From assembly GCA_017620135.1 (NCBI GenBank), contig JAFZQZ010000037.1:1-64000 (forward strand): a stretch of DNA of 64,000 nt, given 5' to 3'. The notes under the pieces are model-generated. The model had not been told where the DNA came from. It did no database searches and saw nothing but the letters and a program-made list of their open reading frames with translations. Position 1 is the stretch's first letter. Each line of letters starts with the position of its first letter. Shown one piece after another: positions 1 to 64,000 of this stretch. The position numbers and the translations under genes were made by a program. Origin of the DNA: Bacillota bacterium (lineage in GTDB: Bacteria; Bacillota; Clostridia; Lachnospirales; Bianqueaceae).

Positions 1-199
1 CCAGCGCGCAGACCACCGAAGGGTGCGGGGTCGCGGCGGCATCCGGCTTCATGGCCGTGACGAGGTTTGCTTTGATGACGATCTTCATTCCCGGTCGGAC
101 AAAATCAAGTCCGCCGGTCTCCTCCAGGGCTTCCCGCAGCGAAGCTTCGACGATCGAGGCTTCATAACTTTCGCACGGGACAACGGCAACATCTTTCAT
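1..199 (-). CDS. DUF362 domain protein, N-terminal part (cut by window edge)
   Basis: Reading the minus strand from the ATG at 199 gives a protein starting MKDVAVVPCESYEASIVEAS and continuing with VIKANLVTAMKPDAAATPHP before the window ends. The pattern of a short beta strand, an 'IKANLV' strand and an 'ATPHP' segment is typical of DUF362 proteins, which often carry a ferredoxin domain further on. That part is outside the window. The gene lies downstream of tetR on the same strand, with a 24-bp palindrome just upstream of its start. Its function is unknown, and the family call rests on about 66 residues. Confidence 0.7.
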   Translation of the reverse strand, partial: MKDVAVVPCESYEASIVEASLREALEETGGLDFVRPGMKIVIKANLVTAMKPDAAATPHPSVVCAL

Positions 200-224
200 A
201 GAACTGAATTTCCTTCACTTTGAT

Positions 225-248
225 AAAACGGGACATATGTCCCGTTTT
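225..248. terminator. Perfect 24-bp palindrome: bidirectional terminator or TetR operator
   Basis: The sequence AAAACGGGAC-ATAT-GTCCCGTTTT is a perfect inverted repeat. It can fold as a 10-bp stem with a 4-nt loop and T-rich ends in both directions, as an intrinsic terminator would. It lies after the tetR stop and 26 bp before the DUF362 start, so it could equally be an operator for the adjacent TetR regulator. Confidence 0.55.
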
Positions 249-256
249 TAGTTTTC

Positions 257-880
257 TTACGATTTTATCGCGCTAAGCAAGGTCCTGACATGGCTCAGCA
301 GGATCTCGCGACCGTACCCGTAAGCGCTCCGGCAGGCGGCCTCTTCCGGCAGGACCCGTTCAGCGACAGCCAGAAAACTCTGAAAGATCGCCAGTACCTG
401 GAGCTCCGGATCTTTGGAAGGACGGATGCTTTGATCCTCCACGCCCTTCTGAAAGCTTTCCTTCAGCGGGGAGATCCTGGACAGGGCGGGGAGATGATCG
501 TCTCCCTCCGGATCATTCTTTTCTGTCCGGCAGTACTTCCCGTAAAGACAGTCGAAATCCCGCAGGAAGGTGATCTCTTCGATATGATCCAGCGCGGCTT
601 TCGTCATCCGGCCCATCTGCCAGGCAAAGGCGTCATAGCCTGTATCGAACTTTCTTCCCGAAGGGAGAGTCTGTGCCTTGCAGATGATACTAAGCGCCTC
701 GTCCGCGAGTTTCAGAAGGATATCCGCTTTTCCCGGAAAGTGCCGGTAGAGCGTGCTCCGGCTCATACCGATCGCCGCGGCGATATCCTTCATATCCGTC
801 TCCAGGATGCCTTTTTCCAGGATCATGGTACGGGCCGTCTTCAGGATCTTCCGATCCGTTGCTGCGATCTTTGTTGACAT
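257..880 (-). CDS. TetR family transcriptional regulator
   Basis: This 207-residue protein has a TetR-type N-terminal helix-turn-helix at about residues 8-55 (DMKDIAAAIGMSRSTLYRHF), followed by a variable, mostly helical ligand-binding region. It follows the aldo/keto reductase gene on the same strand after a 5-bp gap, so the two are probably cotranscribed. The length is normal for the family. The upstream ribosome site is weak (AAAAGAA), which fits translation coupled to the preceding gene. The ligand is unknown. The palindrome at 225-248 is a possible binding site, but I infer this only from its position and symmetry. Confidence 0.9.
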   Translation of the reverse strand: MSTKIAATDRKILKTARTMILEKGILETDMKDIAAAIGMSRSTLYRHFPGKADILLKLADEALSIICKAQTLPSGRKFDTGYDAFAWQMGRMTKAALDHIEEITFLRDFDCLYGKYCRTEKNDPEGDDHLPALSRISPLKESFQKGVEDQSIRPSKDPELQVLAIFQSFLAVAERVLPEEAACRSAYGYGREILLSHVRTLLSAIKS

Positions 881-885
881 TTCTT

Positions 886-2076
886 TTATGCGTTCGTTCC
901 GAGGTCTTTTCTCATCTCATCGTCGCGGGCCTGCGCGGTCTGGCTCCATTTCGCGCCGCTGGCGAAGATCTCCGCGAGTTCGGTCAGTGTCGCCGGTACG
1001 TCGATATGCTGCGGGCAGGCATGCGCGCACTGACCGCACTGGATACAGGCGGCCGGCCGCTTTTCCTCGGGCAGGCCTTCCAGACGCATGATCGGGATCA
1101 GACCGGAACCGGTCTTGCAGCTGTTGTAGCAGTCCAGCAGGAACGGGATGTCCAGTTCCATCGGACAGCCGTCGCAGCAGTAACGGCAGGCCGTGCAGGG
1201 AACGCCCTGTTTTAAGAGTTCCGCGATCTCGAAAAGAGTCGCTCTTTCCGCTTCGGAAAGCGGTTTATGTGTCTCAAAGGTCTTCAGATTATCCTCGACC
1301 TGGGATACTTCGTTCATACCGGACAGCATAACGATCACGTTCGGCAGATCCTGCAGGAACCGGAAACCGTAGGAGGCATCGGAGGCAGCCGGATCGAACG
1401 CTTTCAGCATAGAGGACGCTTTTTCCGGAAGATTCGCGAGCTTTCCGCCGCGGACCGATTCCATGACCCATACGCCCAGGCCGGCCTCTGTGATGATCTC
1501 ATAGGCTTCCTTCGCTTTCTGCAAGGTCCAGTCCAGATAGTTGCACTGGATCTGAACGAATTCAAAAACGCCTTCATAGCGCCTGAGGACATCCTTCAAA
1601 AGCGAAATGCCGCCGTGGAAGGAAAAGCCCAGATGCCGGATCTTGCCCTCTTCCTTCATTTTCAGGATATCCGGGATGATATGATAGGTTGGGTCTTCGT
1701 ATGTTTTGATCGAATATTCGGAGATATTGTGCAGCAGATAAAAATCGAAATAGTCGGTGCCGCACTTTTCCAGCGAACGGTGGAACAGCTGGATATTGTC
1801 GACCGGCGCGACCAAGGAATGTCCGGGGAACTTGTCCGCCAGGAAATAGCTTTCTCTCGGATAATCCTTCAGCGCCCTGGCCATTGCGATCTCGGAATTG
1901 CCGCCGAGATAGGGATAAGCGGTATCGAAGTAATTCACGCCGCCGGCGATGGCTGCCTTAAACATGGCATTCACTTTTTCCTGATCGATCGCGCCGGTGA
2001 CAGGGTCCGTAGCGAAACGCATGCAGCCGAATCCCAGCCGGGACAGTTTCAGTCCGTGAAAATCACTGTAGATCAT
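886..2076 (-). CDS. Aldo/keto reductase with C-terminal 4Fe-4S domain
   Basis: The N-terminal 280 residues form an aldo/keto reductase barrel, with the family's strand motifs LGFGCMRF, DTAYPY, LLHN and LGFSFHG. The C-terminal 100 residues carry two cysteine clusters, CTACRYCCDGCP and CIQCGQCAHACP, which would bind iron-sulfur clusters. Such fused reductases are common in anaerobic Clostridia and are thought to move electrons between an iron-sulfur donor and a carbonyl substrate; the substrate here is unknown. The start has a good ribosome site (CAGGAGG) 8 nt upstream. It is probably the first gene of a unit with tetR. A paralogue lies at 29518-30654. Confidence 0.92.
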   Translation of the reverse strand: MIYSDFHGLKLSRLGFGCMRFATDPVTGAIDQEKVNAMFKAAIAGGVNYFDTAYPYLGGNSEIAMARALKDYPRESYFLADKFPGHSLVAPVDNIQLFHRSLEKCGTDYFDFYLLHNISEYSIKTYEDPTYHIIPDILKMKEEGKIRHLGFSFHGGISLLKDVLRRYEGVFEFVQIQCNYLDWTLQKAKEAYEIITEAGLGVWVMESVRGGKLANLPEKASSMLKAFDPAASDASYGFRFLQDLPNVIVMLSGMNEVSQVEDNLKTFETHKPLSEAERATLFEIAELLKQGVPCTACRYCCDGCPMELDIPFLLDCYNSCKTGSGLIPIMRLEGLPEEKRPAACIQCGQCAHACPQHIDVPATLTELAEIFASGAKWSQTAQARDDEMRKDLGTNA

Positions 2077-2103
2077 GTGGGTACCTCCTGTTGATTGATA
2101 TGA

Positions 2104-3132
2104 TTAATCCAGCATATAAGCGATCAGAAGTTTCATGGTGTTTTCCACCGCTTCCAGCGAAGAACGCTCATAGGCGTGCGAGGCGAAAACACCCGGTCCC
2201 AGAAGTCCGCCTCGGATATCCGCCCCGCCGCAGAGCGCGCAGGTGACGTCCGACGAATAGTGCGGATAAATGTCGATGCAGTAGTTCAGTTCGTTTTCCT
2301 TTGCCAGCTCCGCAAGACGCGACGTGATATCATAATCATACGGACCGGATGAATCCTTCGCGCAGATGGAGACCATCTTTTCCGTACAGTTCAGATCGTC
2401 GCCGATGCAGCCCATATCCACGCCGATCAGCTCTTTGATGTCGGACGGGATCCAGCTCATACCGTGACTGACTTCCTCATAGGTGGAGATCAGGATCTTG
2501 ACCGTATGCGACGGAACGATCCCGTGACTGCTCAGGTATTCCAGCACGCCCAGCAGCGTCGCGACAGAAAGCTTATCGTCCAGGAAACGGGATTTGATAT
2601 AGCCGGACGGTGTGATGATCAGCTTAGGATCGATCGCGATATAGTCGCCTGCCTGGATCCCGAGCGCCAGGACATCCTCTTTCGAAGAAACATCTTCGTC
2701 CAGCCGGACTTCCAGGGTCTCTTCCGTCCGTTTATCCGTGCTTTCCGCATACACATGGCCGGCCGGTTTCGTAAAATACACCGTCCCGTCATAGCAGCGG
2801 CCGTCCCGGGTATAGACCCGCACCAGCTCCGAATCGTAGGTCGCGAGCACCGGTCCGCCGATCTGTGTGAAGCGAAGGGCGCCGTTATCCTTGATGCTGC
2901 GGACCATCAGTCCCAGCGTATCGACATGGGCACAGAAACCGACCACATATTCCGGATCGTGACCCGGTACCGTGATGATCCCGCAGCCTTTGTTCGACAG
3001 TTCAAACCCGTAGCCGAGACTTTCCGAAATTTCCTCGACCTTCTCCATCACCGCGGCCGTAAAGCCGCTCGGAGAATCGATCGCCATGATCTGTTTCAGC
3101 GTTTCCTGAACAAAAGTAAGATCCAGTTCCAT
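2104..3132 (-). CDS. M42 family metallopeptidase (aminopeptidase)
   Basis: The protein, about 342 residues long, matches the M42 glutamyl-aminopeptidase/endoglucanase-like family. It has the metal-binding segment FCAHVDTLG near residue 70, the IKSRFLDDK segment, STYEEVSHG with catalytic glutamates, GVDMG, and YSSDVTCALCGG near the C-terminus. The family consists of cytosolic, often dodecameric, di-metal aminopeptidases that trim peptides. I chose the ATG at 3132 because GGGAGGA lies just before it; an upstream ATG at 3147 would place the ribosome site inside the gene. It follows the HD hydrolase on the same strand after a 48-bp gap. Confidence 0.9.
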   Translation of the reverse strand: MELDLTFVQETLKQIMAIDSPSGFTAAVMEKVEEISESLGYGFELSNKGCGIITVPGHDPEYVVGFCAHVDTLGLMVRSIKDNGALRFTQIGGPVLATYDSELVRVYTRDGRCYDGTVYFTKPAGHVYAESTDKRTEETLEVRLDEDVSSKEDVLALGIQAGDYIAIDPKLIITPSGYIKSRFLDDKLSVATLLGVLEYLSSHGIVPSHTVKILISTYEEVSHGMSWIPSDIKELIGVDMGCIGDDLNCTEKMVSICAKDSSGPYDYDITSRLAELAKENELNYCIDIYPHYSSDVTCALCGGADIRGGLLGPGVFASHAYERSSLEAVENTMKLLIAYMLD

Positions 3133-3180
3133 CTTTCTTCCTCCCATAAGAGAAGATCCGGGCCTTTTTCCATGCCCTTT

Positions 3181-3765
3181 TCAGTTCAGTTCATCCAGCG
3201 TCACTTCAAAGCTGGGAATGAACTCTTCCATAAAGCATCTCACACTTGGAAGATCCCATTCTTCCGCCATCTGCTCGATGCTTTTCTTCAGCTTTTCCGA
3301 CGCCTTTTCGAATTCCAGATTGCCGGAACGCACCTCTTCCAGACATTTCGTATAGGCCGCCAGCTTGTCCGCGGCCTTCACGATCCTCTTCTCCTTTTCC
3401 GAAGAGGGCTGGATCAGCGGCCGGTACAGCGGGACCATATCGTCCGGCAGCATAGAGATCATCCGCTCCTCGGCCATCGCCTCGATATGTTTGTACGCCG
3501 ACTTGATATCGTCGTTGTAGTATTTGATCGGCGTGACCAGATCGCCGGTGATGACCTCTGCCGTCTCATGATAGACCGCGATCGCCATCACATGTTCGGC
3601 GTCGTAGTTTCCACCGAAGCGCTCGTTCTCCAGCAAGGCCAGCGCGTGCGCGAACATCGCGACCTGCAGGGAATGTTCCTGCACGTTTTCCTCCCGGAAG
3701 GAACGCATCAGTCCCCAGCGCCGGATATTTTTCATCCGGGAAATATAGGCAAAAAACTTACTCAT
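3181..3765 (-). CDS. YfbR-like HD-domain 5'-nucleotidase
   Basis: This 194-residue HD-domain protein begins MSKFFAYISRMKNIRRWGLM and contains VQEHSLQVA, then AVYHETAEVITGD, the metal-binding H...HE...D signature of YfbR-type 5'-deoxynucleotidases, which dephosphorylate deoxynucleoside monophosphates. Its start overlaps the recF stop by 8 bp, so it is translationally coupled to the dnaA-dnaN-yaaA-recF unit. Most Firmicutes have gyrB and gyrA in this position. A nucleotide-pool enzyme next to replication genes makes functional sense, but that is inference. Confidence 0.85.
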   Translation of the reverse strand: MSKFFAYISRMKNIRRWGLMRSFREENVQEHSLQVAMFAHALALLENERFGGNYDAEHVMAIAVYHETAEVITGDLVTPIKYYNDDIKSAYKHIEAMAEERMISMLPDDMVPLYRPLIQPSSEKEKRIVKAADKLAAYTKCLEEVRSGNLEFEKASEKLKKSIEQMAEEWDLPSVRCFMEEFIPSFEVTLDELN

Positions 3766-4885
3766 CCTTAACCTCCGTCACCTTCCCTGCCTTCACATGG
3801 AAATGGGCGCCCACCGGCAGCAGCCGGATACTGTCCTCCACGCCCGTACAGGTCAGGATCGTCTGATGATCCTTCACATATTCCGCCAGCTGTTTCTGCC
3901 GGTTTTCATCGAGCTCGCTCATCACATCGTCCAGTAAAAGCACCGGCGCTTCGCCGATCTCTTCCTTCATCATCGAAAGCTCCGACAGTTTCAGAGAAAG
4001 CGCGGCTGTCCGCTGCTGTCCCTGCGACCCGTACTTTCGAACGTCCGTCCCGTTGATCAGTATGACGAGATCGTCATGCTGCGGGCCGCTCGACGTCATC
4101 CCGTAGCGAAGATCCTGCTCGATCTCCTTCTCCAGGATCTCCTGAAACGCCGTTTCCTCCATTGGCACAGAGTTCTGATAGATCAGTTTCATCTCTTCCG
4201 TCTCATGGGAGATGGTCCGGTGGATCTTCGAAGTATATTCCTGCAGGTGAGAAACGAACATTTCCCTTCTTTTCATCACCTTGACGCCGTAGCTTGTAAG
4301 CTGCGCGTCCCAGGCGAACAGGGTCTCCTTCACCGCCTGGATCTTTTCCGCGTAGGTCGGATAATTCCGGTCCTTCGAAGCGTCCTTTAAAAGCTGGTTC
4401 CGCTGCCGCAGTACTTTATAATACTGCTGCAGATCATACAGATAGACCGGGTCGACCTGGCAGATCTCCATATCGATGAATTTTCTCCGCTCGGCAGGTC
4501 CCCGCTTGATCAGGGATAGGTCCTCCGGAGAAAACAAAACAACATGAAGGCGGCCGAAAAGATCATTGATGCGACGGGCCGGATATCCGTTGATCGCCAA
4601 TGATTTTTTCCCGCTTTGCTTTAAATGTATTTCTATCTGTTCTTCCCGTCCGGCTGATCGTTCAAAAGTGATCTTGATCAGTGCCTCTTCCCGTCCGAGA
4701 TAGATGCATTCTTTATCTTTCGTCGTCCGGTGAGACCTTCCGGACGAGCAGTAATAGACGGCCTCGAGAAGATTGGTCTTTCCCTGGGCGTTGTCTCCGC
4801 TTAATATATTGATCCCCTGATCGAAGCTGAGTTCCAGCTCATCATAGCCCCGATAGTTTTTTAACCGTATCTTTTTAACGAACAT
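3758..4885 (-). CDS. recF: DNA replication and repair protein RecF
   Basis: RecF is an SMC-like ATPase that loads RecA at gaps through the RecFOR pathway. This 375-residue protein starts MFVKKIRLKNYRGYDELEL and has Walker A GDNAQGKTN at about residues 30-38, the ABC signature region GSQGQQRTAALSLKL near 285, and Walker B VLLLDDVMSELD near 315. The length is normal. The gene overlaps yaaA upstream by 11 bp and the HD hydrolase downstream by 8 bp, a sign of tight operon coupling with dnaN. Confidence 0.98.
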   Translation of the reverse strand: MFVKKIRLKNYRGYDELELSFDQGINILSGDNAQGKTNLLEAVYYCSSGRSHRTTKDKECIYLGREEALIKITFERSAGREEQIEIHLKQSGKKSLAINGYPARRINDLFGRLHVVLFSPEDLSLIKRGPAERRKFIDMEICQVDPVYLYDLQQYYKVLRQRNQLLKDASKDRNYPTYAEKIQAVKETLFAWDAQLTSYGVKVMKRREMFVSHLQEYTSKIHRTISHETEEMKLIYQNSVPMEETAFQEILEKEIEQDLRYGMTSSGPQHDDLVILINGTDVRKYGSQGQQRTAALSLKLSELSMMKEEIGEAPVLLLDDVMSELDENRQKQLAEYVKDHQTILTCTGVEDSIRLLPVGAHFHVKAGKVTEVKDE

Positions 4886-5099
4886 CCTTCAGCTCTATGA
4901 CCCATACATTCCGACCGACTTTGACCGTATCGCCCTGACGGAGCTTTTTGCGGACAGCATCCGCCTTTACTCCGTTGACCAGGACCTTGCCGCTTTCGAT
5001 CAGCGCCTTGGCTTCTCCTCCGCTCTGGACGACATCTTCCAGTTTCAGCAGCTGATTCAGCTGAATGAACTCACCGGAAACCTGAACCTTCTTTTCCAT
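4875..5099 (-). CDS. yaaA: S4-domain RNA-binding protein YaaA/RlbA
   Basis: This 74-residue protein is almost entirely one S4 RNA-binding domain (IQLNQLLKLEDVVQSGGEAK, then ALIESGKVLVNG). It is the small protein usually found between dnaN and recF in Firmicutes, probably acting on ribosomal RNA or ribosome assembly. A CAGGAG ribosome site precedes the ATG. It lies 24 bp after dnaN and overlaps recF by 11 bp. Confidence 0.95.
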   Translation of the reverse strand: MEKKVQVSGEFIQLNQLLKLEDVVQSGGEAKALIESGKVLVNGVKADAVRKKLRQGDTVKVGRNVWVIELKDVR

Positions 5100-5123
5100 A
5101 TCCGACTCCTGAGGTGCCGCGGA

Positions 5124-6230
5124 TCAGGCATGCATCCGGATAGGCAGGATGAAGTACTGATAGTCTTTTCCTTCCGTCGCCTGGATAATGCAGGGCGTCA
5201 GCGAGGAATTGTAAAGGATCTGGACTTCCAGATCGTCGATGGATTTCAGCGCTTCCAGATAGTACTTGGGATTGAACGCGATGGTCAGCGGCTCGCCTTC
5301 CAGCACCAGACCGACTTCTTCACGGGAAGTCCCGTTTTCCGCGTTGGAGGTGATGACGATGGATTCCTCGCCGATCTCCAGACGGATCGGGCTGTTCTTG
5401 CTCTCACGGCTGATCAGGGCCGCGCGGTCCACGGATTCAAACAGTTCTCTGCGATTGACCGTGACCTTCGTCTTGAACTCCATGTCCAGATTTCTCTCAT
5501 AATTCAGGAAAGTTCCTTCCAGCAGCCTGGTCAGGACGATGGTATCGTTCATCCTGAACAGCGCATGTTTGCCGGTGAAGGAAACATTCATCAGAGAATC
5601 CTCTTCCGTTTCCAGAATATTGCGGATCTCGTTCATCGCTTTGCCCGGGATCGTGACCTTGAAGTTTTCCTGCGACTGGACCATGGTCCTTTTCATACTG
5701 ATACGGAACCCGTCGACCGCCACCAGATACAGATACCCGTCACGAATATCCATCAGTTCACCGGTCAGGATGGGTCTTCCGCTGTTCTCCGGCGCGATCG
5801 AGAAGATCGTATCGTTGATCATCTGACGGAAGATCGCCTGCGAAAGCAGGATCTCCTGTCTTCCTTCCACCTCCGGAAGTCTCGGAAAATCTTCGCCCGG
5901 CATGGTCGCCATCGTATATTTGGAATGACCGCATTCGATCTTGATCCGGCCGTTTTCCTCTGTTTCCAGTGTGACGTCGTCGTCGGGCAGACGGCGGATC
6001 ATTTCTGAGAACATCTTCGCGTTGACGCAGATGCTGCCTTCTTTTCTCACGACCGCTTCGATGGTCGTCTGGATACCCAGATCCAGATCGTTGCCGACCA
6101 GGGTCAGGCTTCCGCCTTCGGCATCCAGCAGAATATCTTCCAGAATCGCCATCGTGGTTCTGGTCGAAACAGCTTTGCTCACAATTCCCACACTTTTCAT
6201 CAGGTCATTACGGTTGCAGATCACGTACAT
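5124..6230 (-). CDS. dnaN: DNA polymerase III subunit beta (sliding clamp)
   Basis: DnaN forms the dimeric ring that tethers DNA polymerase III to the template. The protein, about 368 residues long, has the three-fold repeated clamp architecture and ends ...YQYFILPIRMHA, close to the family's usual PMR-type terminus. I chose the ATG at 6230 (MYVICNRNDLMKSVGIVSKA) because AAAGGAG sits 7 nt upstream; the in-frame ATG at 6260 would put that site inside the gene. dnaA lies 316 bp upstream on the same strand, separated by DnaA boxes and an AT-rich segment. Confidence 0.98.
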   Translation of the reverse strand: MYVICNRNDLMKSVGIVSKAVSTRTTMAILEDILLDAEGGSLTLVGNDLDLGIQTTIEAVVRKEGSICVNAKMFSEMIRRLPDDDVTLETEENGRIKIECGHSKYTMATMPGEDFPRLPEVEGRQEILLSQAIFRQMINDTIFSIAPENSGRPILTGELMDIRDGYLYLVAVDGFRISMKRTMVQSQENFKVTIPGKAMNEIRNILETEEDSLMNVSFTGKHALFRMNDTIVLTRLLEGTFLNYERNLDMEFKTKVTVNRRELFESVDRAALISRESKNSPIRLEIGEESIVITSNAENGTSREEVGLVLEGEPLTIAFNPKYYLEALKSIDDLEVQILYNSSLTPCIIQATEGKDYQYFILPIRMHA

Positions 6231-6363
6231 GGAGATGCTCCTTTCGCGATATGAGATCATATCATCAGATTTGTTTTTTAGTAACAGTAGTAGTAGTCGG
6301 CTGAATAATGTGAAAAACTTCTTCCGGCCGTCTTTTTATCAGGATTTTTACCGTGGAAATATC

Positions 6364-6546
6364 CGTGGATAATGTCCTTTGGTTTTTTATCCTTTTCCAC
6401 AGCTTCCACAGAAGGGAAAAACTGTCTCATTTGAGTCAAAAGTTATAAACGATGACTTCACAGGAAAATCACAGCAGGCAGGAAAGTTATACACAGATCA
6501 TTGTGAATAAAGTTGATAACTGTGAATTTTTCTTCCTTTATATATA
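6364..6546. other. oriC, dnaA-dnaN side: DnaA boxes and AT-rich segment
   Basis: The dnaA-dnaN gap contains TTATACACA at 6487-6495, TTATTCACA (reverse strand) at 6502-6510 and a one-mismatch box TTATCCACG (reverse strand) at 6364-6372. Directly beside the two close boxes is an AT-rich stretch with TTTATATATATC at about 6537-6548. In Bacillus-type origins the unwinding element lies in this same dnaA-dnaN gap, so this is the likely melting site; that step is inferred. Confidence 0.8.
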
Positions 6547-7893
6547 TCATTCTCCGTTCAGTCTTCGCTCGATATCCTCCAGGGATCTGCGAAGTTCGTC
6601 GCCTTCCGGACCCTTCAGATCATCCTCGATCTTCTTGATGGCGTGGATGACGGTCGTATGGTCACGGCCGAAGAAACCGCCGATACTGGTAAGGGGTTCT
6701 TCCGTCATTTTCCGGCAGAGAAACATCGCGATCTGTCTCGGGTAGGCGATCTCCTTGGGCTTTTTCTTGGAACGGATATCGTCGGTCCGGATGTTGTAGC
6801 GTTCGCAGACGATGTCCGTGATCCGCGGAATGGTGATCAGTGAGACGACCGTGCTGGTCAGATAATCCTTTAAAGCTTCCTGCGCCAGGTCGATATCGAT
6901 AGGACGGCCGGAAGGACCGAGCTTGGAGAAAGCGACTACTCTGGTCAGCGCGCCTTCCAGCTCACGGATGTTCGAAGAAACATTGTTGGCGATATAGGAA
7001 AGCACGTTCATGTCCACTTCGACCCGCTGGAATTCAGCCTTCTTTTTCAGGATCGCCACACGGGTCTCAAAGTCGGGCGCCTTGATATCGGCGATCATGC
7101 CCTGGCGGAAACGGGAACGGATCCGCTCTTCGATCAGCGGGATCTCTTCCGGCGGACGGTCACCGGAGATCACGATCTGCTTGTTCGCCTCATAAAGCGC
7201 GTTGAACGTGTGGAAAAACTCTTCCTGGGTACTGTCCTTGCCGCCGATAAACTGGATATCGTCGATCAGCAGGACGTCGATATCGCGGTATTTGTTGTGG
7301 AAGGCGTTGGTCGTGTTGTCCTTGATGGCGTCGACCAGCTCGTTCGTGAAGGTCTCCGACGGAACATACAGAACTTTTTTGGAAGGATCGTATTCCAGGA
7401 CATGATGCGCGATCGACTGCATAAGGTGGGTCTTTCCGAGTCCGGGATTTCCCCAGATATACAGCGGATTATAGGCGTCGCCCGGCATCTCCGCGACAGC
7501 AAAGGCACAGGAAAAAGCGATATTGTTCGTGTTGCCCTTGACGAAGTTTTCAAACGTATAGCGGGGATTGAGGTTGGCTTTGCGGGAAAGATCCACGTGC
7601 ATCTGTTCCTTTTCCACCTGTTTGGCTGCCTGCTCGGTATAGGTGCCGGTCTGGAAGACCTTGAACTTGGTAGGATATCCTTTCTCCTGCAGGATCTGCT
7701 CGATCTGCTGTTTGTAGCGTTTGGGGATAATGGAATCCGCCAGCGGGGTGGAGGTTTCCAGGATCAGTACTTTATCGTCTTCGACCGTAACGGCCTTCAA
7801 AGGTTCGAACCAGGTTTCATACGTGACCGACGAAAGCATCGGCTGGATCTCATTCTTCAGATCCGAAAGCAAAAGGGAAGCATTGTAACCCAT
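6547..7893 (-). CDS. dnaA: Chromosomal replication initiator DnaA
   Basis: DnaA is the AAA+ initiator that binds DnaA boxes and melts oriC. The 448-residue protein has an N-terminal helicase-loading domain (1-80), a short linker, an AAA+ core with Walker A GNPGLGKTH near residue 149 and Walker B VLLIDDIQFI near 210, and a C-terminal helix-turn-helix with FFGRDHTTVIHA. Two adjacent ATGs occur. I prefer the one at 7893, 6 nt from AAAGGAG; the other, at 7896, is only 3 nt away. A sigma-70-type promoter lies about 70 bp upstream, and DnaA boxes beyond it suggest autoregulation. Confidence 0.98.
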   Translation of the reverse strand: MGYNASLLLSDLKNEIQPMLSSVTYETWFEPLKAVTVEDDKVLILETSTPLADSIIPKRYKQQIEQILQEKGYPTKFKVFQTGTYTEQAAKQVEKEQMHVDLSRKANLNPRYTFENFVKGNTNNIAFSCAFAVAEMPGDAYNPLYIWGNPGLGKTHLMQSIAHHVLEYDPSKKVLYVPSETFTNELVDAIKDNTTNAFHNKYRDIDVLLIDDIQFIGGKDSTQEEFFHTFNALYEANKQIVISGDRPPEEIPLIEERIRSRFRQGMIADIKAPDFETRVAILKKKAEFQRVEVDMNVLSYIANNVSSNIRELEGALTRVVAFSKLGPSGRPIDIDLAQEALKDYLTSTVVSLITIPRITDIVCERYNIRTDDIRSKKKPKEIAYPRQIAMFLCRKMTEEPLTSIGGFFGRDHTTVIHAIKKIEDDLKGPEGDELRRSLEDIERRLNGE

Positions 7894-7964
7894 CATATTC
7901 TCCTTTGGAAAATATCTCCAATCTATTCTCTCTATTCGATTGTTTCAGTAAAAGGTTATCTTAT

Positions 7965-7993
7965 ATAATAGCAAAATCCATCCTCTGTTTCAA
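7965..7993 (-). promoter_or_regulatory. dnaA promoter
   Basis: On the minus strand TTGAAA and TATTAT are separated by exactly 17 bp, a good vegetative sigma-factor promoter. It is placed to transcribe dnaA, dnaN, yaaA and recF. Confidence 0.75.
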
Positions 7994-8018
7994 CTTTAAA
8001 ATTTGCGAAAAAGGCTGC

Positions 8019-8146
8019 TGTGGATAATGTGCATAACATAAAAACCAATGCACTGGTTTGAAAAATGCTTAAATAAAGGATTTGATGTGGATAACTTTCC
8101 GCTTTGTCCACAAATTGGGGATAAGTTGGATCAAAAATGTGGATAA
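8019..8146. other. oriC, rpmH-dnaA side: DnaA box cluster
   Basis: Four boxes match TTATNCACA on the reverse strand: 8019-8027 (TTATCCACA), 8028-8036 (TTATGCACA, directly abutting), 8086-8094 and 8138-8146 (both TTATCCACA). Near-matches occur at 8104-8112 (TTGTCCACA) and 8116-8124 (TTATCCCCA). Together with the boxes at 6364-6510 this gives a bipartite origin flanking dnaA. Confidence 0.9.
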
Positions 8147-8195
8147 AAACCCCCGCAGGCGGCATTTTCAGTGGGTTTTGTGGGCAAAAAAATGC

Positions 8196-8224
8196 TTGAC
8201 TTTGAAGGGGACTATCAGTATAAT
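8196..8224 (+). promoter_or_regulatory. rpmH promoter
   Basis: TTGACT and TATAAT are separated by 17 bp, close to the vegetative consensus. The promoter reads away from oriC into rpmH and probably the whole rnpA-yidC-jag arm. Confidence 0.85.
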
Positions 8225-8269
8225 GGACTGGTGCTCTTTTTAGCTTAACAGGAGGAGGTGCAGCTGGAT

Positions 8270-8404
8270 ATGGTAACAACTTACAGACCAAAGACCAAAC
8301 AGCGTAAGAGAGAACATGGCTTTAGAAAAAGAATGGCAACAGCCAATGGCCGCAAAGTTCTTTCCAGAAGAAGAAATAAAGGCAGAAAAGTCCTGACCGC
8401 GTAA
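8270..8404 (+). CDS. rpmH: Large ribosomal subunit protein bL34
   Basis: This short gene encodes 44 residues, [20 protein letters not shown] and onwards, ending [11 protein letters not shown]. It is the highly basic bL34 protein, including the diagnostic HGFRKRM segment. A strong ribosome site, GGAGGAGG, lies about 10 nt before the ATG. It is the first gene of the plus-strand origin arm and is followed by a partial terminator before rnpA, a common way to make more L34 than RnpA. Confidence 0.97.
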
Positions 8405-8425
8405 TGACTTTTCGGTCAAAACGAA

Positions 8426-8450
8426 GAACCGGAGTGATCCGGTCTTTTTC
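8426..8450 (+). terminator. Partial terminator between rpmH and rnpA
   Basis: The hairpin GAACCGG-agtgat-CCGGTC is followed by TTTTTC. It lies between rpmH and the cotranscribed rnpA, so it probably attenuates transcription and does not stop it fully. Confidence 0.65.
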
Positions 8451-8476
8451 TTAAAAATCCCAAAGAGGAACACAGA

Positions 8477-8821
8477 ATGAGGATAAAAAGCCTCAGAAAT
8501 CGTGAATTCAGCCCGGTCTACCGTTCGGGGAAACGTGCGGCAGACCTCTGTTTTGTTTTGTTTTTTTTGGAGAACGGCACCGACAGTAACCGTCTTGGGA
8601 TCACTGTGTCAAAAAAAATCGGAAACAGTGTCGTACGAAGCAGAGTCAAGAGGATCATCAGGGAAGCGTACCGGCTTCATGAACAGGATCTTCTTCAGGG
8701 ACTGGATATAGTGATCGTCGCAAGAGGAGCGGCCGCGGATAAAAAGAGCACCGATATGGAAGTATCGCTGATGCGGCTCGCCAAAAGGCTGAAGATCAGG
8801 AAGGAAAAGGTTTCCCGTTGA
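8477..8821 (+). CDS. rnpA: Ribonuclease P protein component
   Basis: RnpA is the protein partner of the RNase P ribozyme that matures tRNA 5' ends. The 114-residue protein has the conserved RNA-binding segment [21 protein letters not shown]-like core near residues 46-65, which includes the RNR motif equivalent, and the basic N-terminus ([19 protein letters not shown]). Length and position after rpmH are typical. Its stop codon overlaps the TTG start of yidD. Confidence 0.97.
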
Positions 8822-9030
8822 AAAAAGTACTGCTTGTTTTGATCCGTTTTTATCAGAAATGGATATCTCCACTGAAAGGGCGTCCCACCTGCCGGTTTTA
8901 CCCGACCTGTTCCGCCTATGCCTATGAAGCGATCGCAAAATACGGTGTTTTTAAAGGCATGTATCTCGCGATCCGGCGGATCCTTAAATGTCATCCCTTT
9001 CACCCCGGCGGATATGATCCGGTACCGTAA
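8818..9030 (+). CDS. yidD: Membrane protein insertion efficiency factor YidD
   Basis: This 70-residue protein has the YidD signature: RFYQKWISP near residue 10, then [15 protein letters not shown] and a terminal [13 protein letters not shown]. It is thought to assist YidC-dependent membrane insertion. It starts with TTG overlapping the rnpA stop (TTGA), so its translation is coupled, and yidC follows after about 30 bp. Confidence 0.95.
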
Positions 9031-9063
9031 AACGCCAACCATTTGTTAGAGAGGAGAGCGCCT

Positions 9064-10407
9064 TTGGAAACTATTATCCTGGCCGCTACCAGTTCGTGGA
9101 TCCTGAAACCCTTCGCGTACGTGCTTAGCTGGATCTTCAACGGACTGTTCTATGTGATCAGTCAGATCATGACCAATCAGGCTCTGGCTGTCACGATCAT
9201 TATCTTTACCTTTATCGTAAGGGCACTGATGATGCCCCTGATGCTGAAGCAGCAGCGGTCTTCCCGCCGTATGGCAAGACTGCAGCCGAAAGTCAACAAG
9301 ATTCAGGAAAAGTACAAAAACAAGAAAGATCCCGAAGCGCAGCAGCGGATGAATCAGGAGATCCAGCAGCTGTATTCGGAAAACAAAGCCAACCCGATGA
9401 GCGGATGTCTTCCTCTGCTTATCCAGATGCCCATTCTGTTCGCGCTCTTTGAGATGCTGCGGAATGTGCCTTTCTATGTCACCCAGATCGGAGACCTGTA
9501 TCAGGCCATGGCCGCGACCGTACAGAATATCAGCGGTTATCAGGACGTAATGAATGCCGAGACCTACGCGTCTGTCGTGAAGGGGATCCGTAACTGGGAT
9601 CCTGCGACGACCGAAGGCGTGATCGACTTTATGTATCACCTGTCCCGTACGGACTGGCAGAGCTTCATGGAGACCATGAAACTGACCGGCGACGCGACGT
9701 TCCAGCAGAACTATCAGCTCGTCAACGCCTACAGTACCCTCGGCGCCGGCGTGCTGACCTTCAACCTGTCCGAAACGCCCGGCTGGAAGCTCTGGGGGAT
9801 CATTTTCCCGATCTTTTCCGGCGCGACGACCTTCCTTTCCAGCTGGCTGATGCAGCGGGCGAACGACCGCCGTCAGAAAATGATGAGTCCCGACGGGACC
9901 GTTTCCCAGCAGCAGCAAACAATGAAGTACATGACGTACATCTTCCCGGTGATGACCGCCTGGTTTACGGCTTCCATGCCGCTCGGCCTCGGCCTTTACT
10001 GGATCGTCGGTAACCTGTTCTCGATCCTGTCTCAGTACATCTCCGACTCGATCATCGACAAGGAAGAATACAAGGAAGCGCTGAAGAGAAGAGACGAACT
10101 GGTCGAGAAGAAGAAAGCCAGGGAAGAATCCCGTTCGAAAGTCGACCGCGCGACCGGCGGAAGGATCGGAACCGCCAACACCGTTTCGAAGTCTCAGATG
10201 GCCGGCAACCGGATCGCGGTACAGAAAGAAATCCAGAAAAAGACAGAAACCCTTGAAGAACAGCTTCGCCGGCTGAGTATGATAGACGGTAAGCTTCCGG
10301 ATGAGAAATATGATGATGATCAGCCGGACGAGCCGGAGACCATCGATGTGGATTATACCGAAGTCAGCCCCGAAGAAACCACGGAAGTGGAAAAGGAGAA
10401 TGAATGA
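9064..10407 (+). CDS. yidC: Membrane protein insertase YidC/OxaA
   Basis: YidC inserts and folds membrane proteins. The 447-residue sequence has an N-terminal membrane segment, the conserved cytosolic hairpin rich in Lys/Arg/Gln (LKQQRSSRRMARLQPKVNKI), the MSGCLPLLIQMPI segment, and later membrane segments including MPLGLGLYWIVGNLFS. The C-terminal 110 residues are a charged cytosolic tail. I chose the TTG at 9064 because GAGAGGAGAG ends about 7 nt before it; an upstream TTG at 9043 would place that site within the gene. The jag start overlaps its stop. Confidence 0.95.
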   Translation: METIILAATSSWILKPFAYVLSWIFNGLFYVISQIMTNQALAVTIIIFTFIVRALMMPLMLKQQRSSRRMARLQPKVNKIQEKYKNKKDPEAQQRMNQEIQQLYSENKANPMSGCLPLLIQMPILFALFEMLRNVPFYVTQIGDLYQAMAATVQNISGYQDVMNAETYASVVKGIRNWDPATTEGVIDFMYHLSRTDWQSFMETMKLTGDATFQQNYQLVNAYSTLGAGVLTFNLSETPGWKLWGIIFPIFSGATTFLSSWLMQRANDRRQKMMSPDGTVSQQQQTMKYMTYIFPVMTAWFTASMPLGLGLYWIVGNLFSILSQYISDSIIDKEEYKEALKRRDELVEKKKAREESRSKVDRATGGRIGTANTVSKSQMAGNRIAVQKEIQKKTETLEEQLRRLSMIDGKLPDEKYDDDQPDEPETIDVDYTEVSPEETTEVEKENE

Positions 10408-11516
10408 GATCGGTTGAAGTTACAGGAAAGAGCGTAGATGAAGCGATTACCAGTGCCCTGCTCCAGCTTGGCGCTTCCAGTGATCAGGTTCAGATAGAAG
10501 TTTTGGAAGAAGGCGGCAAGGGTCTCCTCGGTCTGTTCCACCGGACCGCCCGGATCCGCGCTACCTTGAAAGAAGGGGAAGAATCCGTTCTTGACCATAC
10601 ACAGTCCAACGTTGTGAAAGCCGCCCAGATGGCAGCGATGGCAGAAAAGGAAACCGTGAAAGAACCGGAAGAGGTGAAGGAAGTCAGGGAAGCCAAGGAA
10701 GAAAAGCCGGAAGCTCCCGCTCCGAAAAAAGAAGAAAAGAAAGAAGAACCTCAGGAAAGCACCCCCTATAATTTTGAAAAGTACGAAGCGGTCACCTCCA
10801 CCGGAGAGACCGTGACCATCGATGATTCCATCGAGCAGCGGATCCGCCGCGCCAACGCCGAGCGCGAAGCGCGCGGAGGCGAACGGAAATCTTCCCGCAG
10901 CGAAGAGAAATCCTCGCGCAGCGAAGATAGAAGAGACCGCCGCGGCCGCAGAAATCAGCCGAAGAAAGAGCGTCTTCAGGAAGTTCAGGAAGAAGAGCTT
11001 CCGGAGAAAGAAGTGAAAGAGATCGAGCCGAAGGTCTATGAGATCCCGGCCGACGCGGAAGAAGTCAAAGCGAAAGTGACCGCTTTCCTGACCGACGTTT
11101 TGAAAGCCATGGGCATCGAAACGACGCTTTCCGCCGAATTCTCCGAAGACGGCATTCTGGAAGTCAATATCGAAGGAGAAGGCATGGGCGTGATCATCGG
11201 CAAACGCGGCACGACCCTGGACAGCCTTCAGTACCTGACAACGCTGGTCGTCAACAAGGGCCGTAACGATCATGTCCGGATGAAACTGGATACCGAAGGG
11301 TACCGTGCCCGCCGTCAGGAGACGCTGGAAAAACTGGCCATCAACCTGGCAAAGAAAGCGAAGAGAACGGGCCGCCGTGTGGCGCTGGAGCCGATGAATC
11401 CTTACGAGCGTCGGATCATCCATTCCGTTCTGCAGGCGGATCGCGGCGTCGAGACCTACAGCGAGGGCGAGGAACCCTACCGCAAAGTGGTCATCACACC
11501 CAGAAGAAAACGCTGA
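10404..11516 (+). CDS. jag: RNA-binding protein Jag/KhpB
   Basis: The 370-residue protein has an N-terminal Jag_N domain (RSVEVTGKSVDEAITSALLQ, then GLLGLF), a long acidic and basic low-complexity linker (about residues 85-215, rich in Glu, Lys and Arg), a KH domain (GEGMGVIIGKRGTTLDSLQY near 265) and a C-terminal R3H domain (EPMNPYERRIIHSVL). KhpB works with KhpA in RNA binding and cell elongation control in Firmicutes. Pairing with yidC is the classic order. The linker is longer than in Bacillus. Confidence 0.95.
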   Translation: MRSVEVTGKSVDEAITSALLQLGASSDQVQIEVLEEGGKGLLGLFHRTARIRATLKEGEESVLDHTQSNVVKAAQMAAMAEKETVKEPEEVKEVREAKEEKPEAPAPKKEEKKEEPQESTPYNFEKYEAVTSTGETVTIDDSIEQRIRRANAEREARGGERKSSRSEEKSSRSEDRRDRRGRRNQPKKERLQEVQEEELPEKEVKEIEPKVYEIPADAEEVKAKVTAFLTDVLKAMGIETTLSAEFSEDGILEVNIEGEGMGVIIGKRGTTLDSLQYLTTLVVNKGRNDHVRMKLDTEGYRARRQETLEKLAINLAKKAKRTGRRVALEPMNPYERRIIHSVLQADRGVETYSEGEEPYRKVVITPRRKR

Positions 11517-11518
11517 TA

Positions 11519-11580
11519 GAAAAAAGGGCTGCTTCAGGGGCACCCGCCGAACGAGTCGCCCCGGCAGTCCTTTTCTTTTA
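11519..11580 (+). terminator. Terminator after jag
   Basis: A branched hairpin pairs AAAAGGGCTG with CAGTCCTTTT, with an inner AGGGGC/GCCCC stem, and ends in TTTTCTTTTA. It closes the rpmH-jag transcription unit. Confidence 0.75.
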
Positions 11581-11650
11581 CTATTCAGGTGTCTTTGGAC
11601 CGCCGGGTCTTCCCCGCGGTCGGCGGCGGGCCGCTTAACCCGCCGGGTCC

Positions 11651-11920
11651 TCGCAAAAAAGGCCCTTTTACTTTCTTTGCGAGAAGCTCCTCACGCAGGG
11701 AAGCAAAAATCCACCAGCGCCCGTATCATCCGGACGCCCCTCCTCGCATGAGGAGCAATATCTCCACAAATGCACGTAATTTTGATGAAATTTACGGGCA
11801 CCGGTGGAAAAAGGAGCCTTTTTGAGAGGAATCGCTGGAAACCACTACGGGCATTGGTGGAACTTTTTGGCCTGGTGCGAGGAGCTTCTCCCACGCGTGG
11901 AAAGAAGGCCAATTTTGCGA
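11651..11920. repeat. Nested 270-bp imperfect inverted repeat between jag and mnmE
   Basis: Three arm pairs are nested around one centre: 11651-11664 with 11907-11920 (12 of 14 match), 11681-11692 with 11879-11890 (GAGAAGCTCCTC, 12 of 12), and 11709-11725 with 11846-11862 (CCACCAGCGCCCGTA type). A third copy of the last motif, TACGGGCACCGGTGG, sits at 11793-11807, and a small hairpin TCCTC-gcat-GAGGA at 11741-11754. I see no open reading frame with a ribosome site here. It may be a structured RNA leader of mnmE or a degraded miniature element. Confidence 0.6.
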
Positions 11921-11957
11921 GGATCCGGCGAAAGAAAAAAACTTTGGTTGGAGACAA

Positions 11958-13388
11958 ATGATGTATCAAGAAGCAACCATCTGCGCACTGTCCAGCCCTG
12001 TCGGGACAGGGGGCGTCGCTGTGATCCGCGTAAGCGGTCCGGAGGCGTTTTCGATCTGTGAAAAGCTGATCAAAGGGACGAAGCTTTCCGCGCTTTCCTC
12101 GCACAAGGCGATCCTTCGCAAGATCCGGGATCCGAAAAACGGCGAACTGCTGGATGAAGCGCTGGTCCTGCCCATGAAAGGCCCGGGGACCTTCACCGGT
12201 GAAGATACGGTGGAGATCGACTGTCACGGCGGCATGTACCTTTGCCGGCGGATCCTGGAAGCGCTGATCGCTTCCGGCTGTCATATGGCCGCGCCGGGAG
12301 AGTTCACCAGACGTGCTTTTATGAACGGAAGGATGGATCTGACAGAAGCGGAAGCGGTCATGGATATGATCGACGCCGGTACCCGCTACTCGCTGAAGGC
12401 AGCCTCTTCCCAGATGGAAGGCAGGCTTTTCAAAGAAGCGAACGCGCTGAGAGACGGACTGATCCGCATGCTGGCCGATATCGAAGTCAATATAGACTAT
12501 CCGGAGTATGACGATCTGCCGGAGATCACGGAAACCGAGATCCAGGACAAGACAAAAGAGATCCTGGACAAGGTAGAAGAGCTGCTTGAAAGCGCGGATA
12601 CAGGTATGCTGCTGAGAGACGGTCTGAAGGTTTCCCTGATCGGGCTTCCGAACGTCGGGAAAAGCAGTCTCCTGAACCGGCTTCTGAAGGAAGAAAGGGC
12701 GATCGTCACGGATATTCCGGGGACCACCAGAGACGTGATCTCCGAGAAGATGGATCTGGGCGGTATTCCGCTTAAGTTACTGGATACCGCCGGTATCCGG
12801 GAGACGGAAGACGTCGTGGAAAACATCGGTGTGGAAAGATCTTTTAAAGCGATCCGCGAAAGTGATCTGGTGCTGCTGCTTATAGAACCGGTGGCGCAGC
12901 TTTCGGCATTTCCGGGCGTAGAGCCGCTCTCCTCGGATGAGATCCGGCTGATCGAAAGCGAGGAGGACAAACCGTATCTGATCCTTGTGAATAAGATCGA
13001 TCAGCTGGCCAGTCCTGAAGAGGCCGTAAGCCACGTGAAGGCAGTACTTTCCTCCAGGGAAGATCTGCCGAAGCCGCTGGCGGTACTGCCTATCTCCGCG
13101 CAGACCGGCGAGGGGATCGACACACTGGAAGAGACCATCAAGGAAGCTTTCTTTAACAGGGATCTTCTGGAGAAGGACGCACCGATGGTCACCAATCTTC
13201 GTCAGAAAGAAGCTCTGATCCGGGCAAAAGAAGCCCTGCTGCGCGTATGTGCCGGCGCGGGACTTCCGGAGGATCTGCTGACGATCGATCTTACCGAAGC
13301 GGCAGACGCGATCGGTGATCTGATCGGTAAAAGCGCCAGAGATGACGTGATCGAAAATATCTTTTCCCGCTTCTGTCTGGGAAAATAA
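11958..13388 (+). CDS. mnmE: tRNA uridine-5-carboxymethylaminomethyl GTPase MnmE
   Basis: MnmE works with MnmG to modify the wobble uridine of several tRNAs. The 476-residue protein has the N-terminal folate-binding domain (TICALSSPVGTGGVAVIRVS), a helical domain, an embedded G domain with G1 GLPNVGKS at residues 229-236, DTAG and NKID, and the C-terminal CLGK tetrapeptide (usually C[IL]GK) that supplies the catalytic cysteine. mnmG follows after 27 bp. A GGAG site precedes the double ATG. Confidence 0.97.
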   Translation: MMYQEATICALSSPVGTGGVAVIRVSGPEAFSICEKLIKGTKLSALSSHKAILRKIRDPKNGELLDEALVLPMKGPGTFTGEDTVEIDCHGGMYLCRRILEALIASGCHMAAPGEFTRRAFMNGRMDLTEAEAVMDMIDAGTRYSLKAASSQMEGRLFKEANALRDGLIRMLADIEVNIDYPEYDDLPEITETEIQDKTKEILDKVEELLESADTGMLLRDGLKVSLIGLPNVGKSSLLNRLLKEERAIVTDIPGTTRDVISEKMDLGGIPLKLLDTAGIRETEDVVENIGVERSFKAIRESDLVLLLIEPVAQLSAFPGVEPLSSDEIRLIESEEDKPYLILVNKIDQLASPEEAVSHVKAVLSSREDLPKPLAVLPISAQTGEGIDTLEETIKEAFFNRDLLEKDAPMVTNLRQKEALIRAKEALLRVCAGAGLPEDLLTIDLTEAADAIGDLIGKSARDDVIENIFSRFCLGK

Positions 13389-13415
13389 TGACTATATATT
13401 AAGGAAGAAAAAATT

Positions 13416-15293
13416 ATGTATCAGGATCAGGGAGCCGATATCGTCGTGATCGGCGGCGGACATGCCGGATGTGAAGCAGCCCTGGCAGCGGCCAGGTTGG
13501 GCTTTTCGACGATTCTTTTCGCGATCTCGCTGGATTCGATCGCCCAGATGCCGTGCAATCCGTCGATCGGCGGCACTTCCAAAGGACATCTTGTCCGCGA
13601 AGTCGACGCGCTCGGCGGAGAGATGGGGAAAAACATCGACAAGACCTATATCCAGTCCCGGATGCTGAATACGGCCAAGGGACCGGCGGTCCATTCGCTC
13701 CGGGCGCAGGCCGACAAATTCCGCTATAAAGAAGAAATGAAGCGGACCCTGGAGCATACGCCGAATCTGCGGATCCGGCAGAATGAGATCGTGCGCGTCG
13801 ATGTGGAAACCGATCCGGATGATCCGGCCGAGCGCCGCGTGATCGGCGTCGAGACCGCGACCGGCGCTTACTATCCATGCAAACGCGCGATCATCTGCAC
13901 CGGCACCTATCTCAATGCCCGCTGTATCCACGGCGAGTATGAGACATTCACCGGACCGAACGGATCGCAGGCAGCCAGGGGCGGACTGACAGAGAATCTG
14001 GCGTCGCTGGGCCTGCCGCTTCGGCGGTTCAAGACCGGTACGCCGGCCCGGGTCGACGGAAAAACGCTGGACCTTAATGAGATGACCGTTCAGAACGGTG
14101 ATCCGAAAGTCGTCCCCTTTTCCTTCGAAAACACCTCCGAAGAGATCGCCCGTGAACAGATCCCCTGCTATCTGACCTATACGAATGAAGAAACACATAA
14201 CGTGATCCGGCAGAACCTGCACCGTTCCCCGCTTTACGGCGGCGTGATCCATGGCGTCGGACCCAGATACTGTCCTTCTATCGAGGACAAAGTCGTTCGA
14301 TTTGCGGACAAGGAGCGGCACCAGCTGTTCCTTGAGCCCGAAGGAGAAAATACCCTGGAATACTATGTGCAGGGCATGTCCTCTTCCCTGCCGGAAGACG
14401 TGCAGCGGGATATGCTGCGGACGATCCCCGGCATGCGGCACGTCGAGATCATGCGGACCGGCTATGCCATCGAATACGACTGTATCGATCCGCTCTATCT
14501 GAAAAATACCCTGGAGATCAAAACCATTCAGGGGCTCTACAGCGCCGGGCAGTTCAACGGAAGTTCCGGCTATGAGGAAGCCGCGGCGCAGGGGCTCATC
14601 GCCGGACTCAACGCGGTCCTTTCCCTGCAGGGAAAAGAACCGGTCAAAGTCGACCGGACGAACAGCTATATCGGTGTGCTGATCGATGATCTGGTCACCA
14701 AAGGCACCAACGAACCCTATCGGATGATGACTTCCCGCGCGGAATACCGTCTGATGCTTCGGCAGGACAACGCGGATCTTCGGCTGACCGAGGAAGGACA
14801 CCGCGTCGGGTTGATTTCGGAAGAAAGATACCGGAAGTTCCTGGAGAAAAAACGGATGATCGACCAGGAAGAGGCGAGACTTAAGGTAACGCGCGGGATC
14901 GACGAGGATGGCCACAGCCACGGGATGCTTTCGGAGCTTCTGAAACACCCGGAGCACAGCTATCTGTCGCTTTCCGCGTGGGACAGGGAGCGGCCTGACC
15001 TTCCGGAAGAGGTCTGGCAGCAGGCGGAGATCCGGATCAAATATGAGGGATATATCGCGCGGGAGCTCCAGCAGATCGAGCATTTCCACAAGCTGGAAAA
15101 GCGGCAGATCCCCGCGGATCTGGATTATACGATAATCGAAGGCCTCCGGTTGGAGGCCCGACAGAAGCTCGCGAATATCCGGCCGTCCTCCGTGGGACAG
15201 GCCAGCCGCATCTCCGGCGTATCCCCGGCGGACATCAACGTTCTGCTGGTCTATCTGGCGCGGCTGCAGAAAGAAGGAAAAAAAGATGAGTGA
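13416..15293 (+). CDS. mnmG: tRNA uridine-5-carboxymethylaminomethyl enzyme MnmG (GidA)
   Basis: This FAD-dependent partner of MnmE has 625 residues. The FAD-binding motif [19 protein letters not shown] is at residues 10-28. It also has [38 protein letters not shown]-like and [10 protein letters not shown] segments, and a C-terminal helical domain ending near [16 protein letters not shown]. Length and order after mnmE are typical. Its stop overlaps the next gene by 8 bp, indicating that the two accessory genes before rsmG are part of the operon. Confidence 0.97.
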
Positions 15294-15849
15294 ACTGGAA
15301 TTGGTCGAAGTTTCAGAGAAATATCTTCAGCAGATCGAGGACTACTGCGCGGAATTTCCGGCGGATCGCATGCAGGTGACCGCGGTACCGGACCAGATCC
15401 CCGGGCTGCAGGGTCTGGAGGAATTTGAAAGCGTTCCGGAATGGCTCCGCTATACAAAGAAGATGACCGGAAAGATCTCCTGGTATCTGTCCGTCCGCAG
15501 GGAAGATGGAAAAGTGATCGGCGCGGTCTGCCTTCGGCATAAACTCGAATACGATGACGATGATCCGGAGTTTGCCTCGCACATCGGCTACAGTGTCCGC
15601 CCGAGCGAACGAAGAAAAGGCTACGCGAAAGAGCAGCTTCGCCTGGCGCTGAAAAAAGCGAAAGAACTGGGTATCGATCCGGTGCGGCTCATCTGCCGTG
15701 ACATCAACATCGGCAGCGTCAGAACCATAGAGGCCTGCGGCGGCGTCTATCTGGACTCTCTCTACGGGGAGGAATCCGGCCTGACGATCAACCGGTATGA
15801 TATCCCGACCGAAAGGTACCGTAGTCAGGAAAGACGGGAAAACATATGA
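15286..15849 (+). CDS. GNAT family acetyltransferase
   Basis: This 187-residue protein has the GNAT acetyl-CoA site signature in [20 protein letters not shown] near residues 100-120, followed by [25 protein letters not shown], where the coenzyme-proximal helix and the usual Asn position lie. The substrate is unknown. It overlaps mnmG by 8 bp upstream and the P-loop fusion gene by 4 bp downstream (ATGA), so it is translated as part of the mnmE-mnmG-rsmG unit. Confidence 0.88.
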
Positions 15850-17111
15850 ATCTTCAGAATATTTACTTTATCAACGGGACGGCGTATGCCGGGAAATCGA
15901 CCATGGTCCAGCGCCTGGCCGAGAAATACGACGGCATCGCCTGTACGGAAAACTATCATGAACAGCTGATGGACGAATCGCTGGATCCGAAGGAATTTCC
16001 GGGACTCTGTTATACCCGGGACCTGAAGGACTGGCACGATTTCGTCCGGAGAACGCCCGATGAATATGAAGCCTGGATCGATGAAACATCCAGGGAATGC
16101 GAGATCCTGGAGCTTCGGATCCTGGACAAAGTGAGCGAACAGGGAAAGAAAGTCTTCGTGGACACGAATGTCTCCCCGGAAACGCTCCACCGGTTGTATG
16201 ATCCGCAAAATGGCGCGGAATCTTCGTCAGCGAATCATGTCCTGATCATGCTGGCCGATCCGGAGATCTCCGTCCGCCGTTTCTTTGAGCGCCCGGACCG
16301 GGAAAAACAGTTCCTCTACCGGCTGATGCTGGAAGAGCCGGATCCGGAAAAATCGCTGGCAAATTTCAGAGAGTGCCTGAAAAGGATCAATTCCCGTGAA
16401 TGCTATGAAAAGTTCCTGCATGCCGGCTTCCCGGTGATCCTCCGGGATGAGAATCGGACGATCGAAGAGACGCTCGTATTGGTGGAAAAAGCCTTCGGAC
16501 TGACAGATTCACCCTTAGCGGATCCGCTGAAGGCGGAAGAGGTGGACGAAAAGATCTTCTATCATGTGATCTCCGACATCCCGAAACAGGCCGGACAGCA
16601 TATCCTGTTGGACGAGGAACATCCCAACGGCGTTCATCGCCGCGTCTACGCGGAGCTGGAGATGGTTCGGGATATCTACGCCCATCCGGATCAGTATGAC
16701 GAGAAAAACCTTTCTCATACGGTAAGCGTCGCGCTCCGGGAACTGGCGCTGGAGAAAGTACGGAAGGAAAAATACCCGCAGTATCCCTCCCGTATGGCCA
16801 GTCTCTATGTTTCCCGTTCATTAATGGAAGCAGAACAATGGGCCGATTACTTTGCCAGCCTGGGAAGACCGGTCTACGGGATCGCGAAGATCCGGGTAAA
16901 CGGAGGCTGCTACGAAGGTGATGCCTATAAGTGTTTTGACGGATCTGTTTATGAAGAGGAAAACCTTCGAAGGGCGGAGATCTACTGGCAGAACGGCCCC
17001 AATTCGGACGGCCGGGAAAAAATCGTGGAGATCCTTGCAGGCGGAGACATCGAGGTCGTGGAGATCGTCCGGGAAATGAACGCAAATATCCCATCAGAGC
17101 AGGAAGGATAA
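15846..17111 (+). CDS. P-loop kinase-like domain fused to a DUF2441-like domain
   Basis: The 421-residue protein starts [19 protein letters not shown], with Walker A at residues 11-19, followed by a kinase-like region (to about 215) with VFVDTNVSPETLHRL and a lid-like RRFFERPDREKQF segment. This resembles small-molecule or nucleotide kinases. The C-terminal half (about 220-410) contains DEEHPNGVHRRVYAELEMV and LYVSRSLMEAEQWADYF, which look like the uncharacterised DUF2441 family. The gene is embedded between mnmG and rsmG with a 4-bp overlap upstream. Substrate and role are unknown, and the DUF assignment is from recall of the family pattern. Confidence 0.7.
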   Translation: MNLQNIYFINGTAYAGKSTMVQRLAEKYDGIACTENYHEQLMDESLDPKEFPGLCYTRDLKDWHDFVRRTPDEYEAWIDETSRECEILELRILDKVSEQGKKVFVDTNVSPETLHRLYDPQNGAESSSANHVLIMLADPEISVRRFFERPDREKQFLYRLMLEEPDPEKSLANFRECLKRINSRECYEKFLHAGFPVILRDENRTIEETLVLVEKAFGLTDSPLADPLKAEEVDEKIFYHVISDIPKQAGQHILLDEEHPNGVHRRVYAELEMVRDIYAHPDQYDEKNLSHTVSVALRELALEKVRKEKYPQYPSRMASLYVSRSLMEAEQWADYFASLGRPVYGIAKIRVNGGCYEGDAYKCFDGSVYEEENLRRAEIYWQNGPNSDGREKIVEILAGGDIEVVEIVREMNANIPSEQEG

Positions 17112-17115
17112 AAAG

Positions 17116-17868
17116 ATGAAGGAATGGACTGAGTGGAAAGAAAAGGACTGCACAAGGCTCCTTCGGGAAAGCGCGGAAGAGATGGACGTTTCCCTTTCCG
17201 AAAAACAGCTTGCGCAGTTTGAGGCCTACGCGGCGCTTCTGGTGGAATGGAATGAAAAAATGAACCTGACCACCATCACCGATCCGGTCGAGATCGTTCA
17301 AAAACACTTTTTGGACAGTATCAGTGGCGCTTCTTTCCTGGAAGACATGAGAGACGAGGAAGAAGAAACACTTTCGCTGATCGACGTCGGAACCGGCGCC
17401 GGATTCCCCGGGATCCCACTGAAGATCGTCTGTCCCTGGATCCAGCTCACGCTGCTGGACGCGCTGCAGAAGCGGATCGGCTTCCTGGAAGAGGTCGTGA
17501 AGGAACTGGAGCTGGAAGAGGTGACCTGCGTCCATGGCCGCGCGGAAGATCTGGCGCATGAAGAAGCGTTCCGTGAGCAGTATGACATCGCCTGTTCCCG
17601 AGCCGTCGCTACCCTGCCCGCCCTGCTGGAATACTGCGCGGGATATGTCCGGGTCGGCGGGCTGTTCCTTGCCTACAAAGGACCTACGCTGATGGAAGAA
17701 CTGACACAGGCGCAGGGGGCCATGAAAAAGCTTCACATGGAAATGATCATGATCCATCAGGAGATATCGCTGGAGAACGAACATCTGCTGGCTGTCTTTG
17801 AGAAAACAGCAGAAACCTCCTTGCAATATCCCCGTAAACAAAGTAAAATCAAAAACGATCCATTATAG
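17116..17868 (+). CDS. rsmG: 16S rRNA (guanine-N7) methyltransferase RsmG
   Basis: RsmG methylates N7 of G527 in 16S rRNA; its loss gives low-level streptomycin resistance. The 250-residue protein has QFEAYAALLVEWNEKMNLTTI, HFLDSI, the SAM-binding motif LIDVGTGAGFPGIPLKI near residue 90, and CSRAVATLPALLEYC. All are characteristic. It follows the P-loop fusion gene after 4 bp, and argS begins 19 bp after it. Confidence 0.96.
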   Translation: MKEWTEWKEKDCTRLLRESAEEMDVSLSEKQLAQFEAYAALLVEWNEKMNLTTITDPVEIVQKHFLDSISGASFLEDMRDEEEETLSLIDVGTGAGFPGIPLKIVCPWIQLTLLDALQKRIGFLEEVVKELELEEVTCVHGRAEDLAHEEAFREQYDIACSRAVATLPALLEYCAGYVRVGGLFLAYKGPTLMEELTQAQGAMKKLHMEMIMIHQEISLENEHLLAVFEKTAETSLQYPRKQSKIKNDPL

Positions 17869-17887
17869 ACAGTTGGGGTGAGGGTGT

Positions 17888-19609
17888 ATGAAGAGTCAAA
17901 ATTATATCGTTGAGGAATTGAAGAAACGGTGGCCGGAAATCGATCCGGCGATCATCGAAAGCTCGATGGAAGTGCCGAAAGACCGTAAACTCGGAGATCT
18001 GGCGTTTCCCTGTTTTCGTCTGGCCAAACAGATGAGAAAAGCGCCGGCCATGATCGCGGCTGATCTCGCCGGAAAGCTGGAAGCGGACGATGTTTTCGAG
18101 AAGGCACAGGCCGTCGGACCGTATGTGAATCTGTTTATCAATAAAAAGTGGTTTGCTTCGTATGTCCTCGGACAGATCGAGGAAGCGGACGCGAAAAACG
18201 CTTTCGGAGCGAGCGAAGAAGGCACAGGCAAAACGATCGTTCTGGACTATTCTTCCATCAATGTCGCCAAACCGTTCCATATCGGTCATCTTCGGACGAC
18301 CGTAATCGGCAACTCTCTTTCCCGGATCCTTCGGTTCATGGGATATAAGACCGTCAGCATCAATTACCTGGGTGACTGGGGAACGCAGTTCGGCAAAATG
18401 CTGGTCGCCTACCGCAAATGGGGCGAGGAAGAAAAAGTTCAGCAGGACGGCATTCGTTACCTGGTACAGCTCTATGTCCGTTTCCATGACGAAGCGGAAA
18501 AGGATCCTTCTCTGAATGATGAAGCCCGTGCGGCGTTCACCTCCATGGAACACGGTGACGAAGATGCGCTTGCTCTGTGGCGCCGGTTCGTGGATATCAG
18601 TCTGAAGGATGTTTCCCGTGTATATGAACTGCTGGATGTACAGTTCGATTCCTATAAAGGCGAAGGCTATTTCTGGGACAAGACGGATAAACCCATCCGG
18701 ATCCTGGAAGAAAAAGGCCTGCTTCAGGACAGCGAAGGCGCGAAGATCGTCGACCTGTCCGAGGACGACATGCCCCCCTGCCTGATCCTGAAAAAGGACG
18801 GCAGCACCCTGTACGCGACCCGTGACCTGGCAGCCGTCATGTACCGGAAAGAGACCTATGACTTTGACAAGTGCCTGTATATCACCGGTCTGGAACAGAA
18901 ACTTCATTTCGCGCAGTGGTTCAAGGTCATCGAAAAGATGGGCATGCCCTGGGCGAAAGACCTCGTACATATCCCTTACGGACTGATCAGCCTCGAAGAA
19001 GGCAAGCTTTCCACCCGTGGCGGCAACGTGATCTGGCTGGAGGATCTTCTGAAGGAAGCGATCGCCAAGACCAAAGCAATCATGGAAGAAAAGAATCCGG
19101 ACCTTGAAAACATGGATGAGGTGGCCAAGGATGTCGGTGTAGGCGCTGTTGTCTTCCATGACCTGTTCAACAACCGGATCAAAGAGGTCACCTTCAAGTT
19201 TGACGAAGTCCTGAACTTCGACGGAGAGACCGGTCCGTATGTGCAGTATACCTACGCGAGAGCAAGGAGCGTGCTCCGCAAGGCCGAAGCGCAGTTCGGC
19301 TGGAAGAAAGAAACGCTGGACAAGATCGATCCCGCGATCCTGGCGGATGAATATTCCCAGGAACTGATCCGTATCCTGGAAAGCTTCCCGGATAAAGTGG
19401 CGGACGCCAGGGACAAATGGGAACCGTATATCATCACCCGCTTTACCGTGGCGGTCGCGACAGCCTATAACCGGTTCTATCACGAGAACCCGATCCTTAC
19501 GGAAGATGACGAAGTCCGCCGGGCCCGTCTGTACCTGACAGAGGTGACGACCCGGATCCTGAAACAAGGACTGTACCTGATCGGCGTCAGCGCACCGGAG
19601 AAGATGTGA
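17888..19609 (+). CDS. argS: Arginyl-tRNA synthetase
   Basis: This class I synthetase charges tRNA-Arg. The 573-residue protein has an N-terminal Arg_S-like domain, the HIGH signature in INVAKPFHIGHLRTTVIGNS at residues 123-142, ISLEEGKLSTRGG for the KMSKS-equivalent region, and a C-terminal anticodon-binding DALR domain. It begins 19 bp after rsmG, where rsmG is usually followed directly by par genes. Two tRNA-Arg genes and the arginine deiminase cluster follow within 10 kb. I see no T-box leader. Confidence 0.97.
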   Translation: MKSQNYIVEELKKRWPEIDPAIIESSMEVPKDRKLGDLAFPCFRLAKQMRKAPAMIAADLAGKLEADDVFEKAQAVGPYVNLFINKKWFASYVLGQIEEADAKNAFGASEEGTGKTIVLDYSSINVAKPFHIGHLRTTVIGNSLSRILRFMGYKTVSINYLGDWGTQFGKMLVAYRKWGEEEKVQQDGIRYLVQLYVRFHDEAEKDPSLNDEARAAFTSMEHGDEDALALWRRFVDISLKDVSRVYELLDVQFDSYKGEGYFWDKTDKPIRILEEKGLLQDSEGAKIVDLSEDDMPPCLILKKDGSTLYATRDLAAVMYRKETYDFDKCLYITGLEQKLHFAQWFKVIEKMGMPWAKDLVHIPYGLISLEEGKLSTRGGNVIWLEDLLKEAIAKTKAIMEEKNPDLENMDEVAKDVGVGAVVFHDLFNNRIKEVTFKFDEVLNFDGETGPYVQYTYARARSVLRKAEAQFGWKKETLDKIDPAILADEYSQELIRILESFPDKVADARDKWEPYIITRFTVAVATAYNRFYHENPILTEDDEVRRARLYLTEVTTRILKQGLYLIGVSAPEKM

Positions 19610-20709
19610 TGAAGAATATACTGCTGATCTACAATCCGAAAGCCGGAGACACGACTTTCCGGTTTTCGCTGGATCGCTTCATTGAGATCTTTTCTGAAAA
19701 AGGCTATGAGGTCCGCGTATTCCGCAGCCGGGTGCCCGGGGATATGGCAGAGTATATTCAGAAAAAACAGATGGGCCAGACAGAAGCGATCATGGTGGCC
19801 GGCGGGACGGGAACCGTCAATGAAGTCGTCGAAGCCATGCTGGAACAGAAGATCGATCTGCCGCTGGGGATCGTCCCGGCAGGGACCGAAAACGAATACG
19901 CCCGCTGCCTGGGCTTTGACGGAGAGCTGGAAGAAAACCTGAAAGCCCTCTTTGCCATGGAGGAAACCAGGGTGGATGTCGGCAAGGCCGGAGACCGGTA
20001 CTTTGTCGATTGCTGCAGCGCCGGGACCTTCAGCAGCGTGACCGCCGTCTCCAGCGACGTCAGAAACGCGTTCGGCAAAATGGCCGGCTATATGAAAGGC
20101 GCGATCTCCTTCAAAAAACTGAAGCCCATGAAACTTCAGATCGAAGCGGACGGAAAACGCTATACCGGCGTTTTTGCCTGTTTCATCCTGGCCAATGAAG
20201 CCATCCGGAAGAACGGTCATATGTCGACCGGAAAATTCACCCTGATCGCGACCAAGGGCAATCAGCTGGGCGGCGAAGCCAAGTATCTGGAAAAAGACTA
20301 TCCCGTCGGACAGACGATCATCCGCAAAGGCGTGGTCTGCGCGGAAGACGGGATCGGCGAAGTGGAAAAAGGGGTCCTTAGGATAAGCGCGGACCACTTT
20401 GATATCCGCGTACTGGAATCCGAAGTCCCGGTCCAGACTCTGATCGACGGCGAATGGGGACCGGATCTTCCGCTGGAAGTCACGATCCTCCCGCAGGCAC
20501 TGCGGATCTTTTATAATCCTGTAGAGCGGCAGGAACACTTCGCGCGGAAAGACAAAGCCCGGATCCCGGAGATCCCCGCGTCGAAAATGTTCCACGTGGA
20601 ACATCCGGAAAAAGCGGACAAGAAACAGAAAAAGAAAAACAAAAAAGATAAACCGGAAAAGAAAAAGCAGGCGCAGGTAGAAGGCAGCAACGAAGAAACA
20701 GAGGAGTGA
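19609..20709 (+). CDS. Diacylglycerol kinase-family lipid kinase
   Basis: The protein, about 366 residues long, begins MKNILLIYNPKAGDTTFRFS and has VAGGTGTVNEVVEAM and GIVPAGTENEYARCLG. These are the ATP-binding elements of the DAGK/YegS-like family (the usual motif is GGDGT; here GGTGT, a notable change at the Asp). The last 50 residues are a Lys/Glu-rich tail and do not belong to the catalytic domain. I chose the ATG at 19609, overlapping the argS stop, with CGGAG about 8 nt upstream; a GTG at 19606 is also possible. A parS site lies inside its coding sequence. Confidence 0.85.
   Translation: MKNILLIYNPKAGDTTFRFSLDRFIEIFSEKGYEVRVFRSRVPGDMAEYIQKKQMGQTEAIMVAGGTGTVNEVVEAMLEQKIDLPLGIVPAGTENEYARCLGFDGELEENLKALFAMEETRVDVGKAGDRYFVDCCSAGTFSSVTAVSSDVRNAFGKMAGYMKGAISFKKLKPMKLQIEADGKRYTGVFACFILANEAIRKNGHMSTGKFTLIATKGNQLGGEAKYLEKDYPVGQTIIRKGVVCAEDGIGEVEKGVLRISADHFDIRVLESEVPVQTLIDGEWGPDLPLEVTILPQALRIFYNPVERQEHFARKDKARIPEIPASKMFHVEHPEKADKKQKKKNKKDKPEKKKQAQVEGSNEETEE
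20588..20603. promoter_or_regulatory. parS centromere site (within the lipid kinase gene)
   Basis: TGTTCCACGTGGAACA is a perfect palindrome and differs by one base from the Bacillus parS consensus TGTTTCACGTGAAACA at each half-site. With flanking bases the symmetry extends to 18 bp (20587-20604). It lies in the 3' coding part of the lipid kinase gene, 1.5 kb before parA. ParB loads at such sites. Confidence 0.93.
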
Positions 20710-20712
20710 CGA

Positions 20713-22068
20713 ATGTACCAATTGATTGACAAGGTTCTGGATGAGCATTCCTCAGAATTGGAGGAGCTGGCCTTAAAGATCTGGGACACGCCGGAAATGG
20801 CATGGAAAGAGGAGAAAGCCTGTGCCTGGACGGCTGCGCTGCTGGAAAGCTATGGATTTACAGTAGAGATCGGGGCTTATCAAATGCCCACAGCGATCCG
20901 TGCTGTCTGGGGTGAAGGCGCCCCCGTTGTCGGTTTTTGCGGCGAATACGACTGCCTTCCCGGACTCAGCCAGGAAGTATGCCCTGTCAGCAGACCGATC
21001 ATTCCCGGTGGTGAAGGACATGGCTGCGGACACAATCTGCTTGGCGCGGGCTGTGTCGGCGCCTGTCTGGGGGTAAAGGAAGCATTGATGGCTGCGCATA
21101 AACCGGGTACCGTCATCTTTTACGGATGCCCTGCGGAAGAACAGATGACAGGGAAAGGGTTTATGGCCAGGGCCGGCGCGTTTAAAGAATGTGATTTTAC
21201 GCTGGCCTGGCATCCTTCGGCCGATGCCAGAGATAATTATGGCGAACATACAGGAGTCGAAGGGGCAGTTTTTTCCTTTTTTGGAAGGACTGCGCATGCC
21301 GCGGGAGCGCCGGAAAACGGCCGAAGCGCACTGGATGCCGTCCAGTTGATGAACATAGGCGTTGAGTTTTTGAGAGAACATGTCACCTCCGATGTTCGTA
21401 TCCATTATACGATTACGGATGGAGGCCTCGTGCCAAATATCGTTCCGGATTTTGCGGCAAGTAAGTTTTATGTCCGGGCACTCTCCCGAGAAGCGACAAA
21501 GGAAGCATACGCGAGAGTGATAAAGTGCGCAGAAGGTGCGGCGCTCATGACAGATACGAAAGTAAAAATCACTCACATGGGCGGTCTGTATCCGACACTG
21601 CAAAACCGAGTCATCGGAGAAACCGTACAGAAATATAAAAAACTATTGCCGCCGCTTCAGTATACCGAAGAAGAGATCGCCTTTGCCAAAGAATTGAATC
21701 GCCATTCTCCGCTGTATAAAGAAGAGGTCCCTCCTTTTAAAGCAAACTCTCAGCCGGTCAGCATGGATAATATCTATGGATCGACAGATTATGGCGATGT
21801 TCAGCACATCTGTCCCGGTTATCAGGTGCACGAATGTACGGCGCCGTCTTTGACACCGGGCCACAGCTGGATGATGACTTCCGCTTCCGGCTCTTCGATC
21901 GGGCTCAAAGGAATGCTGAGGGCAGCGAAAGTGATGGCCTGTGCGGCTTATGAACTGATGACAGATAAAGAAAAACTGGACCAGGCCAAAGCAGAATTTC
22001 TGGAAGCCATGGGATCGGAAGCATACGAGTGTCCGGTGGATGAAACGATTCCCTGGCCGTATAACTGA
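20713..22068 (+). CDS. M20 family amidohydrolase (AbgB-like)
   Basis: The 451-residue protein is an M20 metallo-amidohydrolase. It shows GFCGEYDCLPGLSQE near residue 75, GHGCGHNLLGAG near 100, CPAEEQMTGKGFMARAG with the catalytic glutamates near 140, and a dimerisation insert. The pattern resembles p-aminobenzoyl-glutamate hydrolase subunit B, which cleaves amide-linked glutamate or similar conjugates. It sits between the lipid kinase and parA, flanked by both parS sites. Its codon choice looks somewhat less G+C-rich than its neighbours, suggesting insertion. The substrate is unknown. Confidence 0.88.
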   Translation: MYQLIDKVLDEHSSELEELALKIWDTPEMAWKEEKACAWTAALLESYGFTVEIGAYQMPTAIRAVWGEGAPVVGFCGEYDCLPGLSQEVCPVSRPIIPGGEGHGCGHNLLGAGCVGACLGVKEALMAAHKPGTVIFYGCPAEEQMTGKGFMARAGAFKECDFTLAWHPSADARDNYGEHTGVEGAVFSFFGRTAHAAGAPENGRSALDAVQLMNIGVEFLREHVTSDVRIHYTITDGGLVPNIVPDFAASKFYVRALSREATKEAYARVIKCAEGAALMTDTKVKITHMGGLYPTLQNRVIGETVQKYKKLLPPLQYTEEEIAFAKELNRHSPLYKEEVPPFKANSQPVSMDNIYGSTDYGDVQHICPGYQVHECTAPSLTPGHSWMMTSASGSSIGLKGMLRAAKVMACAAYELMTDKEKLDQAKAEFLEAMGSEAYECPVDETIPWPYN

Positions 22069-22093
22069 ACCAGTCATCGAGGGAGAATAAAAA

Positions 22094-22109
22094 TGTTCCA
22101 CGTGGAACA
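22094..22109. promoter_or_regulatory. parS centromere site upstream of parA
   Basis: TGTTCCACGTGGAACA, identical to the site at 20588-20603, lies 33 bp before the parA start. Besides segregation, ParB binding here could repress parAB. Confidence 0.95.
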
Positions 22110-22141
22110 TTGATTCACAGAAATAACAGAAGGATAGAGAT

Positions 22142-22918
22142 ATGGGAAAGATTATTGCCGTAGCCAACCAGAAGGGAGGCGTCGGAAAGACGACGACAGC
22201 CGTCAATCTGGGCGCCTGTCTGGCGGACAGGGCAAAGAAAGTTCTGATCGTGGACGTGGATCCGCAGGGCAATACGACCAGCGGGCTGGGCGTCGACAAG
22301 GAAAAGCTGCTGGAGACCAGCTATGAAATGCTCCTGGGCGACGAAGAAGCCCGGGACTGTATTCTGAAGCTGGAGAATTATCATCTGGACCTGATCCCCT
22401 CCAGTATCGATCTGGCCGGCGCGGAAGTCGAACTGGTAGGCGCTTCGCAGAGAGAAATGCTGCTGGAAAAGCAGCTGAAAGACATACGCGATGATTATGA
22501 GATCATCCTGATCGACTGCCCGCCTTCGCTGAATATTCTGACCATCAACGCTTTTCGCGCGGCGGATTCGATCATCGTGCCGATCCAGTGCGAATTCTAC
22601 GCGATGGAAGGACTGACACAGCTTCTGAACACGATCAACCTGGTGAAGAAAAAACTGAATCCGAAGATCGATATCGAAGGGATCGTCTTTACCATGTTCG
22701 ACAGCCGCGCCAATCTGTGCGAACAGGTCGTCGAGGAGATCAGCGCCTTTATGCCATCCAAGGTATACAAGACGAAGATCCCGAGAAATGTCCGTCTGGC
22801 GGAGGCGCCGAGCTTCGGGATGCCGGTCATCTATTACGACCGGAAGTCCAAAGGGGCGGAAGCCTATCAGGAACTGGCGGACGAAGTACTGAAACGGATC
22901 AGAAAGAAAGGGAAATGA
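22142..22918 (+). CDS. parA: Chromosome partitioning ATPase ParA (Soj)
   Basis: ParA is a Walker-type ATPase that, with ParB-parS, separates origins and in Bacillus also controls DnaA. The 258-residue protein has the deviant Walker A KGGVGKTTTAVNLGACLA at residues 11-28, VDVDPQGNTTSGLG, and LIDCPPSLN near residue 122. Length and motifs match chromosomal Soj with no N-terminal extension. The parB start is 3 bp beyond its stop. A parS site lies directly upstream. Confidence 0.97.
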   Translation: MGKIIAVANQKGGVGKTTTAVNLGACLADRAKKVLIVDVDPQGNTTSGLGVDKEKLLETSYEMLLGDEEARDCILKLENYHLDLIPSSIDLAGAEVELVGASQREMLLEKQLKDIRDDYEIILIDCPPSLNILTINAFRAADSIIVPIQCEFYAMEGLTQLLNTINLVKKKLNPKIDIEGIVFTMFDSRANLCEQVVEEISAFMPSKVYKTKIPRNVRLAEAPSFGMPVIYYDRKSKGAEAYQELADEVLKRIRKKGK

Positions 22919-22920
22919 GG

Positions 22921-23814
22921 ATGAGCGATAACAAGAAGAAACGCGGACTGGGACGAGGGCTGAACGCGCTGATCGGCGCCGATGCACAGCTGGCCGCCGC
23001 GGAAGAAGAGAAGGCGGCAAAGACCGGCGAGACGGCGGTCGTTATGCTGGATATTCGACAGATCGATCCGGACAGTGCTCAGCCTCGTAAAAACTTCGAT
23101 GACGAAGCGCTGGAGGAACTGGCGGATTCCATCAAATCGCACGGCGTCCTGCAGCCGCTGATCGTTCAGAAAAAAGAGGAAGACCGGTATCAGATCATTG
23201 CCGGGGAACGTCGCTGGCGCGCGGCGAAAAAGGCCGGCATCGCACAGGTCCCCGCTCTGGTAAAGGAATACGCGCCGGAAGAAATGCTGGAGATCTCTCT
23301 GATCGAGAATATCCAGCGGGAAAACCTGAACCCGGTAGAAGAAGCGAAAGCATACCGCAGACTGGTGGAGGAATACTCCCTGAAACAGGAAGAGATCGCA
23401 AAACGGGTAGGCAAAAACCGCAGCACGATCACGAACTCTCTTCGTCTGCTCGGACTGGATGACGAAGTCCTCTCCTATCTGATCAGTAAAGAGCTGACCA
23501 CCGGTCACGCGAAAGCCCTGCTTTCTGTCCGGAACAAAGAACGGCAGGTCGCGCTGGCCAAAAAGGCAGTCAAAGAAGGCCTGAGCGTGCGCAAGCTGGA
23601 AGCGCTGGCACAGGAAAAACCCAGACAGATCGCGCTTCCGGAACCGCTGAATCCGGCCGAGGAGATCATCTATAAAGATATCACGAAGAGACTGCAGGAA
23701 TCCCTGGGGACCAAGGTATCGATCGTTCGCGGACCGAAGAAGAACAAGATCGAGATCGAATATTATTCGGAAGAAGAGCTCGAGCGGCTGGTCGAGCTGC
23801 TGGGAAACCGCTGA
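22921..23814 (+). CDS. parB: Chromosome partitioning protein ParB (Spo0J)
   Basis: This CTPase clamp loads at parS and spreads along DNA. The 297-residue protein starts MSDNKKKRGLGRGLNALIGA, the N-terminal ParA-activating peptide. It contains the CTP-binding GERRWRAAKKAG box, the ENIQRENLNPVEEA segment, a helix-turn-helix (QEEIAKRVGKNRSTITNSLR) and the C-terminal dimer domain. I chose the ATG at 22921 because AAAGGG is about 8 nt upstream; an in-frame ATG at 22915 overlaps the parA stop. Confidence 0.96.
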   Translation: MSDNKKKRGLGRGLNALIGADAQLAAAEEEKAAKTGETAVVMLDIRQIDPDSAQPRKNFDDEALEELADSIKSHGVLQPLIVQKKEEDRYQIIAGERRWRAAKKAGIAQVPALVKEYAPEEMLEISLIENIQRENLNPVEEAKAYRRLVEEYSLKQEEIAKRVGKNRSTITNSLRLLGLDDEVLSYLISKELTTGHAKALLSVRNKERQVALAKKAVKEGLSVRKLEALAQEKPRQIALPEPLNPAEEIIYKDITKRLQESLGTKVSIVRGPKKNKIEIEYYSEEELERLVELLGNR

Positions 23815-23828
23815 AGGGCAAAAACCCC

Positions 23829-23857
23829 TTGCAATTTCCCCGAAGAAAGCGTATAAT
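23829..23857 (+). promoter_or_regulatory. Promoter for tRNA-Arg(CCG)
   Basis: TTGCAA and TATAAT are separated by 17 bp. The promoter lies 134 bp before the tRNA and reads through four hairpins. Confidence 0.8.
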
Positions 23858-23862
23858 AATGT

Positions 23863-23990
23863 CCTCGAGAATGCCCAGCATTCCTGAGGATGTGTAAGCA
23901 GTGCCGTCGAGAATGCGCAGCATTCCAGAGGAATTGTAAGTAATGCAGCCGAGAACACGAAGTGTTCTCGCAGCGAAGCAGAGCTTCGCT
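23863..23990 (+). repeat. Four consecutive hairpins in the tRNA-Arg leader
   Basis: Two 41-bp direct repeats carry the hairpin GAATGC-nca-GCATTC bracketed by CCTC/GAGG-type arms (23863-23889 and 23904-23931). They are followed by GAGAACAC-gaa-GTGTTCTC (23951-23969) and AGCGAAGC-aga-GCTTCGCT (23972-23990), which abuts the tRNA. The role is unknown; RNA processing signals or binding sites are possible. Confidence 0.8.
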
Positions 23991-23991
23991 T

Positions 23992-24064
23992 GCACCCGTA
24001 GCTCAGTGGATAGAGCGATGGCTTCCGGAGCCATGCGTCGGGGGTTCAAATCCTCTCGGGTGTA
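23992..24064 (+). tRNA. tRNA-Arg (anticodon CCG)
   Basis: The cloverleaf can be drawn fully: acceptor GCACCCG/CGGGTGT (with a terminal G-U pair), D-arm GCTC-agtggat-AGAGC, anticodon stem ATGGC/GCCAT around loop TTCCGGA (anticodon CCG, reading CGG), and T-arm with GGTTCAAAT. The 3' CCA is not encoded. The discriminator base is A. Confidence 0.95.
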
Positions 24065-24074
24065 CGAAAAACAA

Positions 24075-24108
24075 AAATAGCCGTTGGAGACCCAGCGGCT
24101 ATTTCCTT
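24075..24108 (+). terminator. Terminator after tRNA-Arg(CCG)
   Basis: AAATAGCCG and CGGCTATTT form a stem with an inner TGG/CCA pairing, followed by a short T/C tract (CCTT). The T-tract is weak, so some read-through into arcA is plausible. Confidence 0.7.
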
Positions 24109-24141
24109 ACCTACAAAAATCTATCATCAACGGGGGACTAT

Positions 24142-25398
24142 ATGCAGGGAGTCAGTATCACCAGCGATATCGGACCGCTGAAAAGAGTTTTGCTTCACCG
24201 GCCGGGAAGAGAACTTCTGAACCTTATCCCCAGGCGGCTGGAAGACCTTTTGTTTGACGATATCCCCTTCCTGAAAGCGGCGCAGGAGGAACATGATGCC
24301 TTCAGTGAAACGCTCCGCAGCCAGGGTGTGGAGGTCGTCTATCTGGAAGATCTCATGACCGAAGTCCTGGAGATCCATCCGGGCCTTGTGGAACCGTTTC
24401 TGTATCAGTGGCTGAGAGAAGCGGGGATCCGTACGCACCGGTGGCAGGACACGCTGTACGCTCATCTGAGAGAAAACTATCAGGGCAAGGATCTGGTCGA
24501 AAAAACCATGGAAGGGATCACCCTTCGGGAGATGGGCAAAAAGAGCGATCTTTCACTGCAGGACCTGATCGCTTCGCCGGACGATCTGATCGTTGATCCC
24601 ATGCCGAATCTTTACTTTACGAGAGATCCGGCCGCGGTCGTGGGGACGGGACTGATGATCAGCCGGATGTGTTATCCGACCCGAAGACGCGAGACGATCT
24701 ACACGGATTATATCTTCCGCCATCATCCGGACTTTCAGGGACAGGTCCACCGGTACTATGACCGGAACGAATTTGCCAGACTCGAAGGAGGCGACGTCAT
24801 CTGCCTGACGCCGGAGACCGTCGCGATCGGTATCTCGCAGCGAACATCGCCGGACGCCATCGAGAAGGCAGCCGCGAATCTCTTCTCTTCCGAGAAATCC
24901 GGCGTGAAGACCATCCTGGCCTTCTTTATCCCCTCGACCCGTGCGTTCATGCATCTGGACACGGTTTTCACACAGGTGGACAGAGGCAGGTATACCGTAC
25001 ATCCCGGGATCCTGGGACCGCTGAAAGTCTTCGAGATCCGCAGGGGAGAAGGGTTCGACCCGGCCGATCCGGAGCCGGAACTGTCCATCCGGGAGCTGAC
25101 GATGCCCCTGGAAGACGTACTCAGGAAGTATACCGGCGCGGAAGACGTCCGGTTGATCCCATGCGGCGGCAGTGATCCGATCGCCGCGGCCAGGGAACAG
25201 TGGAACGACGGTTCGAATACACTGTGCGTATCGCCCGGTGTGATCATCGTATATTCACGCAATGAGCTTTCGAACGAACTGCTTCGGGAAGAGGGACTTA
25301 CTGTGCTGGAGATCCCGTCATCGGAGCTTTCACGCGGCAGAGGCGGCCCGCGATGCATGTCCATGCCGCTGAACCGGGAACCATATATTATCAACTAG
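24142..25398 (+). CDS. arcA: Arginine deiminase
   Basis: ArcA converts arginine to citrulline and ammonia, the first step of arginine fermentation. The 418-residue protein has PLKRVLLHRPGRELLNL at the N-terminus, MPNLYFTRDPAAVVG, the FARLEGGDVICL segment, MHLDTVFTQVD with the catalytic His, and the C-terminal catalytic-cysteine region RGRGGPRCMSMPLNRE. I chose the ATG at 24142 because it follows GGGGGAC; the longer reading frame runs back through the tRNA. arcB and arcC follow closely in the usual order. Confidence 0.97.
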   Translation: MQGVSITSDIGPLKRVLLHRPGRELLNLIPRRLEDLLFDDIPFLKAAQEEHDAFSETLRSQGVEVVYLEDLMTEVLEIHPGLVEPFLYQWLREAGIRTHRWQDTLYAHLRENYQGKDLVEKTMEGITLREMGKKSDLSLQDLIASPDDLIVDPMPNLYFTRDPAAVVGTGLMISRMCYPTRRRETIYTDYIFRHHPDFQGQVHRYYDRNEFARLEGGDVICLTPETVAIGISQRTSPDAIEKAAANLFSSEKSGVKTILAFFIPSTRAFMHLDTVFTQVDRGRYTVHPGILGPLKVFEIRRGEGFDPADPEPELSIRELTMPLEDVLRKYTGAEDVRLIPCGGSDPIAAAREQWNDGSNTLCVSPGVIIVYSRNELSNELLREEGLTVLEIPSSELSRGRGGPRCMSMPLNREPYIIN

Positions 25399-25411
25399 AG
25401 GAGGCACTCTC

Positions 25412-26404
25412 ATGGGAGTCGATGTCAGAGGAAGAAGCTTTCTGACCTTATTGGATTATTCACCGGAAGAGATCCGTTATCTGCTGGATCTTGCGAAGGA
25501 GTTCAAACGGATGAAACACGCCGGTACGCTGCATGAGTATCTGCGCGGGAAACAGGTCGTACTGCTGTTTGAGAAGACGTCGACCCGTACCCGCTGCGCG
25601 TTTGAGGTAGCGGCGAGAGATCTGGGAATGGGCGTGACCTTCCTGGATCCGGGCTCTTCCCAGATGGGCAAGAAGGACTCGCTTGCTGATACAGCCAAGG
25701 TGCTGGGCCGGATGTTCGACGGTATCGAATACCGCGGATTCGCGCAGAAGACCGTGGAGGACCTGGCTAAGTATTCGGGCGTTCCGGTATGGAACGGTCT
25801 GACGGATGATTTCCATCCCACGCAGATGCTGGCCGATATCATGACCTGTGAAGAAGAGTTCGGCGATATGCGCGGACGCAAGCTGACTTTCTTCGGAGAC
25901 GCCAGAAACAATGTCGCGAATTCACTGATGGTCGTCTGTTCCAAGCTGGGCATCAACTTCTGTGCCTGCGGGCCCAAAGAACTGATGCCGGCGGACGAAC
26001 TGGTGGAGAAATGCCGTGAAGCGGCAAAGGCGTCCGGCGCAGAGATCATTCTGACAGATGATATCCGCAAAGGCGCACAAGACGCGGATGTGCTCTATAC
26101 GGACATCTGGCTTTCCATGGGAGAACCGGCGGAGCTGTGGGAATCGAGGATTAAACTGCTCCGTCCGTATCAGGTGAACGCGGAACTGATGAAGATGGCC
26201 AAACTCTCCGCCATTTTCCTTCATTGTCTGCCCTCTTTCCATGACCGCGAGACAACGATCGGGGAAGAGATCTATCAGAAATTCGGACTGGAAGCGATGG
26301 AAGTGACCAATGATGTGTTCCTTGGCCCTCAGGCGCGTCAGTTTGATGAGGCGGAAAACCGGATGCATACGATCAAAGCCGTTATGTATGCGACGCTGAA
26401 ATAA
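25412..26404 (+). CDS. arcB: Ornithine carbamoyltransferase, catabolic type
   Basis: ArcB converts citrulline and phosphate to ornithine and carbamoyl phosphate in this pathway. The 330-residue protein has the carbamoyl-phosphate motif KTSTRTRCAFEVAARDLG near residue 55, FHPTQMLAD, and HCLPSFHDRET near residue 270. It starts 13 bp after arcA with AGAGGAGG upstream, and arcC follows after 1 bp. The catabolic assignment is based on this arcA-arcC context; the anabolic ArgF enzyme has a similar sequence. Confidence 0.96.
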   Translation: MGVDVRGRSFLTLLDYSPEEIRYLLDLAKEFKRMKHAGTLHEYLRGKQVVLLFEKTSTRTRCAFEVAARDLGMGVTFLDPGSSQMGKKDSLADTAKVLGRMFDGIEYRGFAQKTVEDLAKYSGVPVWNGLTDDFHPTQMLADIMTCEEEFGDMRGRKLTFFGDARNNVANSLMVVCSKLGINFCACGPKELMPADELVEKCREAAKASGAEIILTDDIRKGAQDADVLYTDIWLSMGEPAELWESRIKLLRPYQVNAELMKMAKLSAIFLHCLPSFHDRETTIGEEIYQKFGLEAMEVTNDVFLGPQARQFDEAENRMHTIKAVMYATLK

Positions 26405-26405
26405 C

Positions 26406-27344
26406 ATGGGAAACAGACTGGTCGTTGCCCTGGGCGGAAACGCGCTGGGGAATACGCCGAAAGAACAGCTGGAGCTGGTGAAAGCGACTGCCGAAGTGCT
26501 GGCGGATCTGGTGGAACAGGGAAATGAACTGGTCATCAGCCACGGCAACGGACGGCAGGTGGGAATGCTGAACCTTGGAATGGAATACGCGGCCGACGAC
26601 GGGATCGCCCCTTATATCCCGCTGCCGGAATGCGACGCGCTGACGCAGGGATATATCGGTTATCACCTGCAGCAGGCGCTGCAGAATGCCTTCGCGAAAA
26701 GAGGAATTCGGAAAAACTGCGTGACCCTGGTGACGCAGGTCGTGGTGCGCAGGGACGATCCGGGTTTCCTGGATCCGACGAAGCCGATCGGAAGTTTTTA
26801 TACGAAAGAACAGGCAGAAAGAATCGCTGAAAGCAGAGGATATCTGTTCAAGGAAGACGCCGGCCGCGGATATCGCCGTGTGGTGGCGTCGCCCAAACCG
26901 GTCCGGATCGTGGAGCTGGAGACGATCCGCTCGCTGATCGAGCAGAATTACGTAGTGATCGCGTGCGGAGGCGGCGGTATCCCGGTGCTGGAGGAGGAAG
27001 GCGCGCTGGAAGGCGTCGCGGCTGTGATCGATAAAGACAGAGCCAGCAGCCTGATGGCGCTCGGACTTGAGGCGGAAAAACTGGTGATCCTGACAGCTGT
27101 CGATCAGGTCTCGGTCCACTTCGGAAAGCCGGAGCAGATAGACCTTTCCGAAATGAGCATCCGGGAAGCCGAACGATATATCCGGGACGGGGAATTCGCG
27201 CCGGGAAGCATGCTTCCGAAGGTCGAAGCCTGCGTAGAATTCCTGCGGAAGGCAAAACCCGGCGCCAGCGCGATGATCACATCGCTTGCCAGAGCGAAGG
27301 AAGCGCTGGAAGGAAAGACAGGAACCGTGATTTACACGGAGTAA
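26406..27344 (+). CDS. arcC: Carbamate kinase
   Basis: ArcC makes ATP from carbamoyl phosphate, completing the arginine deiminase pathway. The 312-residue protein has the amino-acid-kinase N-terminus LVVALGGNALG, VISHGNGRQVG near residue 45, VRRDDPGFLDPTKPIG, VIACGGGGIPV and VIDKDRASSLMALGL. All are typical of carbamate kinase. Its start is directly after the arcB stop, so the two are translationally coupled. Confidence 0.97.
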   Translation: MGNRLVVALGGNALGNTPKEQLELVKATAEVLADLVEQGNELVISHGNGRQVGMLNLGMEYAADDGIAPYIPLPECDALTQGYIGYHLQQALQNAFAKRGIRKNCVTLVTQVVVRRDDPGFLDPTKPIGSFYTKEQAERIAESRGYLFKEDAGRGYRRVVASPKPVRIVELETIRSLIEQNYVVIACGGGGIPVLEEEGALEGVAAVIDKDRASSLMALGLEAEKLVILTAVDQVSVHFGKPEQIDLSEMSIREAERYIRDGEFAPGSMLPKVEACVEFLRKAKPGASAMITSLARAKEALEGKTGTVIYTE

Positions 27345-27347
27345 GAC

Positions 27348-27376
27348 TTGTCCGACCGGCGGAAGTATGTTAAACT
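27348..27376 (+). promoter_or_regulatory. argR promoter
   Basis: TTGTCC and TAAACT are separated by 17 bp, 34 bp before argR, so argR can be transcribed apart from arcABC. Confidence 0.6.
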
Positions 27377-27409
27377 AAAGTTCAAACAGATGAGGGCGGA
27401 GGTGTTCCG

Positions 27410-27865
27410 ATGAAATCATCCAGACAGAATGTTATTTTGGAGATCATCACAGAGCAGGAAGTGGAGACACAGCAGCAGCTGATGAGCGAACTTCTGGCAC
27501 GCGGAATGAACTGCACCCAGGCGACGATGTCCCGGGATATCAAAGAACTGGGTCTTTTTAAGCAGCGCAGCGTCAGCGGGAAGTATCGGTACGTGGCGCC
27601 GGGACAGAACTCCGGCACGGAAGTCACGCAGAAACAGACCACCCTGTTCAAAACGGGTGTGATCTCCTTTGAACCGGCACAAAATCTGGTCGTGATCCGA
27701 ACGCTTCCGGGACTCACGCATACCGTTTGTCTCGTGATCGAAGAGATCCAGCCGGACGGACTGGTAGGCACGCTGGCCGGCGACGATACCGCGTTTATCG
27801 CCATGAAAGACAACGCTTCGGCCGAAGCGCTCTGTCGGCGGCTGACACAGGTGACGAAAGGCTGA
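27410..27865 (+). CDS. argR: Arginine repressor ArgR
   Basis: ArgR is a hexameric arginine-sensing regulator of arginine synthesis and breakdown. The 151-residue protein has the N-terminal winged helix (QQQLMSELLARGMNCTQATM, then SRDIKELGL) and the C-terminal arginine-binding domain with GLTHTVCLVIEEI and GTLAGDDTAFIAM. The length is standard. A GGCGGAGG ribosome site precedes the ATG. Its place directly after arcABC suggests it controls the cluster, though I could not identify convincing ARG boxes by eye. Confidence 0.95.
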   Translation: MKSSRQNVILEIITEQEVETQQQLMSELLARGMNCTQATMSRDIKELGLFKQRSVSGKYRYVAPGQNSGTEVTQKQTTLFKTGVISFEPAQNLVVIRTLPGLTHTVCLVIEEIQPDGLVGTLAGDDTAFIAMKDNASAEALCRRLTQVTKG

Positions 27866-27880
27866 TTGCGGAAAAACCAC

Positions 27881-27909
27881 TTGCCCTCCTCGCGGATTCG
27901 TGATATAGT
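27881..27909 (+). promoter_or_regulatory. Promoter for the M18 aminopeptidase
   Basis: TTGCCC and TATAGT are separated by 17 bp, 37 bp before the gene start. Confidence 0.65.
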
Positions 27910-27946
27910 AGGGAATGCATTTTACCAAAGAAAGAAGGCTTAGCTG

Positions 27947-29338
27947 ATGGCAAAGAAATCACTCTGGCTGACCTATTCTCCGGAAGCCATTCAGAAAATG
28001 AATGAATTCTGTGAAGGATATAAAGCGTTTATGTCGACCTGCAAAACCGAAAGGGAATGCACGGACGCTTTCATCGAGATGGCGGAAAAGGCCGGATACC
28101 GGAATCTGTACGCTTTGATCAAAGAAGGCGCAAAGCTTGTCCCCGGCGATAAGGTCTACGCGAACAACCGCGAGAAGATGCTGATGCTGGTCCAGCTCGG
28201 CAAGGAGCCGCTGGCTGAAGGTCTTCGGATCCTTGGCGCGCATATCGACTCTCCCAGACTTGATCTGAAACCGCATCCGCTGTATGAAGACAGCGAATTC
28301 GCGATGTTCAAGACGCATTACTACGGCGGCATCAAGAAGTTCCAGTGGGTCACCCTTCCGCTGGCGCTGCACGGCGTCGTAGCTCTGAAAGACGGCAGCG
28401 TAAAGAAGGTCGTGATCGGCGAGGATCCTTCGGATCCGGTGCTGGGCATCTCCGATATCCTGCCGCATCTTGGCAAGGATCAGATGAGCAAGCCGATCGG
28501 CGAAGCGTTTACCGGCGAAGATCTGAATGTGAACATCGGAAACGCGGCGATGCCGGATGGAGAAGATGAAAAGGAACTGGTCAAGAAGAATATCCTTCGC
28601 ATCCTGAAAGACAAGTACGGCATGGAAGAGGATGATTTCGAATCCGCTGAGATCGAAGTCGTACCGGCCGGTGCTGCCAGAGACTTCGGTCTGGACCGCA
28701 GCATGGTCTTTGCGTACGGACACGATGACCGCATCTGCGCCTATACTTCCGTGATGGCACAGCTGGATCTGGCGGACACGGTCCCCGAAAAGACTTATGT
28801 CACCCTGCTGGTCGACAAAGAAGAGATCGGTTCCGTAGGCGCGACCGGTATGCATTCCAAATTCTTTGAGAACGAGATGGCCGAGATCATGGAGCTTGCG
28901 GGCGGCTACAGCGAACTGGCTCTTCGCCGGATGCTGAAGAATTCCGCTATGCTCTCCTCCGACGTCAGCGCGGGGTTCGATCCCAATTACGCCGGCGTCC
29001 ATGAGAAGAACAATGCCCCGCTTTTCAGCTATGGTCCTGTGCTTCATAAGTACACCGGATCCAGAGGAAAAGGCGGATCCAATGACGCGACGGCCGAATA
29101 TATCGCACAGCTGCGCAGGATCTTCGACGATGCCGAAGTACGCTTCCAGCTGGGTGAGCTCGGAAAAGTCGACCAGGGCGGCGGCGGAACGATCGCCTAC
29201 ATCCTGGCGCAGTACAGCATGGATGTCATCGATCTTGGCATTCCGCTGCACAACATGCACGCCCCGTGGGAAGTTGCCGCGAAGCCGGACATCTTTGAAG
29301 CCTACCGCGCTTACAAAGTCTTCCTTGAGAAGCTGTAA
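27947..29338 (+). CDS. M18 family aminopeptidase
   Basis: The 463-residue protein matches the aspartyl aminopeptidase-like M18 family: LGAHIDSPRLDLKP near residue 95 with the first metal-binding His/Asp, LLVDKEEIGSVGATGMHS near 285 with the catalytic Glu pair, SSDVSAGFDPNY, and GGGGTIAYILA and GIPLHNMHAPWEVA near the C-terminus. It is a cytosolic zinc exopeptidase that would release amino acids, possibly arginine for the neighbouring pathway. A tRNA-Arg gene begins 6 bp after its stop. Confidence 0.93.
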   Translation: MAKKSLWLTYSPEAIQKMNEFCEGYKAFMSTCKTERECTDAFIEMAEKAGYRNLYALIKEGAKLVPGDKVYANNREKMLMLVQLGKEPLAEGLRILGAHIDSPRLDLKPHPLYEDSEFAMFKTHYYGGIKKFQWVTLPLALHGVVALKDGSVKKVVIGEDPSDPVLGISDILPHLGKDQMSKPIGEAFTGEDLNVNIGNAAMPDGEDEKELVKKNILRILKDKYGMEEDDFESAEIEVVPAGAARDFGLDRSMVFAYGHDDRICAYTSVMAQLDLADTVPEKTYVTLLVDKEEIGSVGATGMHSKFFENEMAEIMELAGGYSELALRRMLKNSAMLSSDVSAGFDPNYAGVHEKNNAPLFSYGPVLHKYTGSRGKGGSNDATAEYIAQLRRIFDDAEVRFQLGELGKVDQGGGGTIAYILAQYSMDVIDLGIPLHNMHAPWEVAAKPDIFEAYRAYKVFLEKL

Positions 29339-29344
29339 GCCGTT

Positions 29345-29418
29345 GTCCCAGTAGCTCAGCAGGATAGAGCGCGCGCCTCCTAAGCGTGAGGTCGGAGGTT
29401 CGAATCCTCTCTGGGACG
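29345..29418 (+). tRNA. tRNA-Arg (anticodon CCT)
   Basis: The acceptor stem GTCCCAG/CTGGGAC is perfect. The D-arm is GCTC-agcaggat-AGAGC, the anticodon arm CGCGC/GCGTG surrounds loop CTCCTAA (anticodon CCT, reading AGG), and the T-arm contains GGTTCGAAT. The discriminator is G and no CCA is encoded. It lies only 6 bp after the aminopeptidase stop, so it is probably cotranscribed with that gene. Confidence 0.95.
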
Positions 29419-29423
29419 CTAAG

Positions 29424-29470
29424 TTAGGGAACATTTTACTGGTGATACAGTGAAAATGTTCCCTAATTTT
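29424..29470 (+). terminator. Strong terminator after tRNA-Arg(CCT)
   Basis: TTAGGGAACATTTT pairs perfectly with AAAATGTTCCCTAA over 14 bp and is followed by TTTTG. Confidence 0.9.
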
Positions 29471-29517
29471 GATTCAACGACAATTAGCAAGGTATATTAA
29501 TGAAGGAGGAAAACCAG

Positions 29518-30654
29518 ATGAATTTCAAACCCGAAAAGAAACTCGGCTTTGGCCTGATGCGCCTGCCCGTTAATGATCCCGCGAACGCTGCTGACGTAGA
29601 TGTCGAGCAGGTCTGCCGGATGGTGGATCTGTTCCTGGAAAAGGGATTCACCTATTTTGATACCGCCTGGATGTATAACGCGTTTGCCAGCGAAAGTGTT
29701 GTCAAACAGGCACTGACATCCCGGCATCCAAGGGAAAGCTATACCCTTGCGACGAAACTGCATGCCGCCTTTTTCAACTCGCTGGAAGACAGGGACAAGG
29801 TATTTAATGCGCAGCTCGAAAAAACAGGGGCCGGATACTTCGATTATTACCTGCTTCACGGGATCGAAGAAGGAATGCTCCCAAAGTACGAACAGTTTGA
29901 CTGTTTCAACTGGCTGTTGGAAAAGAAAGCACAGGGCCTGGTGAAACACGCGGGCTTCTCCTTCCATGATCAACCGGAGCTTCTGGAGAAGATCCTCACC
30001 GACCACCCGGAGATGGAATTCGTACAGCTGCAGCTCAACTATCTCGACTGGGAGAGTCAGTGGATCCAGAGCCGTGCCTGCTATGAAGTCTGCGTCAAAC
30101 ACGGCAAACCCGTCATAGTGATGGAGCCTGTCAAGGGTGGTACACTGGCGAAAATCCCGGAAGAGGCGGAAGAACTGTTTAGAGAAAAAGACCCGTCGAT
30201 GTCGGTCCCCAGCTGGGCGATCCGGTTCGCGGCCAGTCTGGACAACGTGATGGTGGTCCTTTCCGGCATGAGCAACGTGGCGCAGATGCAGGACAACCTG
30301 AGTTATATGGAAAATTTCCGGCCGCTTACCGAAGAAGAGCAGGCCCTTTGCTTCAAAGTGGCGGATGTGATCAACAGCCAGATCGCCATCCCGTGTACGG
30401 CCTGTCATTACTGCACGGAAGGATGCCCGATGCGGATCGCCATTCCGGAGTATTTCTCCCTCTACAACGAAGATATGCGTGAACACCTGGAAGAAAAGGG
30501 CTGGACCGTCAACTTCACGAATTATCAGCTTCTTGGCAATAAGTTCGGAAAAGCCAGCGAATGTATCGAATGCGGACAGTGCGAAGGCGTATGTCCGCAG
30601 CACCTGACGATCATCGATTTCCTGAAACAGGTTGCTGAACATTACGAAGGATAA
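29518..30654 (+). CDS. Aldo/keto reductase with C-terminal 4Fe-4S domain
   Basis: The protein, about 378 residues long, has the aldo/keto reductase barrel (LGFGLMRLP, FDTAWMYN, LLHGIEEG, KHAGFSFHD) and a C-terminal iron-sulfur domain with CTACHYCTEGCP and CIECGQCEGVCP. It is a paralogue of the protein at 886-2076. I chose the ATG at 29518 because AAGGAGG lies 9 nt upstream; an earlier ATG at 29500 would overlap that site. The substrate is unknown. It stands alone after the tRNA terminator. Confidence 0.92.
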   Translation: MNFKPEKKLGFGLMRLPVNDPANAADVDVEQVCRMVDLFLEKGFTYFDTAWMYNAFASESVVKQALTSRHPRESYTLATKLHAAFFNSLEDRDKVFNAQLEKTGAGYFDYYLLHGIEEGMLPKYEQFDCFNWLLEKKAQGLVKHAGFSFHDQPELLEKILTDHPEMEFVQLQLNYLDWESQWIQSRACYEVCVKHGKPVIVMEPVKGGTLAKIPEEAEELFREKDPSMSVPSWAIRFAASLDNVMVVLSGMSNVAQMQDNLSYMENFRPLTEEEQALCFKVADVINSQIAIPCTACHYCTEGCPMRIAIPEYFSLYNEDMREHLEEKGWTVNFTNYQLLGNKFGKASECIECGQCEGVCPQHLTIIDFLKQVAEHYEG

Positions 30655-30710
30655 AAAAAGAAGATAAAGCCATTTTTCAACGAGAGACGGGGATCAGAGG
30701 AGGAACAACC

Positions 30711-31805
30711 ATGATCTACACATATGAACAGGCCAAACCGAAGCTCCGGCTTCGAGGGAGGACCATGGAAGACCCGGAGCGAGGCGGCTTGTATATCAAC
30801 TGGAGTACAGCAGGCGTGGAACTTCGGTTTTGCGGTACCAGACTTAGCGTACAGATGGAAGCGATCAGCAACATCGCCGAATGGGATCCCGGTTCACCGG
30901 AGGAATTCCCATGCCTGGCCGTTATTGATGAAGAAGACCGGATCCTCCGGCGGATGACAGTGCATCCGGAAGACGAAAGGATCGAGCTTTTTTCGTCCGA
31001 GAAAGCACAGGACCGCACTCTGAAGATCATCAAAATGTCAGAGAATACCCGCGGAAGGATCCGGCTGATCGCGTTTGAGATCGAAGGAGAATTACTGCCT
31101 CTTCCGGAAAAGAAAAAGAACCCGCTGATCGAAGTGATCGGCGATTCGATCACCTGCGGGTATGGCAATGAAGCCCCGGGCCCGGAAGAACATTTTATTC
31201 CGGAGCATGAGAATGGCTGGGAGACTTATGGGGCTCGCGCGGCCAGAGCGGTCGGGGCGGACTGGAGCCTGGTCTGCACCTCCGGAATCGCGCTTGCCAG
31301 CTGGCTGGTCGACCCGGGCTTTCTTACACCGCATTTCGCGATGGAAGAACAATATCCCTATACAGACCGGCACACATCTGACCTTCGCGGCCTTCCGAAT
31401 CCTGAATGGGATTTCGCGTCACATCACGCGGACGTGGTCGTCATCAACCTTGGAACGAATGACGCGACACAAGTCGCCTTTTCAGATGACCAGGCAGCGA
31501 TGGAAAAGCGTTTTAGCGAACATTATTCTGCCTTCATCCGGACTGTTCGTCGCCTGAACGGACCGGAAACATATATCGTCTGTGCACTGGGACCGATGGA
31601 TTATTATCTGTATGAAGTGATCCGTGACTGTGTGAATGAATACCGAAAAGAAACCGACGATCCCAAGGTCTCCTGCTTCAAGTTTGGTCATACGAACGCG
31701 ATGGCGGAAGGCTATGGCGGGGATATGCATCCGTCTATGAAGACGCATGAACGGATGGGCCGGGAACTCGCGGAATACCTGGAGAAGATTTTTGTCGGGT
31801 GGTAG
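30711..31805 (+). CDS. SGNH-fold carbohydrate esterase (CE2-like)
   Basis: The 364-residue protein has an N-terminal beta-rich domain (residues 1-135) and a C-terminal SGNH hydrolase domain. The SGNH domain carries GDSITCGYGNE with nucleophile Ser146, NLGTNDAT near 247, and the Asp338-x-His340 pair in GGDMHP. This two-domain order matches carbohydrate esterase family 2 acetylxylan esterases, which remove acetyl groups from polysaccharides or oligosaccharides. I see no signal peptide, so it probably acts on imported oligosaccharides inside the cell. Confidence 0.85.
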   Translation: MIYTYEQAKPKLRLRGRTMEDPERGGLYINWSTAGVELRFCGTRLSVQMEAISNIAEWDPGSPEEFPCLAVIDEEDRILRRMTVHPEDERIELFSSEKAQDRTLKIIKMSENTRGRIRLIAFEIEGELLPLPEKKKNPLIEVIGDSITCGYGNEAPGPEEHFIPEHENGWETYGARAARAVGADWSLVCTSGIALASWLVDPGFLTPHFAMEEQYPYTDRHTSDLRGLPNPEWDFASHHADVVVINLGTNDATQVAFSDDQAAMEKRFSEHYSAFIRTVRRLNGPETYIVCALGPMDYYLYEVIRDCVNEYRKETDDPKVSCFKFGHTNAMAEGYGGDMHPSMKTHERMGRELAEYLEKIFVGW

Positions 31806-31811
31806 CCTATT

Positions 31812-32270
31812 CTATCTTCTGAGTCTGAACCACAGAACGACGACCGTCCCGTCATTCTCTTCCCCGGTGATCTCAAAACCAAAACGCTCGGTATAAAACC
31901 GGATGTTCGATTCTTTATCTTTCGGGGTCACAAGGGTGATCTCTGTCCAGTCCGGATGTTCATCCATAAAGTACTTCATCAAGGAAGTCCCTATCCCTTG
32001 CCCTTGCTCTTCCTTTTTGACGCCCAGACAGCCGATGTAATACTTTCCCGGGCCTTCGACCCCATAGGAGATCACACCGACGGCCTTACCCTGATCATAA
32101 GCGATGACTTTCGGATAATCCTTCAGCGACTGTTCCATGCTTTCTCTTGTCCGGCCATACGCCGGGCATTGTCCATATCGAAGATAATCCTCATAGAACG
32201 CGGAATTGTAGATATCGATCAGCAGATCTATATCCTGGATATCCGCGTTTTTATATACTAAATCACTCAT
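31812..32270 (-). CDS. GNAT family acetyltransferase
   Basis: This 152-residue GNAT protein has the acetyl-CoA loop in GVKKEEQGQGIGTSLMKYFMDE near residues 83-104, followed by ITLVTPKDKESNIRFYTERFGF, the canonical Asn-containing segment and the terminal strand. The substrate is unknown. It is convergent with the esterase gene (6-bp gap) and follows the lipase gene on the same strand after 15 bp, so those two are probably cotranscribed. Confidence 0.9.
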   Translation of the reverse strand: MSDLVYKNADIQDIDLLIDIYNSAFYEDYLRYGQCPAYGRTRESMEQSLKDYPKVIAYDQGKAVGVISYGVEGPGKYYIGCLGVKKEEQGQGIGTSLMKYFMDEHPDWTEITLVTPKDKESNIRFYTERFGFEITGEENDGTVVVLWFRLRR

Positions 32271-32285
32271 TGACCATTCTCCCCT

Positions 32286-33104
32286 TCACAGTCCTCGCTC
32301 GGCAAGGCCATTGATGATATCCCTGTAAACATCGCAAATATCCTTAATGCCGTCACCGCCGGCTTTCCGGCTGAGTGGTGAGCGGCGAAAATCGATCTCG
32401 TCATAATGGGACACGCCGCGACGGGTGCGGCCTTTCAGCAGGGTGAACGACTCTCCCCACTTCGCGGATTCAACGGTGACCAGACCGTCGTTTTCTCCCT
32501 CGATCAACCGGACGACAAAATTCGCGGTAGACAGGTTGATATCAGAAAGCGGTGATCTCATCACACCGGCGAAGCTCTGGTAGAAGATGCCGGGGACGTC
32601 GGGATTGTCACGGTTGAACTGCTCGGCGTAAGCGGTGGAGAAATCCTTGCAGACCGCATAAAAGTTCGGCTTGGTGTCACCGATCAGGCCGATCCAGTTG
32701 TCCACGGCAAAAGAAGCAATATTGAACAGGGAATGCGGCGCTTTCAGAAGCCGGTCGACGGTCTTCGATCCCCGGTGAGGGGTCCCGATGGTCGTGATGC
32801 TCGCGATCTGACTGCCCATCCCCAGCGAGGAAGCCGCCATGCGCGCTTCCAGTCCGCCCTTGGAATGAGCGATGATATTGATCTTTTCCGCGCCGGACTC
32901 GTCCAGGATCTGGCGGATGCGGGCTTTGATCGTTCGGGCGTTGTCTTCGATCCGGGCCCAGCAGTCCTGGTTGCCGTAGTAAAGGTCGACGCCCATCTGA
33001 GTCAGCGCGTTCGGGATCCGGCCCCAGTACAGCGGCCATTTAAGGTCCCGGAAGCCGACCCCGTGCAGCATCAGGACAGGATATTTCGTACAGGTAGTAT
33101 TCAT
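32286..33104 (-). CDS. Alpha/beta hydrolase (lipase/esterase-like)
   Basis: The 272-residue protein has the alpha/beta-hydrolase oxyanion strand VLMLHGVGFRDL at residues 10-21, the nucleophile elbow IIAHSKGGLEAR (GHSxG variant AHSKGG) near residue 80, and TIGTPHRGS, a segment common in triacylglycerol lipases. An Asp or Glu in IEGENDGLV and a His in RRGVSHYDEI could complete the triad. No signal peptide is visible. The ATG lacks a close ribosome site, with the nearest AAAGGAG 30 nt upstream, so the true start is uncertain. Confidence 0.85.
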   Translation of the reverse strand: MNTTCTKYPVLMLHGVGFRDLKWPLYWGRIPNALTQMGVDLYYGNQDCWARIEDNARTIKARIRQILDESGAEKINIIAHSKGGLEARMAASSLGMGSQIASITTIGTPHRGSKTVDRLLKAPHSLFNIASFAVDNWIGLIGDTKPNFYAVCKDFSTAYAEQFNRDNPDVPGIFYQSFAGVMRSPLSDINLSTANFVVRLIEGENDGLVTVESAKWGESFTLLKGRTRRGVSHYDEIDFRRSPLSRKAGGDGIKDICDVYRDIINGLAERGL

Positions 33105-33253
33105 TTTGTAACGTCTGATCCGTAGATGGCAGAACTCCTTTTTGTGTTATGCGGTCAAGTATAACAGAACGGAACCAGAATTTCAATTTTCAGAAAAGTG
33201 TGGTATACTCATAAGACAAATGACAATCATAGTAAAAGAAAGGATAATCTTCT

Positions 33254-35755
33254 ATGCCACTGCCTGTATTTCCATCACTGGCTGAGCGCAAGGACCTGAT
33301 GGCTCAGCTGCTGGCTGCCGAACAAAACGGGACCGCGCCAGCGAACAACGAGCATTATCGGAATTATGTGGAAAAGCTGAAGGCTCTCAATGAGAAAATG
33401 GACAGCTATTCTACGATCGACGAAGAATACGGCCTTCCGCCCACGCTGAACGAGGAAGGAAAGCTGGATCTGCTGAACGCTATGCAGGAGACCGCTCTCC
33501 TGGGCGAAACATTCCTGGCGGACGTCGCAAACAAAAACCAGGAGCTGGGCGCCGGGATCCCGGGTATAGTGGGAAACGTCCAGGGAATGCTCGGCAGGGA
33601 CTTCGGTCTGCTCCGTGATTATGACCCGGCGCAGACCCCCCTGTCCTTCCCGGAACTCCAGCAGAATGCTCGGACGAAGGTCGTGGATCTGCGCGGCAAA
33701 AAGCTTGGCGTTATGACAAACAAGCTCTCTTCCCGCTTCCCTATGACCGTGGTGGACGAACACGGCAATCGCCGCCCCGGAGTCTTCACCAAGGCTTCCT
33801 ATGTAGATCTCAAAACCAAATTTGACGGGATGCTCGCAGAGGCGGCTTCTTATTACGACACCGACAGCTTCAAAAGATCCATCGCACCTTACAGGACTGC
33901 CCTGTTCCGGGATAAACAGATTACCGGATACGCCAGCGCGAATGAGATCCCGGACGACGTAGTCATTTCGAAAATGAAGGAGCGGATCACCGGTATTCTG
34001 CCGAAGTACAGGGATCTGATGATCCAAAAAGGAACGAAGGTCAACGGAAAAGTACCGGAGAACGCTACAGATGAAGAAATGATCCTCTCCTTACTGGGAA
34101 CCGGCAGAAGAGTGAGATATCTGGATCATCAGATACAACTTGCGAAAGGCTACGAAAATCAGGTAAAAGAACAGAATTTAGGAGCGGAAGAGATCGAGGC
34201 GGCACAGCAAAGGTCGGAGGATCTTGAGCGACAGAGGGAAGAGGTACAGGAAACTCTGCGTCAGGTGGGACTCGATTTGTATACACTGCCCGAGGAGCTC
34301 GCGGATAATCTGAAGGAAGGACTCGACAATCTTCGAGGTGATCTTACCAACCTGGTCAACGTCCGGGATCTGGGCCTGCGGGACGGAGAGCGCTATGACC
34401 ATCGCAACAGCGCCATGACCGCTGTGGCTACACTGATGGGCATGAACCATATGGTTTCCAAATCGGAAAACATGAAGTTCCTCGACGAGAACGGCGACGA
34501 GGTAGAAGGCACCTTCATGGAGTTTGCCGACGGCCTGGATTTGCACGGAAAGAACGGTCTCAAGGACTTCAACAAAGTTGCCGACGATCCGTTTGCTCCA
34601 CCCTGTGACGCGCTGGAGCAGATCGCTGATCTTCAGGCTTTCGATTATCTCTGCGGCAACGTGGACCGGCACGGCGGCAATATGTCCTATTATGTGGACA
34701 AAAGCGGCAAATTCACGGGGATCAAGGCTTTTGACAACGACACTTCCTTCGGGACCCTTCCCATTGGCAAGAAACGCTTCCGGCAGGCCGGCCTGACGGA
34801 TCTGAAAGTGATATCCGAAGACATGGCAAAGAAGATAACAGCGCTGACGCCGGATATGCTCAAGTTTTCGCTTCGGGGCCGGGGACTGACCGAGTCAGAG
34901 ATCCAGGCCAGCTGTAAACGGCTCACAGAACTCCAGGGTGCCATCCGGGAAGCAAAACACGCGAAGACTCTTGATGATGTGATATCTGCGGATCAGGAGC
35001 ATAAGCTCAGTGTCATGAAGTCGGAAGACCTGAAACAGATCCATCTCAATGATATCCCCGATACAGGATATGCGCTTTTCTACAATGTTCGTGTCCAGCT
35101 GCACAACCGGATGAAGGAAGCGAGAAAGGCCGGTTACATGTTTGAGCCCGGCGCGCTGGAAAACGAACCGAAAAAAACACCTCAGCTGACCGAGGTCAGT
35201 ACCACGGACCGTGTCCAGTCAGCCGGTGGTATTGCCGAGTCCATGAGCGCTATGGACCGTGCGCTGAAAAACGAAGTCACAGGTTTCGAGGTCGGCGGAC
35301 TGAGCCGCTTCCTCCACAGTTCCGGCAAATGGCGCTCCATGATATCCGCGGTAAAAGACGCTTCCAAAGCTGCCAAGGCGATCAACAAGACGATCGACAA
35401 GGATAAGGAAGCTCTGAGCCGGAACGATCCGAAGGTCAAAGCCCAGCTCGAAAAGGCTAACCGTGCCATGGAATCAGTCCGCAAGGCGAACGACGAATAC
35501 CTCCTGCGCAAGATGCGGGAGAAGCATGTCAACAACCCCGAGGAATTGGTGGGACGCGGCAAGCACGCTTACGAGCAGAAGCGTATCGACTATGCGCTGA
35601 AACTACGCAAGAGTATCCAGGCCTACGATGAGCTTAGACATCCGCAGAACAAGAAGAATCAGGAAAAGCAGGCAGCTGTCATGCAGTCCCTGGAATTCGC
35701 AAACAAACGGCGCGCGAAGAAAGAGGCACAGCCCGAACCGCAGGCTCACTTGTAA
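33254..35755 (+). CDS. Large protein with HipA/PI3K-like kinase motifs
   Basis: This 833-residue protein matches no family I can name over its full length. The middle has kinase-like catalytic motifs: CGNVDRHGGN (Asp471, Asn476) and AFDNDTSFG (Asp494, Asp496), preceded by GTFMEFADGLDL, resembling the hinge of HipA or actin-fragmin kinases; Lys180 in GVFTKASY is a possible ATP lysine. A coiled coil lies near residues 295-345. The C-terminal 150 residues are Lys/Ala-rich helices ending in a basic tail. No signal peptide or membrane segment is present. It is transcribed divergently from the lipase gene. Confidence 0.65.
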   Translation: MPLPVFPSLAERKDLMAQLLAAEQNGTAPANNEHYRNYVEKLKALNEKMDSYSTIDEEYGLPPTLNEEGKLDLLNAMQETALLGETFLADVANKNQELGAGIPGIVGNVQGMLGRDFGLLRDYDPAQTPLSFPELQQNARTKVVDLRGKKLGVMTNKLSSRFPMTVVDEHGNRRPGVFTKASYVDLKTKFDGMLAEAASYYDTDSFKRSIAPYRTALFRDKQITGYASANEIPDDVVISKMKERITGILPKYRDLMIQKGTKVNGKVPENATDEEMILSLLGTGRRVRYLDHQIQLAKGYENQVKEQNLGAEEIEAAQQRSEDLERQREEVQETLRQVGLDLYTLPEELADNLKEGLDNLRGDLTNLVNVRDLGLRDGERYDHRNSAMTAVATLMGMNHMVSKSENMKFLDENGDEVEGTFMEFADGLDLHGKNGLKDFNKVADDPFAPPCDALEQIADLQAFDYLCGNVDRHGGNMSYYVDKSGKFTGIKAFDNDTSFGTLPIGKKRFRQAGLTDLKVISEDMAKKITALTPDMLKFSLRGRGLTESEIQASCKRLTELQGAIREAKHAKTLDDVISADQEHKLSVMKSEDLKQIHLNDIPDTGYALFYNVRVQLHNRMKEARKAGYMFEPGALENEPKKTPQLTEVSTTDRVQSAGGIAESMSAMDRALKNEVTGFEVGGLSRFLHSSGKWRSMISAVKDASKAAKAINKTIDKDKEALSRNDPKVKAQLEKANRAMESVRKANDEYLLRKMREKHVNNPEELVGRGKHAYEQKRIDYALKLRKSIQAYDELRHPQNKKNQEKQAAVMQSLEFANKRRAKKEAQPEPQAHL

Positions 35756-35782
35756 TCCAAAGCCTGCGAAGGAGGATCGCCC

Positions 35783-36490
35783 ATGCACAGGAATTTTCTT
35801 TTTGATCTCGACCAGACATTGCTGGACTTTCACGCGTCAGAAAAGATCGCGCTTGAGAAGGTGCTGGTGGGAAACGGATTGTCCTATTCCGATGATATCT
35901 ATCAGGATTTTAAAGCCTGCAATAAGTCCTTGTGGGTAGAACTTGAAAAAGGAACGATCTCAAGAAAAGAGCTCTTTACCCATAGATTCCTGTACATTTT
36001 CGGAAAGTGTGAGGGAGATTCATCGGATCTTGATCCAATGAAGATCAACAATGACTTCATACGGACTATGTCGGAAAACGGTGTTCTGATGGATGGTGCG
36101 ATGGAGCTGCTGGAAAGAATAAAGAACGAGATCGAAGATGCCCGGATCTACATCGTCAGCAACGGCGCCACGATCAACGCCCGGGGCAGGATCCTGTCCG
36201 CCGGCATGGACAAATGGATCGACGGCCTGTTTGTCAGTGAAGATATGGGCGTCAACAAACCGGCGGCGGAGTACTTCGACCTGGTCCTTGAAAAGATCAA
36301 AGAGCCAAAGGAAGCCTGCATCATCATAGGAGATTCCCTTACTTCGGATATGCAAGGCGCAAAAAACGCGTCCATGACTTCCGTCTGGTTCATGCCCAAA
36401 GGAGATATCGAAGCCGCGGTGAAGACATATGACATTGACTACTGCGCGGACTCCTTTGATGAACTGTTCGAGATCCTGAAAAAGTGGTGA
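35783..36490 (+). CDS. HAD family hydrolase, YjjG-like nucleotidase
   Basis: The 235-residue protein begins with HAD motif I in NFLFDLDQTLLDF (Asp nucleophile), then YIVSNGATINARGRI for motif II, KPAAEYFD around the motif III lysine, and IIGDSLTSDMQGAKN for motif IV. These fit the YjjG/YfnB group of noncanonical pyrimidine nucleotidases. It starts 27 bp after the 833-residue gene with a GGAGG site, so the two are probably cotranscribed. A bidirectional terminator follows. Confidence 0.88.
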   Translation: MHRNFLFDLDQTLLDFHASEKIALEKVLVGNGLSYSDDIYQDFKACNKSLWVELEKGTISRKELFTHRFLYIFGKCEGDSSDLDPMKINNDFIRTMSENGVLMDGAMELLERIKNEIEDARIYIVSNGATINARGRILSAGMDKWIDGLFVSEDMGVNKPAAEYFDLVLEKIKEPKEACIIIGDSLTSDMQGAKNASMTSVWFMPKGDIEAAVKTYDIDYCADSFDELFEILKKW

Positions 36491-36519
36491 ACAGAAGAGA
36501 CAGAAGAAAAGCATAAACG

Positions 36520-36560
36520 AAGGGCCGGATGGAGAGAATTCCTCTTCACCCGGCCTTTTC
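36520..36560. terminator. Bidirectional terminator
   Basis: AAGGGCCGG and CCGGCCTTTT pair, with an inner GAG/CTC stem. It lies between the HAD gene (plus) and the lipoprotein gene (minus) and serves both. Confidence 0.8.
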
Positions 36561-36573
36561 AGTTATACGGTTA

Positions 36574-37905
36574 TTACGGTAGATTGAAGGTATAGGTCCC
36601 TTGAGTGATGCTCTCGTTACCTGCGATGTTGGTGACACCTAAGGTGAAAGTGACTTCTTTCAGCTCATCCAAGGATAATCCGTTCATTCCTTCGAAGTTG
36701 ATGAGACCGGTGAGGATACCGGAGGAACGTGGTCCGATCTCGGCCGTACCGTACGCATTGTAGGTTTCTTCTCCGTTGAGAGAAAACTGGAAGGCAGTGG
36801 CGGAAATGGGCTGGTCGGTCTTATTCTCAAGCCAGAACAGGCAGGCGCCATATGGATCGACTTTATCCTGAAGACCGATATAGGTCAGCTTGATCTGATC
36901 GTTATCTTCCAGGACCTGATCGCTCTCTGCGGGTACCCTCTGACCGATTTGTTCCTTGTCCTGACCCAGCGGATAGATCGTCAGGTAATCCAGGAACTTG
37001 TCAGCAGGATCATACTGCGGCTTGACGCGCATATAAATGTCGATCCGGGTAGGATCGCCGGTTCCGGCTTCCTTCAGCGCAGAGAGACTGATCGGGAACT
37101 CGGTGTCTTTCGTTTCTCCCGGCTTGACGGTAGAGGAGTTGTTGGAAAGGCTGACCGGGACAGTGATTCCGTTGACGATAAAGTGATGGACCTCGAAACC
37201 GAGATTGTCATCACTGATCTTATTGGTCAGGGTGAAAACCAGGACATATTCATCATACTCTTTTTCCGGAGGAATGATTTCTTTCAGCACGATCGTATAA
37301 TCCTCGGTATCGGCAAGAAGTTCATCTTTCAGGATGATCTCATCAAGACGAGATAGTCCAAGGCTGTTCTTCATGGCTTCGCCGCGGGCCGGCGCGGGCT
37401 CGTCGCTGCGGTTGAAGATCATAGAGGGCTGGTTGTTGTTTAGGATCGTCAGAACATCCCCCTCCAGCTGATAAGTGACGGGGCCGGTTTGGAGCGTGAT
37501 ATTTTTGTCATCCCAGGTAAGCTCTGTCTCTTCTCCCAGCATATGGAAGAAACCTTTGCCTTCCGGCTCGATGACCATAAAATAGTATAGGCCCATCGCG
37601 GCCAGCCCTTCAACGTCAACTGTGCTGTCGGGTCCGAAGGAATATAGCTTGTAATAGCCGGGCTCGAGCGTCGGGGCCGGAGGCTCTTCCGCTACAGACT
37701 CTTCGGCAGCGGATTCTTCCGTAGCGGCCTGTTCAGCAGCGGAAGATTCTGCCGTCTGGGCGGTTTCTGTTTCGGCGGTCTCGGCTTCCGTCTTGGAAGG
37801 TTCGGCTTCGCTTTTTGCGGAGGAATTACCGCTGCAGGCCGTCACGCCCAGGCAGAGGGCAAAGATCAGCAGCAGGGACATCGCTTTGAGAAATCGTTTT
37901 TTCAT
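36574..37905 (-). CDS. Lipoprotein with low-complexity linker, unknown function
   Basis: The 443-residue protein starts MKKRFLKAMSLLLIFALCLG and has a lipobox VTAC, giving a predicted lipidated Cys at about residue 24. A Ser/Glu/Ala/Thr-rich spacer (residues 25-75) follows, then a mature part with two beta-rich regions: about 80-165, with a lipocalin-like look (YKLYSFGPDSTVDVEGLAAM), and two repeats resembling DUF-type Ig-like folds. I cannot assign a family. It is probably anchored on the outer face of the membrane. AGAAAGGA precedes the ATG. Confidence 0.8.
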   Translation of the reverse strand: MKKRFLKAMSLLLIFALCLGVTACSGNSSAKSEAEPSKTEAETAETETAQTAESSAAEQAATEESAAEESVAEEPPAPTLEPGYYKLYSFGPDSTVDVEGLAAMGLYYFMVIEPEGKGFFHMLGEETELTWDDKNITLQTGPVTYQLEGDVLTILNNNQPSMIFNRSDEPAPARGEAMKNSLGLSRLDEIILKDELLADTEDYTIVLKEIIPPEKEYDEYVLVFTLTNKISDDNLGFEVHHFIVNGITVPVSLSNNSSTVKPGETKDTEFPISLSALKEAGTGDPTRIDIYMRVKPQYDPADKFLDYLTIYPLGQDKEQIGQRVPAESDQVLEDNDQIKLTYIGLQDKVDPYGACLFWLENKTDQPISATAFQFSLNGEETYNAYGTAEIGPRSSGILTGLINFEGMNGLSLDELKEVTFTLGVTNIAGNESITQGTYTFNLP

Positions 37906-37924
37906 GAGATCGATCCTTTCTGTA

Positions 37925-38320
37925 TGGTAATAATGAAAAGGCTTTACGATAACATAACATCTTCACACGTACATGTCAATCCGACAGACATGGCGGCACG
38001 GGAAGCCTTTTTTCCACAACCACGCGGCGTTGCAAATCGGCCATTTTTCACAACCGCGCGAGCGAGCTCTCTGCAGCTCGAGTTTTTCAAAATCGAACGC
38101 AGCGTCCGCGGTCTATAATGGGGATTTATCACTGACGCGCGTAAGAAAGGTTTGGAAAAGCGAGGGAAAAGGCCGAAAATACGTGTCTATGTGATAAACC
38201 CGTAATCTACGGAGCAAATGGTATGCGCGATTTTGAAAAACATGCTTTTCACGGAGCAGGTACGCGTGGATGTGAAAAGCTTGCATATCAGGGAGCAGCG
38301 CCGCATCAGCGCCTGCTGCC
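37925..38320. other. Intergenic region with degenerate hairpin repeats
   Basis: I see no convincing gene here. The sequence has GAGC/GCTC palindromes at about 38061-38083, a long-range TTTATCAC/GTGATAAA inverted repeat (38125-38132 with 38190-38197), and three loose copies of an ACGGAGCA-type motif at 38208, 38257 and 38290, with ATGCTTTTCAC and GTGAAAAG facing each other between two of them. A minus-strand promoter for the lipoprotein gene must lie near 37925-38000. Confidence 0.5.
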
Positions 38321-38469
38321 AGGCTGCTTTATAAATTGCCGATTTTGGCTTTTACAAAGCAGAAATCCGCATCAAATAGACGTATTGCTTTATTAAACAC
38401 AAGAATCCGGGTTCTCAAAGCACAAATTGCTTTAGAAACCCGGATTCTTTCCATTCATAAAGCACGGCT
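38321..38469. repeat. 150-bp structured repeat, copy 1
   Basis: This element shares about 150 bp with 41034-41184. It has imperfect terminal inverted repeats around GCTTTATAAAT and ATTCATAAAGC. A core (AAAGCAGAAATCCGCATC and AAATAGACGTATTGCTTTA) is identical in both copies. A hairpin AAGAATCCGGGTTCT / AGAAACCCGGATTCTT encloses AAAGCA-n5-TGCTTT. The stem differs from copy 2 by paired changes, so structure appears conserved. Confidence 0.85.
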
Positions 38470-38557
38470 TAGAGCAGTGATGATGGCGATAGCTATGAGC
38501 AATGACATCTGTCAGCTTTAGCTCTTTTTTTGTTGCTGTTTCTCTACGCTGCGTAGG

Positions 38558-38586
38558 TTGCGTTCTTCCCGCTGCTGTACTATGAT
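38558..38586 (+). promoter_or_regulatory. Promoter for the XRE/desulfoferrodoxin-like gene
   Basis: TTGCGT and TATGAT are separated by 17 bp, 24 bp before the gene start. Confidence 0.6.
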
Positions 38587-38610
38587 ACAGCTATCCAAGG
38601 AGGAACAGTC

Positions 38611-39210
38611 ATGAATCAATATATCACCGGAACCATGATCAAAAGCCTGCGCGAAAAAAGAAAGATGACGCAGCACCAGCTGGCGGAGCAGATCAACGTC
38701 AGCGACAAGACCATCTCCAAGTGGGAGACTGGCCGCGGCTATCCGGACGTCTCGTTGATCGAGCCGCTCTCGGCGGCGCTCGGTGTTTCCGTGATCGAGC
38801 TCTTTTCCGGCGAAAACGTAACCAACGCGAACCGCGCCTCGAACATGCGCCGCATGAAGCTCCACGTGTGCCCCCTCTGCGGCAACGTCATTCAAAGCAC
38901 CGGCGAGGCCATCATCAGCTGCTGCGGGATCGTCCTTCCCGCACTGGAACCGGAACAGGACGAGGAGCCGGAATCGGCTTCGCATCATCTGGACGTCTCC
39001 CGCGTAGAAGACGAGTACTATGTCACCCTTGACCACGAAATGAGCAAGACTCACTATATCTCTTTCATCTGCGCGGTCCGCGACGACGGCTGCGATTTCC
39101 GAAAACTCTACCCGGAAGGCCCGGCCGAGGCCCGCTTCAAGATCAGCGGGACGCGTTTTTTCTACTATTACTGCAATCAGCACGGCCTCTTCAAGGCTAG
39201 CATCAGTTAA
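38611..39210 (+). CDS. XRE-type regulator with desulfoferrodoxin-like C-terminal domain
   Basis: The 199-residue protein has an N-terminal XRE helix-turn-helix (residues 5-62: LREKRKMTQHQLAEQINVSD, then KTISKWETGRGYP). A C-terminal domain follows, with CPLCGNVIQ and CCGI, a His-rich DHEMSKTHYISF segment, LYPEGPAEARFKI, and YYCNQHGLFK. That pattern resembles the superoxide reductase/desulfoferrodoxin iron-site domain. The protein could be a metal- or redox-sensing regulator. The family link is by motif order only. Confidence 0.75.
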   Translation: MNQYITGTMIKSLREKRKMTQHQLAEQINVSDKTISKWETGRGYPDVSLIEPLSAALGVSVIELFSGENVTNANRASNMRRMKLHVCPLCGNVIQSTGEAIISCCGIVLPALEPEQDEEPESASHHLDVSRVEDEYYVTLDHEMSKTHYISFICAVRDDGCDFRKLYPEGPAEARFKISGTRFFYYYCNQHGLFKASIS

Positions 39211-39423
39211 ACGTCTCGCAGAATGCCTCCCGCCGGCATTCAAAGCCAGACGGCCATTTCGCCCGCAGTTGGCGCTGGACTAAAGATTGCAGAAAACAAG
39301 GTTTTTTATCCCTTTTGGCGCTTCTTTCCGCTGGAAATGTATTACCAATTGCAGCTATTGCAAAAGTTTTCCCATTTTTCCAGATCATTCTTAAGAAAAA
39401 GGGATAATAATTGCATATATGAA

Positions 39424-39475
39424 AAAAAGACATCCCTTCGACACCGAATGAAGTGTCAAAAAGGATGTCTTTTTG
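39424..39475. terminator. Long bidirectional terminator hairpin
   Basis: AAAAAGACATCC pairs with GGATGTCTTTTT, and an inner GACAC pairs with GTGTC. The arms are A- and T-rich on both sides. It separates the XRE gene (plus) from the AEC transporter gene (minus). A second hairpin, GAATGCC/GGCATTC, lies at about 39221-39241. Confidence 0.85.
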
Positions 39476-39540
39476 CATATACTGCAAATCGTAATACATC
39501 GAGCATATCGGCAGATAGATACAAGCAATCAGGCGTGTCC

Positions 39541-40455
39541 TCAGATAAAAATCGTCAGGATGATGAACCCTATGACCGTGATCAGTGAGAACATCGAGAT
39601 CATCGTGGAAACATACTCTCTCTCCGAGCCATCCCGGACGAAGATCGGCGTGATAAACTGCGGCGGCAGGCAGGTCATCAGGATCACGGCGACTACCATC
39701 TGCTTGGAGTCGATCAGGCCGCGGCAGACTGTCAGCAGGAAAACGGCCATGACGCCCATGAGCAGCAGACGGACCAGGCAAACGAAACCGACTTCTTTCA
39801 GCAGTTTCTTGCTGAAGGTCAGGTCGTAACCTACGGAAAGCAGCACCATCGCGGTGACCGGATTCGTGATGACCGACACGGTGTTCTCGTACACCGCGGC
39901 GACCGGCGTGGAAAGGAACCATTTGGCCGCGCCGGTGACATTCAGGATGATCGCCACGGCCGTCAGGATCACCAGCGGACTTTTCAGAGAATCCAGCAGG
40001 ACCTTCTTCCGGTCCGCGTCCGGCTGATTATAAATGTTGATGCAAACGATGAAAAACGTAAAGGCAAACAGGATGTTGCCCAGGTCGATCACCATGAAGA
40101 CCGAGAGCGACGCGGCCCCGTACAGCGCGATGTACAGCGGGTAACCGAACATGCCGCCTTCGTAGCCGCCGAGGAGGAAAGCGCCCATAGGATGGCCCTT
40201 GAAAACCTTTTTGCACGCGATGCCCAGGAACATCATCCCCGTGAACAGCGCGTACACGATCAGGCTGAGGGCGATGCTTTTGCCAGTGAAGGTCGTATTG
40301 ATCAGCGCGTTGAAGATCACAATGGGGAGCATCACGTTGGAAACGAGATATTTGATCCCGTTCATCGCGTCGCGCGAAAGGATCTTTTTGACGGAAAATA
40401 TCTTCCCCAGAATCAACACGACGAGCACAGGCGTTACGGTAGTCAGGATATCCAT
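39541..40455 (-). CDS. AEC family transporter
   Basis: The 304-residue protein has about ten membrane segments and the auxin-efflux-carrier pattern: an N-terminal VTPVLVVLILGKIF, YLVSNVMLPIVIFNALINT (the conserved broken helix with Pro), and MTCLPPQFITPIFV near the C-terminus. The family exports or imports small organic acids or amino acids. It is transcribed divergently from ridA, with a shared 144-bp regulatory region, hinting at a keto-acid or amino-acid related substrate. AAGGAGG precedes the start. Confidence 0.88.
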   Translation of the reverse strand: MDILTTVTPVLVVLILGKIFSVKKILSRDAMNGIKYLVSNVMLPIVIFNALINTTFTGKSIALSLIVYALFTGMMFLGIACKKVFKGHPMGAFLLGGYEGGMFGYPLYIALYGAASLSVFMVIDLGNILFAFTFFIVCINIYNQPDADRKKVLLDSLKSPLVILTAVAIILNVTGAAKWFLSTPVAAVYENTVSVITNPVTAMVLLSVGYDLTFSKKLLKEVGFVCLVRLLLMGVMAVFLLTVCRGLIDSKQMVVAVILMTCLPPQFITPIFVRDGSEREYVSTMISMFSLITVIGFIILTIFI

Positions 40456-40540
40456 GGTTTCCTCCTTAGGGTTTTGATGGCTTGATTATACCGTTTCGCC
40501 GCTGTTTCGAATATCATATTTGTCAGAAGGGTATCAAATG

Positions 40541-40561
40541 TATCACGGAATGTGATATAAT
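40541..40561. promoter_or_regulatory. Palindromic operator overlapping the ridA -10 box
   Basis: TATCAC-ggaat-GTGATA (40541-40557) is a perfect inverted repeat overlapping TATAAT (40556-40561). Its position suggests a repressor site for ridA and perhaps the divergent AEC gene. Confidence 0.5.
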
Positions 40562-40599
40562 AGAACAAAACCACGAACCCTGCTCAAGGAGGAAACCCC

Positions 40600-40971
40600 A
40601 TGAAAAAAGTGTTTACAAATAATGCCCCGGCCGCGATCGGCCCGTATTCCCAGGCGATGATCAGCGGCGACATGCTCTATACATCCGGCCAGATCCCGGT
40701 CGATCCCGCGACCGGCGCGATCGTCGAAGGCGGCATCGAAGCCCAGGCGGAGCAGGTCATGAAGAACCTGGCCGCCGTGCTGGAAGCGGCAGGCACCACA
40801 TTTGACAAAGTGGTGAAGACCACCTGCTTCCTTCAGAGCATGGATGATTTCGCCGCATTCAACGCGGTCTACGCCAAATACTTCATCTCGCTGCCGGCCC
40901 GCTCCTGCGTGGAAGTCGCGAAACTGCCCAAAACGGTCCTCTGCGAAGTCGAACTGATCGCCGAGATCTGA
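40600..40971 (+). CDS. ridA: RidA family reactive-intermediate deaminase
   Basis: The 123-residue protein is a full RidA/YjgF protein: PAAIGPYSQAMISGDMLYTSGQIPVD at residues 9-34, ETT-equivalent DKVVKTTCFLQSMDDFAAFN, and the C-terminal ARSCVEVAKLPKTVLCEVE with the conserved Arg that binds the carboxylate. RidA hydrolyses reactive enamines and imines made by PLP enzymes. AAGGAGG lies upstream. It is divergent from the AEC transporter. Confidence 0.95.
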   Translation: MKKVFTNNAPAAIGPYSQAMISGDMLYTSGQIPVDPATGAIVEGGIEAQAEQVMKNLAAVLEAAGTTFDKVVKTTCFLQSMDDFAAFNAVYAKYFISLPARSCVEVAKLPKTVLCEVELIAEI

Positions 40972-41033
40972 CCCGGCCCAGCCCCGCTTGAGGCGCCGCT
41001 GGTCGGACATGTCCATGATCTGGCGATTCATAC

Positions 41034-41184
41034 GCCGATGCTTTATAAATCGCCAAAATCGTCATTTATAAAGCAGAAATCCGCATCAAATAGACGTATT
41101 GCTTTATAAAACACAAGAATCCGGAGATCGTAAAGCAGAAATTGCTTTAGATTTCCGGATTCTTTCAATTTACAAAGCATCGGC
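41034..41184. repeat. 150-bp structured repeat, copy 2
   Basis: The terminal arms GCCGATGCTTTATAAAT (41034-41050) and ATTTACAAAGCATCGGC (41168-41184) are inverted repeats with one mismatch. The inner hairpin is AAGAATCCGGAGATC / GATTTCCGGATTCTT around AAAGCA-n5-TGCTTT. The core matches copy 1 at 38321-38469 exactly, while the stem bases differ in a pairing-preserving way. A TTTTTT run follows, so it may end transcription after ridA. Confidence 0.87.
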
Positions 41185-41206
41185 TTTTTTCTTATATAGC
41201 CCCCGC

Positions 41207-41761
41207 CTATTTCTTCGGCAGCCCGTATACGCTGCATTTGAAGGCAAACTGATCGATCGTGCGGACGAAGTCCGCCTCGGCCGTCAGGTAGGACTTGTCG
41301 CCCTCGAAGGAATGCGTCGCGATGAGGTGGATGATCCGCTCGGGCAGACCCGCCCGCCCCGCGATCACCGCGCCGGACAGCGGATGCCGCATGATATCCG
41401 CGTACTGCCCGTGGCAGATCTTCCCGTCCACCAGCGCGTACTCGGTAAACTTCCCGATATCGTGGAGCAGCGCCCCGCACAGGACCGTATCCCTGTCCAG
41501 GGGCCGGCCGTTCGCGGCGTAATAACCGGACACTTTCTCATAGATCGTCATGCAGATATCCGTTACCAGGTTGACATGCTCGATCAGGTTACAGGTGACG
41601 CCGTCGTAGGTCACGGTCACCGGCGCGAGGTGCACATTGTTCTCGTCCCAGCCGCCCTGGGCCATCGCGTCGATCATTGCCCGGATGGAAAGCCGCCTCA
41701 GCTCTTCATCCTGAATATCCTTCATGGCCGGAAACAGTTCCAGAATTTTCTCAGCCGTCAT
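41207..41761 (-). CDS. HD-domain phosphohydrolase
   Basis: The 184-residue protein has an HD-domain signature: IEHVNLVTDICMTIYE with the first His, then CGALLHDIGKFTEYA (the HD pair), MRHPLSGAVIAG and IATHSFEGDKS with further metal ligands. HD proteins of this size are usually nucleotide phosphohydrolases; the substrate is unknown. I chose the ATG at 41761 because AAAGGAG lies 6 nt upstream. It is downstream of, and probably cotranscribed with, the hydroxyacid dehydrogenase and aldolase-like genes. Confidence 0.85.
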   Translation of the reverse strand: MTAEKILELFPAMKDIQDEELRRLSIRAMIDAMAQGGWDENNVHLAPVTVTYDGVTCNLIEHVNLVTDICMTIYEKVSGYYAANGRPLDRDTVLCGALLHDIGKFTEYALVDGKICHGQYADIMRHPLSGAVIAGRAGLPERIIHLIATHSFEGDKSYLTAEADFVRTIDQFAFKCSVYGLPKK

Positions 41762-41817
41762 ATCAAGCTCCTTTCGGCCCTCCCGGGGGCACAGCTTACA
41801 GCCTTTCGGCCCACAGA

Positions 41818-42777
41818 TCACAGCCCTTTCGGCTGGTTCACCACATAACGCACTTTACCGCCCTGGTACAGATCCATGATCGTCGCGGTCAGCATCGGGA
41901 TCATAGCGGACGCGATGTCATTCGACGTCCCGCCCACGTGCGGCGTCACGATGATGTTCGGCCGCCCGAGCAGCGGCTCCCCGGCCGTCAGCGGCATATG
42001 CTCGATGCAGTCGAGTCCGGCGCCGGCGACTTTCCCACTGTCCACCGCGCGGATCAGCGCGTCTTCATCGACCAGGCCGCCCCGGGCCGTATTGATCAGT
42101 ATGACGCCTGGTTTCATCTTTTCAAAAGCATCTTCCCCGATCAGGTGGTAGTTTTCGTCGGTCAGCGGCGCGTGAAGACTGATAAAGTCGGAAGTACGGA
42201 CCAGTTCGTCCAGCGAAACATATTTCATTCCCAGGCGAGCCTCGGTCTCCTCGGGGAGACGGTACGGATCGGAGTACTGCACTTTCGCCCCGAACGCCTG
42301 CACCCGCGCGGCGACCTGCCGCCCGATGTTCCCGCCGCCGACCAGCCCCACGAGAGCGCCGTTCAGCGTGCGCGTATTCTCCAGAAATGTCTTGTTGCTC
42401 CACTCGCCGCGCTGCGTGAACGCGTTGTGCTCGACCAGATGGTGGCAGAGCGACAGCATCAAAAGCACCGCGTGCTCCGCGACCGCGTAGGCGTTGGCGC
42501 CGGGGGTATTCGTCACCAGAATGCCCCGTTCGTTCGCGGCTTCCACATCCACGGAATCGTATCCCACGCCCCAGCGCGAGATCATCCGAAGCCCATTGAT
42601 CCGCTCGATGTCGGCCCGCTCCGCGCGGAAGATCCGCAAAATCACCACGTCCGCATGATCCAGCGCCGCGTATTTCTCGGGCGTATCAACTTTCAAAAGC
42701 TCAATATCGGAGGGCAGCAGAGCCCTGAATTGTTCAAATGTCCCTTCCGGGTAGATCCCTGTCAACGCAACGATCAT
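41818..42777 (-). CDS. D-2-hydroxyacid dehydrogenase (phosphoglycerate dehydrogenase-like)
   Basis: The 319-residue protein has the NAD-binding motif VGLVGGGNIGRQVAARVQAF near residues 143-162, the LHAPLTDENYHLI and INTARGGLVDEDAL segments with catalytic Arg and Glu, and TPHVGGTSN with a catalytic-region His. It reduces a 2-keto acid or oxidises a D-2-hydroxy acid; the exact substrate is not visible. It begins 2 bp after the aldolase-like gene on the same strand, so the two probably act in one pathway. Confidence 0.9.
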   Translation of the reverse strand: MIVALTGIYPEGTFEQFRALLPSDIELLKVDTPEKYAALDHADVVILRIFRAERADIERINGLRMISRWGVGYDSVDVEAANERGILVTNTPGANAYAVAEHAVLLMLSLCHHLVEHNAFTQRGEWSNKTFLENTRTLNGALVGLVGGGNIGRQVAARVQAFGAKVQYSDPYRLPEETEARLGMKYVSLDELVRTSDFISLHAPLTDENYHLIGEDAFEKMKPGVILINTARGGLVDEDALIRAVDSGKVAGAGLDCIEHMPLTAGEPLLGRPNIIVTPHVGGTSNDIASAMIPMLTATIMDLYQGGKVRYVVNQPKGL

Positions 42778-42779
42778 CT

Positions 42780-43781
42780 TTACGCCTCCTGCCGGATGGT
42801 CTCGGCGACCTGCCGCATCTGCGCCTCGGAAGGATTGCGCCGGTTCAGTTTGGATACTTCCACGATCAGCTTCATCAGGTTGACGCCTTCCTCGGTCGCG
42901 ACTTTCTTGAAAGTGCCCATAAAGCTGGAGTGCGCGCCGCTCAGGCCCAGGATCAGGTCCATCGGCATCAGCGCCGGCTTGAAACCGTGTTCTTTCATGG
43001 CCGGGACCAGTTCCTCGTCCAGGAACTTCATCAGTCCGTAGAAGTCGATCTCCATGAGCTCGCCTTTTTCCTGCAGCAGCGCTACCATCAGCTCGGTCGG
43101 GATATTGCCCGCGCTGCGCGCCATGCCCAGCAGCCCGCAGTCCACGCCGGCCGCGCCGTGCTCCAGCGCCTTCAGCGCGTTCGCAGGCGCGAGGCCTAAA
43201 TTGCTGTGACCGTGGAAGACCACCGGGATCTTCAGCGCGCTCGTCAGCGCGTCAAAGAACACCGCGACCTCGTCCGGCTTCATGCAGCCGGCCGAATCCA
43301 TGACCGTCAGCTCGTCGAGCCCGGCCGCCTGCAGTTTGAGGCATTCCTCGGCCGCTTCCTCGGGCGACGCGATATACGCTTTCATCAGCGAATACCGGCA
43401 CTTCAGCCCCTGCCGCTTCACTTCCTGGATGATCGGAGCCGACACTTCATACATCCCGGGCTCCGCGCCGATCCGCAGGAATTTCATCCCATACTCTTTC
43501 GCCAGCGCGACATTGCTCTCGCGGTAGCGCTTGGCGTTCAGGAACATGCCGATCTCGGCTTTGTCCACGAACGGCTGCGCCAGCTCGAGATATTCGAGGT
43601 CGTTCAGCGGCGCCAGGTTCCCCAGCGCGTACGCGCCGATCCCGCCGGCGTTGCCGTATTCGATCAGCTTGATATTGTTGTCGATCATCCCGCGCAGCAT
43701 CAGCACCGTCAGGTCCGCCGGGAATCCCTTCCCGACGACGTTCGAGCCGTCGCGCAGCGTGCAGTCCATCAAGTATGCCAT
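42780..43781 (-). CDS. DRE-TIM aldolase-family protein (HMGL-like)
   Basis: The 333-residue protein begins MAYLMDCTLRDGSNVVGKGF, with the DxTLRDG signature of the DRE-TIM metallolyase family, and has VVFHGHSNLGLAPANAL near residue 195, where HGHxxxG supplies metal-binding His residues. This fits 4-hydroxy-2-oxovalerate aldolase-like lyases that split or form hydroxy keto acids. The partner dehydrogenase starts directly downstream. The reaction direction and substrate are unknown. AAGGAGG precedes the ATG. Confidence 0.85.
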   Translation of the reverse strand: MAYLMDCTLRDGSNVVGKGFPADLTVLMLRGMIDNNIKLIEYGNAGGIGAYALGNLAPLNDLEYLELAQPFVDKAEIGMFLNAKRYRESNVALAKEYGMKFLRIGAEPGMYEVSAPIIQEVKRQGLKCRYSLMKAYIASPEEAAEECLKLQAAGLDELTVMDSAGCMKPDEVAVFFDALTSALKIPVVFHGHSNLGLAPANALKALEHGAAGVDCGLLGMARSAGNIPTELMVALLQEKGELMEIDFYGLMKFLDEELVPAMKEHGFKPALMPMDLILGLSGAHSSFMGTFKKVATEEGVNLMKLIVEVSKLNRRNPSEAQMRQVAETIRQEA

Positions 43782-43792
43782 CGCAAACCTCC

Positions 43793-44245
43793 TTATTCCC
43801 CCTGAGGGATATTTTTATTCAGACTTTTATTCCGGTAATTCAGGTTCGTCCGCACTGTGTAGCCCTGCCGCTCCCAGAACGCGTTCGCGATGTCGTTGTC
43901 TTTGAAGACCAGCCCGAACACCTTCTGGATCCCTTCCTCCTGCAGCGCGGCCTCCGCCAGCGACACCAGATGCGCCGCGATCCCCATCCGCCGGTAATCC
44001 GGATGCACGCACATATGATGGATGATCCCGCGGCGCCCGTCATGGCCGGTCAGGATCACCCCGACGATCCTGTCATCCTTGACCGCGGCAAAGCAGGTAT
44101 TGGGATTGCGTTTCAGATACCGGCCGATCCCCTCGCGGGTATCATCCACAGGATTCAGCGCGCGCCGGCTTTGCTCGGTGCTGTTCCAGAGATCGAAGAT
44201 CTGGTCATAATCGTCGATCGTCACTTTTTTTACTGTATAGTCCAT
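43793..44245 (-). CDS. GNAT family acetyltransferase
   Basis: The 150-residue protein has IHHMCVHPDYRRMGIAAHLV near residues 75-95 (the acetyl-CoA pyrophosphate loop), followed by GIQKVFGLVFKDNDIANAFWE with the helix-capping Asn, and a WERQGYTV terminal strand. The substrate is unknown. I chose the ATG at 44245 because GGAGG lies 6 nt upstream. It is the first gene of the minus-strand group with the aldolase and dehydrogenase genes, with an 11-bp gap. Confidence 0.9.
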   Translation of the reverse strand: MDYTVKKVTIDDYDQIFDLWNSTEQSRRALNPVDDTREGIGRYLKRNPNTCFAAVKDDRIVGVILTGHDGRRGIIHHMCVHPDYRRMGIAAHLVSLAEAALQEEGIQKVFGLVFKDNDIANAFWERQGYTVRTNLNYRNKSLNKNIPQGE

Positions 44246-44412
44246 GGTGCCCTCCGTCCGGTTGATAGTAAAAATATAACAAAATCCTGCCGCCTCCGTC
44301 AAGTGCCATCCGCAGGGAAGAGAGTCAGCCTCCCCCGCAACAACCCGTTGCTTCCCTCTGCGGCGATCCTGTGTTACAATAGGATCATCGAAACAGACAG
44401 GAGGACAAACCC

Positions 44413-45177
44413 ATGACCACGCAGGATGTCATATATGAACTTCGCACCAAAAACGGCCTCTCCCAGGACGACCTCGCGGAGAAAGTCTTTGTTACCCGGC
44501 AGGCGGTCTCCCGCTGGGAAAACGGCGACACCGTCCCGAACACCGAGACACTCAAATTGCTTTCCCGACTTTTCAACGTCTCTATCAACACGCTGCTCGG
44601 CTCGCCCAACCAGCTGATCTGCCAGTGCTGCGGCATGCCGCTGGAAGACTCGATCCTCGGCCGCGACAAAGACGGCCTGCTGAACGAACACTACTGCCAG
44701 TGGTGCTACGCCGACGGCACATACACCTACCATAACATGGACGATCTGATCGAAGTCTGCGTCAAAAACATGGTCAGCGACAACTTTTCGGAAGAGCAGG
44801 CCAGGGCATACCTTAAAGAAAACCTGCCGCACCTCGACTACTGGAAACGCTACGAAGAGCTCAGCGACGACGGCCAGTTCGAAGCCTTCAAGCAGCAGCT
44901 AATCAAGGAGATCAACGACCTTGGCATCGACGGCATGCCGAAAGTCGAAAAGCTGAACGCCCTCGTAGGCGCGTATGTCAACCTCGAATACCCGCTCCCG
45001 GGCGGCATGAAAGCCAAATTCCTGCAGGATGGCACCACCTACCTCGGCAACCAGCTCGAATCGGAGATCGTCCCTGGCCTTTGCTTCGGCGTCCTCGCCT
45101 GCATGGACTTTATCCTGGTCTGCACTTACGAAGCCGAAGGCGCCAACCCCGAACTGCTTCTCTACAAAAAGCGCTGA
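44413..45177 (+). CDS. XRE-type regulator with zinc-ribbon and C-terminal domain
   Basis: The 254-residue protein has an N-terminal XRE helix-turn-helix (LRTKNGLSQDDLAEKVFVTR, then QAVSRWENG), a short zinc-ribbon with CQCCGMPL and HYCQWCYADG (residues 75-110) of the 'putative zinc ribbon' type, and a C-terminal region (150-254) I do not recognise, containing VNLEYPLPGGMKAKFLQ. It is probably a metal- or ligand-responsive regulator. It has the same overall plan as the XRE regulator at 38611. It is divergent from the acetyltransferase gene, and ACAGGAGG precedes the ATG. Confidence 0.8.
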   Translation: MTTQDVIYELRTKNGLSQDDLAEKVFVTRQAVSRWENGDTVPNTETLKLLSRLFNVSINTLLGSPNQLICQCCGMPLEDSILGRDKDGLLNEHYCQWCYADGTYTYHNMDDLIEVCVKNMVSDNFSEEQARAYLKENLPHLDYWKRYEELSDDGQFEAFKQQLIKEINDLGIDGMPKVEKLNALVGAYVNLEYPLPGGMKAKFLQDGTTYLGNQLESEIVPGLCFGVLACMDFILVCTYEAEGANPELLLYKKR

Positions 45178-45229
45178 ATCAGCCCGAAGCCGACTCTCGG
45201 AATCTGAAAGACTAATCTTAATCAAAAAC

Positions 45230-45515
45230 GGAGATATTCATCTTCATATGGAAATGAATATCTCCGCTTGCTATTTTGGGACTCTGAAAATAGGTGATAA
45301 TCAACTTATATCTGAAGTGAATATCTCTTTTTCTCTTCTTTCTTTCAGCTGGAGGAGTGATTTTTGGAGATAATCATTTCAGAACACAGAGCATTATCAC
45401 CATAAATCAGATGCTGAAGAGATGGCAGGGATATATTTGTTACACTATGCTCTTATTTATCTCCAAATTTAGAGAGCAAAGAGATAATCGTTCCCATTTC
45501 AGGATCATTATCACC
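45230..45515. repeat. Intergenic hairpins and a 114-bp imperfect tandem repeat
   Basis: This 380-bp gene-free stretch begins with a hairpin, GGAGATATTCAT / AATGAATATCTCC (45230-45265). GAGATAATC occurs at 45367 and 45481, and ATTATCACC at 45393 and 45507, each pair 114 bp apart. The complement GGTGATAAT is at 45293-45301. The role is unknown; it may be regulatory for, or terminate, the XRE gene. Confidence 0.65.
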
Positions 45516-45560
45516 TGTCGGGAAAAGGATCGTGTGCGATTGATCCTCCATCCTATCGGC

Positions 45561-46094
45561 TTAGAACCCTTTCCCCAGCTGATATGCCTTTTCCGGGAAA
45601 TCCGTCTCCAGCAGAGCGTCTTTTGTCCAACTGCTCGTGGCCGCTACGACGCCGGCGTTCTCCCAGTCCATATATTTCGTATAGTTCCGGAACCAGTGCT
45701 CGGAAGACTCACCCGACTCCGGAATATCGTCCGCCATGGTAAGCAGGAGCGCCGCCTTCTTGCCGTGGCGGATCTCTTCGTTGCGCGCGTAGACACGGTC
45801 CAGCATCGTCTTCAGCTGCGCGTTGATCCCATAATAATAGATAGGAGAAGACAGGACCACCGCGTCCGCCGCGATCAGCGCCTCGTGGATGGCCATCATA
45901 TCATCCTTAAAGACACAGCCGGTATCACCGGTATGGCACTTTTCACAGGCGATACACGGATGCACCTTCAGAAAAGCTCCGTCAAAGCGTTCCACTTCAT
46001 GTCCAACCTCTTTCGCTCCGCGGATGAACTCATCCGTCAGATAAGCCGACGTCCCGCTCCGGTGCGGGCTGCCCGTCAAAACGACGATCTTCAT
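45561..46094 (-). CDS. NAD(P)H-dependent FMN reductase / flavodoxin-fold oxidoreductase
   Basis: The 177-residue protein starts MKIVVLTGSPHRSGTSAYLT, the phosphate-binding loop of NADPH-dependent FMN reductases. It has HPCIACEKCHTGDTGCVFKD, a cysteine-bearing insert typical of the clostridial iron-sulfur flavoprotein-like group, and VLSSPIYYYGINAQLKTMLDR, the second flavin contact. It would move electrons from NAD(P)H through FMN. AGGAGG lies upstream. It belongs to a redox-rich minus-strand region. Confidence 0.9.
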   Translation of the reverse strand: MKIVVLTGSPHRSGTSAYLTDEFIRGAKEVGHEVERFDGAFLKVHPCIACEKCHTGDTGCVFKDDMMAIHEALIAADAVVLSSPIYYYGINAQLKTMLDRVYARNEEIRHGKKAALLLTMADDIPESGESSEHWFRNYTKYMDWENAGVVAATSSWTKDALLETDFPEKAYQLGKGF

Positions 46095-46126
46095 TTCGTT
46101 TCCTCCTCAGATTAATTGATAATGCA

Positions 46127-46732
46127 TCAGTCCGTACAGTGAATATCCAGGTTCCTGAAAAGTCCGTCCGTCCCGATATCCACATATAACCCGACTTTTC
46201 CACGGGTGCAAGGTCCGTGCTTGAACCCGTTCACTTCCAGGACCTTCACACCGTCCACATAGAACTCGCCTCTGTCATCCTCGATGACAGCCTTGATGTG
46301 GCTCCACTGGCCTAACGCGATGGTGTCCACCTGGCCCTCATATTCCGTGATCTGAAAGTCCCGGAAATAGGAGAAGGTGTAGCCGGGGAACGAGAAATAC
46401 TGGCACCCGTGCGCCTTCCGGACGAGATCCGTACAGTCCTTCCCGTTGGTCGGCCGGATATAAAAGCTCTCAAACTCCCTGCCGTCATCTGCCGCCCGGA
46501 ACACGATCCCGATAAAGCCTCTCGCGTAATCAGGCGCGTCCGGCAGCAGGCCCCCGCACATGTCCAGCTCGATCGTCCCGTTGTGAAAATCCGTGTTCAC
46601 GAGGCTCGCGTAGGTGTTAATATCCGGCACTTCGGATCCGACCTTCCACACGCGCACGACGCCTTCGTCCAACACTTCTGCCTTTGTAAACGGCATGATA
46701 AACATATCGTTTTCTCGAATCTCCATCATCAT
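46127..46732 (-). CDS. LamG/DUF1080-like beta-sandwich protein
   Basis: The protein, about 201 residues long, looks like a concanavalin-type sandwich: NGTIELDMCGGLLPDAPDYA, then FIGIVFRAADDGREFESFYI, then GQWSHIKAVIEDDRGEFYVD, with the GEFYVDG turn common in DUF1080 and LamG proteins. No signal peptide is visible. Its job may be carbohydrate binding or hydrolysis, but no catalytic residues can be assigned. I chose the ATG at 46732 because AAAGGGG lies 6 nt upstream. It precedes the FMN reductase gene by 32 bp on the same strand. Confidence 0.75.
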   Translation of the reverse strand: MMMEIRENDMFIMPFTKAEVLDEGVVRVWKVGSEVPDINTYASLVNTDFHNGTIELDMCGGLLPDAPDYARGFIGIVFRAADDGREFESFYIRPTNGKDCTDLVRKAHGCQYFSFPGYTFSYFRDFQITEYEGQVDTIALGQWSHIKAVIEDDRGEFYVDGVKVLEVNGFKHGPCTRGKVGLYVDIGTDGLFRNLDIHCTD

Positions 46733-46874
46733 GTCGACCCCTTTCATTCTCTTCAATTATAACGTAAATACCGAATCTTTTCAAACAACTATAGCGAACC
46801 AGAGCGATTATGTGTTATCCTTGTAGTAGACTCGACAGATGAAGGAGGACAGACACATGAAAAACCTGGTCACA

Positions 46875-47345
46875 TCAACCGCGCTCCAGTTTCGGGATCA
46901 CGATACCAAATTGGCCATAGGCGCCTTCCGCGCGGTAGCCCATATCGTCGTGGGACATCCACATCATGTAGCCATAACCGAAGACGTTGTCAGAAAACCG
47001 GTCTCTCTTCGCGTAGCCGAAGATATTGGCGGAATCGATCCGCTTTGATGTCGCGAGCCGGACATAATCTTCATCGAGGATCCGCTCGCCGTCCCAGGTG
47101 CCGCCGTGAAGATACAGCCGCATCAGCCGAAGCAGATCTTCCGTTATGCAGTGAAGTCCGCCCGGCGCGAAGGACGTCCCATTTGGCGCGGTGAACCAGG
47201 TAATATTCTGATAGTCGATCCCGATCTTATCAAAGAGCCTTTCTCTCAGAAATTCCGGCAAATCCTGTCCGGTCCTTTTTTTTATGATCAGAGCCAGCAA
47301 TGTAGCCGGGGCGTTATTGTAAAGGAACCTTGTACCTGGCTCATA
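46875..47345 (-). pseudogene. Truncated class C beta-lactamase-type serine hydrolase
   Basis: The open frame from just inside a stop codon at 47348 reads YEPGTRFLYNNAPATLLALI and IIKKRTGQDLPEFLRERLFD, then GGLHCITEDLLRLMRLYLHGG and ends YGQFGIVIPKLERG. This is the middle part of a beta-lactamase/penicillin-binding-protein-like hydrolase, including the YxN motif. The N-terminal half with the SxxK nucleophile is missing, the end is cut short, and there is no start with a ribosome site. A plus-strand ribosome site and ATG (46841-46859) run into its 3' end, suggesting a deletion joint. Confidence 0.85.
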
Positions 47346-47353
47346 TTATTTGT

Positions 47354-47406
47354 TTTCTATCCCCCTATATATCAATCATTACTGAAAAATGTCACGTTTC
47401 TACGTT
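47354..47406. repeat. 50-bp motif paired with the araC leader (51372-51425)
   Basis: ATATATCAAT, GAAAAATG and TTTCTACG occur in the same order and nearly the same spacing here and at 51372-51425, just upstream of the araC gene. Here the motif lies between the flavin reductase stop and the serine hydrolase remnant. It may be a duplicated promoter region or regulator site. Confidence 0.6.
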
Positions 47407-47409
47407 TTC

Positions 47410-47961
47410 TTACAGTCTTACCGAACCTTTCGGGACCCACTTCTTCATCTGCTCGCAAAGATTCCGGAACTCGCCGTCCGCAAAGAACGTACCGTCCCCG
47501 TTGGCGTGAATGACTCTGCGTTCTTTAGGTTCCGGATTCTCCCAAAGCTGCACGCCTTTTAAAATCAGCAGCCCGTGCTCTTCCACATAATCCTCCAGCC
47601 TGCATTCTATCGCGGCCAGGCAGTTTGGAATGATCGGAGCCTTCACCGTTTCAGCTTCCTGTTTCGGAAGGGCGAATCGTTCGAACTTGTCGCATTCCGA
47701 CCCGTGGATGACGCCGATCCCCACGGCTTTTTCGATCATATCGAACCCAGGAACGTTGAGACAGCATTCCTTTGTTTTCAGGATCGTTTTGAAGGACTCA
47801 TTCCAGCTTCCGGTGGAGATCGCGATATGCGGGATAAAGTCCATCACCATCTGCCAGGAGATCGTCATGACGTTGTCTTTCCCTTCGTCATGCGTGGTGA
47901 CCAGCAAAACGGATCCTGATTCCAGATAGGTAAACGCTCTTCGGATATCACCTTTTTTCAT
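47410..47961 (-). CDS. Flavin reductase family protein
   Basis: The 183-residue protein begins MKKGDIRRAFTYLESGSVLL and has VTTHDEGKDNVMTISWQMVM and the FMN-contact region of the flavin-reductase-like split barrel, with LNVPGFDMIEKAVGIGVIHG and CRLEDYVEEHGLLILKG-type segments. It would bind FMN and pass electrons in the cytosol. Its start lies 14 bp inside the DUF4405 gene, so they are translationally coupled. It is the last gene of the flavodoxin lipoprotein operon. Confidence 0.9.
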   Translation of the reverse strand: MKKGDIRRAFTYLESGSVLLVTTHDEGKDNVMTISWQMVMDFIPHIAISTGSWNESFKTILKTKECCLNVPGFDMIEKAVGIGVIHGSECDKFERFALPKQEAETVKAPIIPNCLAAIECRLEDYVEEHGLLILKGVQLWENPEPKERRVIHANGDGTFFADGEFRNLCEQMKKWVPKGSVRL

Positions 47962-48568
47962 TTGCTTTTCCTTTCTTTGTCATCAGATATTTTAAGATAC
48001 TTCCCAGCGCCATAAATGTTGTGAACATCAGCGCGTGCAGCAGATATATGATCCATGCGGGATAGTTTGGCATGAAGGCAAATTCATTCAGAAGGAACAG
48101 CCTTTCATATAACCGGCACATGATCAATGCGACGATACCGGCTATTCCGGCTATATATAAAAGCACGTTCCATTTCCCGGATCTCAGATGCATCCCGTAG
48201 TGGATACCGCTGATCACAAACAGCCATGCGGTCGTAACCATATGGATCCGCCTTCCCAGAAGCGTCCCGCTGATGTCCAGAGAAGCGAAAATATATCCGG
48301 AGATCACAACGCTGCTCACAGCGATCAACAGGATCAACGCAATCAGAAGTATATCCGCCGCGGTCATCACCGTGCGGTTCGCGGTATATTTTCCTCGGCT
48401 GAGGCTTTGAAACCACTTGCGGTTTACCGTCAGGTGAAGCAGGACGCATACAAACATTACGATCCCGCACCATTCGTGCAGAAGACTTTGTGTCCGGCTG
48501 AATCCTATCCCGCTTCCGCACAAGAAGATCAGGACCGGGATCATAACGTAATGCAGCAGTTTTTTCAT
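47948..48568 (-). CDS. DUF4405 membrane protein, predicted diheme cytochrome b
   Basis: The 206-residue protein has about six membrane segments (near residues 6-24, 31-48, 68-94, 108-127, 133-150 and 170-192). In segment 2, His31 and His45 are separated by 13 residues; in segment 4, His109 and His123 are also separated by 13. That H-X13-H pair in two parallel helices is the bis-histidine ligand pattern of diheme cytochromes b and ferric reductases. I therefore predict two stacked hemes crossing the membrane. It overlaps the flavodoxin lipoprotein gene by 4 bp and the flavin reductase gene by 14 bp. Confidence 0.85.
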   Translation of the reverse strand: MKKLLHYVMIPVLIFLCGSGIGFSRTQSLLHEWCGIVMFVCVLLHLTVNRKWFQSLSRGKYTANRTVMTAADILLIALILLIAVSSVVISGYIFASLDISGTLLGRRIHMVTTAWLFVISGIHYGMHLRSGKWNVLLYIAGIAGIVALIMCRLYERLFLLNEFAFMPNYPAWIIYLLHALMFTTFMALGSILKYLMTKKGKANEKR

Positions 48569-49323
48569 TGGATCAGTCCTAATTCCTGCAGCCAGGGGGC
48601 AATAGACTCATTGCTCCTTACCAAAAGCCCGTCAGGCACTTCGGCATCCGGTACTTCACTCCGGATATCCTCCACGCTCCGGCCGATCCCGGTGCCGCCG
48701 CTCGTGGCGAAAGGAACGACGGTTTTGCCTGTAAAGTCGTAGGACTCCAGGAAAGTATGGATGATCATAGGGACGGTGCCCCACCAGATCGGATAACCGA
48801 GATAGATCACCTCATACTGATCGATGCTTTCGATCGGATCTTTGATCGCCGGGCGGGCGTTTTCACGCTGCTCCTGCTTGGCCGGATCCAACGCGGCAGA
48901 ATAGCCTTCCGGATACGGCTCCAAGGGGACGATCTCGATCAGATCTCCGCCTACGAGTTCGTGAAGATAAGCCGCAACCTCCCTTGTCGTCCCGGTATGG
49001 GAGAAGTAGATCACAAGGACCGTGCTGACAGGTTCTGTCGGTTCTTCCGAGGTCTGCTCCTCCGCACTTTCCTCCGGAGAGTCCTGGGCGTTTCCTTCGG
49101 CGGAGACTTCCTCGTTTACCTCAGAAGCAGCTTCCTTGCTTTCCTCAGGAGAGGTCTCCTCCGGAGCTGAGCTTGTCTCAGACTGCGCGGACGCTTGCGT
49201 TTCTGTTTCCGTGCCGGAAGCCGTCCCGGAGTTTCCCGGATCGCTTCCGCAGGCGCTTAGCATAGACGTGATCAGGATCAACACGAGGAGAACAGAAATC
49301 GTTTTAACTGAATACTTTTTCAT
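48565..49323 (-). CDS. Flavodoxin-domain lipoprotein
   Basis: The 252-residue protein has a signal sequence (MKKYSVKTISVLLVLILITS) with lipobox LSAC, so it should be lipid-anchored outside the membrane. A Ser/Glu-rich spacer (residues 30-92) follows, then a flavodoxin domain: VLVIYFSHTGTTREVAAYLH (phosphate loop), LGYPIWWGTVPMIIHTF (aromatic flavin contact) and PFATSGGTGIGRSVEDI. Flavodoxins are usually cytosolic, and an exported one needs an electron donor, which the DUF4405 protein encoded 4 bp downstream could be. Confidence 0.92.
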   Translation of the reverse strand: MKKYSVKTISVLLVLILITSMLSACGSDPGNSGTASGTETETQASAQSETSSAPEETSPEESKEAASEVNEEVSAEGNAQDSPEESAEEQTSEEPTEPVSTVLVIYFSHTGTTREVAAYLHELVGGDLIEIVPLEPYPEGYSAALDPAKQEQRENARPAIKDPIESIDQYEVIYLGYPIWWGTVPMIIHTFLESYDFTGKTVVPFATSGGTGIGRSVEDIRSEVPDAEVPDGLLVRSNESIAPWLQELGLIQ

Positions 49324-49333
49324 GATAGGTTCC

Positions 49334-49824
49334 TTACATCAGGTCCATCTTGTTCCAGAGGATATTGCCCTTTTCGTCCAGATACTCTTCGTCCACATGA
49401 ACCGCTTCCACTTTGCCGATGAACAGTTCGTGCGTACCGGGCTGGGAGCTTTCGATCACAGTGCACTCGATGCTGACCGGGCAGTCCGAAAGGATCGGGG
49501 CGTTGACGTATTCCGCGTCCTCCCACTTCAGATCCAGAGCAGCAAACTTATCACCGTTCCGACCGGACCTGGAACCAAGGTAGTTGTATTCCTTCTGAAA
49601 ACTCTTCTTCGGGAGGTTGATCACGAAAGCCCCGGTCTCTTTGACCATATGGTGAGAGAAACGGGAGGGAACGATACCGACCATGACCATGACCGGATCC
49701 AGGCTGACGTTGGCGGTAAAACCGACTACCAGCGCGTTGTTTCTTCCTTCCTTGTCTCTGCAGGAAACGATCGTCTGGGGACAGGCTGCATGCAGAGGAC
49801 CATGTTCTTGGCAAGCTTCTTCAT
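49334..49824 (-). pseudogene. Flavin reductase-type flavoprotein with a one-base frameshift
   Basis: From the ATG at 49824 the frame reads MKKLAKNMVLCMQPVP. The continuation QTIVSCRDKEGRNNALVVGF, then MVMVGIVPSRFSHHMVKETG, and so on to 49334, is in the next frame. Adding one C to the minus-strand CCCC run (49777-49780) restores a normal flavin reductase-like split barrel of about 163 residues. AAGGAG lies before the start. The gene heads the flavodoxin lipoprotein operon. The shift may be real, phase-variable or an assembly error. Confidence 0.85.
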
Positions 49825-49856
49825 AGTAACAATTCTCCTTTATATTTGATTTTTGA

Positions 49857-51320
49857 TTATTTTGGCCATTGAAGGTTTTTCGTGACGGACCAGCTCGCTT
49901 TCTGACGCCGGTAAACAGCAGGCGGCATCCCGTATTCTTCCCGGAAGATCCGGATGAAATGGCTGTCGCTTGAAAAGCCCAGCATCTCAGCGATCTGACT
50001 GATCGGCATGGAAGAATACAAAAGCAGATTCTCGGCATAGAGCAAGCGCTGGGCACGAATATATTCCGAAAGGCTTTGCCCTGTTTCCTGATGAAACAGC
50101 ATGGATAGATAGTTCGGCGTCAGCTCCACGGCTTCCGCCAGCTGAGAAACGGTGATCTTCTCGTTCAGGTGAGCAAAGATATATTCCTTTGCTCTGCGAA
50201 CAGGCAAAGAGCCGGCCGTTTGCTTCTTCGCGCGGGCGACGAGCTGTGTAAAACTGCGGAACAGTTCCTCCACCAGAGGATAGATCTCATCGATACCGCG
50301 AATCTGGTCGGCGCACCGGATCATATGATCGCTCAGCGGATACGCCACATCCATCCCCAGTCCGCCATCCAGAGAAAAACGCGTGACCAGCATGGTAGCG
50401 CACACAAAGCGATAGATCACATTACGCAAGGGATCAGCAGAGAGCCTGCCCTGATAAGGACTTTTAAAGATCTCAAGACCCAGATCAACGGAGCGCAGAT
50501 CTCCTTTGCGCACATATTCATACTGCAACATATCGAGTTGGGTATCCAGGTGCTCAAGACCTTCCTCGCGACGCGTGAAGGTTTCGTCGATCTCATCCTT
50601 TGCCTCGATTCCCTCAGCGCGCAGAGAGCTTCTGTATATCGCTGGGGTGACGCCGTACCTTGAACGGAACGCCTGGATAAAGTGGCTTTCGCTCGCGAAG
50701 GGGAGTGTCGCCGCGATTTCGCTGATCGGACGTTCGGACTGAGCGAGCATGAGACGTGCGGCTTCCAGACGCTGCTGCCGGATAAAACCCGACAGAGCCT
50801 GCCCGGTTTCCTTTTTAAACAAAGAGGACAGATAATTCGGGGTGACACCGGCGGCTTCCGCAACCTGCGTCGTGGTGATCCGTTCATGCAAGTGGGCAAA
50901 GATAAAGGCTTTCGCCCGCTGGATCGGAAGGGTGCCGGCATTCTGCCGTTTTGTCCGGATGACTCGCTCGGTAAAGGTCGAGTACATCTCATCTACCAGC
51001 TGATAGATGTCCTCGATCGAACCCACGGCGTCCGCCCGCTGGATCAGCACATCGCTCAGGCTCATGGCTTCTTCCTTGTCGAGCCCTCCGTCGATGGCAT
51101 ACCGGGTGACCAGCACTGCCGCGCAGATAAAATGATAGATCATATTGCGCAGCGGATCCTCCGACATTTTCCCGTGGTCGGGACGCCGGAAGATCTTCCC
51201 GGCAAGCTCGACCGCGCGCATGTCTCCGTCCCGGACATACTCATACTGCAGCATATCCAGTCGATGTCCCAAAGGTTGGATCAACCAGTTTTCCTGTTCA
51301 AAGATCTTATCCTGAATCAT
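49857..51320 (-). CDS. AraC-type regulator formed by internal tandem duplication
   Basis: The 487-residue protein is two AraC regulators in one chain. LDMLQYEYVRDGDMRAVEL starts at residue 21 and LDMLQYEYVRKGDLRSVDL at residue 262, and the resemblance continues through each helix-turn-helix pair (ITTTQVAEAAGVTPNYLSSL and ITVSQLAEAVELTPNYLSML). Each half has a 110-residue helical sensing region and a full AraC DNA-binding domain. A single chain with four helix-turn-helix motifs could bind two operator half-sites without dimerising. It lies directly upstream of the flavin/flavodoxin operon on the same strand and probably controls it. Confidence 0.92.
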   Translation of the reverse strand: MIQDKIFEQENWLIQPLGHRLDMLQYEYVRDGDMRAVELAGKIFRRPDHGKMSEDPLRNMIYHFICAAVLVTRYAIDGGLDKEEAMSLSDVLIQRADAVGSIEDIYQLVDEMYSTFTERVIRTKRQNAGTLPIQRAKAFIFAHLHERITTTQVAEAAGVTPNYLSSLFKKETGQALSGFIRQQRLEAARLMLAQSERPISEIAATLPFASESHFIQAFRSRYGVTPAIYRSSLRAEGIEAKDEIDETFTRREEGLEHLDTQLDMLQYEYVRKGDLRSVDLGLEIFKSPYQGRLSADPLRNVIYRFVCATMLVTRFSLDGGLGMDVAYPLSDHMIRCADQIRGIDEIYPLVEELFRSFTQLVARAKKQTAGSLPVRRAKEYIFAHLNEKITVSQLAEAVELTPNYLSMLFHQETGQSLSEYIRAQRLLYAENLLLYSSMPISQIAEMLGFSSDSHFIRIFREEYGMPPAVYRRQKASWSVTKNLQWPK

Positions 51321-51371
51321 ATTCCTGTTCTCATCTCCCTATCTACCGGATCACCTATATTAATATAAGAT

Positions 51372-51425
51372 TCTTTTATCCTTCCATATATCAATTATAT
51401 ACGAAAAATGGCATATTTCTACGAT
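51372..51425. promoter_or_regulatory. Leader motif upstream of araC, shared with 47354-47406
   Basis: On the minus strand this contains GAAATATGCCATTTTTC followed by TATATAATTGATATATGG, which includes a TATAAT -10 box. The same order of conserved words appears at 47354-47406. It is a likely promoter with a regulator site, about 50-105 bp upstream of the araC start. Confidence 0.5.
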
Positions 51426-51440
51426 TGTTTTTCGCCACCC

Positions 51441-51800
51441 CTCACTATCGCTCCAAGTCATTGGGAAAGATAAGCGCTTTTTCCGCATCCGCCCCAACCC
51501 GTTGGGTAATATAGTGCATTTTCAAGCCGCGCCGCCCAGTACTTTTTTGCATTATTGGGCAGCGGATCAGCTTGACGTGCTATCTTTCCCATTCCTTGGG
51601 CAAGATGTGTCATCTGATGATACATCTCTCCAGAAAAGACGATGACCGGACGGCACGATTTGGGCGAGAATGATTCCAGACTGACTATCCTTTCCAATCG
51701 CTGGATAAGATAGTTCTTCAAATTGATATATACCCCAGAAATCACAGGCATTTTTGGGCGGCGGAACGGTCTAGGAAGATAAACGCCCCAAACGGTTCAC
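51441..51800. repeat. Large palindromic dispersed repeat, copy A
   Basis: This gene-free block contains the words CCGTTGGGTAATATAGTGCA, CGCCGCCCAGTA / TTATTGGGCAGCG (a hairpin), TTGACGTGCTATCTTTCCC, CTATCCTTTCCA / TGGATAAGATAG (a hairpin), AATTGATATATACCCCAGAA and GGTCTAGGAAGATAAACGCC. The same words recur in order at 54655-55032 and 63487-63920. Translations of the block look alike between copies only because the DNA is alike. Confidence 0.85.
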
Positions 51801-52016
51801 AAAAACAGCTGTTTTGCAGAAATCTTTCCTGCCGGATCCCCAAGCAGCATTTCATCCGCGCTGCCACGCCGCATCACGCCCCATCAGCCATGCTAAGCAG
51901 CGGCGACGCCCCAAAACCAACGATTTTGCAGAAAAACTAAGAATTAAAACTGACGAATATGCGAAAAAACGGTAAAATAAAACTAACGATTTTGGTTTGA
52001 CAGGAGGGATTTCATT
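51801..52016. other. Intergenic stretch with short direct repeats
   Basis: I see no gene here. AAC[CT]AACGATTTTG occurs at 51915-51928 and 51981-51994, and TTTTGCAGAAA occurs twice. The last part contains CAGGAGGG before the DUF4143 remnant. Confidence 0.5.
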
Positions 52017-52378
52017 GTGTTTACGGATAATGACATCTATTCTCGGCTGTTAAATGGAAAACTACAGACCAATCTCGGATATCTATATGAGAATATAACA
52101 GCCCAGACATTGGCTTTCAATGGACACGAATTATATTATCATACTTTCCTCAACGAAGCATCGAAGCACAATTATGAGATTGATTTTTTAATTACTGACA
52201 AAAAAAGATCAGCCCGATAGAGGTTAAGAGCTCTGGATACAAAAACCATTCGTCAATGGATGCCTTTTGTAAGAAATATTCCGCGAGAATATCTCGTGAG
52301 ATAATTGTTCATACGAAAGATTATCAAGTTGACGAGAAGATGGAGTATATTCCCGTCTATATGGCTCAGTTTTTGTAA
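52017..52378 (+). pseudogene. C-terminal remnant of a DUF4143 AAA ATPase, frameshifted
   Basis: The first frame reads LGYLYENITAQTLAFNGHEL, then HNYEIDFLITDKK. After a run of seven A (52200-52206) the next frame continues ISPIEVKSSGYKNHSSMDAF and ends YIPVYMAQFL at 52378. This is the C-terminal nuclease-like DUF4143 domain of AAA_14 ATPases. The AAA domain is absent, and one base is missing from the A-run. A CAGGAGGG site precedes the GTG, so the fragment could still be translated. Confidence 0.85.
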
Positions 52379-52451
52379 GAAAGTCCGCAAGGTCACCGTA
52401 AACTACCCTGCGTCGTTCGGGCGATTTGTCAGGCGTTTAGCGTAAACTTTT

Positions 52452-52484
52452 GGTTTCAACAAGTGTAACAAACAGAAACTTCTG
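52452..52484. promoter_or_regulatory. LysR operator upstream of the MFS gene
   Basis: GTTTC (52453-52457) and GAAAC (52475-52479) form an inverted repeat 17 nt apart, inside a 30-bp block nearly identical to one upstream of the neighbouring lysR gene (54615-54646). It lies 54-86 bp before the transporter start. Confidence 0.75.
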
Positions 52485-52537
52485 TCTGCGGAAAGGCTAT
52501 GTTATACTTGACTCAACAAACCAAAAGGAGACGCCCC

Positions 52538-53695
52538 ATGAAGACAACCCCGACTATCTGGAATCGCAATTTTATTCTGCTTTGCATCTGTGTCTTTTTT
52601 GCTTCGTTTACGAATTTCTGTTTTGTATATCTGCTTCCCGTCCATATCCTGAGCATCGGCGGCAGTAATACAACGACCGGTCTTATGATGACCGGCCTGA
52701 CACTGGTCGGTATCCTGACCAGAGTCTTTTTCAGTCCGCTGATCGATCGGATCGGCCGCAAAAAAGTCATGTTTACCGGCGGCCTTTTGTATCTCGCCAA
52801 CATGATCCTGTTCGTGTTCTTCAGCCAGAACCTGGCGGCTGTCGTGATCATCCGGATCGTCTGCGGATTCACCCAGGGACTCTTCTTCACACCCTCCGCT
52901 ACGATCGTGGCGGATGTCACCCCGGAAGGGAAACTCGTGGACGCGCTTGGGATCTTCGGGGTAGCCGGTTCACTTCCTGCCGTTTTTTCTTCCGTCGTCG
53001 GAAACGCGATCTATACATCTTTCGGCGCGAAAGGATTCTTTATACTGACCGCCGCGATGGCAGGACTTTCCGTCTTCGTCTGCGCGCTAGTCAAAGAAAG
53101 CTATCAGCCGGACGAGTCGGATTCCAAAGTCCGCACGAATGTATTCCGGCTGGATACTATCCTGGAGTTCTCTATCCTCGGACTGTGCGTTGCCTCTTTG
53201 CTGGTTTGCTTCGGCTACAGCGCCGTCAACAGCTTCACGATCACGGCAGGTATGGCCAGAGGGATCGAAGGGATCTCCTGGTTCTTCACGATCAATAACA
53301 TCGCGATGATCTGCACACGTTTGCTGACCGGCCGACTGACAGGGAAGATCAGCGAGAACGTACTGGTCCGGATCGGTATCGTCAGCTGCGCGGCAGGGAT
53401 CATCCTGATAGGATTCGCAGAGAACATGGCAGTTATGGCGATCGCATCCGTTCTGACTGGTATCGGAACGACGCTTTTTACCCAGCTTATTCAGGCACGG
53501 GTACTGTCCGGCGTCGCGCCGAGCCGCCGCGGCGTCGCCAGCAGCACGTTCGCCCTGTCACAGGATGGCGGAGCCGGATTCGGCTCGCTGGCGTTCGGAG
53601 CGTTATCTGAAGCGTTCGGATATGTGGTCATGTTTGTGGCAGCGGGAGCCGTATGCCTGCCGGCACTGCTTTTCGGCGGCCGCAAGAAAAACTGA
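52538..53695 (+). CDS. MFS transporter
   Basis: The 385-residue protein has twelve predicted membrane segments and an MFS loop motif in FFSPLIDRIGRKKVMFTGGL near residues 67-86. The family moves small solutes or drugs with protons; the substrate is not visible. I chose the ATG at 52538 because AAAGGAG is 7 nt upstream. It is convergent with a LysR gene 3 bp away, and both genes have the same operator-like block upstream, so the LysR protein probably regulates it. Confidence 0.9.
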   Translation: MKTTPTIWNRNFILLCICVFFASFTNFCFVYLLPVHILSIGGSNTTTGLMMTGLTLVGILTRVFFSPLIDRIGRKKVMFTGGLLYLANMILFVFFSQNLAAVVIIRIVCGFTQGLFFTPSATIVADVTPEGKLVDALGIFGVAGSLPAVFSSVVGNAIYTSFGAKGFFILTAAMAGLSVFVCALVKESYQPDESDSKVRTNVFRLDTILEFSILGLCVASLLVCFGYSAVNSFTITAGMARGIEGISWFFTINNIAMICTRLLTGRLTGKISENVLVRIGIVSCAAGIILIGFAENMAVMAIASVLTGIGTTLFTQLIQARVLSGVAPSRRGVASSTFALSQDGGAGFGSLAFGALSEAFGYVVMFVAAGAVCLPALLFGGRKKN

Positions 53696-53698
53696 AAA

Positions 53699-54586
53699 CT
53701 ATGACTGTGCTTTGAAGTATTTTCCTGCTGTCTCCAGAAACTCCAGCATATCCGGTTCCGGATCTTTCGAATAAATGATCCCGTACGGAAGCCGGTAATC
53801 TTCCTTCAGCGGAATGGTTCGGATATCCGGATGGATCCGGTCCCAGCATTCCAGGGAAAGCAGCAGGCAGTCGCGTTCCACCGCATGGTTGAAAGTCGCG
53901 ATGGTATAGGTGGGGTCGATATCGACCAGAGGAATATCAGGATAGTGATCGGTGATCTCCTTTCGGACCCTGTCATTGACGGGACTGGTCCCTTCCCGCA
54001 TTATCATAAGGGGATAATGCTTCAGATCCGAAAGAGCCAGCAGCTTCTTTTTGGAAAGGGGATGAGAACGCGGCACGGCGATACAGAACCGGTACGCGCC
54101 GACGGGCATAAACGGCTGAGGGTCATTCTTTAACACATCATCAAATACGCCGACGATAAAATCGAAAGTTTCACCGATATGTCGCCGGCGGTTTTTTTCA
54201 TCTTCAAAAGAAATGATCTTCAGTGAAAACTGCGGACACTTGTCCCGTATCTCATCCCACAGATCCATGAATAAATGACAGGGGCTGAGCAGGGAAGAGC
54301 CTATCCGGAGGATCTTCGGGGCGGACTCCTGCGCCTGCCGGACTTTCCGGATGATCTTATCCGCTTCTTTCATATATGGTAAGGCTTCGGAATAGAGCGT
54401 CTGGCCTGCGGGCGTCAGAGAGACGCCATGTGTCGTGCGATCAAACAACTTTACTCCAAGACGCTCTTCCAGGGAGCTGATCTGCTTGATCACGCCGGTA
54501 TGCGTGATATATAGCCTTTCCGCTGCCTTTGAAAAACTTCCTTCTTCCGCCACAGCGCGGAAAGAATCCAGGGTTTTGTCATACAT
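53699..54586 (-). CDS. LysR family transcriptional regulator
   Basis: The 295-residue protein starts MYDKTLDSFRAVAEEGSFSK and has the LysR helix-turn-helix (AAERLYITHTGVIKQISSLE, then ERLGVKLFDRTTHGVSLTPAG) and a two-lobed sensing domain. Length is typical. Its own upstream region carries the same operator-like block as the convergent MFS gene, which suggests autoregulation plus control of the transporter. The ligand is unknown. Confidence 0.93.
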   Translation of the reverse strand: MYDKTLDSFRAVAEEGSFSKAAERLYITHTGVIKQISSLEERLGVKLFDRTTHGVSLTPAGQTLYSEALPYMKEADKIIRKVRQAQESAPKILRIGSSLLSPCHLFMDLWDEIRDKCPQFSLKIISFEDEKNRRRHIGETFDFIVGVFDDVLKNDPQPFMPVGAYRFCIAVPRSHPLSKKKLLALSDLKHYPLMIMREGTSPVNDRVRKEITDHYPDIPLVDIDPTYTIATFNHAVERDCLLLSLECWDRIHPDIRTIPLKEDYRLPYGIIYSKDPEPDMLEFLETAGKYFKAQS

Positions 54587-54614
54587 GGGAAAACCTCACT
54601 TGGTTTAAACTTCT

Positions 54615-54646
54615 AGTTTCAATCAGTGTAACAAAGAGAAACTTCC
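54615..54646. promoter_or_regulatory. LysR operator upstream of lysR
   Basis: GTTTC (54616-54620) and GAAAC (54638-54642) are spaced 17 nt apart, as in the MFS site at 52452-52484. The words GTGTAACAAA and GAAACTTC between and after them are also shared. It lies about 30 bp before the lysR start. Confidence 0.75.
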
Positions 54647-54654
54647 GTGTCAAG

Positions 54655-55032
54655 CCGTTGGGGAAGACAGCTAGGCTTTTCCGTATCCTCTCTAACCCGT
54701 TGGGGAAGATAGCTAGGCTTTTCCGTATCCTCTCTAACCCGTTGGGGAAGATAGTCGTTTTTCTAAGCTCTTCGCCCAGGGTTTTTGGGCGGCAAATCAA
54801 CTTGACGTGCTATCTCTTCCAATCCCTGGGCGGGAAGAGTCGTTCGATGATTATCTCGCCCAGAAAAACCGTTCAGAAGACGGCTCGACTGGGCGAGATG
54901 GGTTTCTTTACAGACTATCCTTTCCAATCTCTGGATAAGATAGCTTTTTAAATTGATATATACTCCAGAAATCACATGAATTTGTGGGCGGCGGAGCGGT
55001 CTAGGAAGATAAACGCCCCAAACGGCTCACAA
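54655..55032. repeat. Large palindromic dispersed repeat, copy B
   Basis: The block starts with three tandem 42-bp units beginning CCGTTGGGGAAGA (54655, 54697, 54739). It continues with the shared body: a GGGCGG hairpin, TTGACGTGCTATCT, CTATCCTTTCCA / TGGATAAGATAG, AATTGATATATACTCCAGAA and GGTCTAGGAAGATAAACGCC. It is not coding. The block is in the same orientation as copies A and C. Confidence 0.88.
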
Positions 55033-55041
55033 AATAAAAGA

Positions 55042-55077
55042 AATCCCAGAAACCTTACGAATAAGGCATCTGGGATT
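55042..55077 (-). terminator. Terminator after the Crp/Fnr gene
   Basis: AATCCCAGA pairs with TCTGGGATT, with an inner CCTT/AAGG stem. On the minus strand it is followed by TTCTTTTATTTT. A GC palindrome, CCGGCGCG-ag-CGCGCCGG, lies just upstream at about 55081-55098. Confidence 0.8.
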
Positions 55078-55166
55078 GAACCGGCGCGAGCGCGCCGGCA
55101 GAAAGTCGAATTCTGAGAGGACCGGCGCAAGTGCCGAAAGTATTTCATCCGAGCCTTCCCGTCACG

Positions 55167-55847
55167 TCACGCCCCGCCGGACAGGCTGATCAGCGCAGCG
55201 CGGTCCAGCACACGGACCGTGCCGCGGCCCAGCCGGACGACGCCTTTACGCTCGAGCCCCTTCAATACCCGGGAGACGACCTCGCGGGTAGAATTGATCT
55301 CCAGCGCGAGCTGCTCGTGCGTAATATACACCGTGTCGGAACGGCTCGCCTTTTCCAGCAGAGCGGCGGAGATCCGGGCGTCGACCCGCGTGAACAGCAG
55401 CGCCTCCATCCGGTGCATGACGTCGGAGAAACGCTCCCCGAGCTTCTCGAAGAGGAAACAGCGCACGTGAAGATTGCTCTCCTTGAAGCCCGCCAGACAC
55501 AGCGCCGGAACGATCAGGAGCACACAGTCCGTATCGGCGACCATCTGTGTTTCAAACGTGATCTGATTCATGACGCAGGAGGTGGAAAGCACGTCGCACT
55601 GGCCCGGACCGATCCGGTAGAGCTGGATCTCGCGGCCTTCCCCGGAGAGGAGGAAAGTCCTCACATTCCCGGTGATCACGTAAATCAGCCCGAGGCACTC
55701 CTGATCCTTGGAATAGATCAGAGCGTCCCGCTCGAAGCCGCGGATCTGCGCGCAGGACAGCATTTTTTCCCGCTCAGGAACAGTCAGCGCCTCCCAGAAG
55801 GGAAACGCTGACATTTCTTTTTGAAGATTATATGAAGAGGCTGACAT
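55167..55847 (-). CDS. Crp/Fnr family transcriptional regulator
   Basis: The 226-residue protein has an N-terminal cyclic-nucleotide-type effector barrel (residues 15-130, with LIYVITGNVRTFLLSGEGRE) and a C-terminal winged helix with ITHEQLALEINSTREVVSRV, then LKGLERKGVVRLGRGTVRV. No N-terminal Cys cluster like Fnr is present, so the signal is not obvious. It lies 11 bp after trxA on the same strand and is probably cotranscribed. A perfect TGTGACT/AGTCACA palindrome upstream of trxA is a likely binding site. Confidence 0.92.
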   Translation of the reverse strand: MSASSYNLQKEMSAFPFWEALTVPEREKMLSCAQIRGFERDALIYSKDQECLGLIYVITGNVRTFLLSGEGREIQLYRIGPGQCDVLSTSCVMNQITFETQMVADTDCVLLIVPALCLAGFKESNLHVRCFLFEKLGERFSDVMHRMEALLFTRVDARISAALLEKASRSDTVYITHEQLALEINSTREVVSRVLKGLERKGVVRLGRGTVRVLDRAALISLSGGA

Positions 55848-55858
55848 CAGACTTTTCC

Positions 55859-56167
55859 TTATTTCATCCAGTTTTCCAGTGCACTAAGCGGCATCGCGCC
55901 GACGCTCGTCTTCTCGATTTTGCCGTCCCGGTAGAGGATCAGAGACGGAATACTCATGATCCCGTGCCGGATCGCGAGCTCCTGCTCCTCGTCGACATTG
56001 ACTTTGCCGACCTTCACTTCCGGGTGACGCGCGGCGAACTGCTCCAGAATGGGACTGAACATCTTGCACGGCCCACACCAGGTCGCCCAGAAATCCAGGA
56101 GCACAGGGGTATTCGACTGTAAAACTTCCGCTTCAAAATTGTTATTGGTGATCTCAAGCATTTTCAT
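55859..56167 (-). CDS. trxA: Thioredoxin
   Basis: The 102-residue protein has the thioredoxin active site in FWATWCGPCKMFSP near residue 30 and the cis-Pro segment IMSIPSLILYRDGK near residue 70. It is a cytosolic disulfide reductant. I chose the ATG at 56167 because AAGGAGG is 3-4 nt upstream; a second ATG at 56161 is also possible. It heads a probable two-gene operon with the Crp/Fnr regulator. Confidence 0.96.
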   Translation of the reverse strand: MKMLEITNNNFEAEVLQSNTPVLLDFWATWCGPCKMFSPILEQFAARHPEVKVGKVNVDEEQELAIRHGIMSIPSLILYRDGKIEKTSVGAMPLSALENWMK

Positions 56168-56195
56168 GCCCTCCTTTTTTCCTTCTTTTGATGAT

Positions 56196-56237
56196 AGCAT
56201 ATCATGTCTCGCACTATCGTTCTGTGACTAAGTCACA
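56196..56237 (-). promoter_or_regulatory. trxA promoter with Crp/Fnr-type operator
   Basis: TGTGACT-A-AGTCACA (56223-56237) is a perfect palindrome of the Crp type. On the minus strand a possible -10 box TATGCT lies at 56201-56196. That would place the operator centre near -41, the usual position for Crp/Fnr activation of the class II kind. Confidence 0.65.
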
Positions 56238-56307
56238 AAACCGATACAATGATAACACAAAACACTTCTTAGGTCAAAGCAGGACTGGTTTTTATCTTTT
56301 CTGCGGT

Positions 56308-56506
56308 TGACCTTCCCTTTTCAGGACTTTTCTGACAGGGAAAGGGAATTTATTTTTTAAAATCGCGGCTGACCTTCCCTCTTTTTTCAGATTTCGAAAG
56401 AAAAGTGGGAAGGTGAATGCATATATGGGAAATACATTCCCACTTCATCATGTTGATGACGGTAAAGAGGGAAGGTGAATAGTGTTTTTGAAATTAACAT
56501 TCCCAG
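56308..56506. repeat. 62-bp periodic inverted-repeat array
   Basis: TGACCTTCCC occurs at 56308 and 56370, ACATTCCCA at 56434 and 56497, and GGGAAGGTGAAT at 56407 and 56469, with a looser GGGAAAGGGAAT at 56338. The spacing is 62-63 bp throughout. Each unit can pair CCTTCCC with GGGAAGG as a hairpin. The rest of 56238-56631 shows no gene. Confidence 0.75.
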
Positions 56507-56631
56507 TGATCAGACAGACGCGCGCTTATTGCTTCTCGGTACAATCTGTTTCTTGCTATTGTTCTACGGATAGAGTTAAAATAGATCCGAAGGATGACAG
56601 ATCACAACGGAGCTAAATAATAAACGAGCAT

Positions 56632-57510
56632 ATGACGGTAATGAAAGAAAAGTATCCACTGATAGCTGCAGAAACGGCACATATGCTCCTCGATCAGGTA
56701 AAAGGCATGACGCCGGCGCACAGAGGCATCGACAGACAGGCGTATCTGTTTGACGATTACGCAGTCCTATCAACCAGACGATTAAAACTCAGGAACGTCG
56801 ACGTCAGAGATGACGATCTTCATTATCTGGACGAACTGATCGAAACGCTTGCTGATTTGAGAAACAGCGGGATCCATGTTGTTCCTATCTTAGGGTATTG
56901 TTACGAGCAGGAGTCTCCGGATGGAGAGGGATTCCTTTTCATGAGACGCGCGAAGGGAGAAGAACTATATGATGATGCCCTCATTTGCCGATATGAAACG
57001 TGGACGCAAAATCAGGATGACGAGTATCTCACATCCGACGCGGACGCAGCTGAATATATCGTGAGGCGGACGCACGAGGTGGCTGGGATCCCGCAGCGTC
57101 ATTTTGATAAGTTTATCAGCGATATCCTGACTATCCTGGGAAACGATATCCTGATCGACTTCCAGGGGAAAAGCAACTTCTTTTATGATAGAGAAGAAGG
57201 ATTTCAGTTCATCGACCTGGATTCCCATACGGACAACTATTATGGACTAACGGATAACGTTGTCTCCGCGGAAGCCTGGGCGGCCGTCGGGGGATTTGTT
57301 CCGTGTCATTTCGGGGCCGGGACAAAAGCTTTCGCCCACTTGGCACTGGATCCCAACGCGATTCGTGAAATAGGAGAAACAGGGATAAAACAGCTGGCGG
57401 ATGACAATCTGCGCATATTCGACAAGTGCGTTCGGGCAATGAAAGCAAATCACATCAAAGATACGGTACTTCAAAATACCCTGAAGAGCATCAAAGTGTT
57501 TGGACAATAA
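56632..57510 (+). CDS. Protein with kinase-like catalytic motifs
   Basis: The 292-residue protein has ILIDFQGKSNFFYD (Asp176, Asn182) followed by FQFIDLDSHTDNY (Asp195, Asp197). The order Asp-x5-Asn then Asp matches the catalytic and metal sites of protein-kinase-like or aminoglycoside-phosphotransferase-like folds, and the segment GFLFMRRAKGEELYD near 100 could be the hinge. I cannot name a family. The ribosome site is weak (GGAG, 18 nt upstream), and an internal ATG at 56641 is possible. A long array of 62-bp repeats precedes it, and a strong terminator follows. Confidence 0.65.
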   Translation: MTVMKEKYPLIAAETAHMLLDQVKGMTPAHRGIDRQAYLFDDYAVLSTRRLKLRNVDVRDDDLHYLDELIETLADLRNSGIHVVPILGYCYEQESPDGEGFLFMRRAKGEELYDDALICRYETWTQNQDDEYLTSDADAAEYIVRRTHEVAGIPQRHFDKFISDILTILGNDILIDFQGKSNFFYDREEGFQFIDLDSHTDNYYGLTDNVVSAEAWAAVGGFVPCHFGAGTKAFAHLALDPNAIREIGETGIKQLADDNLRIFDKCVRAMKANHIKDTVLQNTLKSIKVFGQ

Positions 57511-57527
57511 ACTTCTTTTACATAGAT

Positions 57528-57570
57528 AAAGCCCCGAACCGTTGCAAATGCAACTGTCCGGGGCTTCTTG
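57528..57570 (+). terminator. Terminator after the kinase-like gene
   Basis: AAGCCCCG pairs with CGGGGCTT, with an inner GTTGCA/CAAC stem, then TCTTG. It lies between convergent genes and may serve both. Confidence 0.8.
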
Positions 57571-57603
57571 CTGCCAATCATACGCCTGTCAGCGCGAGCC
57601 ATA

Positions 57604-58419
57604 TTATTTTCGAGTCAGGATCAGCGGCTCGCCGGGGGCGAGAGCGTGGATCCGTTCGGGATTCATCACTCGCGGAACAAGTGTTTCCGGATCGCCGTTG
57701 AAGGTGTTCATATTCGGCGCGTCGACGGTCCCCCAGTGGATCAGGACCAGCTCGGCGTTCGGATACGTGTTTGCCAGTTTGACTGCGCCTTCAAACGTGA
57801 TATGGACCATATTGTCGGCAAAGTCAAAGAGGATGACATCCGGATCCGGCATATGAAGCTGTTCCTCTAAAAGACGCGAATCGCCCGGGGTCCAGATGAT
57901 CCCGTCCGGCGTCTCCAGCCAGAAACCACAGTAGTCTTCCTTCGCCCAGTGGCGGTACTGGAACTCCGGAACGAAGTTCTGCCAGTCGTGATCGGCCGGA
58001 GTAAGAGTGACCTTGATATCATTCACTTCAAACGTTTCATGGATATCGTGCCCAGTCCCGGGAATACCTTCTTCCCGCATCACTTCGGCGACATACTGTG
58101 GCGCGTGGTAGGAACGGCAAGCGCCAAGGAGATCCTTGCAGGTCGGACGGCTGAAATGGTCGTTATCGATATGCGTGACCAGCAGAGCATCCAGCGATGG
58201 AACGTCGGGCGGAAGGATGGGACTGTCAAAGAGCATGTCCATATCGAAACCTTCCATGACCGGGTCGATCATGATATTCGTGCCGCGGCTGTTGATATAG
58301 ATCCCCGCGCCTCCCAGCCAGCGGACAGCGGTATGATCGATCTTTTCAAACGCTTCTTTACCAAAGGGCTGTACCGGGCCGGGCATCGCCTGGCCTTTGG
58401 GACTTCTTCTAAGATTCAT
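57604..58419 (-). CDS. MBL-fold metallohydrolase (UlaG-like)
   Basis: The 271-residue protein has an N-terminal HTAVRWLGGAGIYINSRGTN strand pair, the metal-binding VTHIDNDHFSRP (H-x-D-x-D-H variant) near residue 80, TPADHDWQN, and TPGDSR with the bridging Asp. This is close to the UlaG-like group that hydrolyses lactones or phosphodiesters. It is the third gene of a minus-strand unit with the glycosidase (25-bp gap) and the MFS transporter. GGAGG precedes the start. Confidence 0.88.
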   Translation of the reverse strand: MNLRRSPKGQAMPGPVQPFGKEAFEKIDHTAVRWLGGAGIYINSRGTNIMIDPVMEGFDMDMLFDSPILPPDVPSLDALLVTHIDNDHFSRPTCKDLLGACRSYHAPQYVAEVMREEGIPGTGHDIHETFEVNDIKVTLTPADHDWQNFVPEFQYRHWAKEDYCGFWLETPDGIIWTPGDSRLLEEQLHMPDPDVILFDFADNMVHITFEGAVKLANTYPNAELVLIHWGTVDAPNMNTFNGDPETLVPRVMNPERIHALAPGEPLILTRK

Positions 58420-58444
58420 GAAAAACCTCCGTATCTTTTTTGCT

Positions 58445-60142
58445 TTACAGTCTCGTATCCCACTTTCCGCAGAAGGGATCGACGGGGCTCACGCCGGTAA
58501 AGGCGCTCTTGCCCGTCAGCTTGGCCAGAACAGCGTCCAGGTTCTCCTGGTTGTTGGCATAGGCGTTGATGAAAGTCCGGATCCTCGGCACATCCTGCAG
58601 ATGATAAGGATTACCCAGAGAAATGAAGATCGTGGGGATCGAGGTCAGGAAATGCGGGCAGTTGGCACCCAGGGGATTCGTCCATTCGACACGCACAGTC
58701 GTCTCACCGCTCTTGATGGGGTAGTTGGCCACATAGACCATAGCGTCATATTTACCGATGAAATCCGTCGTAGGAGCGAGACGTCCCTCAGTCGCCTTGC
58801 TGTCGTTGAATACGGTGATCTCAAAACCTTCGTCTTCCAGCATCTTCCGGAAGATGTCGCAGGCATCTTCATGGCCGGGAAGCGGCGGATTATAGGAAGC
58901 CTTCAGCGGGAAGTACATGATCCGCGGATAGCGGCCGGGGGTCAGGGGCAGTACATTCTTCTCTTCCTTGACCAGCGTGACGCTCTTTTCCGCGCACTCT
59001 CTGGCCCAGGCGTGATGCTCTTCGGTGCCGATCTGCGCGGCAGCTTCTTCGATAGTATAGGTCTTCTGAGGCTTGTTCAGACCAAGCGCGGCCTTGAGCG
59101 CCAGGATACGGGTCACGGCGTCGTTTAAGCGTTCCTGGGAGATCAGTCCGGACTGCACGCCGGCTTTCATAAAGGAAACATCTTCCTTCATATTGCGGGA
59201 GAACAGGAACACGTCCGCACCGTTCGCGATCGCGGTCGGAACAGAAAGGGAACGAGGCATGGGAATCGTAAAGCCGCTCATCGTGGTGGCGTCGGTCACG
59301 ATGACACCGTTGAAACCAAGTTTGTCACGCAGCAGGCCGCCCATCAGTTCTTTGGAAAGGGAAGCGGGCATCATGTCCTTGTCTTCGATCTCCGGATTGA
59401 AGTGGCGGATATACGCGGGCTGGAGAATATGGGCTACCATGATGGAAAGAGCGCCGGCATTGATCGCGGCTTCGTAGACTTTTCCGTAGGTGTTGTCCCA
59501 TTCCTCGGTAGAGAGGGAGTTGACGGTCGTGACCAGGTGATGGTCTCTTTCATCTACGCCGTCACCGGGGAAATGCTTACAGGAAACAGCCATACCGAAG
59601 GACTGCATCTTCTTCACATAAGCGGAGATCATCTTCGCAACGAATTCCGGATCGGAACCGTAGGTGCGGCAGTTGGTGATCGGATTGCGGAAGTTCAGAT
59701 CCAGATCGCTGTCCGGAGCGAAAGCCCAGTTGATGCCTACGGCTCTTCCTTCCGTAGCGCAGATCTCAGCCAGTTTTTCCGCCATATTTACGTCACGGGT
59801 AGCTGCGGCGGCCAGCTGCGCGCCGAAAAGCGTACCATTGGGCTGAATGATATTGCCACCGTGTTCCAGATCGGCCGCAATGAGCGCGGGAACTTTCATC
59901 TGGTTCAGGTAGTTGGTCAGTTTCACACAGGTCTCAGCCGGAAGAGGCCGGTACATGACACCGCCAAAGGGCGTCAGTTCATTCAGTCCTTCCAGTTCTT
60001 CGACCGTTCCCTGGCGGACACAGGCGCGGAAAAGCTGCCCGATCTTCTCGTCTTCACTCATTGCGTCGCGGGTCTGTTCCACCCAGGCGATCTGCTCATC
60101 CGTCAGAAAGAACGGATTCTGTTTCAAAAGTTCTCTGTCCAT
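58445..60142 (-). CDS. Glycoside hydrolase family 3 protein
   Basis: The protein, about 565 residues long, has a GH3 N-terminal barrel: PALIAADLEHGGNII, then the KHFPGDGVDERDHH motif near residue 200 (NagZ-like KHFPGHG...D..H, with Gly-Asp-Gly in place of Gly-His-Gly), and GVIVTDATTMSGF where the catalytic Asp is expected. A C-terminal alpha/beta domain follows. Likely substrates are beta-linked hexosamines or glucosides. No signal peptide is seen, so it is cytosolic. I chose the ATG at 60142 because GGAGG is 5 nt upstream. Confidence 0.9.
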   Translation of the reverse strand: MDRELLKQNPFFLTDEQIAWVEQTRDAMSEDEKIGQLFRACVRQGTVEELEGLNELTPFGGVMYRPLPAETCVKLTNYLNQMKVPALIAADLEHGGNIIQPNGTLFGAQLAAAATRDVNMAEKLAEICATEGRAVGINWAFAPDSDLDLNFRNPITNCRTYGSDPEFVAKMISAYVKKMQSFGMAVSCKHFPGDGVDERDHHLVTTVNSLSTEEWDNTYGKVYEAAINAGALSIMVAHILQPAYIRHFNPEIEDKDMMPASLSKELMGGLLRDKLGFNGVIVTDATTMSGFTIPMPRSLSVPTAIANGADVFLFSRNMKEDVSFMKAGVQSGLISQERLNDAVTRILALKAALGLNKPQKTYTIEEAAAQIGTEEHHAWARECAEKSVTLVKEEKNVLPLTPGRYPRIMYFPLKASYNPPLPGHEDACDIFRKMLEDEGFEITVFNDSKATEGRLAPTTDFIGKYDAMVYVANYPIKSGETTVRVEWTNPLGANCPHFLTSIPTIFISLGNPYHLQDVPRIRTFINAYANNQENLDAVLAKLTGKSAFTGVSPVDPFCGKWDTRL

Positions 60143-60166
60143 GTTGGCCTCCATATATTATAGTTT

Positions 60167-61444
60167 TTAGATTTCTGTAGTTTCAGCAGCTTTCTTCGGT
60201 TCCTTCTTCGACAGGATGGTCAGGATCAGCACCAGCGCGAAGAGCACGGCCGCGATCACGATCCCCATGATGACCGGCGCCCGGTAAGAGCCGGTCGAGT
60301 CGTACATCGACCCGACGATCGTCACAAAGGATGCGGAACCGATACTGGTCAGAACCGTGATGATCGAGTAGACCTGATTGTACTGTTCGTTGCCGTAGAT
60401 ATAACGGGTCAGGATGGAAAGACCCAGCGAACCGATCGAGAAAACGGTACCGTAGAGGTAGCCGCCCAACAGCAGCGGAACGACCGAGCCTTTCGAGAAA
60501 AGGATCAGCACGAAACCACAGATCGTGGTGGTCAGTACGACCAGGAATCCTTTGATAACGCCCCAGCGGTCGATGATCACACCCAGCAGGAGCTTGAAAG
60601 TCAGGTTGCCTATCATGGAAGCGGAAAGCAGCAGCGCGCCGGTCTCAGCGGAGAAGCCGTTGCTGATCGCCAGGGAAGGAAGATGGGAGTTGAGGGAGGT
60701 ATCGCCTACCAGCAGAAGTGTAATCAGGAAAAGGATCAGCGAGACGCCGGAAATGACCTTGTACGGGAGATTCAGATTCTCTGTCGCGGTCTTATTTTTG
60801 GCCTTAGCCGCATCTTCTTCGGGAGCTCCTTCGCCGTAGGGTTTCAGTCCGACCCGCTGGGGCCAGAACGGTACGAACAGAATCGGCACGACCATCAGCA
60901 TGGTGATTGCCGCGTAGAGAATGTACACGGTCTCATACGGCATAGCCGAAAGCATCTTTGTCACGACCGGCGAGGCGATCGCGGATCCGATCCCGGAGAA
61001 AGCGATCGCGATCCCGGAAAAAGTCCCGAGGTTCTTATGGAACCAGTTGCCCAGGATGATCGTAATGAACATGAAAGAGATAAAGGAAAGACCAAAGCCG
61101 GCAACAGCGGCCAGAATATCTACCAGGATGACCGACTTCGACTTGGCGATCACAATGCTGCTCACCAGATACAGGATCATCCCGAAAGGCATCGTCTTTT
61201 TGGGGCTGACCCGTTTCTTCAGCAGGAACGCAGCCAGAGGCGCCGCCAGACCTGTGACGAGGGTCCGGATCGACAGGTGCAGCGTGACCGCGGCGCGGCC
61301 TACGCCAAGCGCTTCGCCCATGGGTGTGAAGAATACGCCGTAAGCGTTCAGCATACCCATGACGCCCCACGCCATCAGGCAGCTCGCGATCAGTACAAGG
61401 ATATGGGCACGTGTCATTTCACCGTTCGGATTTTTTATAGCCAT
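60167..61444 (-). CDS. MFS transporter (oxalate/formate antiporter-like)
   Basis: The 425-residue protein has twelve predicted membrane segments. It opens with ILVLIASCLMAWGVMGMLNA and has GLGLSFISFMFI-like and LLLGVIIDRWGVIKGFLVVL segments with the MFS loop. The pattern is typical of the clostridial MFS group annotated as oxalate:formate-like. It is the first gene of the unit with the GH3 and MBL genes, so a sugar or sugar-acid substrate is likely. The divergent LysR gene starts 150 bp away. Confidence 0.9.
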   Translation of the reverse strand: MAIKNPNGEMTRAHILVLIASCLMAWGVMGMLNAYGVFFTPMGEALGVGRAAVTLHLSIRTLVTGLAAPLAAFLLKKRVSPKKTMPFGMILYLVSSIVIAKSKSVILVDILAAVAGFGLSFISFMFITIILGNWFHKNLGTFSGIAIAFSGIGSAIASPVVTKMLSAMPYETVYILYAAITMLMVVPILFVPFWPQRVGLKPYGEGAPEEDAAKAKNKTATENLNLPYKVISGVSLILFLITLLLVGDTSLNSHLPSLAISNGFSAETGALLLSASMIGNLTFKLLLGVIIDRWGVIKGFLVVLTTTICGFVLILFSKGSVVPLLLGGYLYGTVFSIGSLGLSILTRYIYGNEQYNQVYSIITVLTSIGSASFVTIVGSMYDSTGSYRAPVIMGIVIAAVLFALVLILTILSKKEPKKAAETTEI

Positions 61445-61594
61445 GAGATTTCTCCCTTCTTTTTCTGCCTATACTTTACAACAAAGAAGAGATATTGTAC
61501 AATGCCAATATCGGAACGCACTATATCAAAAAGTTATACTGAAAAAAGATGGTCAAAAAACCATGGCCGATACCCGGCCGGAAAGGATCCATCT

Positions 61595-62452
61595 ATGCTC
61601 GAACTGAAATACTATGAACAGCTGGCTCTCTTCGCCTCCTGCGGCACTCTCTCCGCGGCCGCGGAAGCGCTGCACACCTCACAGCCGGCGCTTTCCCGCT
61701 CCATGAAGCAGATGGAAGAAGAACTGGGCGTTACACTGTTCGTGCGAAGCAAAAATAAGCTGGAACTTTCACCCACAGGACAGAAGGCCGCGGAATACGC
61801 CGACCAGTTGATCCGCTTCGCGACAGATACCCAGGAAAGGATCCGCGCCTATGACCGGAGCCTGCACACCTTGTCCGTGGGTTTCTGCGCGCCGATCCCG
61901 CAGAACGTCATGACGCCCATCATCAGTACTACCTTTTCAGGGATGACGATCTCCTTCGACATGTGCGATGACACGCCTTTCCCGGAGCGGCTGTTAAACG
62001 GACAGTACCAGCTGGCGGTCATGCACTACGCACCGAAGGACGACCGGTTTTACTGCAAAAAATGCGGCCACGAAGACCTGTTCGTGGCCGTCTACCCCCA
62101 GCACCCCCTGGCGGAAAAGAAAGTCCTTTCCTTCACCGATCTAGACGGTCTTTCCGTTCTTCTGCTGCACGATATCGGTTTCTGGATGAATATGCACCAG
62201 TTCCGGACGCCGCAGACCCGGTACCTTCATCAGCACGACAGAGCCACCTTCAACGACATTGCCATCCATTCCCCTTACCCGATCTTCACTTCCAGCTACT
62301 CGCTCTCGCGCGGGCAGGGACCGGATGGCCGTGTCGCGATCCCCATCGAGGATCAGGAAGCCCATACGGATTTTTACCTGGTCTGCCTTGCCTCGGAAAA
62401 GCAGAAATACAACGACCTCTTCGCCCGGGTGAACGAACGGACGATCCTATAG
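61595..62452 (+). CDS. LysR family transcriptional regulator
   Basis: The 285-residue protein starts MLELKYYEQLALFASCGTLS and has the LysR helix-turn-helix (AAAEALHTSQPALSRSMKQM, then EEELGVTLFVRSKNKLELSP). It is transcribed divergently from the MFS-GH3-MBL unit, the classical LysR arrangement, and probably regulates it. I chose the ATG at 61595 because GAAAGGA is about 8 nt upstream; the open frame runs far upstream without a ribosome site. Confidence 0.93.
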   Translation: MLELKYYEQLALFASCGTLSAAAEALHTSQPALSRSMKQMEEELGVTLFVRSKNKLELSPTGQKAAEYADQLIRFATDTQERIRAYDRSLHTLSVGFCAPIPQNVMTPIISTTFSGMTISFDMCDDTPFPERLLNGQYQLAVMHYAPKDDRFYCKKCGHEDLFVAVYPQHPLAEKKVLSFTDLDGLSVLLLHDIGFWMNMHQFRTPQTRYLHQHDRATFNDIAIHSPYPIFTSSYSLSRGQGPDGRVAIPIEDQEAHTDFYLVCLASEKQKYNDLFARVNERTIL

Positions 62453-62477
62453 AAACTTTTCGCAGGAGGTACCACAA

Positions 62478-63473
62478 ATGTTTAAAAAGTATTGGCAGAC
62501 CGACGATGGCCAAAAAGTTGAAGCAGTCGTCCGCAGGGTTCGGAAGATCAAAGACGAGCAGAAGCTGGCCCGGATCGTCCGGGAAGCGTTCAGATCGGAA
62601 GTGGAAATGGCCGCCCAGGAGCAGATCCACAGCGAACAAATACTGGTCGAGCTTCTTCTCTCCGGAAAAATACACAACACTTCCGCGGAACAGACCATTG
62701 CCCAGAGGATCACGAACAAACAGGCGATCTATGCCTATGTCTTTTCCGGCCGCCCCTATAATAAAGTCCAGGTGGCCGAGTTCCTGACCGATGAATACCG
62801 CTATTATCTGGTCAACTGCCGGCGAGGCACGGTCCCCATGGAGCTAAGAGACATGGCCTTGAATAAGATAAAAGAGCAGGATAAACTGCTCCCTCTGGCC
62901 TACATGCAGATCGTGCCTTCGATCAGCGCTCCGCCGGCTCCCTACCCGCACAAGGACGATGATGACCGGAAACTCATCCGGCACGCGGTCCAAGCCCTCG
63001 CCCGCATAAACCGCGATTCGCAAAAAGACATGTATGTTCAGGTCCTTACCCATCATACGGACGAGGAGCTTATCAAACAGATCATCTTCGACATCGGCAG
63101 CAGAGAAATACTGGAAGAGGTCGCTGAAAAGGCAGGCCCGACGGCTCGTAAACTCGCCGCTGAAAAGCTGGAAAAAAGAAAAGAGCTGGACGAGATCGTG
63201 GCCGATCCCAAGGCCAAGCCCCGGGACAGATGGAATGCGTGCCAGCGGCTGCGTCTGGAGTTTTCCGACCCGGACGTAGTGAGTAAACTCTACGAGGACC
63301 TGAACCTCACCTTCCGTAATGGCCACGTGCTCTACCGCACGATCTACAGCGAATGGGAGCAGGTAGAATATGTCTGTTTGCGCTGCGGCAAGGTCGGCGG
63401 CCAGACAGACGACAGCGAATCCACCCACCACTACGGCTGCAACTTCAGCTCGGAGCGCTGCCGAGGCTACTAG
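62478..63473 (+). CDS. Helical-repeat protein with C-terminal cysteine cluster, unknown function
   Basis: The 331-residue protein is mostly helical, with short repeats such as EQKLARIVREAFRSEVEM, DDRKLIRHAVQALARINRDS, DEELIKQIIFDIGSREIL and ARKLAAEKLEKRKELDEIV that suggest HEAT-like pairs. The last 40 residues contain VCLRCGKVGG and GCNFSSERC, a possible zinc site. I do not recognise a family. It lies 25 bp after lysR with CAGGAGG upstream, and repeat copy C begins 14 bp after its stop. Confidence 0.75.
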   Translation: MFKKYWQTDDGQKVEAVVRRVRKIKDEQKLARIVREAFRSEVEMAAQEQIHSEQILVELLLSGKIHNTSAEQTIAQRITNKQAIYAYVFSGRPYNKVQVAEFLTDEYRYYLVNCRRGTVPMELRDMALNKIKEQDKLLPLAYMQIVPSISAPPAPYPHKDDDDRKLIRHAVQALARINRDSQKDMYVQVLTHHTDEELIKQIIFDIGSREILEEVAEKAGPTARKLAAEKLEKRKELDEIVADPKAKPRDRWNACQRLRLEFSDPDVVSKLYEDLNLTFRNGHVLYRTIYSEWEQVEYVCLRCGKVGGQTDDSESTHHYGCNFSSERCRGY

Positions 63474-63486
63474 TATCTCATATCCG

Positions 63487-63920
63487 CCCCAGCTCTTTGG
63501 AAAAGATAGCCGATAATTTCCACATCTGCCCCAACCGTTGGGGAAGATAGTCAGGCTTTTTCGCATCTACCCCAACCGTTGGGGAAGACAGTCAGGCTTT
63601 TTCGCATCTGCCCCAGCTCTTTGGAAAAGATAGTGCATTTTCAAGCCGCGCTGCCCAGTACGTTTTTGCATTATTGGGCGGCGCATCAACCTGACGCGCT
63701 ATCTTCTCCAATCGTTGGGTAAGAAGAGCCCCCTGACAGCTATCTTCCCCATGAATTTCATCGATCCGCAGCTCCGTTTGGGCGAGAAAGTTTTTTAACA
63801 GACTATCTTTTCCAATCCCTGGATAAGATAGTGCAAAAAAGAGAGATATCTTCCAAAAAGCATAGGTGTTTTTGGGCGGCGGAGCTATCAAAAAAGCTAA
63901 ATGCCCCAAAAGACATTTAA
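63487..63920. repeat. Large palindromic dispersed repeat, copy C
   Basis: It begins with four tandem units of 41-42 bp at 63487, 63529, 63570 and 63611, two of them starting CCCCAACCGTTGGGG. The shared body follows: GATAGTGCATTTTCAAGCCG, a CTGCCCAGTA / TTATTGGGCGGC hairpin, GCGCTATCTTCTCCAATC, CTATCTTTTCCA / TGGATAAGATAG, and TTTTTGGGCGGCGGAGC. The region is not coding. From 63921 to 64000 I see nothing clear except AAGGAC-type palindromic ends. Confidence 0.88.
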
Positions 63921-64000
63921 AAAGTATTTCAAAGAAAAAAACAGACAAGCATAGTCCTTCTTATGAAAAGGACCGGAGCCTGCAAAGCAATAGCTTTGTA

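Follow-up and report, generated by a model that had tools for sequence, protein, structure and literature searches.

A candidate outward electron-transfer unit with a DUF4405 membrane cytochrome and an exported flavodoxin lacking flavinylation features in a Bacillota bacterium

Four adjacent genes in the window, i.e. the whole 64,000-nucleotide stretch of DNA that was analysed (contig JAFZQZ010000037.1, positions 1 to 64,000, of an uncultured gut bacterium), probably encode an outward electron wire leading from the cytosol via two membrane hemes to an exported flavodoxin; we put the probability of this reading at about 0.6. Its central element, proposed in an earlier sequence-only reading of the same DNA, is a diheme DUF4405 cytochrome that links the cytosolic flavin pool to an exported flavoprotein. 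This link is well supported by the invariance of four histidines, by gene adjacency, by the predicted topology, by fusions in relatives, and by the heme b of another DUF4405 protein. FlavRed1, one of the two flavin-reductase-like genes, is frameshifted in the assembly. We infer both the direction of electron flow and the role of the FlavRed proteins as partners.

The four-gene unit and the proposed electron route

The unit and its neighbouring regulator gene comprise the following features, given in order of transcription:

49857..51320, minus strand: AraC-type probable regulator, 487 aa, co-directional with and immediately upstream of the unit (PF12833, two stretches)
49334..49824, minus strand: FlavRed1, leading gene of the unit, encoding an FMN split-barrel protein of the flavoredoxin/flavin-reductase-like type (PF01613, E 7.9e-34)
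48565..49323, minus strand: Flavodoxin_4 lipoprotein, exported, with no flavinylation insertion or motif (PF12682, E 2.6e-38)
47948..48568, minus strand: DUF4405 membrane cytochrome, with six helices (PF14358, 28.8 bits)
47410..47961, minus strand: FlavRed2, a cytosolic FMN split-barrel protein (PF01613, E 4.2e-22)

The gene overlaps previously claimed for DUF4405, with the flavodoxin on one side and a flavin reductase on the other, are real: the Flavodoxin_4 stop and the DUF4405 start overlap in ATGA, and FlavRed2 starts 14 bases inside the DUF4405 gene. Flavodoxin_4, DUF4405 and FlavRed2 are intact in the window, and of FlavRed1 only the body is. The AraC-type regulator is an in-frame tandem duplication, each half being a full module including HTH_18, with 53% identity between the halves over 227 aa. 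The duplicated form is also present in G006, a genome from the same genus (locus L011, 5247-6590), whereas G126, a genome from another family of the same order, has a divergent single AraC in its place.

The exact four-gene order was found in three genomes among ~1000 sampled, i.e. that of the window, G006 and G126. The neighbourhood search that had been proposed as a check thus recovered the unit elsewhere, but as a rare arrangement; searches with FlavRed2 (E up to 1e-20) in overlapping samples, namely 295 genomes from the order, 397 from G126's own family and 391 from the class, yielded no further four-gene sets. The DUF4405 of G006, the contig of which is also record JAFRZE010000036.1 from a goat omasum MAG, is 92% identical to that of the window, and comparison of these two genomes indicates that all four genes are under purifying selection. 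In G126 the genes stand in the same order, with 83, 55, 60 and 76% identity, and the flanks differ. That the four genes are conserved together while the surrounding synteny is lost is the strongest evidence for a single unit.

Two further genes lie nearby in the window. Just downstream of the unit is a truncated C-terminal fragment of the beta-lactamase family (PF00144; 46875-47300, minus strand), which was not seen there in G006. Farther downstream, ~1.3 kb from the unit and likewise on its strand, is a gene of the NADPH-dependent FMN reductase family (PF03358, E 1.5e-22; 45561-46094, minus strand); 10 of the 80 related DUF4405 loci described below also contain FMN_red genes.

In the proposed route, FlavRed1 and FlavRed2 would draw electrons from NAD(P)H or a carrier in the cytosol and use them to reduce flavin on the cytosolic side of DUF4405, leading to reduction of the inner heme. 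DUF4405 would pass the electrons outward through two b hemes placed one above the other in the membrane (outer H31/H109, inner H45/H123), with the outer heme reducing the non-covalent FMN of the lipid-anchored flavodoxin, held at the outer face by a flexible tether of ~75 residues. The flavodoxin would then hand electrons to an acceptor at the cell surface, as to which ferric iron, quinones and a repair enzyme are guesses.

The membrane cytochrome and its candidate cytosolic donors

The DUF4405 protein of the window is a divergent member of PF14358, since it scores 28.8 bits as a whole protein relative to a gathering cut-off of 26.7, with its halves alone giving 24.4 and 22.9 in the genome search. 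Histidines 31, 45, 109 and 123 are positioned as had been claimed, and in the AlphaFold2 model, which has six helices and a mean pLDDT of 85.9, they are located in two of these (residues 29-48 and 103-127). Conservation of these histidines among homologues had been set beforehand as a check on the diheme proposal, and all four are invariant in 46 homologues, which represent many Clostridia as well as a few further groups and most of which are ~30% identical to the query. Nine homologues belonging to the same family and order likewise have all four, and E32, G35, N49, W52 and H127 are further invariant residues in the set of 46.

The inside segments of DUF4405 carry 14 K/R residues and the outside segments carry 4, and both termini as well as loops 2-3 and 4-5 are predicted to be inside. 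With this topology both histidine helices would run from outside to inside, and for this reason the natural reading is that H31 and H109 ligate an outer heme and H45 and H123 an inner one. Heme b has been shown in one Oscillospiraceae DUF4405 protein (PMC11334425). Comparison of the DUF4405 model with the PDB by Foldseek gave no significant match. The best match by VIA-align was with 1kqf_C (formate dehydrogenase cytochrome b; Z 8.6, rmsd 5.6, 143 residues), a value in the chance range for helical bundles; the top matches are diheme cytochromes, but ion channels appear at similar Z, helical bundles scoring middling by chance. In plasmid searches, DUF4405 was found mostly in Rhizobium.

FlavRed1 and FlavRed2 reach no NCBIfam equivalog cut-off, their family assignment being by PF01613 homology alone. 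The PDB neighbours of FlavRed1 are the flavoredoxins 2d5m and 3bnk, and the nearest solved structure to FlavRed2 is 3e4v, an NADH:FMN oxidoreductase-like protein (E 5.1e-32), with homology over much of the length in both cases. Because these closest PDB entries are of the flavoredoxin or NADH:FMN split-barrel types, 'FMN electron carrier' appears as likely a description of both proteins as 'NAD(P)H flavin reductase'.

The flavin reductase previously described as heading the operon is present as a gene body that is first in the unit, but it has no intact ORF in the window. An ATG at 49824, preceded by AGGAGAA, opens a frame that stops after 32 codons, the body (49334 to about 49780) being in another frame; the lesion lies at ~49778-49781, where the window has CCCC and G006 has CCCCC. 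FlavRed1 is intact in both relatives (L011 of G006 and L151 of G126). The body is 99.3% identical between the window and G006, with a dN of 0.003 and a dS of 0.335; these values favour a lesion of very recent date or an error in assembling the MAG.

The role of the FlavRed proteins as donors to DUF4405, which we infer, would have a precedent in Fre, a possible soluble flavin-reductase donor to the membrane cytochrome MsrQ (PMC5676040). Flavin_Reduct genes occur in 12 of the 80 related DUF4405 loci compared with ~1 expected from genome density, which speaks against chance proximity, with the loci being mutually related. Most of the related loci have no FlavRed gene in a direct operon with DUF4405, so the cytosolic donor is not fixed. 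Relatives of FlavRed2 on a Paracoccus plasmid, found in the plasmid searches, adjoin a P450 and a dioxygenase, implying that the family serves other enzymes too.

The exported flavodoxin, its relatives and alternative readings

The Flavodoxin_4 protein of the window has a lipoprotein signal with the lipobox LSAC (Cys25), followed by a low-complexity tether (residues 26-99) rich in Ser, Glu, Thr and Ala, and by an FMN domain, from about residue 102, with the P-loop FSHTGTT. Three solved flavoproteins, 4ici, 3klb and 4j8p, are matched by the profile of the family, 3klb at 208 bits.

A scan of one genome per species, covering ~85,000 species with a DUF4405 alignment as the query, gave 80 loci, mostly from rumen and gut Clostridia; as these were selected by likeness to the query and are interrelated, the counts that follow describe one branch and not all DUF4405 proteins. 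Flavodoxin_4 is adjacent to or fused with DUF4405 in 66 of the 80 loci. Cultured bacteria that have the pair include Butyrivibrio sp. AC2005 and Sarcina sp. DSM 11001 (loci L098 and L051). Among the 65 flavodoxins encoded just upstream of DUF4405, the P-loop pattern was found in 61, three of which are contig-edge fragments with the pattern on another stretch, leaving 58 sound cases. A strict lipoprotein test was passed by 41 of the same 65, and in most of the printed remainder a lipobox or Sec signal is visible by eye. Recurrent neighbours in the 80 loci are a TetR regulator (36), an aldo/keto reductase (28) and a CMD/cupin protein (26), as well as a DUF362 lipoprotein and an ArsP_1 permease, the latter in 12 loci. 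The DUF362 lipoprotein and then the permease lie directly downstream of DUF4405 in L015 (1916-3833) and in L069, L095, L099, L106 and others.

In at least 16 of the 80 loci, the pair is joined in a single chain, in which DUF4405 is followed by a seventh membrane helix, an FGE-sulfatase family domain and Flavodoxin_4. The 17 aligned fusion proteins, i.e. 16 from the 80 loci plus that of L013, are ~680-810 residues long and highly conserved, with ~60% identity; examples are L013 5926-8121 (minus strand), L051 4953-7394 (plus strand) and L061 4953-7163 (plus strand). In the literature searched, we found no description of such a DUF4405/FGE-like/Flavodoxin_4 fusion. A model of the fused protein was of low confidence (pLDDT 65.6), and only its seven membrane helices were used; since the seventh of these precedes the flavodoxin, the latter would be outside the cell. 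Catalytic FGEs carry copper-site cysteines in the stretch that matches RGGGWNDFGKNMRSAYRAAG, whereas the FGE-like domain of the fusions has no cysteines there in the alignment. It therefore probably serves for binding and not for the generation of formylglycine, and may point to the substrate of the electrons.

The fusions and the recurrent neighbours bear on an alternative reading in which the unit is an MsrPQ-like detoxification or repair operon, sending electrons out to a particular surface substrate that is to be repaired or reduced, e.g. via the fused FGE-like domain. The location of that domain between the membrane part and the flavodoxin would fit such a role, as would the TetR, aldo/keto reductase, CMD/cupin and FMN reductase genes and the DUF362 lipoprotein with its ArsP_1 permease. 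These extra genes are, however, absent from the four-gene unit in the window, G006 and G126, and the missing cysteines argue against catalysis by the FGE-like domain; overall, we consider a dedicated repair operon unlikely.

In flavinylated Flavodoxin_4 proteins, strand 1 and helix 1 are separated by an insertion that bears the modified Ser/Thr (PMC11334425). The P-loop of the window flavodoxin is contiguous, without this insertion, and the alignment reveals the same in most relatives; a scan of the window protein for the flavinylation motif D-x-x-S/T-G-A-S/T was empty, and there is no apbE near the unit. Because both an apbE in the cluster and the insertion are missing, the unit falls outside the flavinylated kind, and its flavodoxin would hold FMN non-covalently. 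The unit could in principle still be a plain member of the published system, its flavodoxin being covalently flavinylated by an ApbE whose gene lies in another part of the genome. DUF4405 with Flavodoxin_4 is indeed the published pair, and two further contigs of this genome (C12 and C41) carry apbE genes, two in all. The uninterrupted P-loop and the empty motif scan nonetheless make this improbable, as does the result that ApbE was found in none of the 80 related DUF4405 loci with a profile that found 21 positive control sequences. According to an earlier suggestion, signs of flavinylation are seen in exported flavodoxins and not in cytosolic ones (PMC11334425). The loci studied here are apparently a sizeable set of exceptions, and a literature search on exported flavodoxins of the non-flavinylated kind gave nothing on point.

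That DUF4405 is instead a heme or quinone sensor or transporter, with the flavin genes as unrelated neighbours, is very unlikely: FlavRed genes are common (76 hits in 19 genomes), but the four-gene unit is kept across families despite other flanks, its genes overlap, and DUF4405 is fused to flavodoxin in many relatives.

The reading of the unit as an outward electron wire can be extended to its relatives, i.e. to a widespread, ApbE-independent form of electron transfer across the membrane in Clostridia of the gut and rumen, in which DUF4405 dihemes would reduce exported flavodoxins with non-covalent FMN, in places fused to an FGE-like domain, and of which the window unit would be a rare version, supplied by a pair of dedicated FMN proteins in the cytosol. 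We give this broader proposal even odds. If it is correct, exported flavodoxins can work without covalent flavin, which contradicts the suggestion that they need flavinylation in order to keep it, and many Clostridia of these habitats can send electrons out by a route missed in apbE-based screens. The fused DUF4405/FGE-like/flavodoxin chains provide a handle on the purpose of these electrons. The results are of modest immediate value, since both the core pairing and the presence of heme b in DUF4405 have been published already.

Comparison with known systems

Homologues of FlavRed1 and FlavRed2 are found among the flavoredoxin and NADH:FMN oxidoreductase-like split-barrel proteins (2d5m, 3bnk and 3e4v), of which we know of no case encoded with a membrane cytochrome. 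The ferrosome cytochrome FezC is a DUF4405-like heme protein (PMC11334425), but it works in an intracellular iron organelle and has no described flavodoxin partner, whereas the DUF4405 of the window pairs with a flavodoxin. In MsrPQ of Escherichia coli, a soluble cytosolic flavin reductase is the proposed donor to a heme membrane protein that passes electrons to an exported protein (PMC5676040). The exported acceptor of MsrPQ is a molybdopterin enzyme and that of the window unit a flavodoxin. In addition, Fre is of the ferredoxin-NADP reductase type and not of the split-barrel type.

The closest precedent is that of Huang, Meheust, Barquera and Light (2024), who described DUF4405 clustered with an exported, ApbE-flavinylated Flavodoxin_4 protein (PMC11334425). 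The sequence-only statement that no such system had been described was thus wrong for the core, i.e. DUF4405 with an exported Flavodoxin_4; it holds, as far as the literature was searched, for the exact four-gene set and for an exported flavodoxin that is not flavinylated. Compared with the system of Huang et al., the window unit has no apbE in its cluster and no flavinylation insertion in its flavodoxin, and no flavin transporter was found among the scanned neighbours; it has two FMN split-barrel genes instead. The two share a six-helix DUF4405 with four conserved histidines, an exported Flavodoxin_4 in the same cluster, and proposed outward transfer. With its exported flavoprotein (lipobox LSAC and tether) and a transmembrane cytochrome whose gene overlaps that of the flavoprotein, the window unit has the other tested features of the flavinylation system, and appears to work like it.
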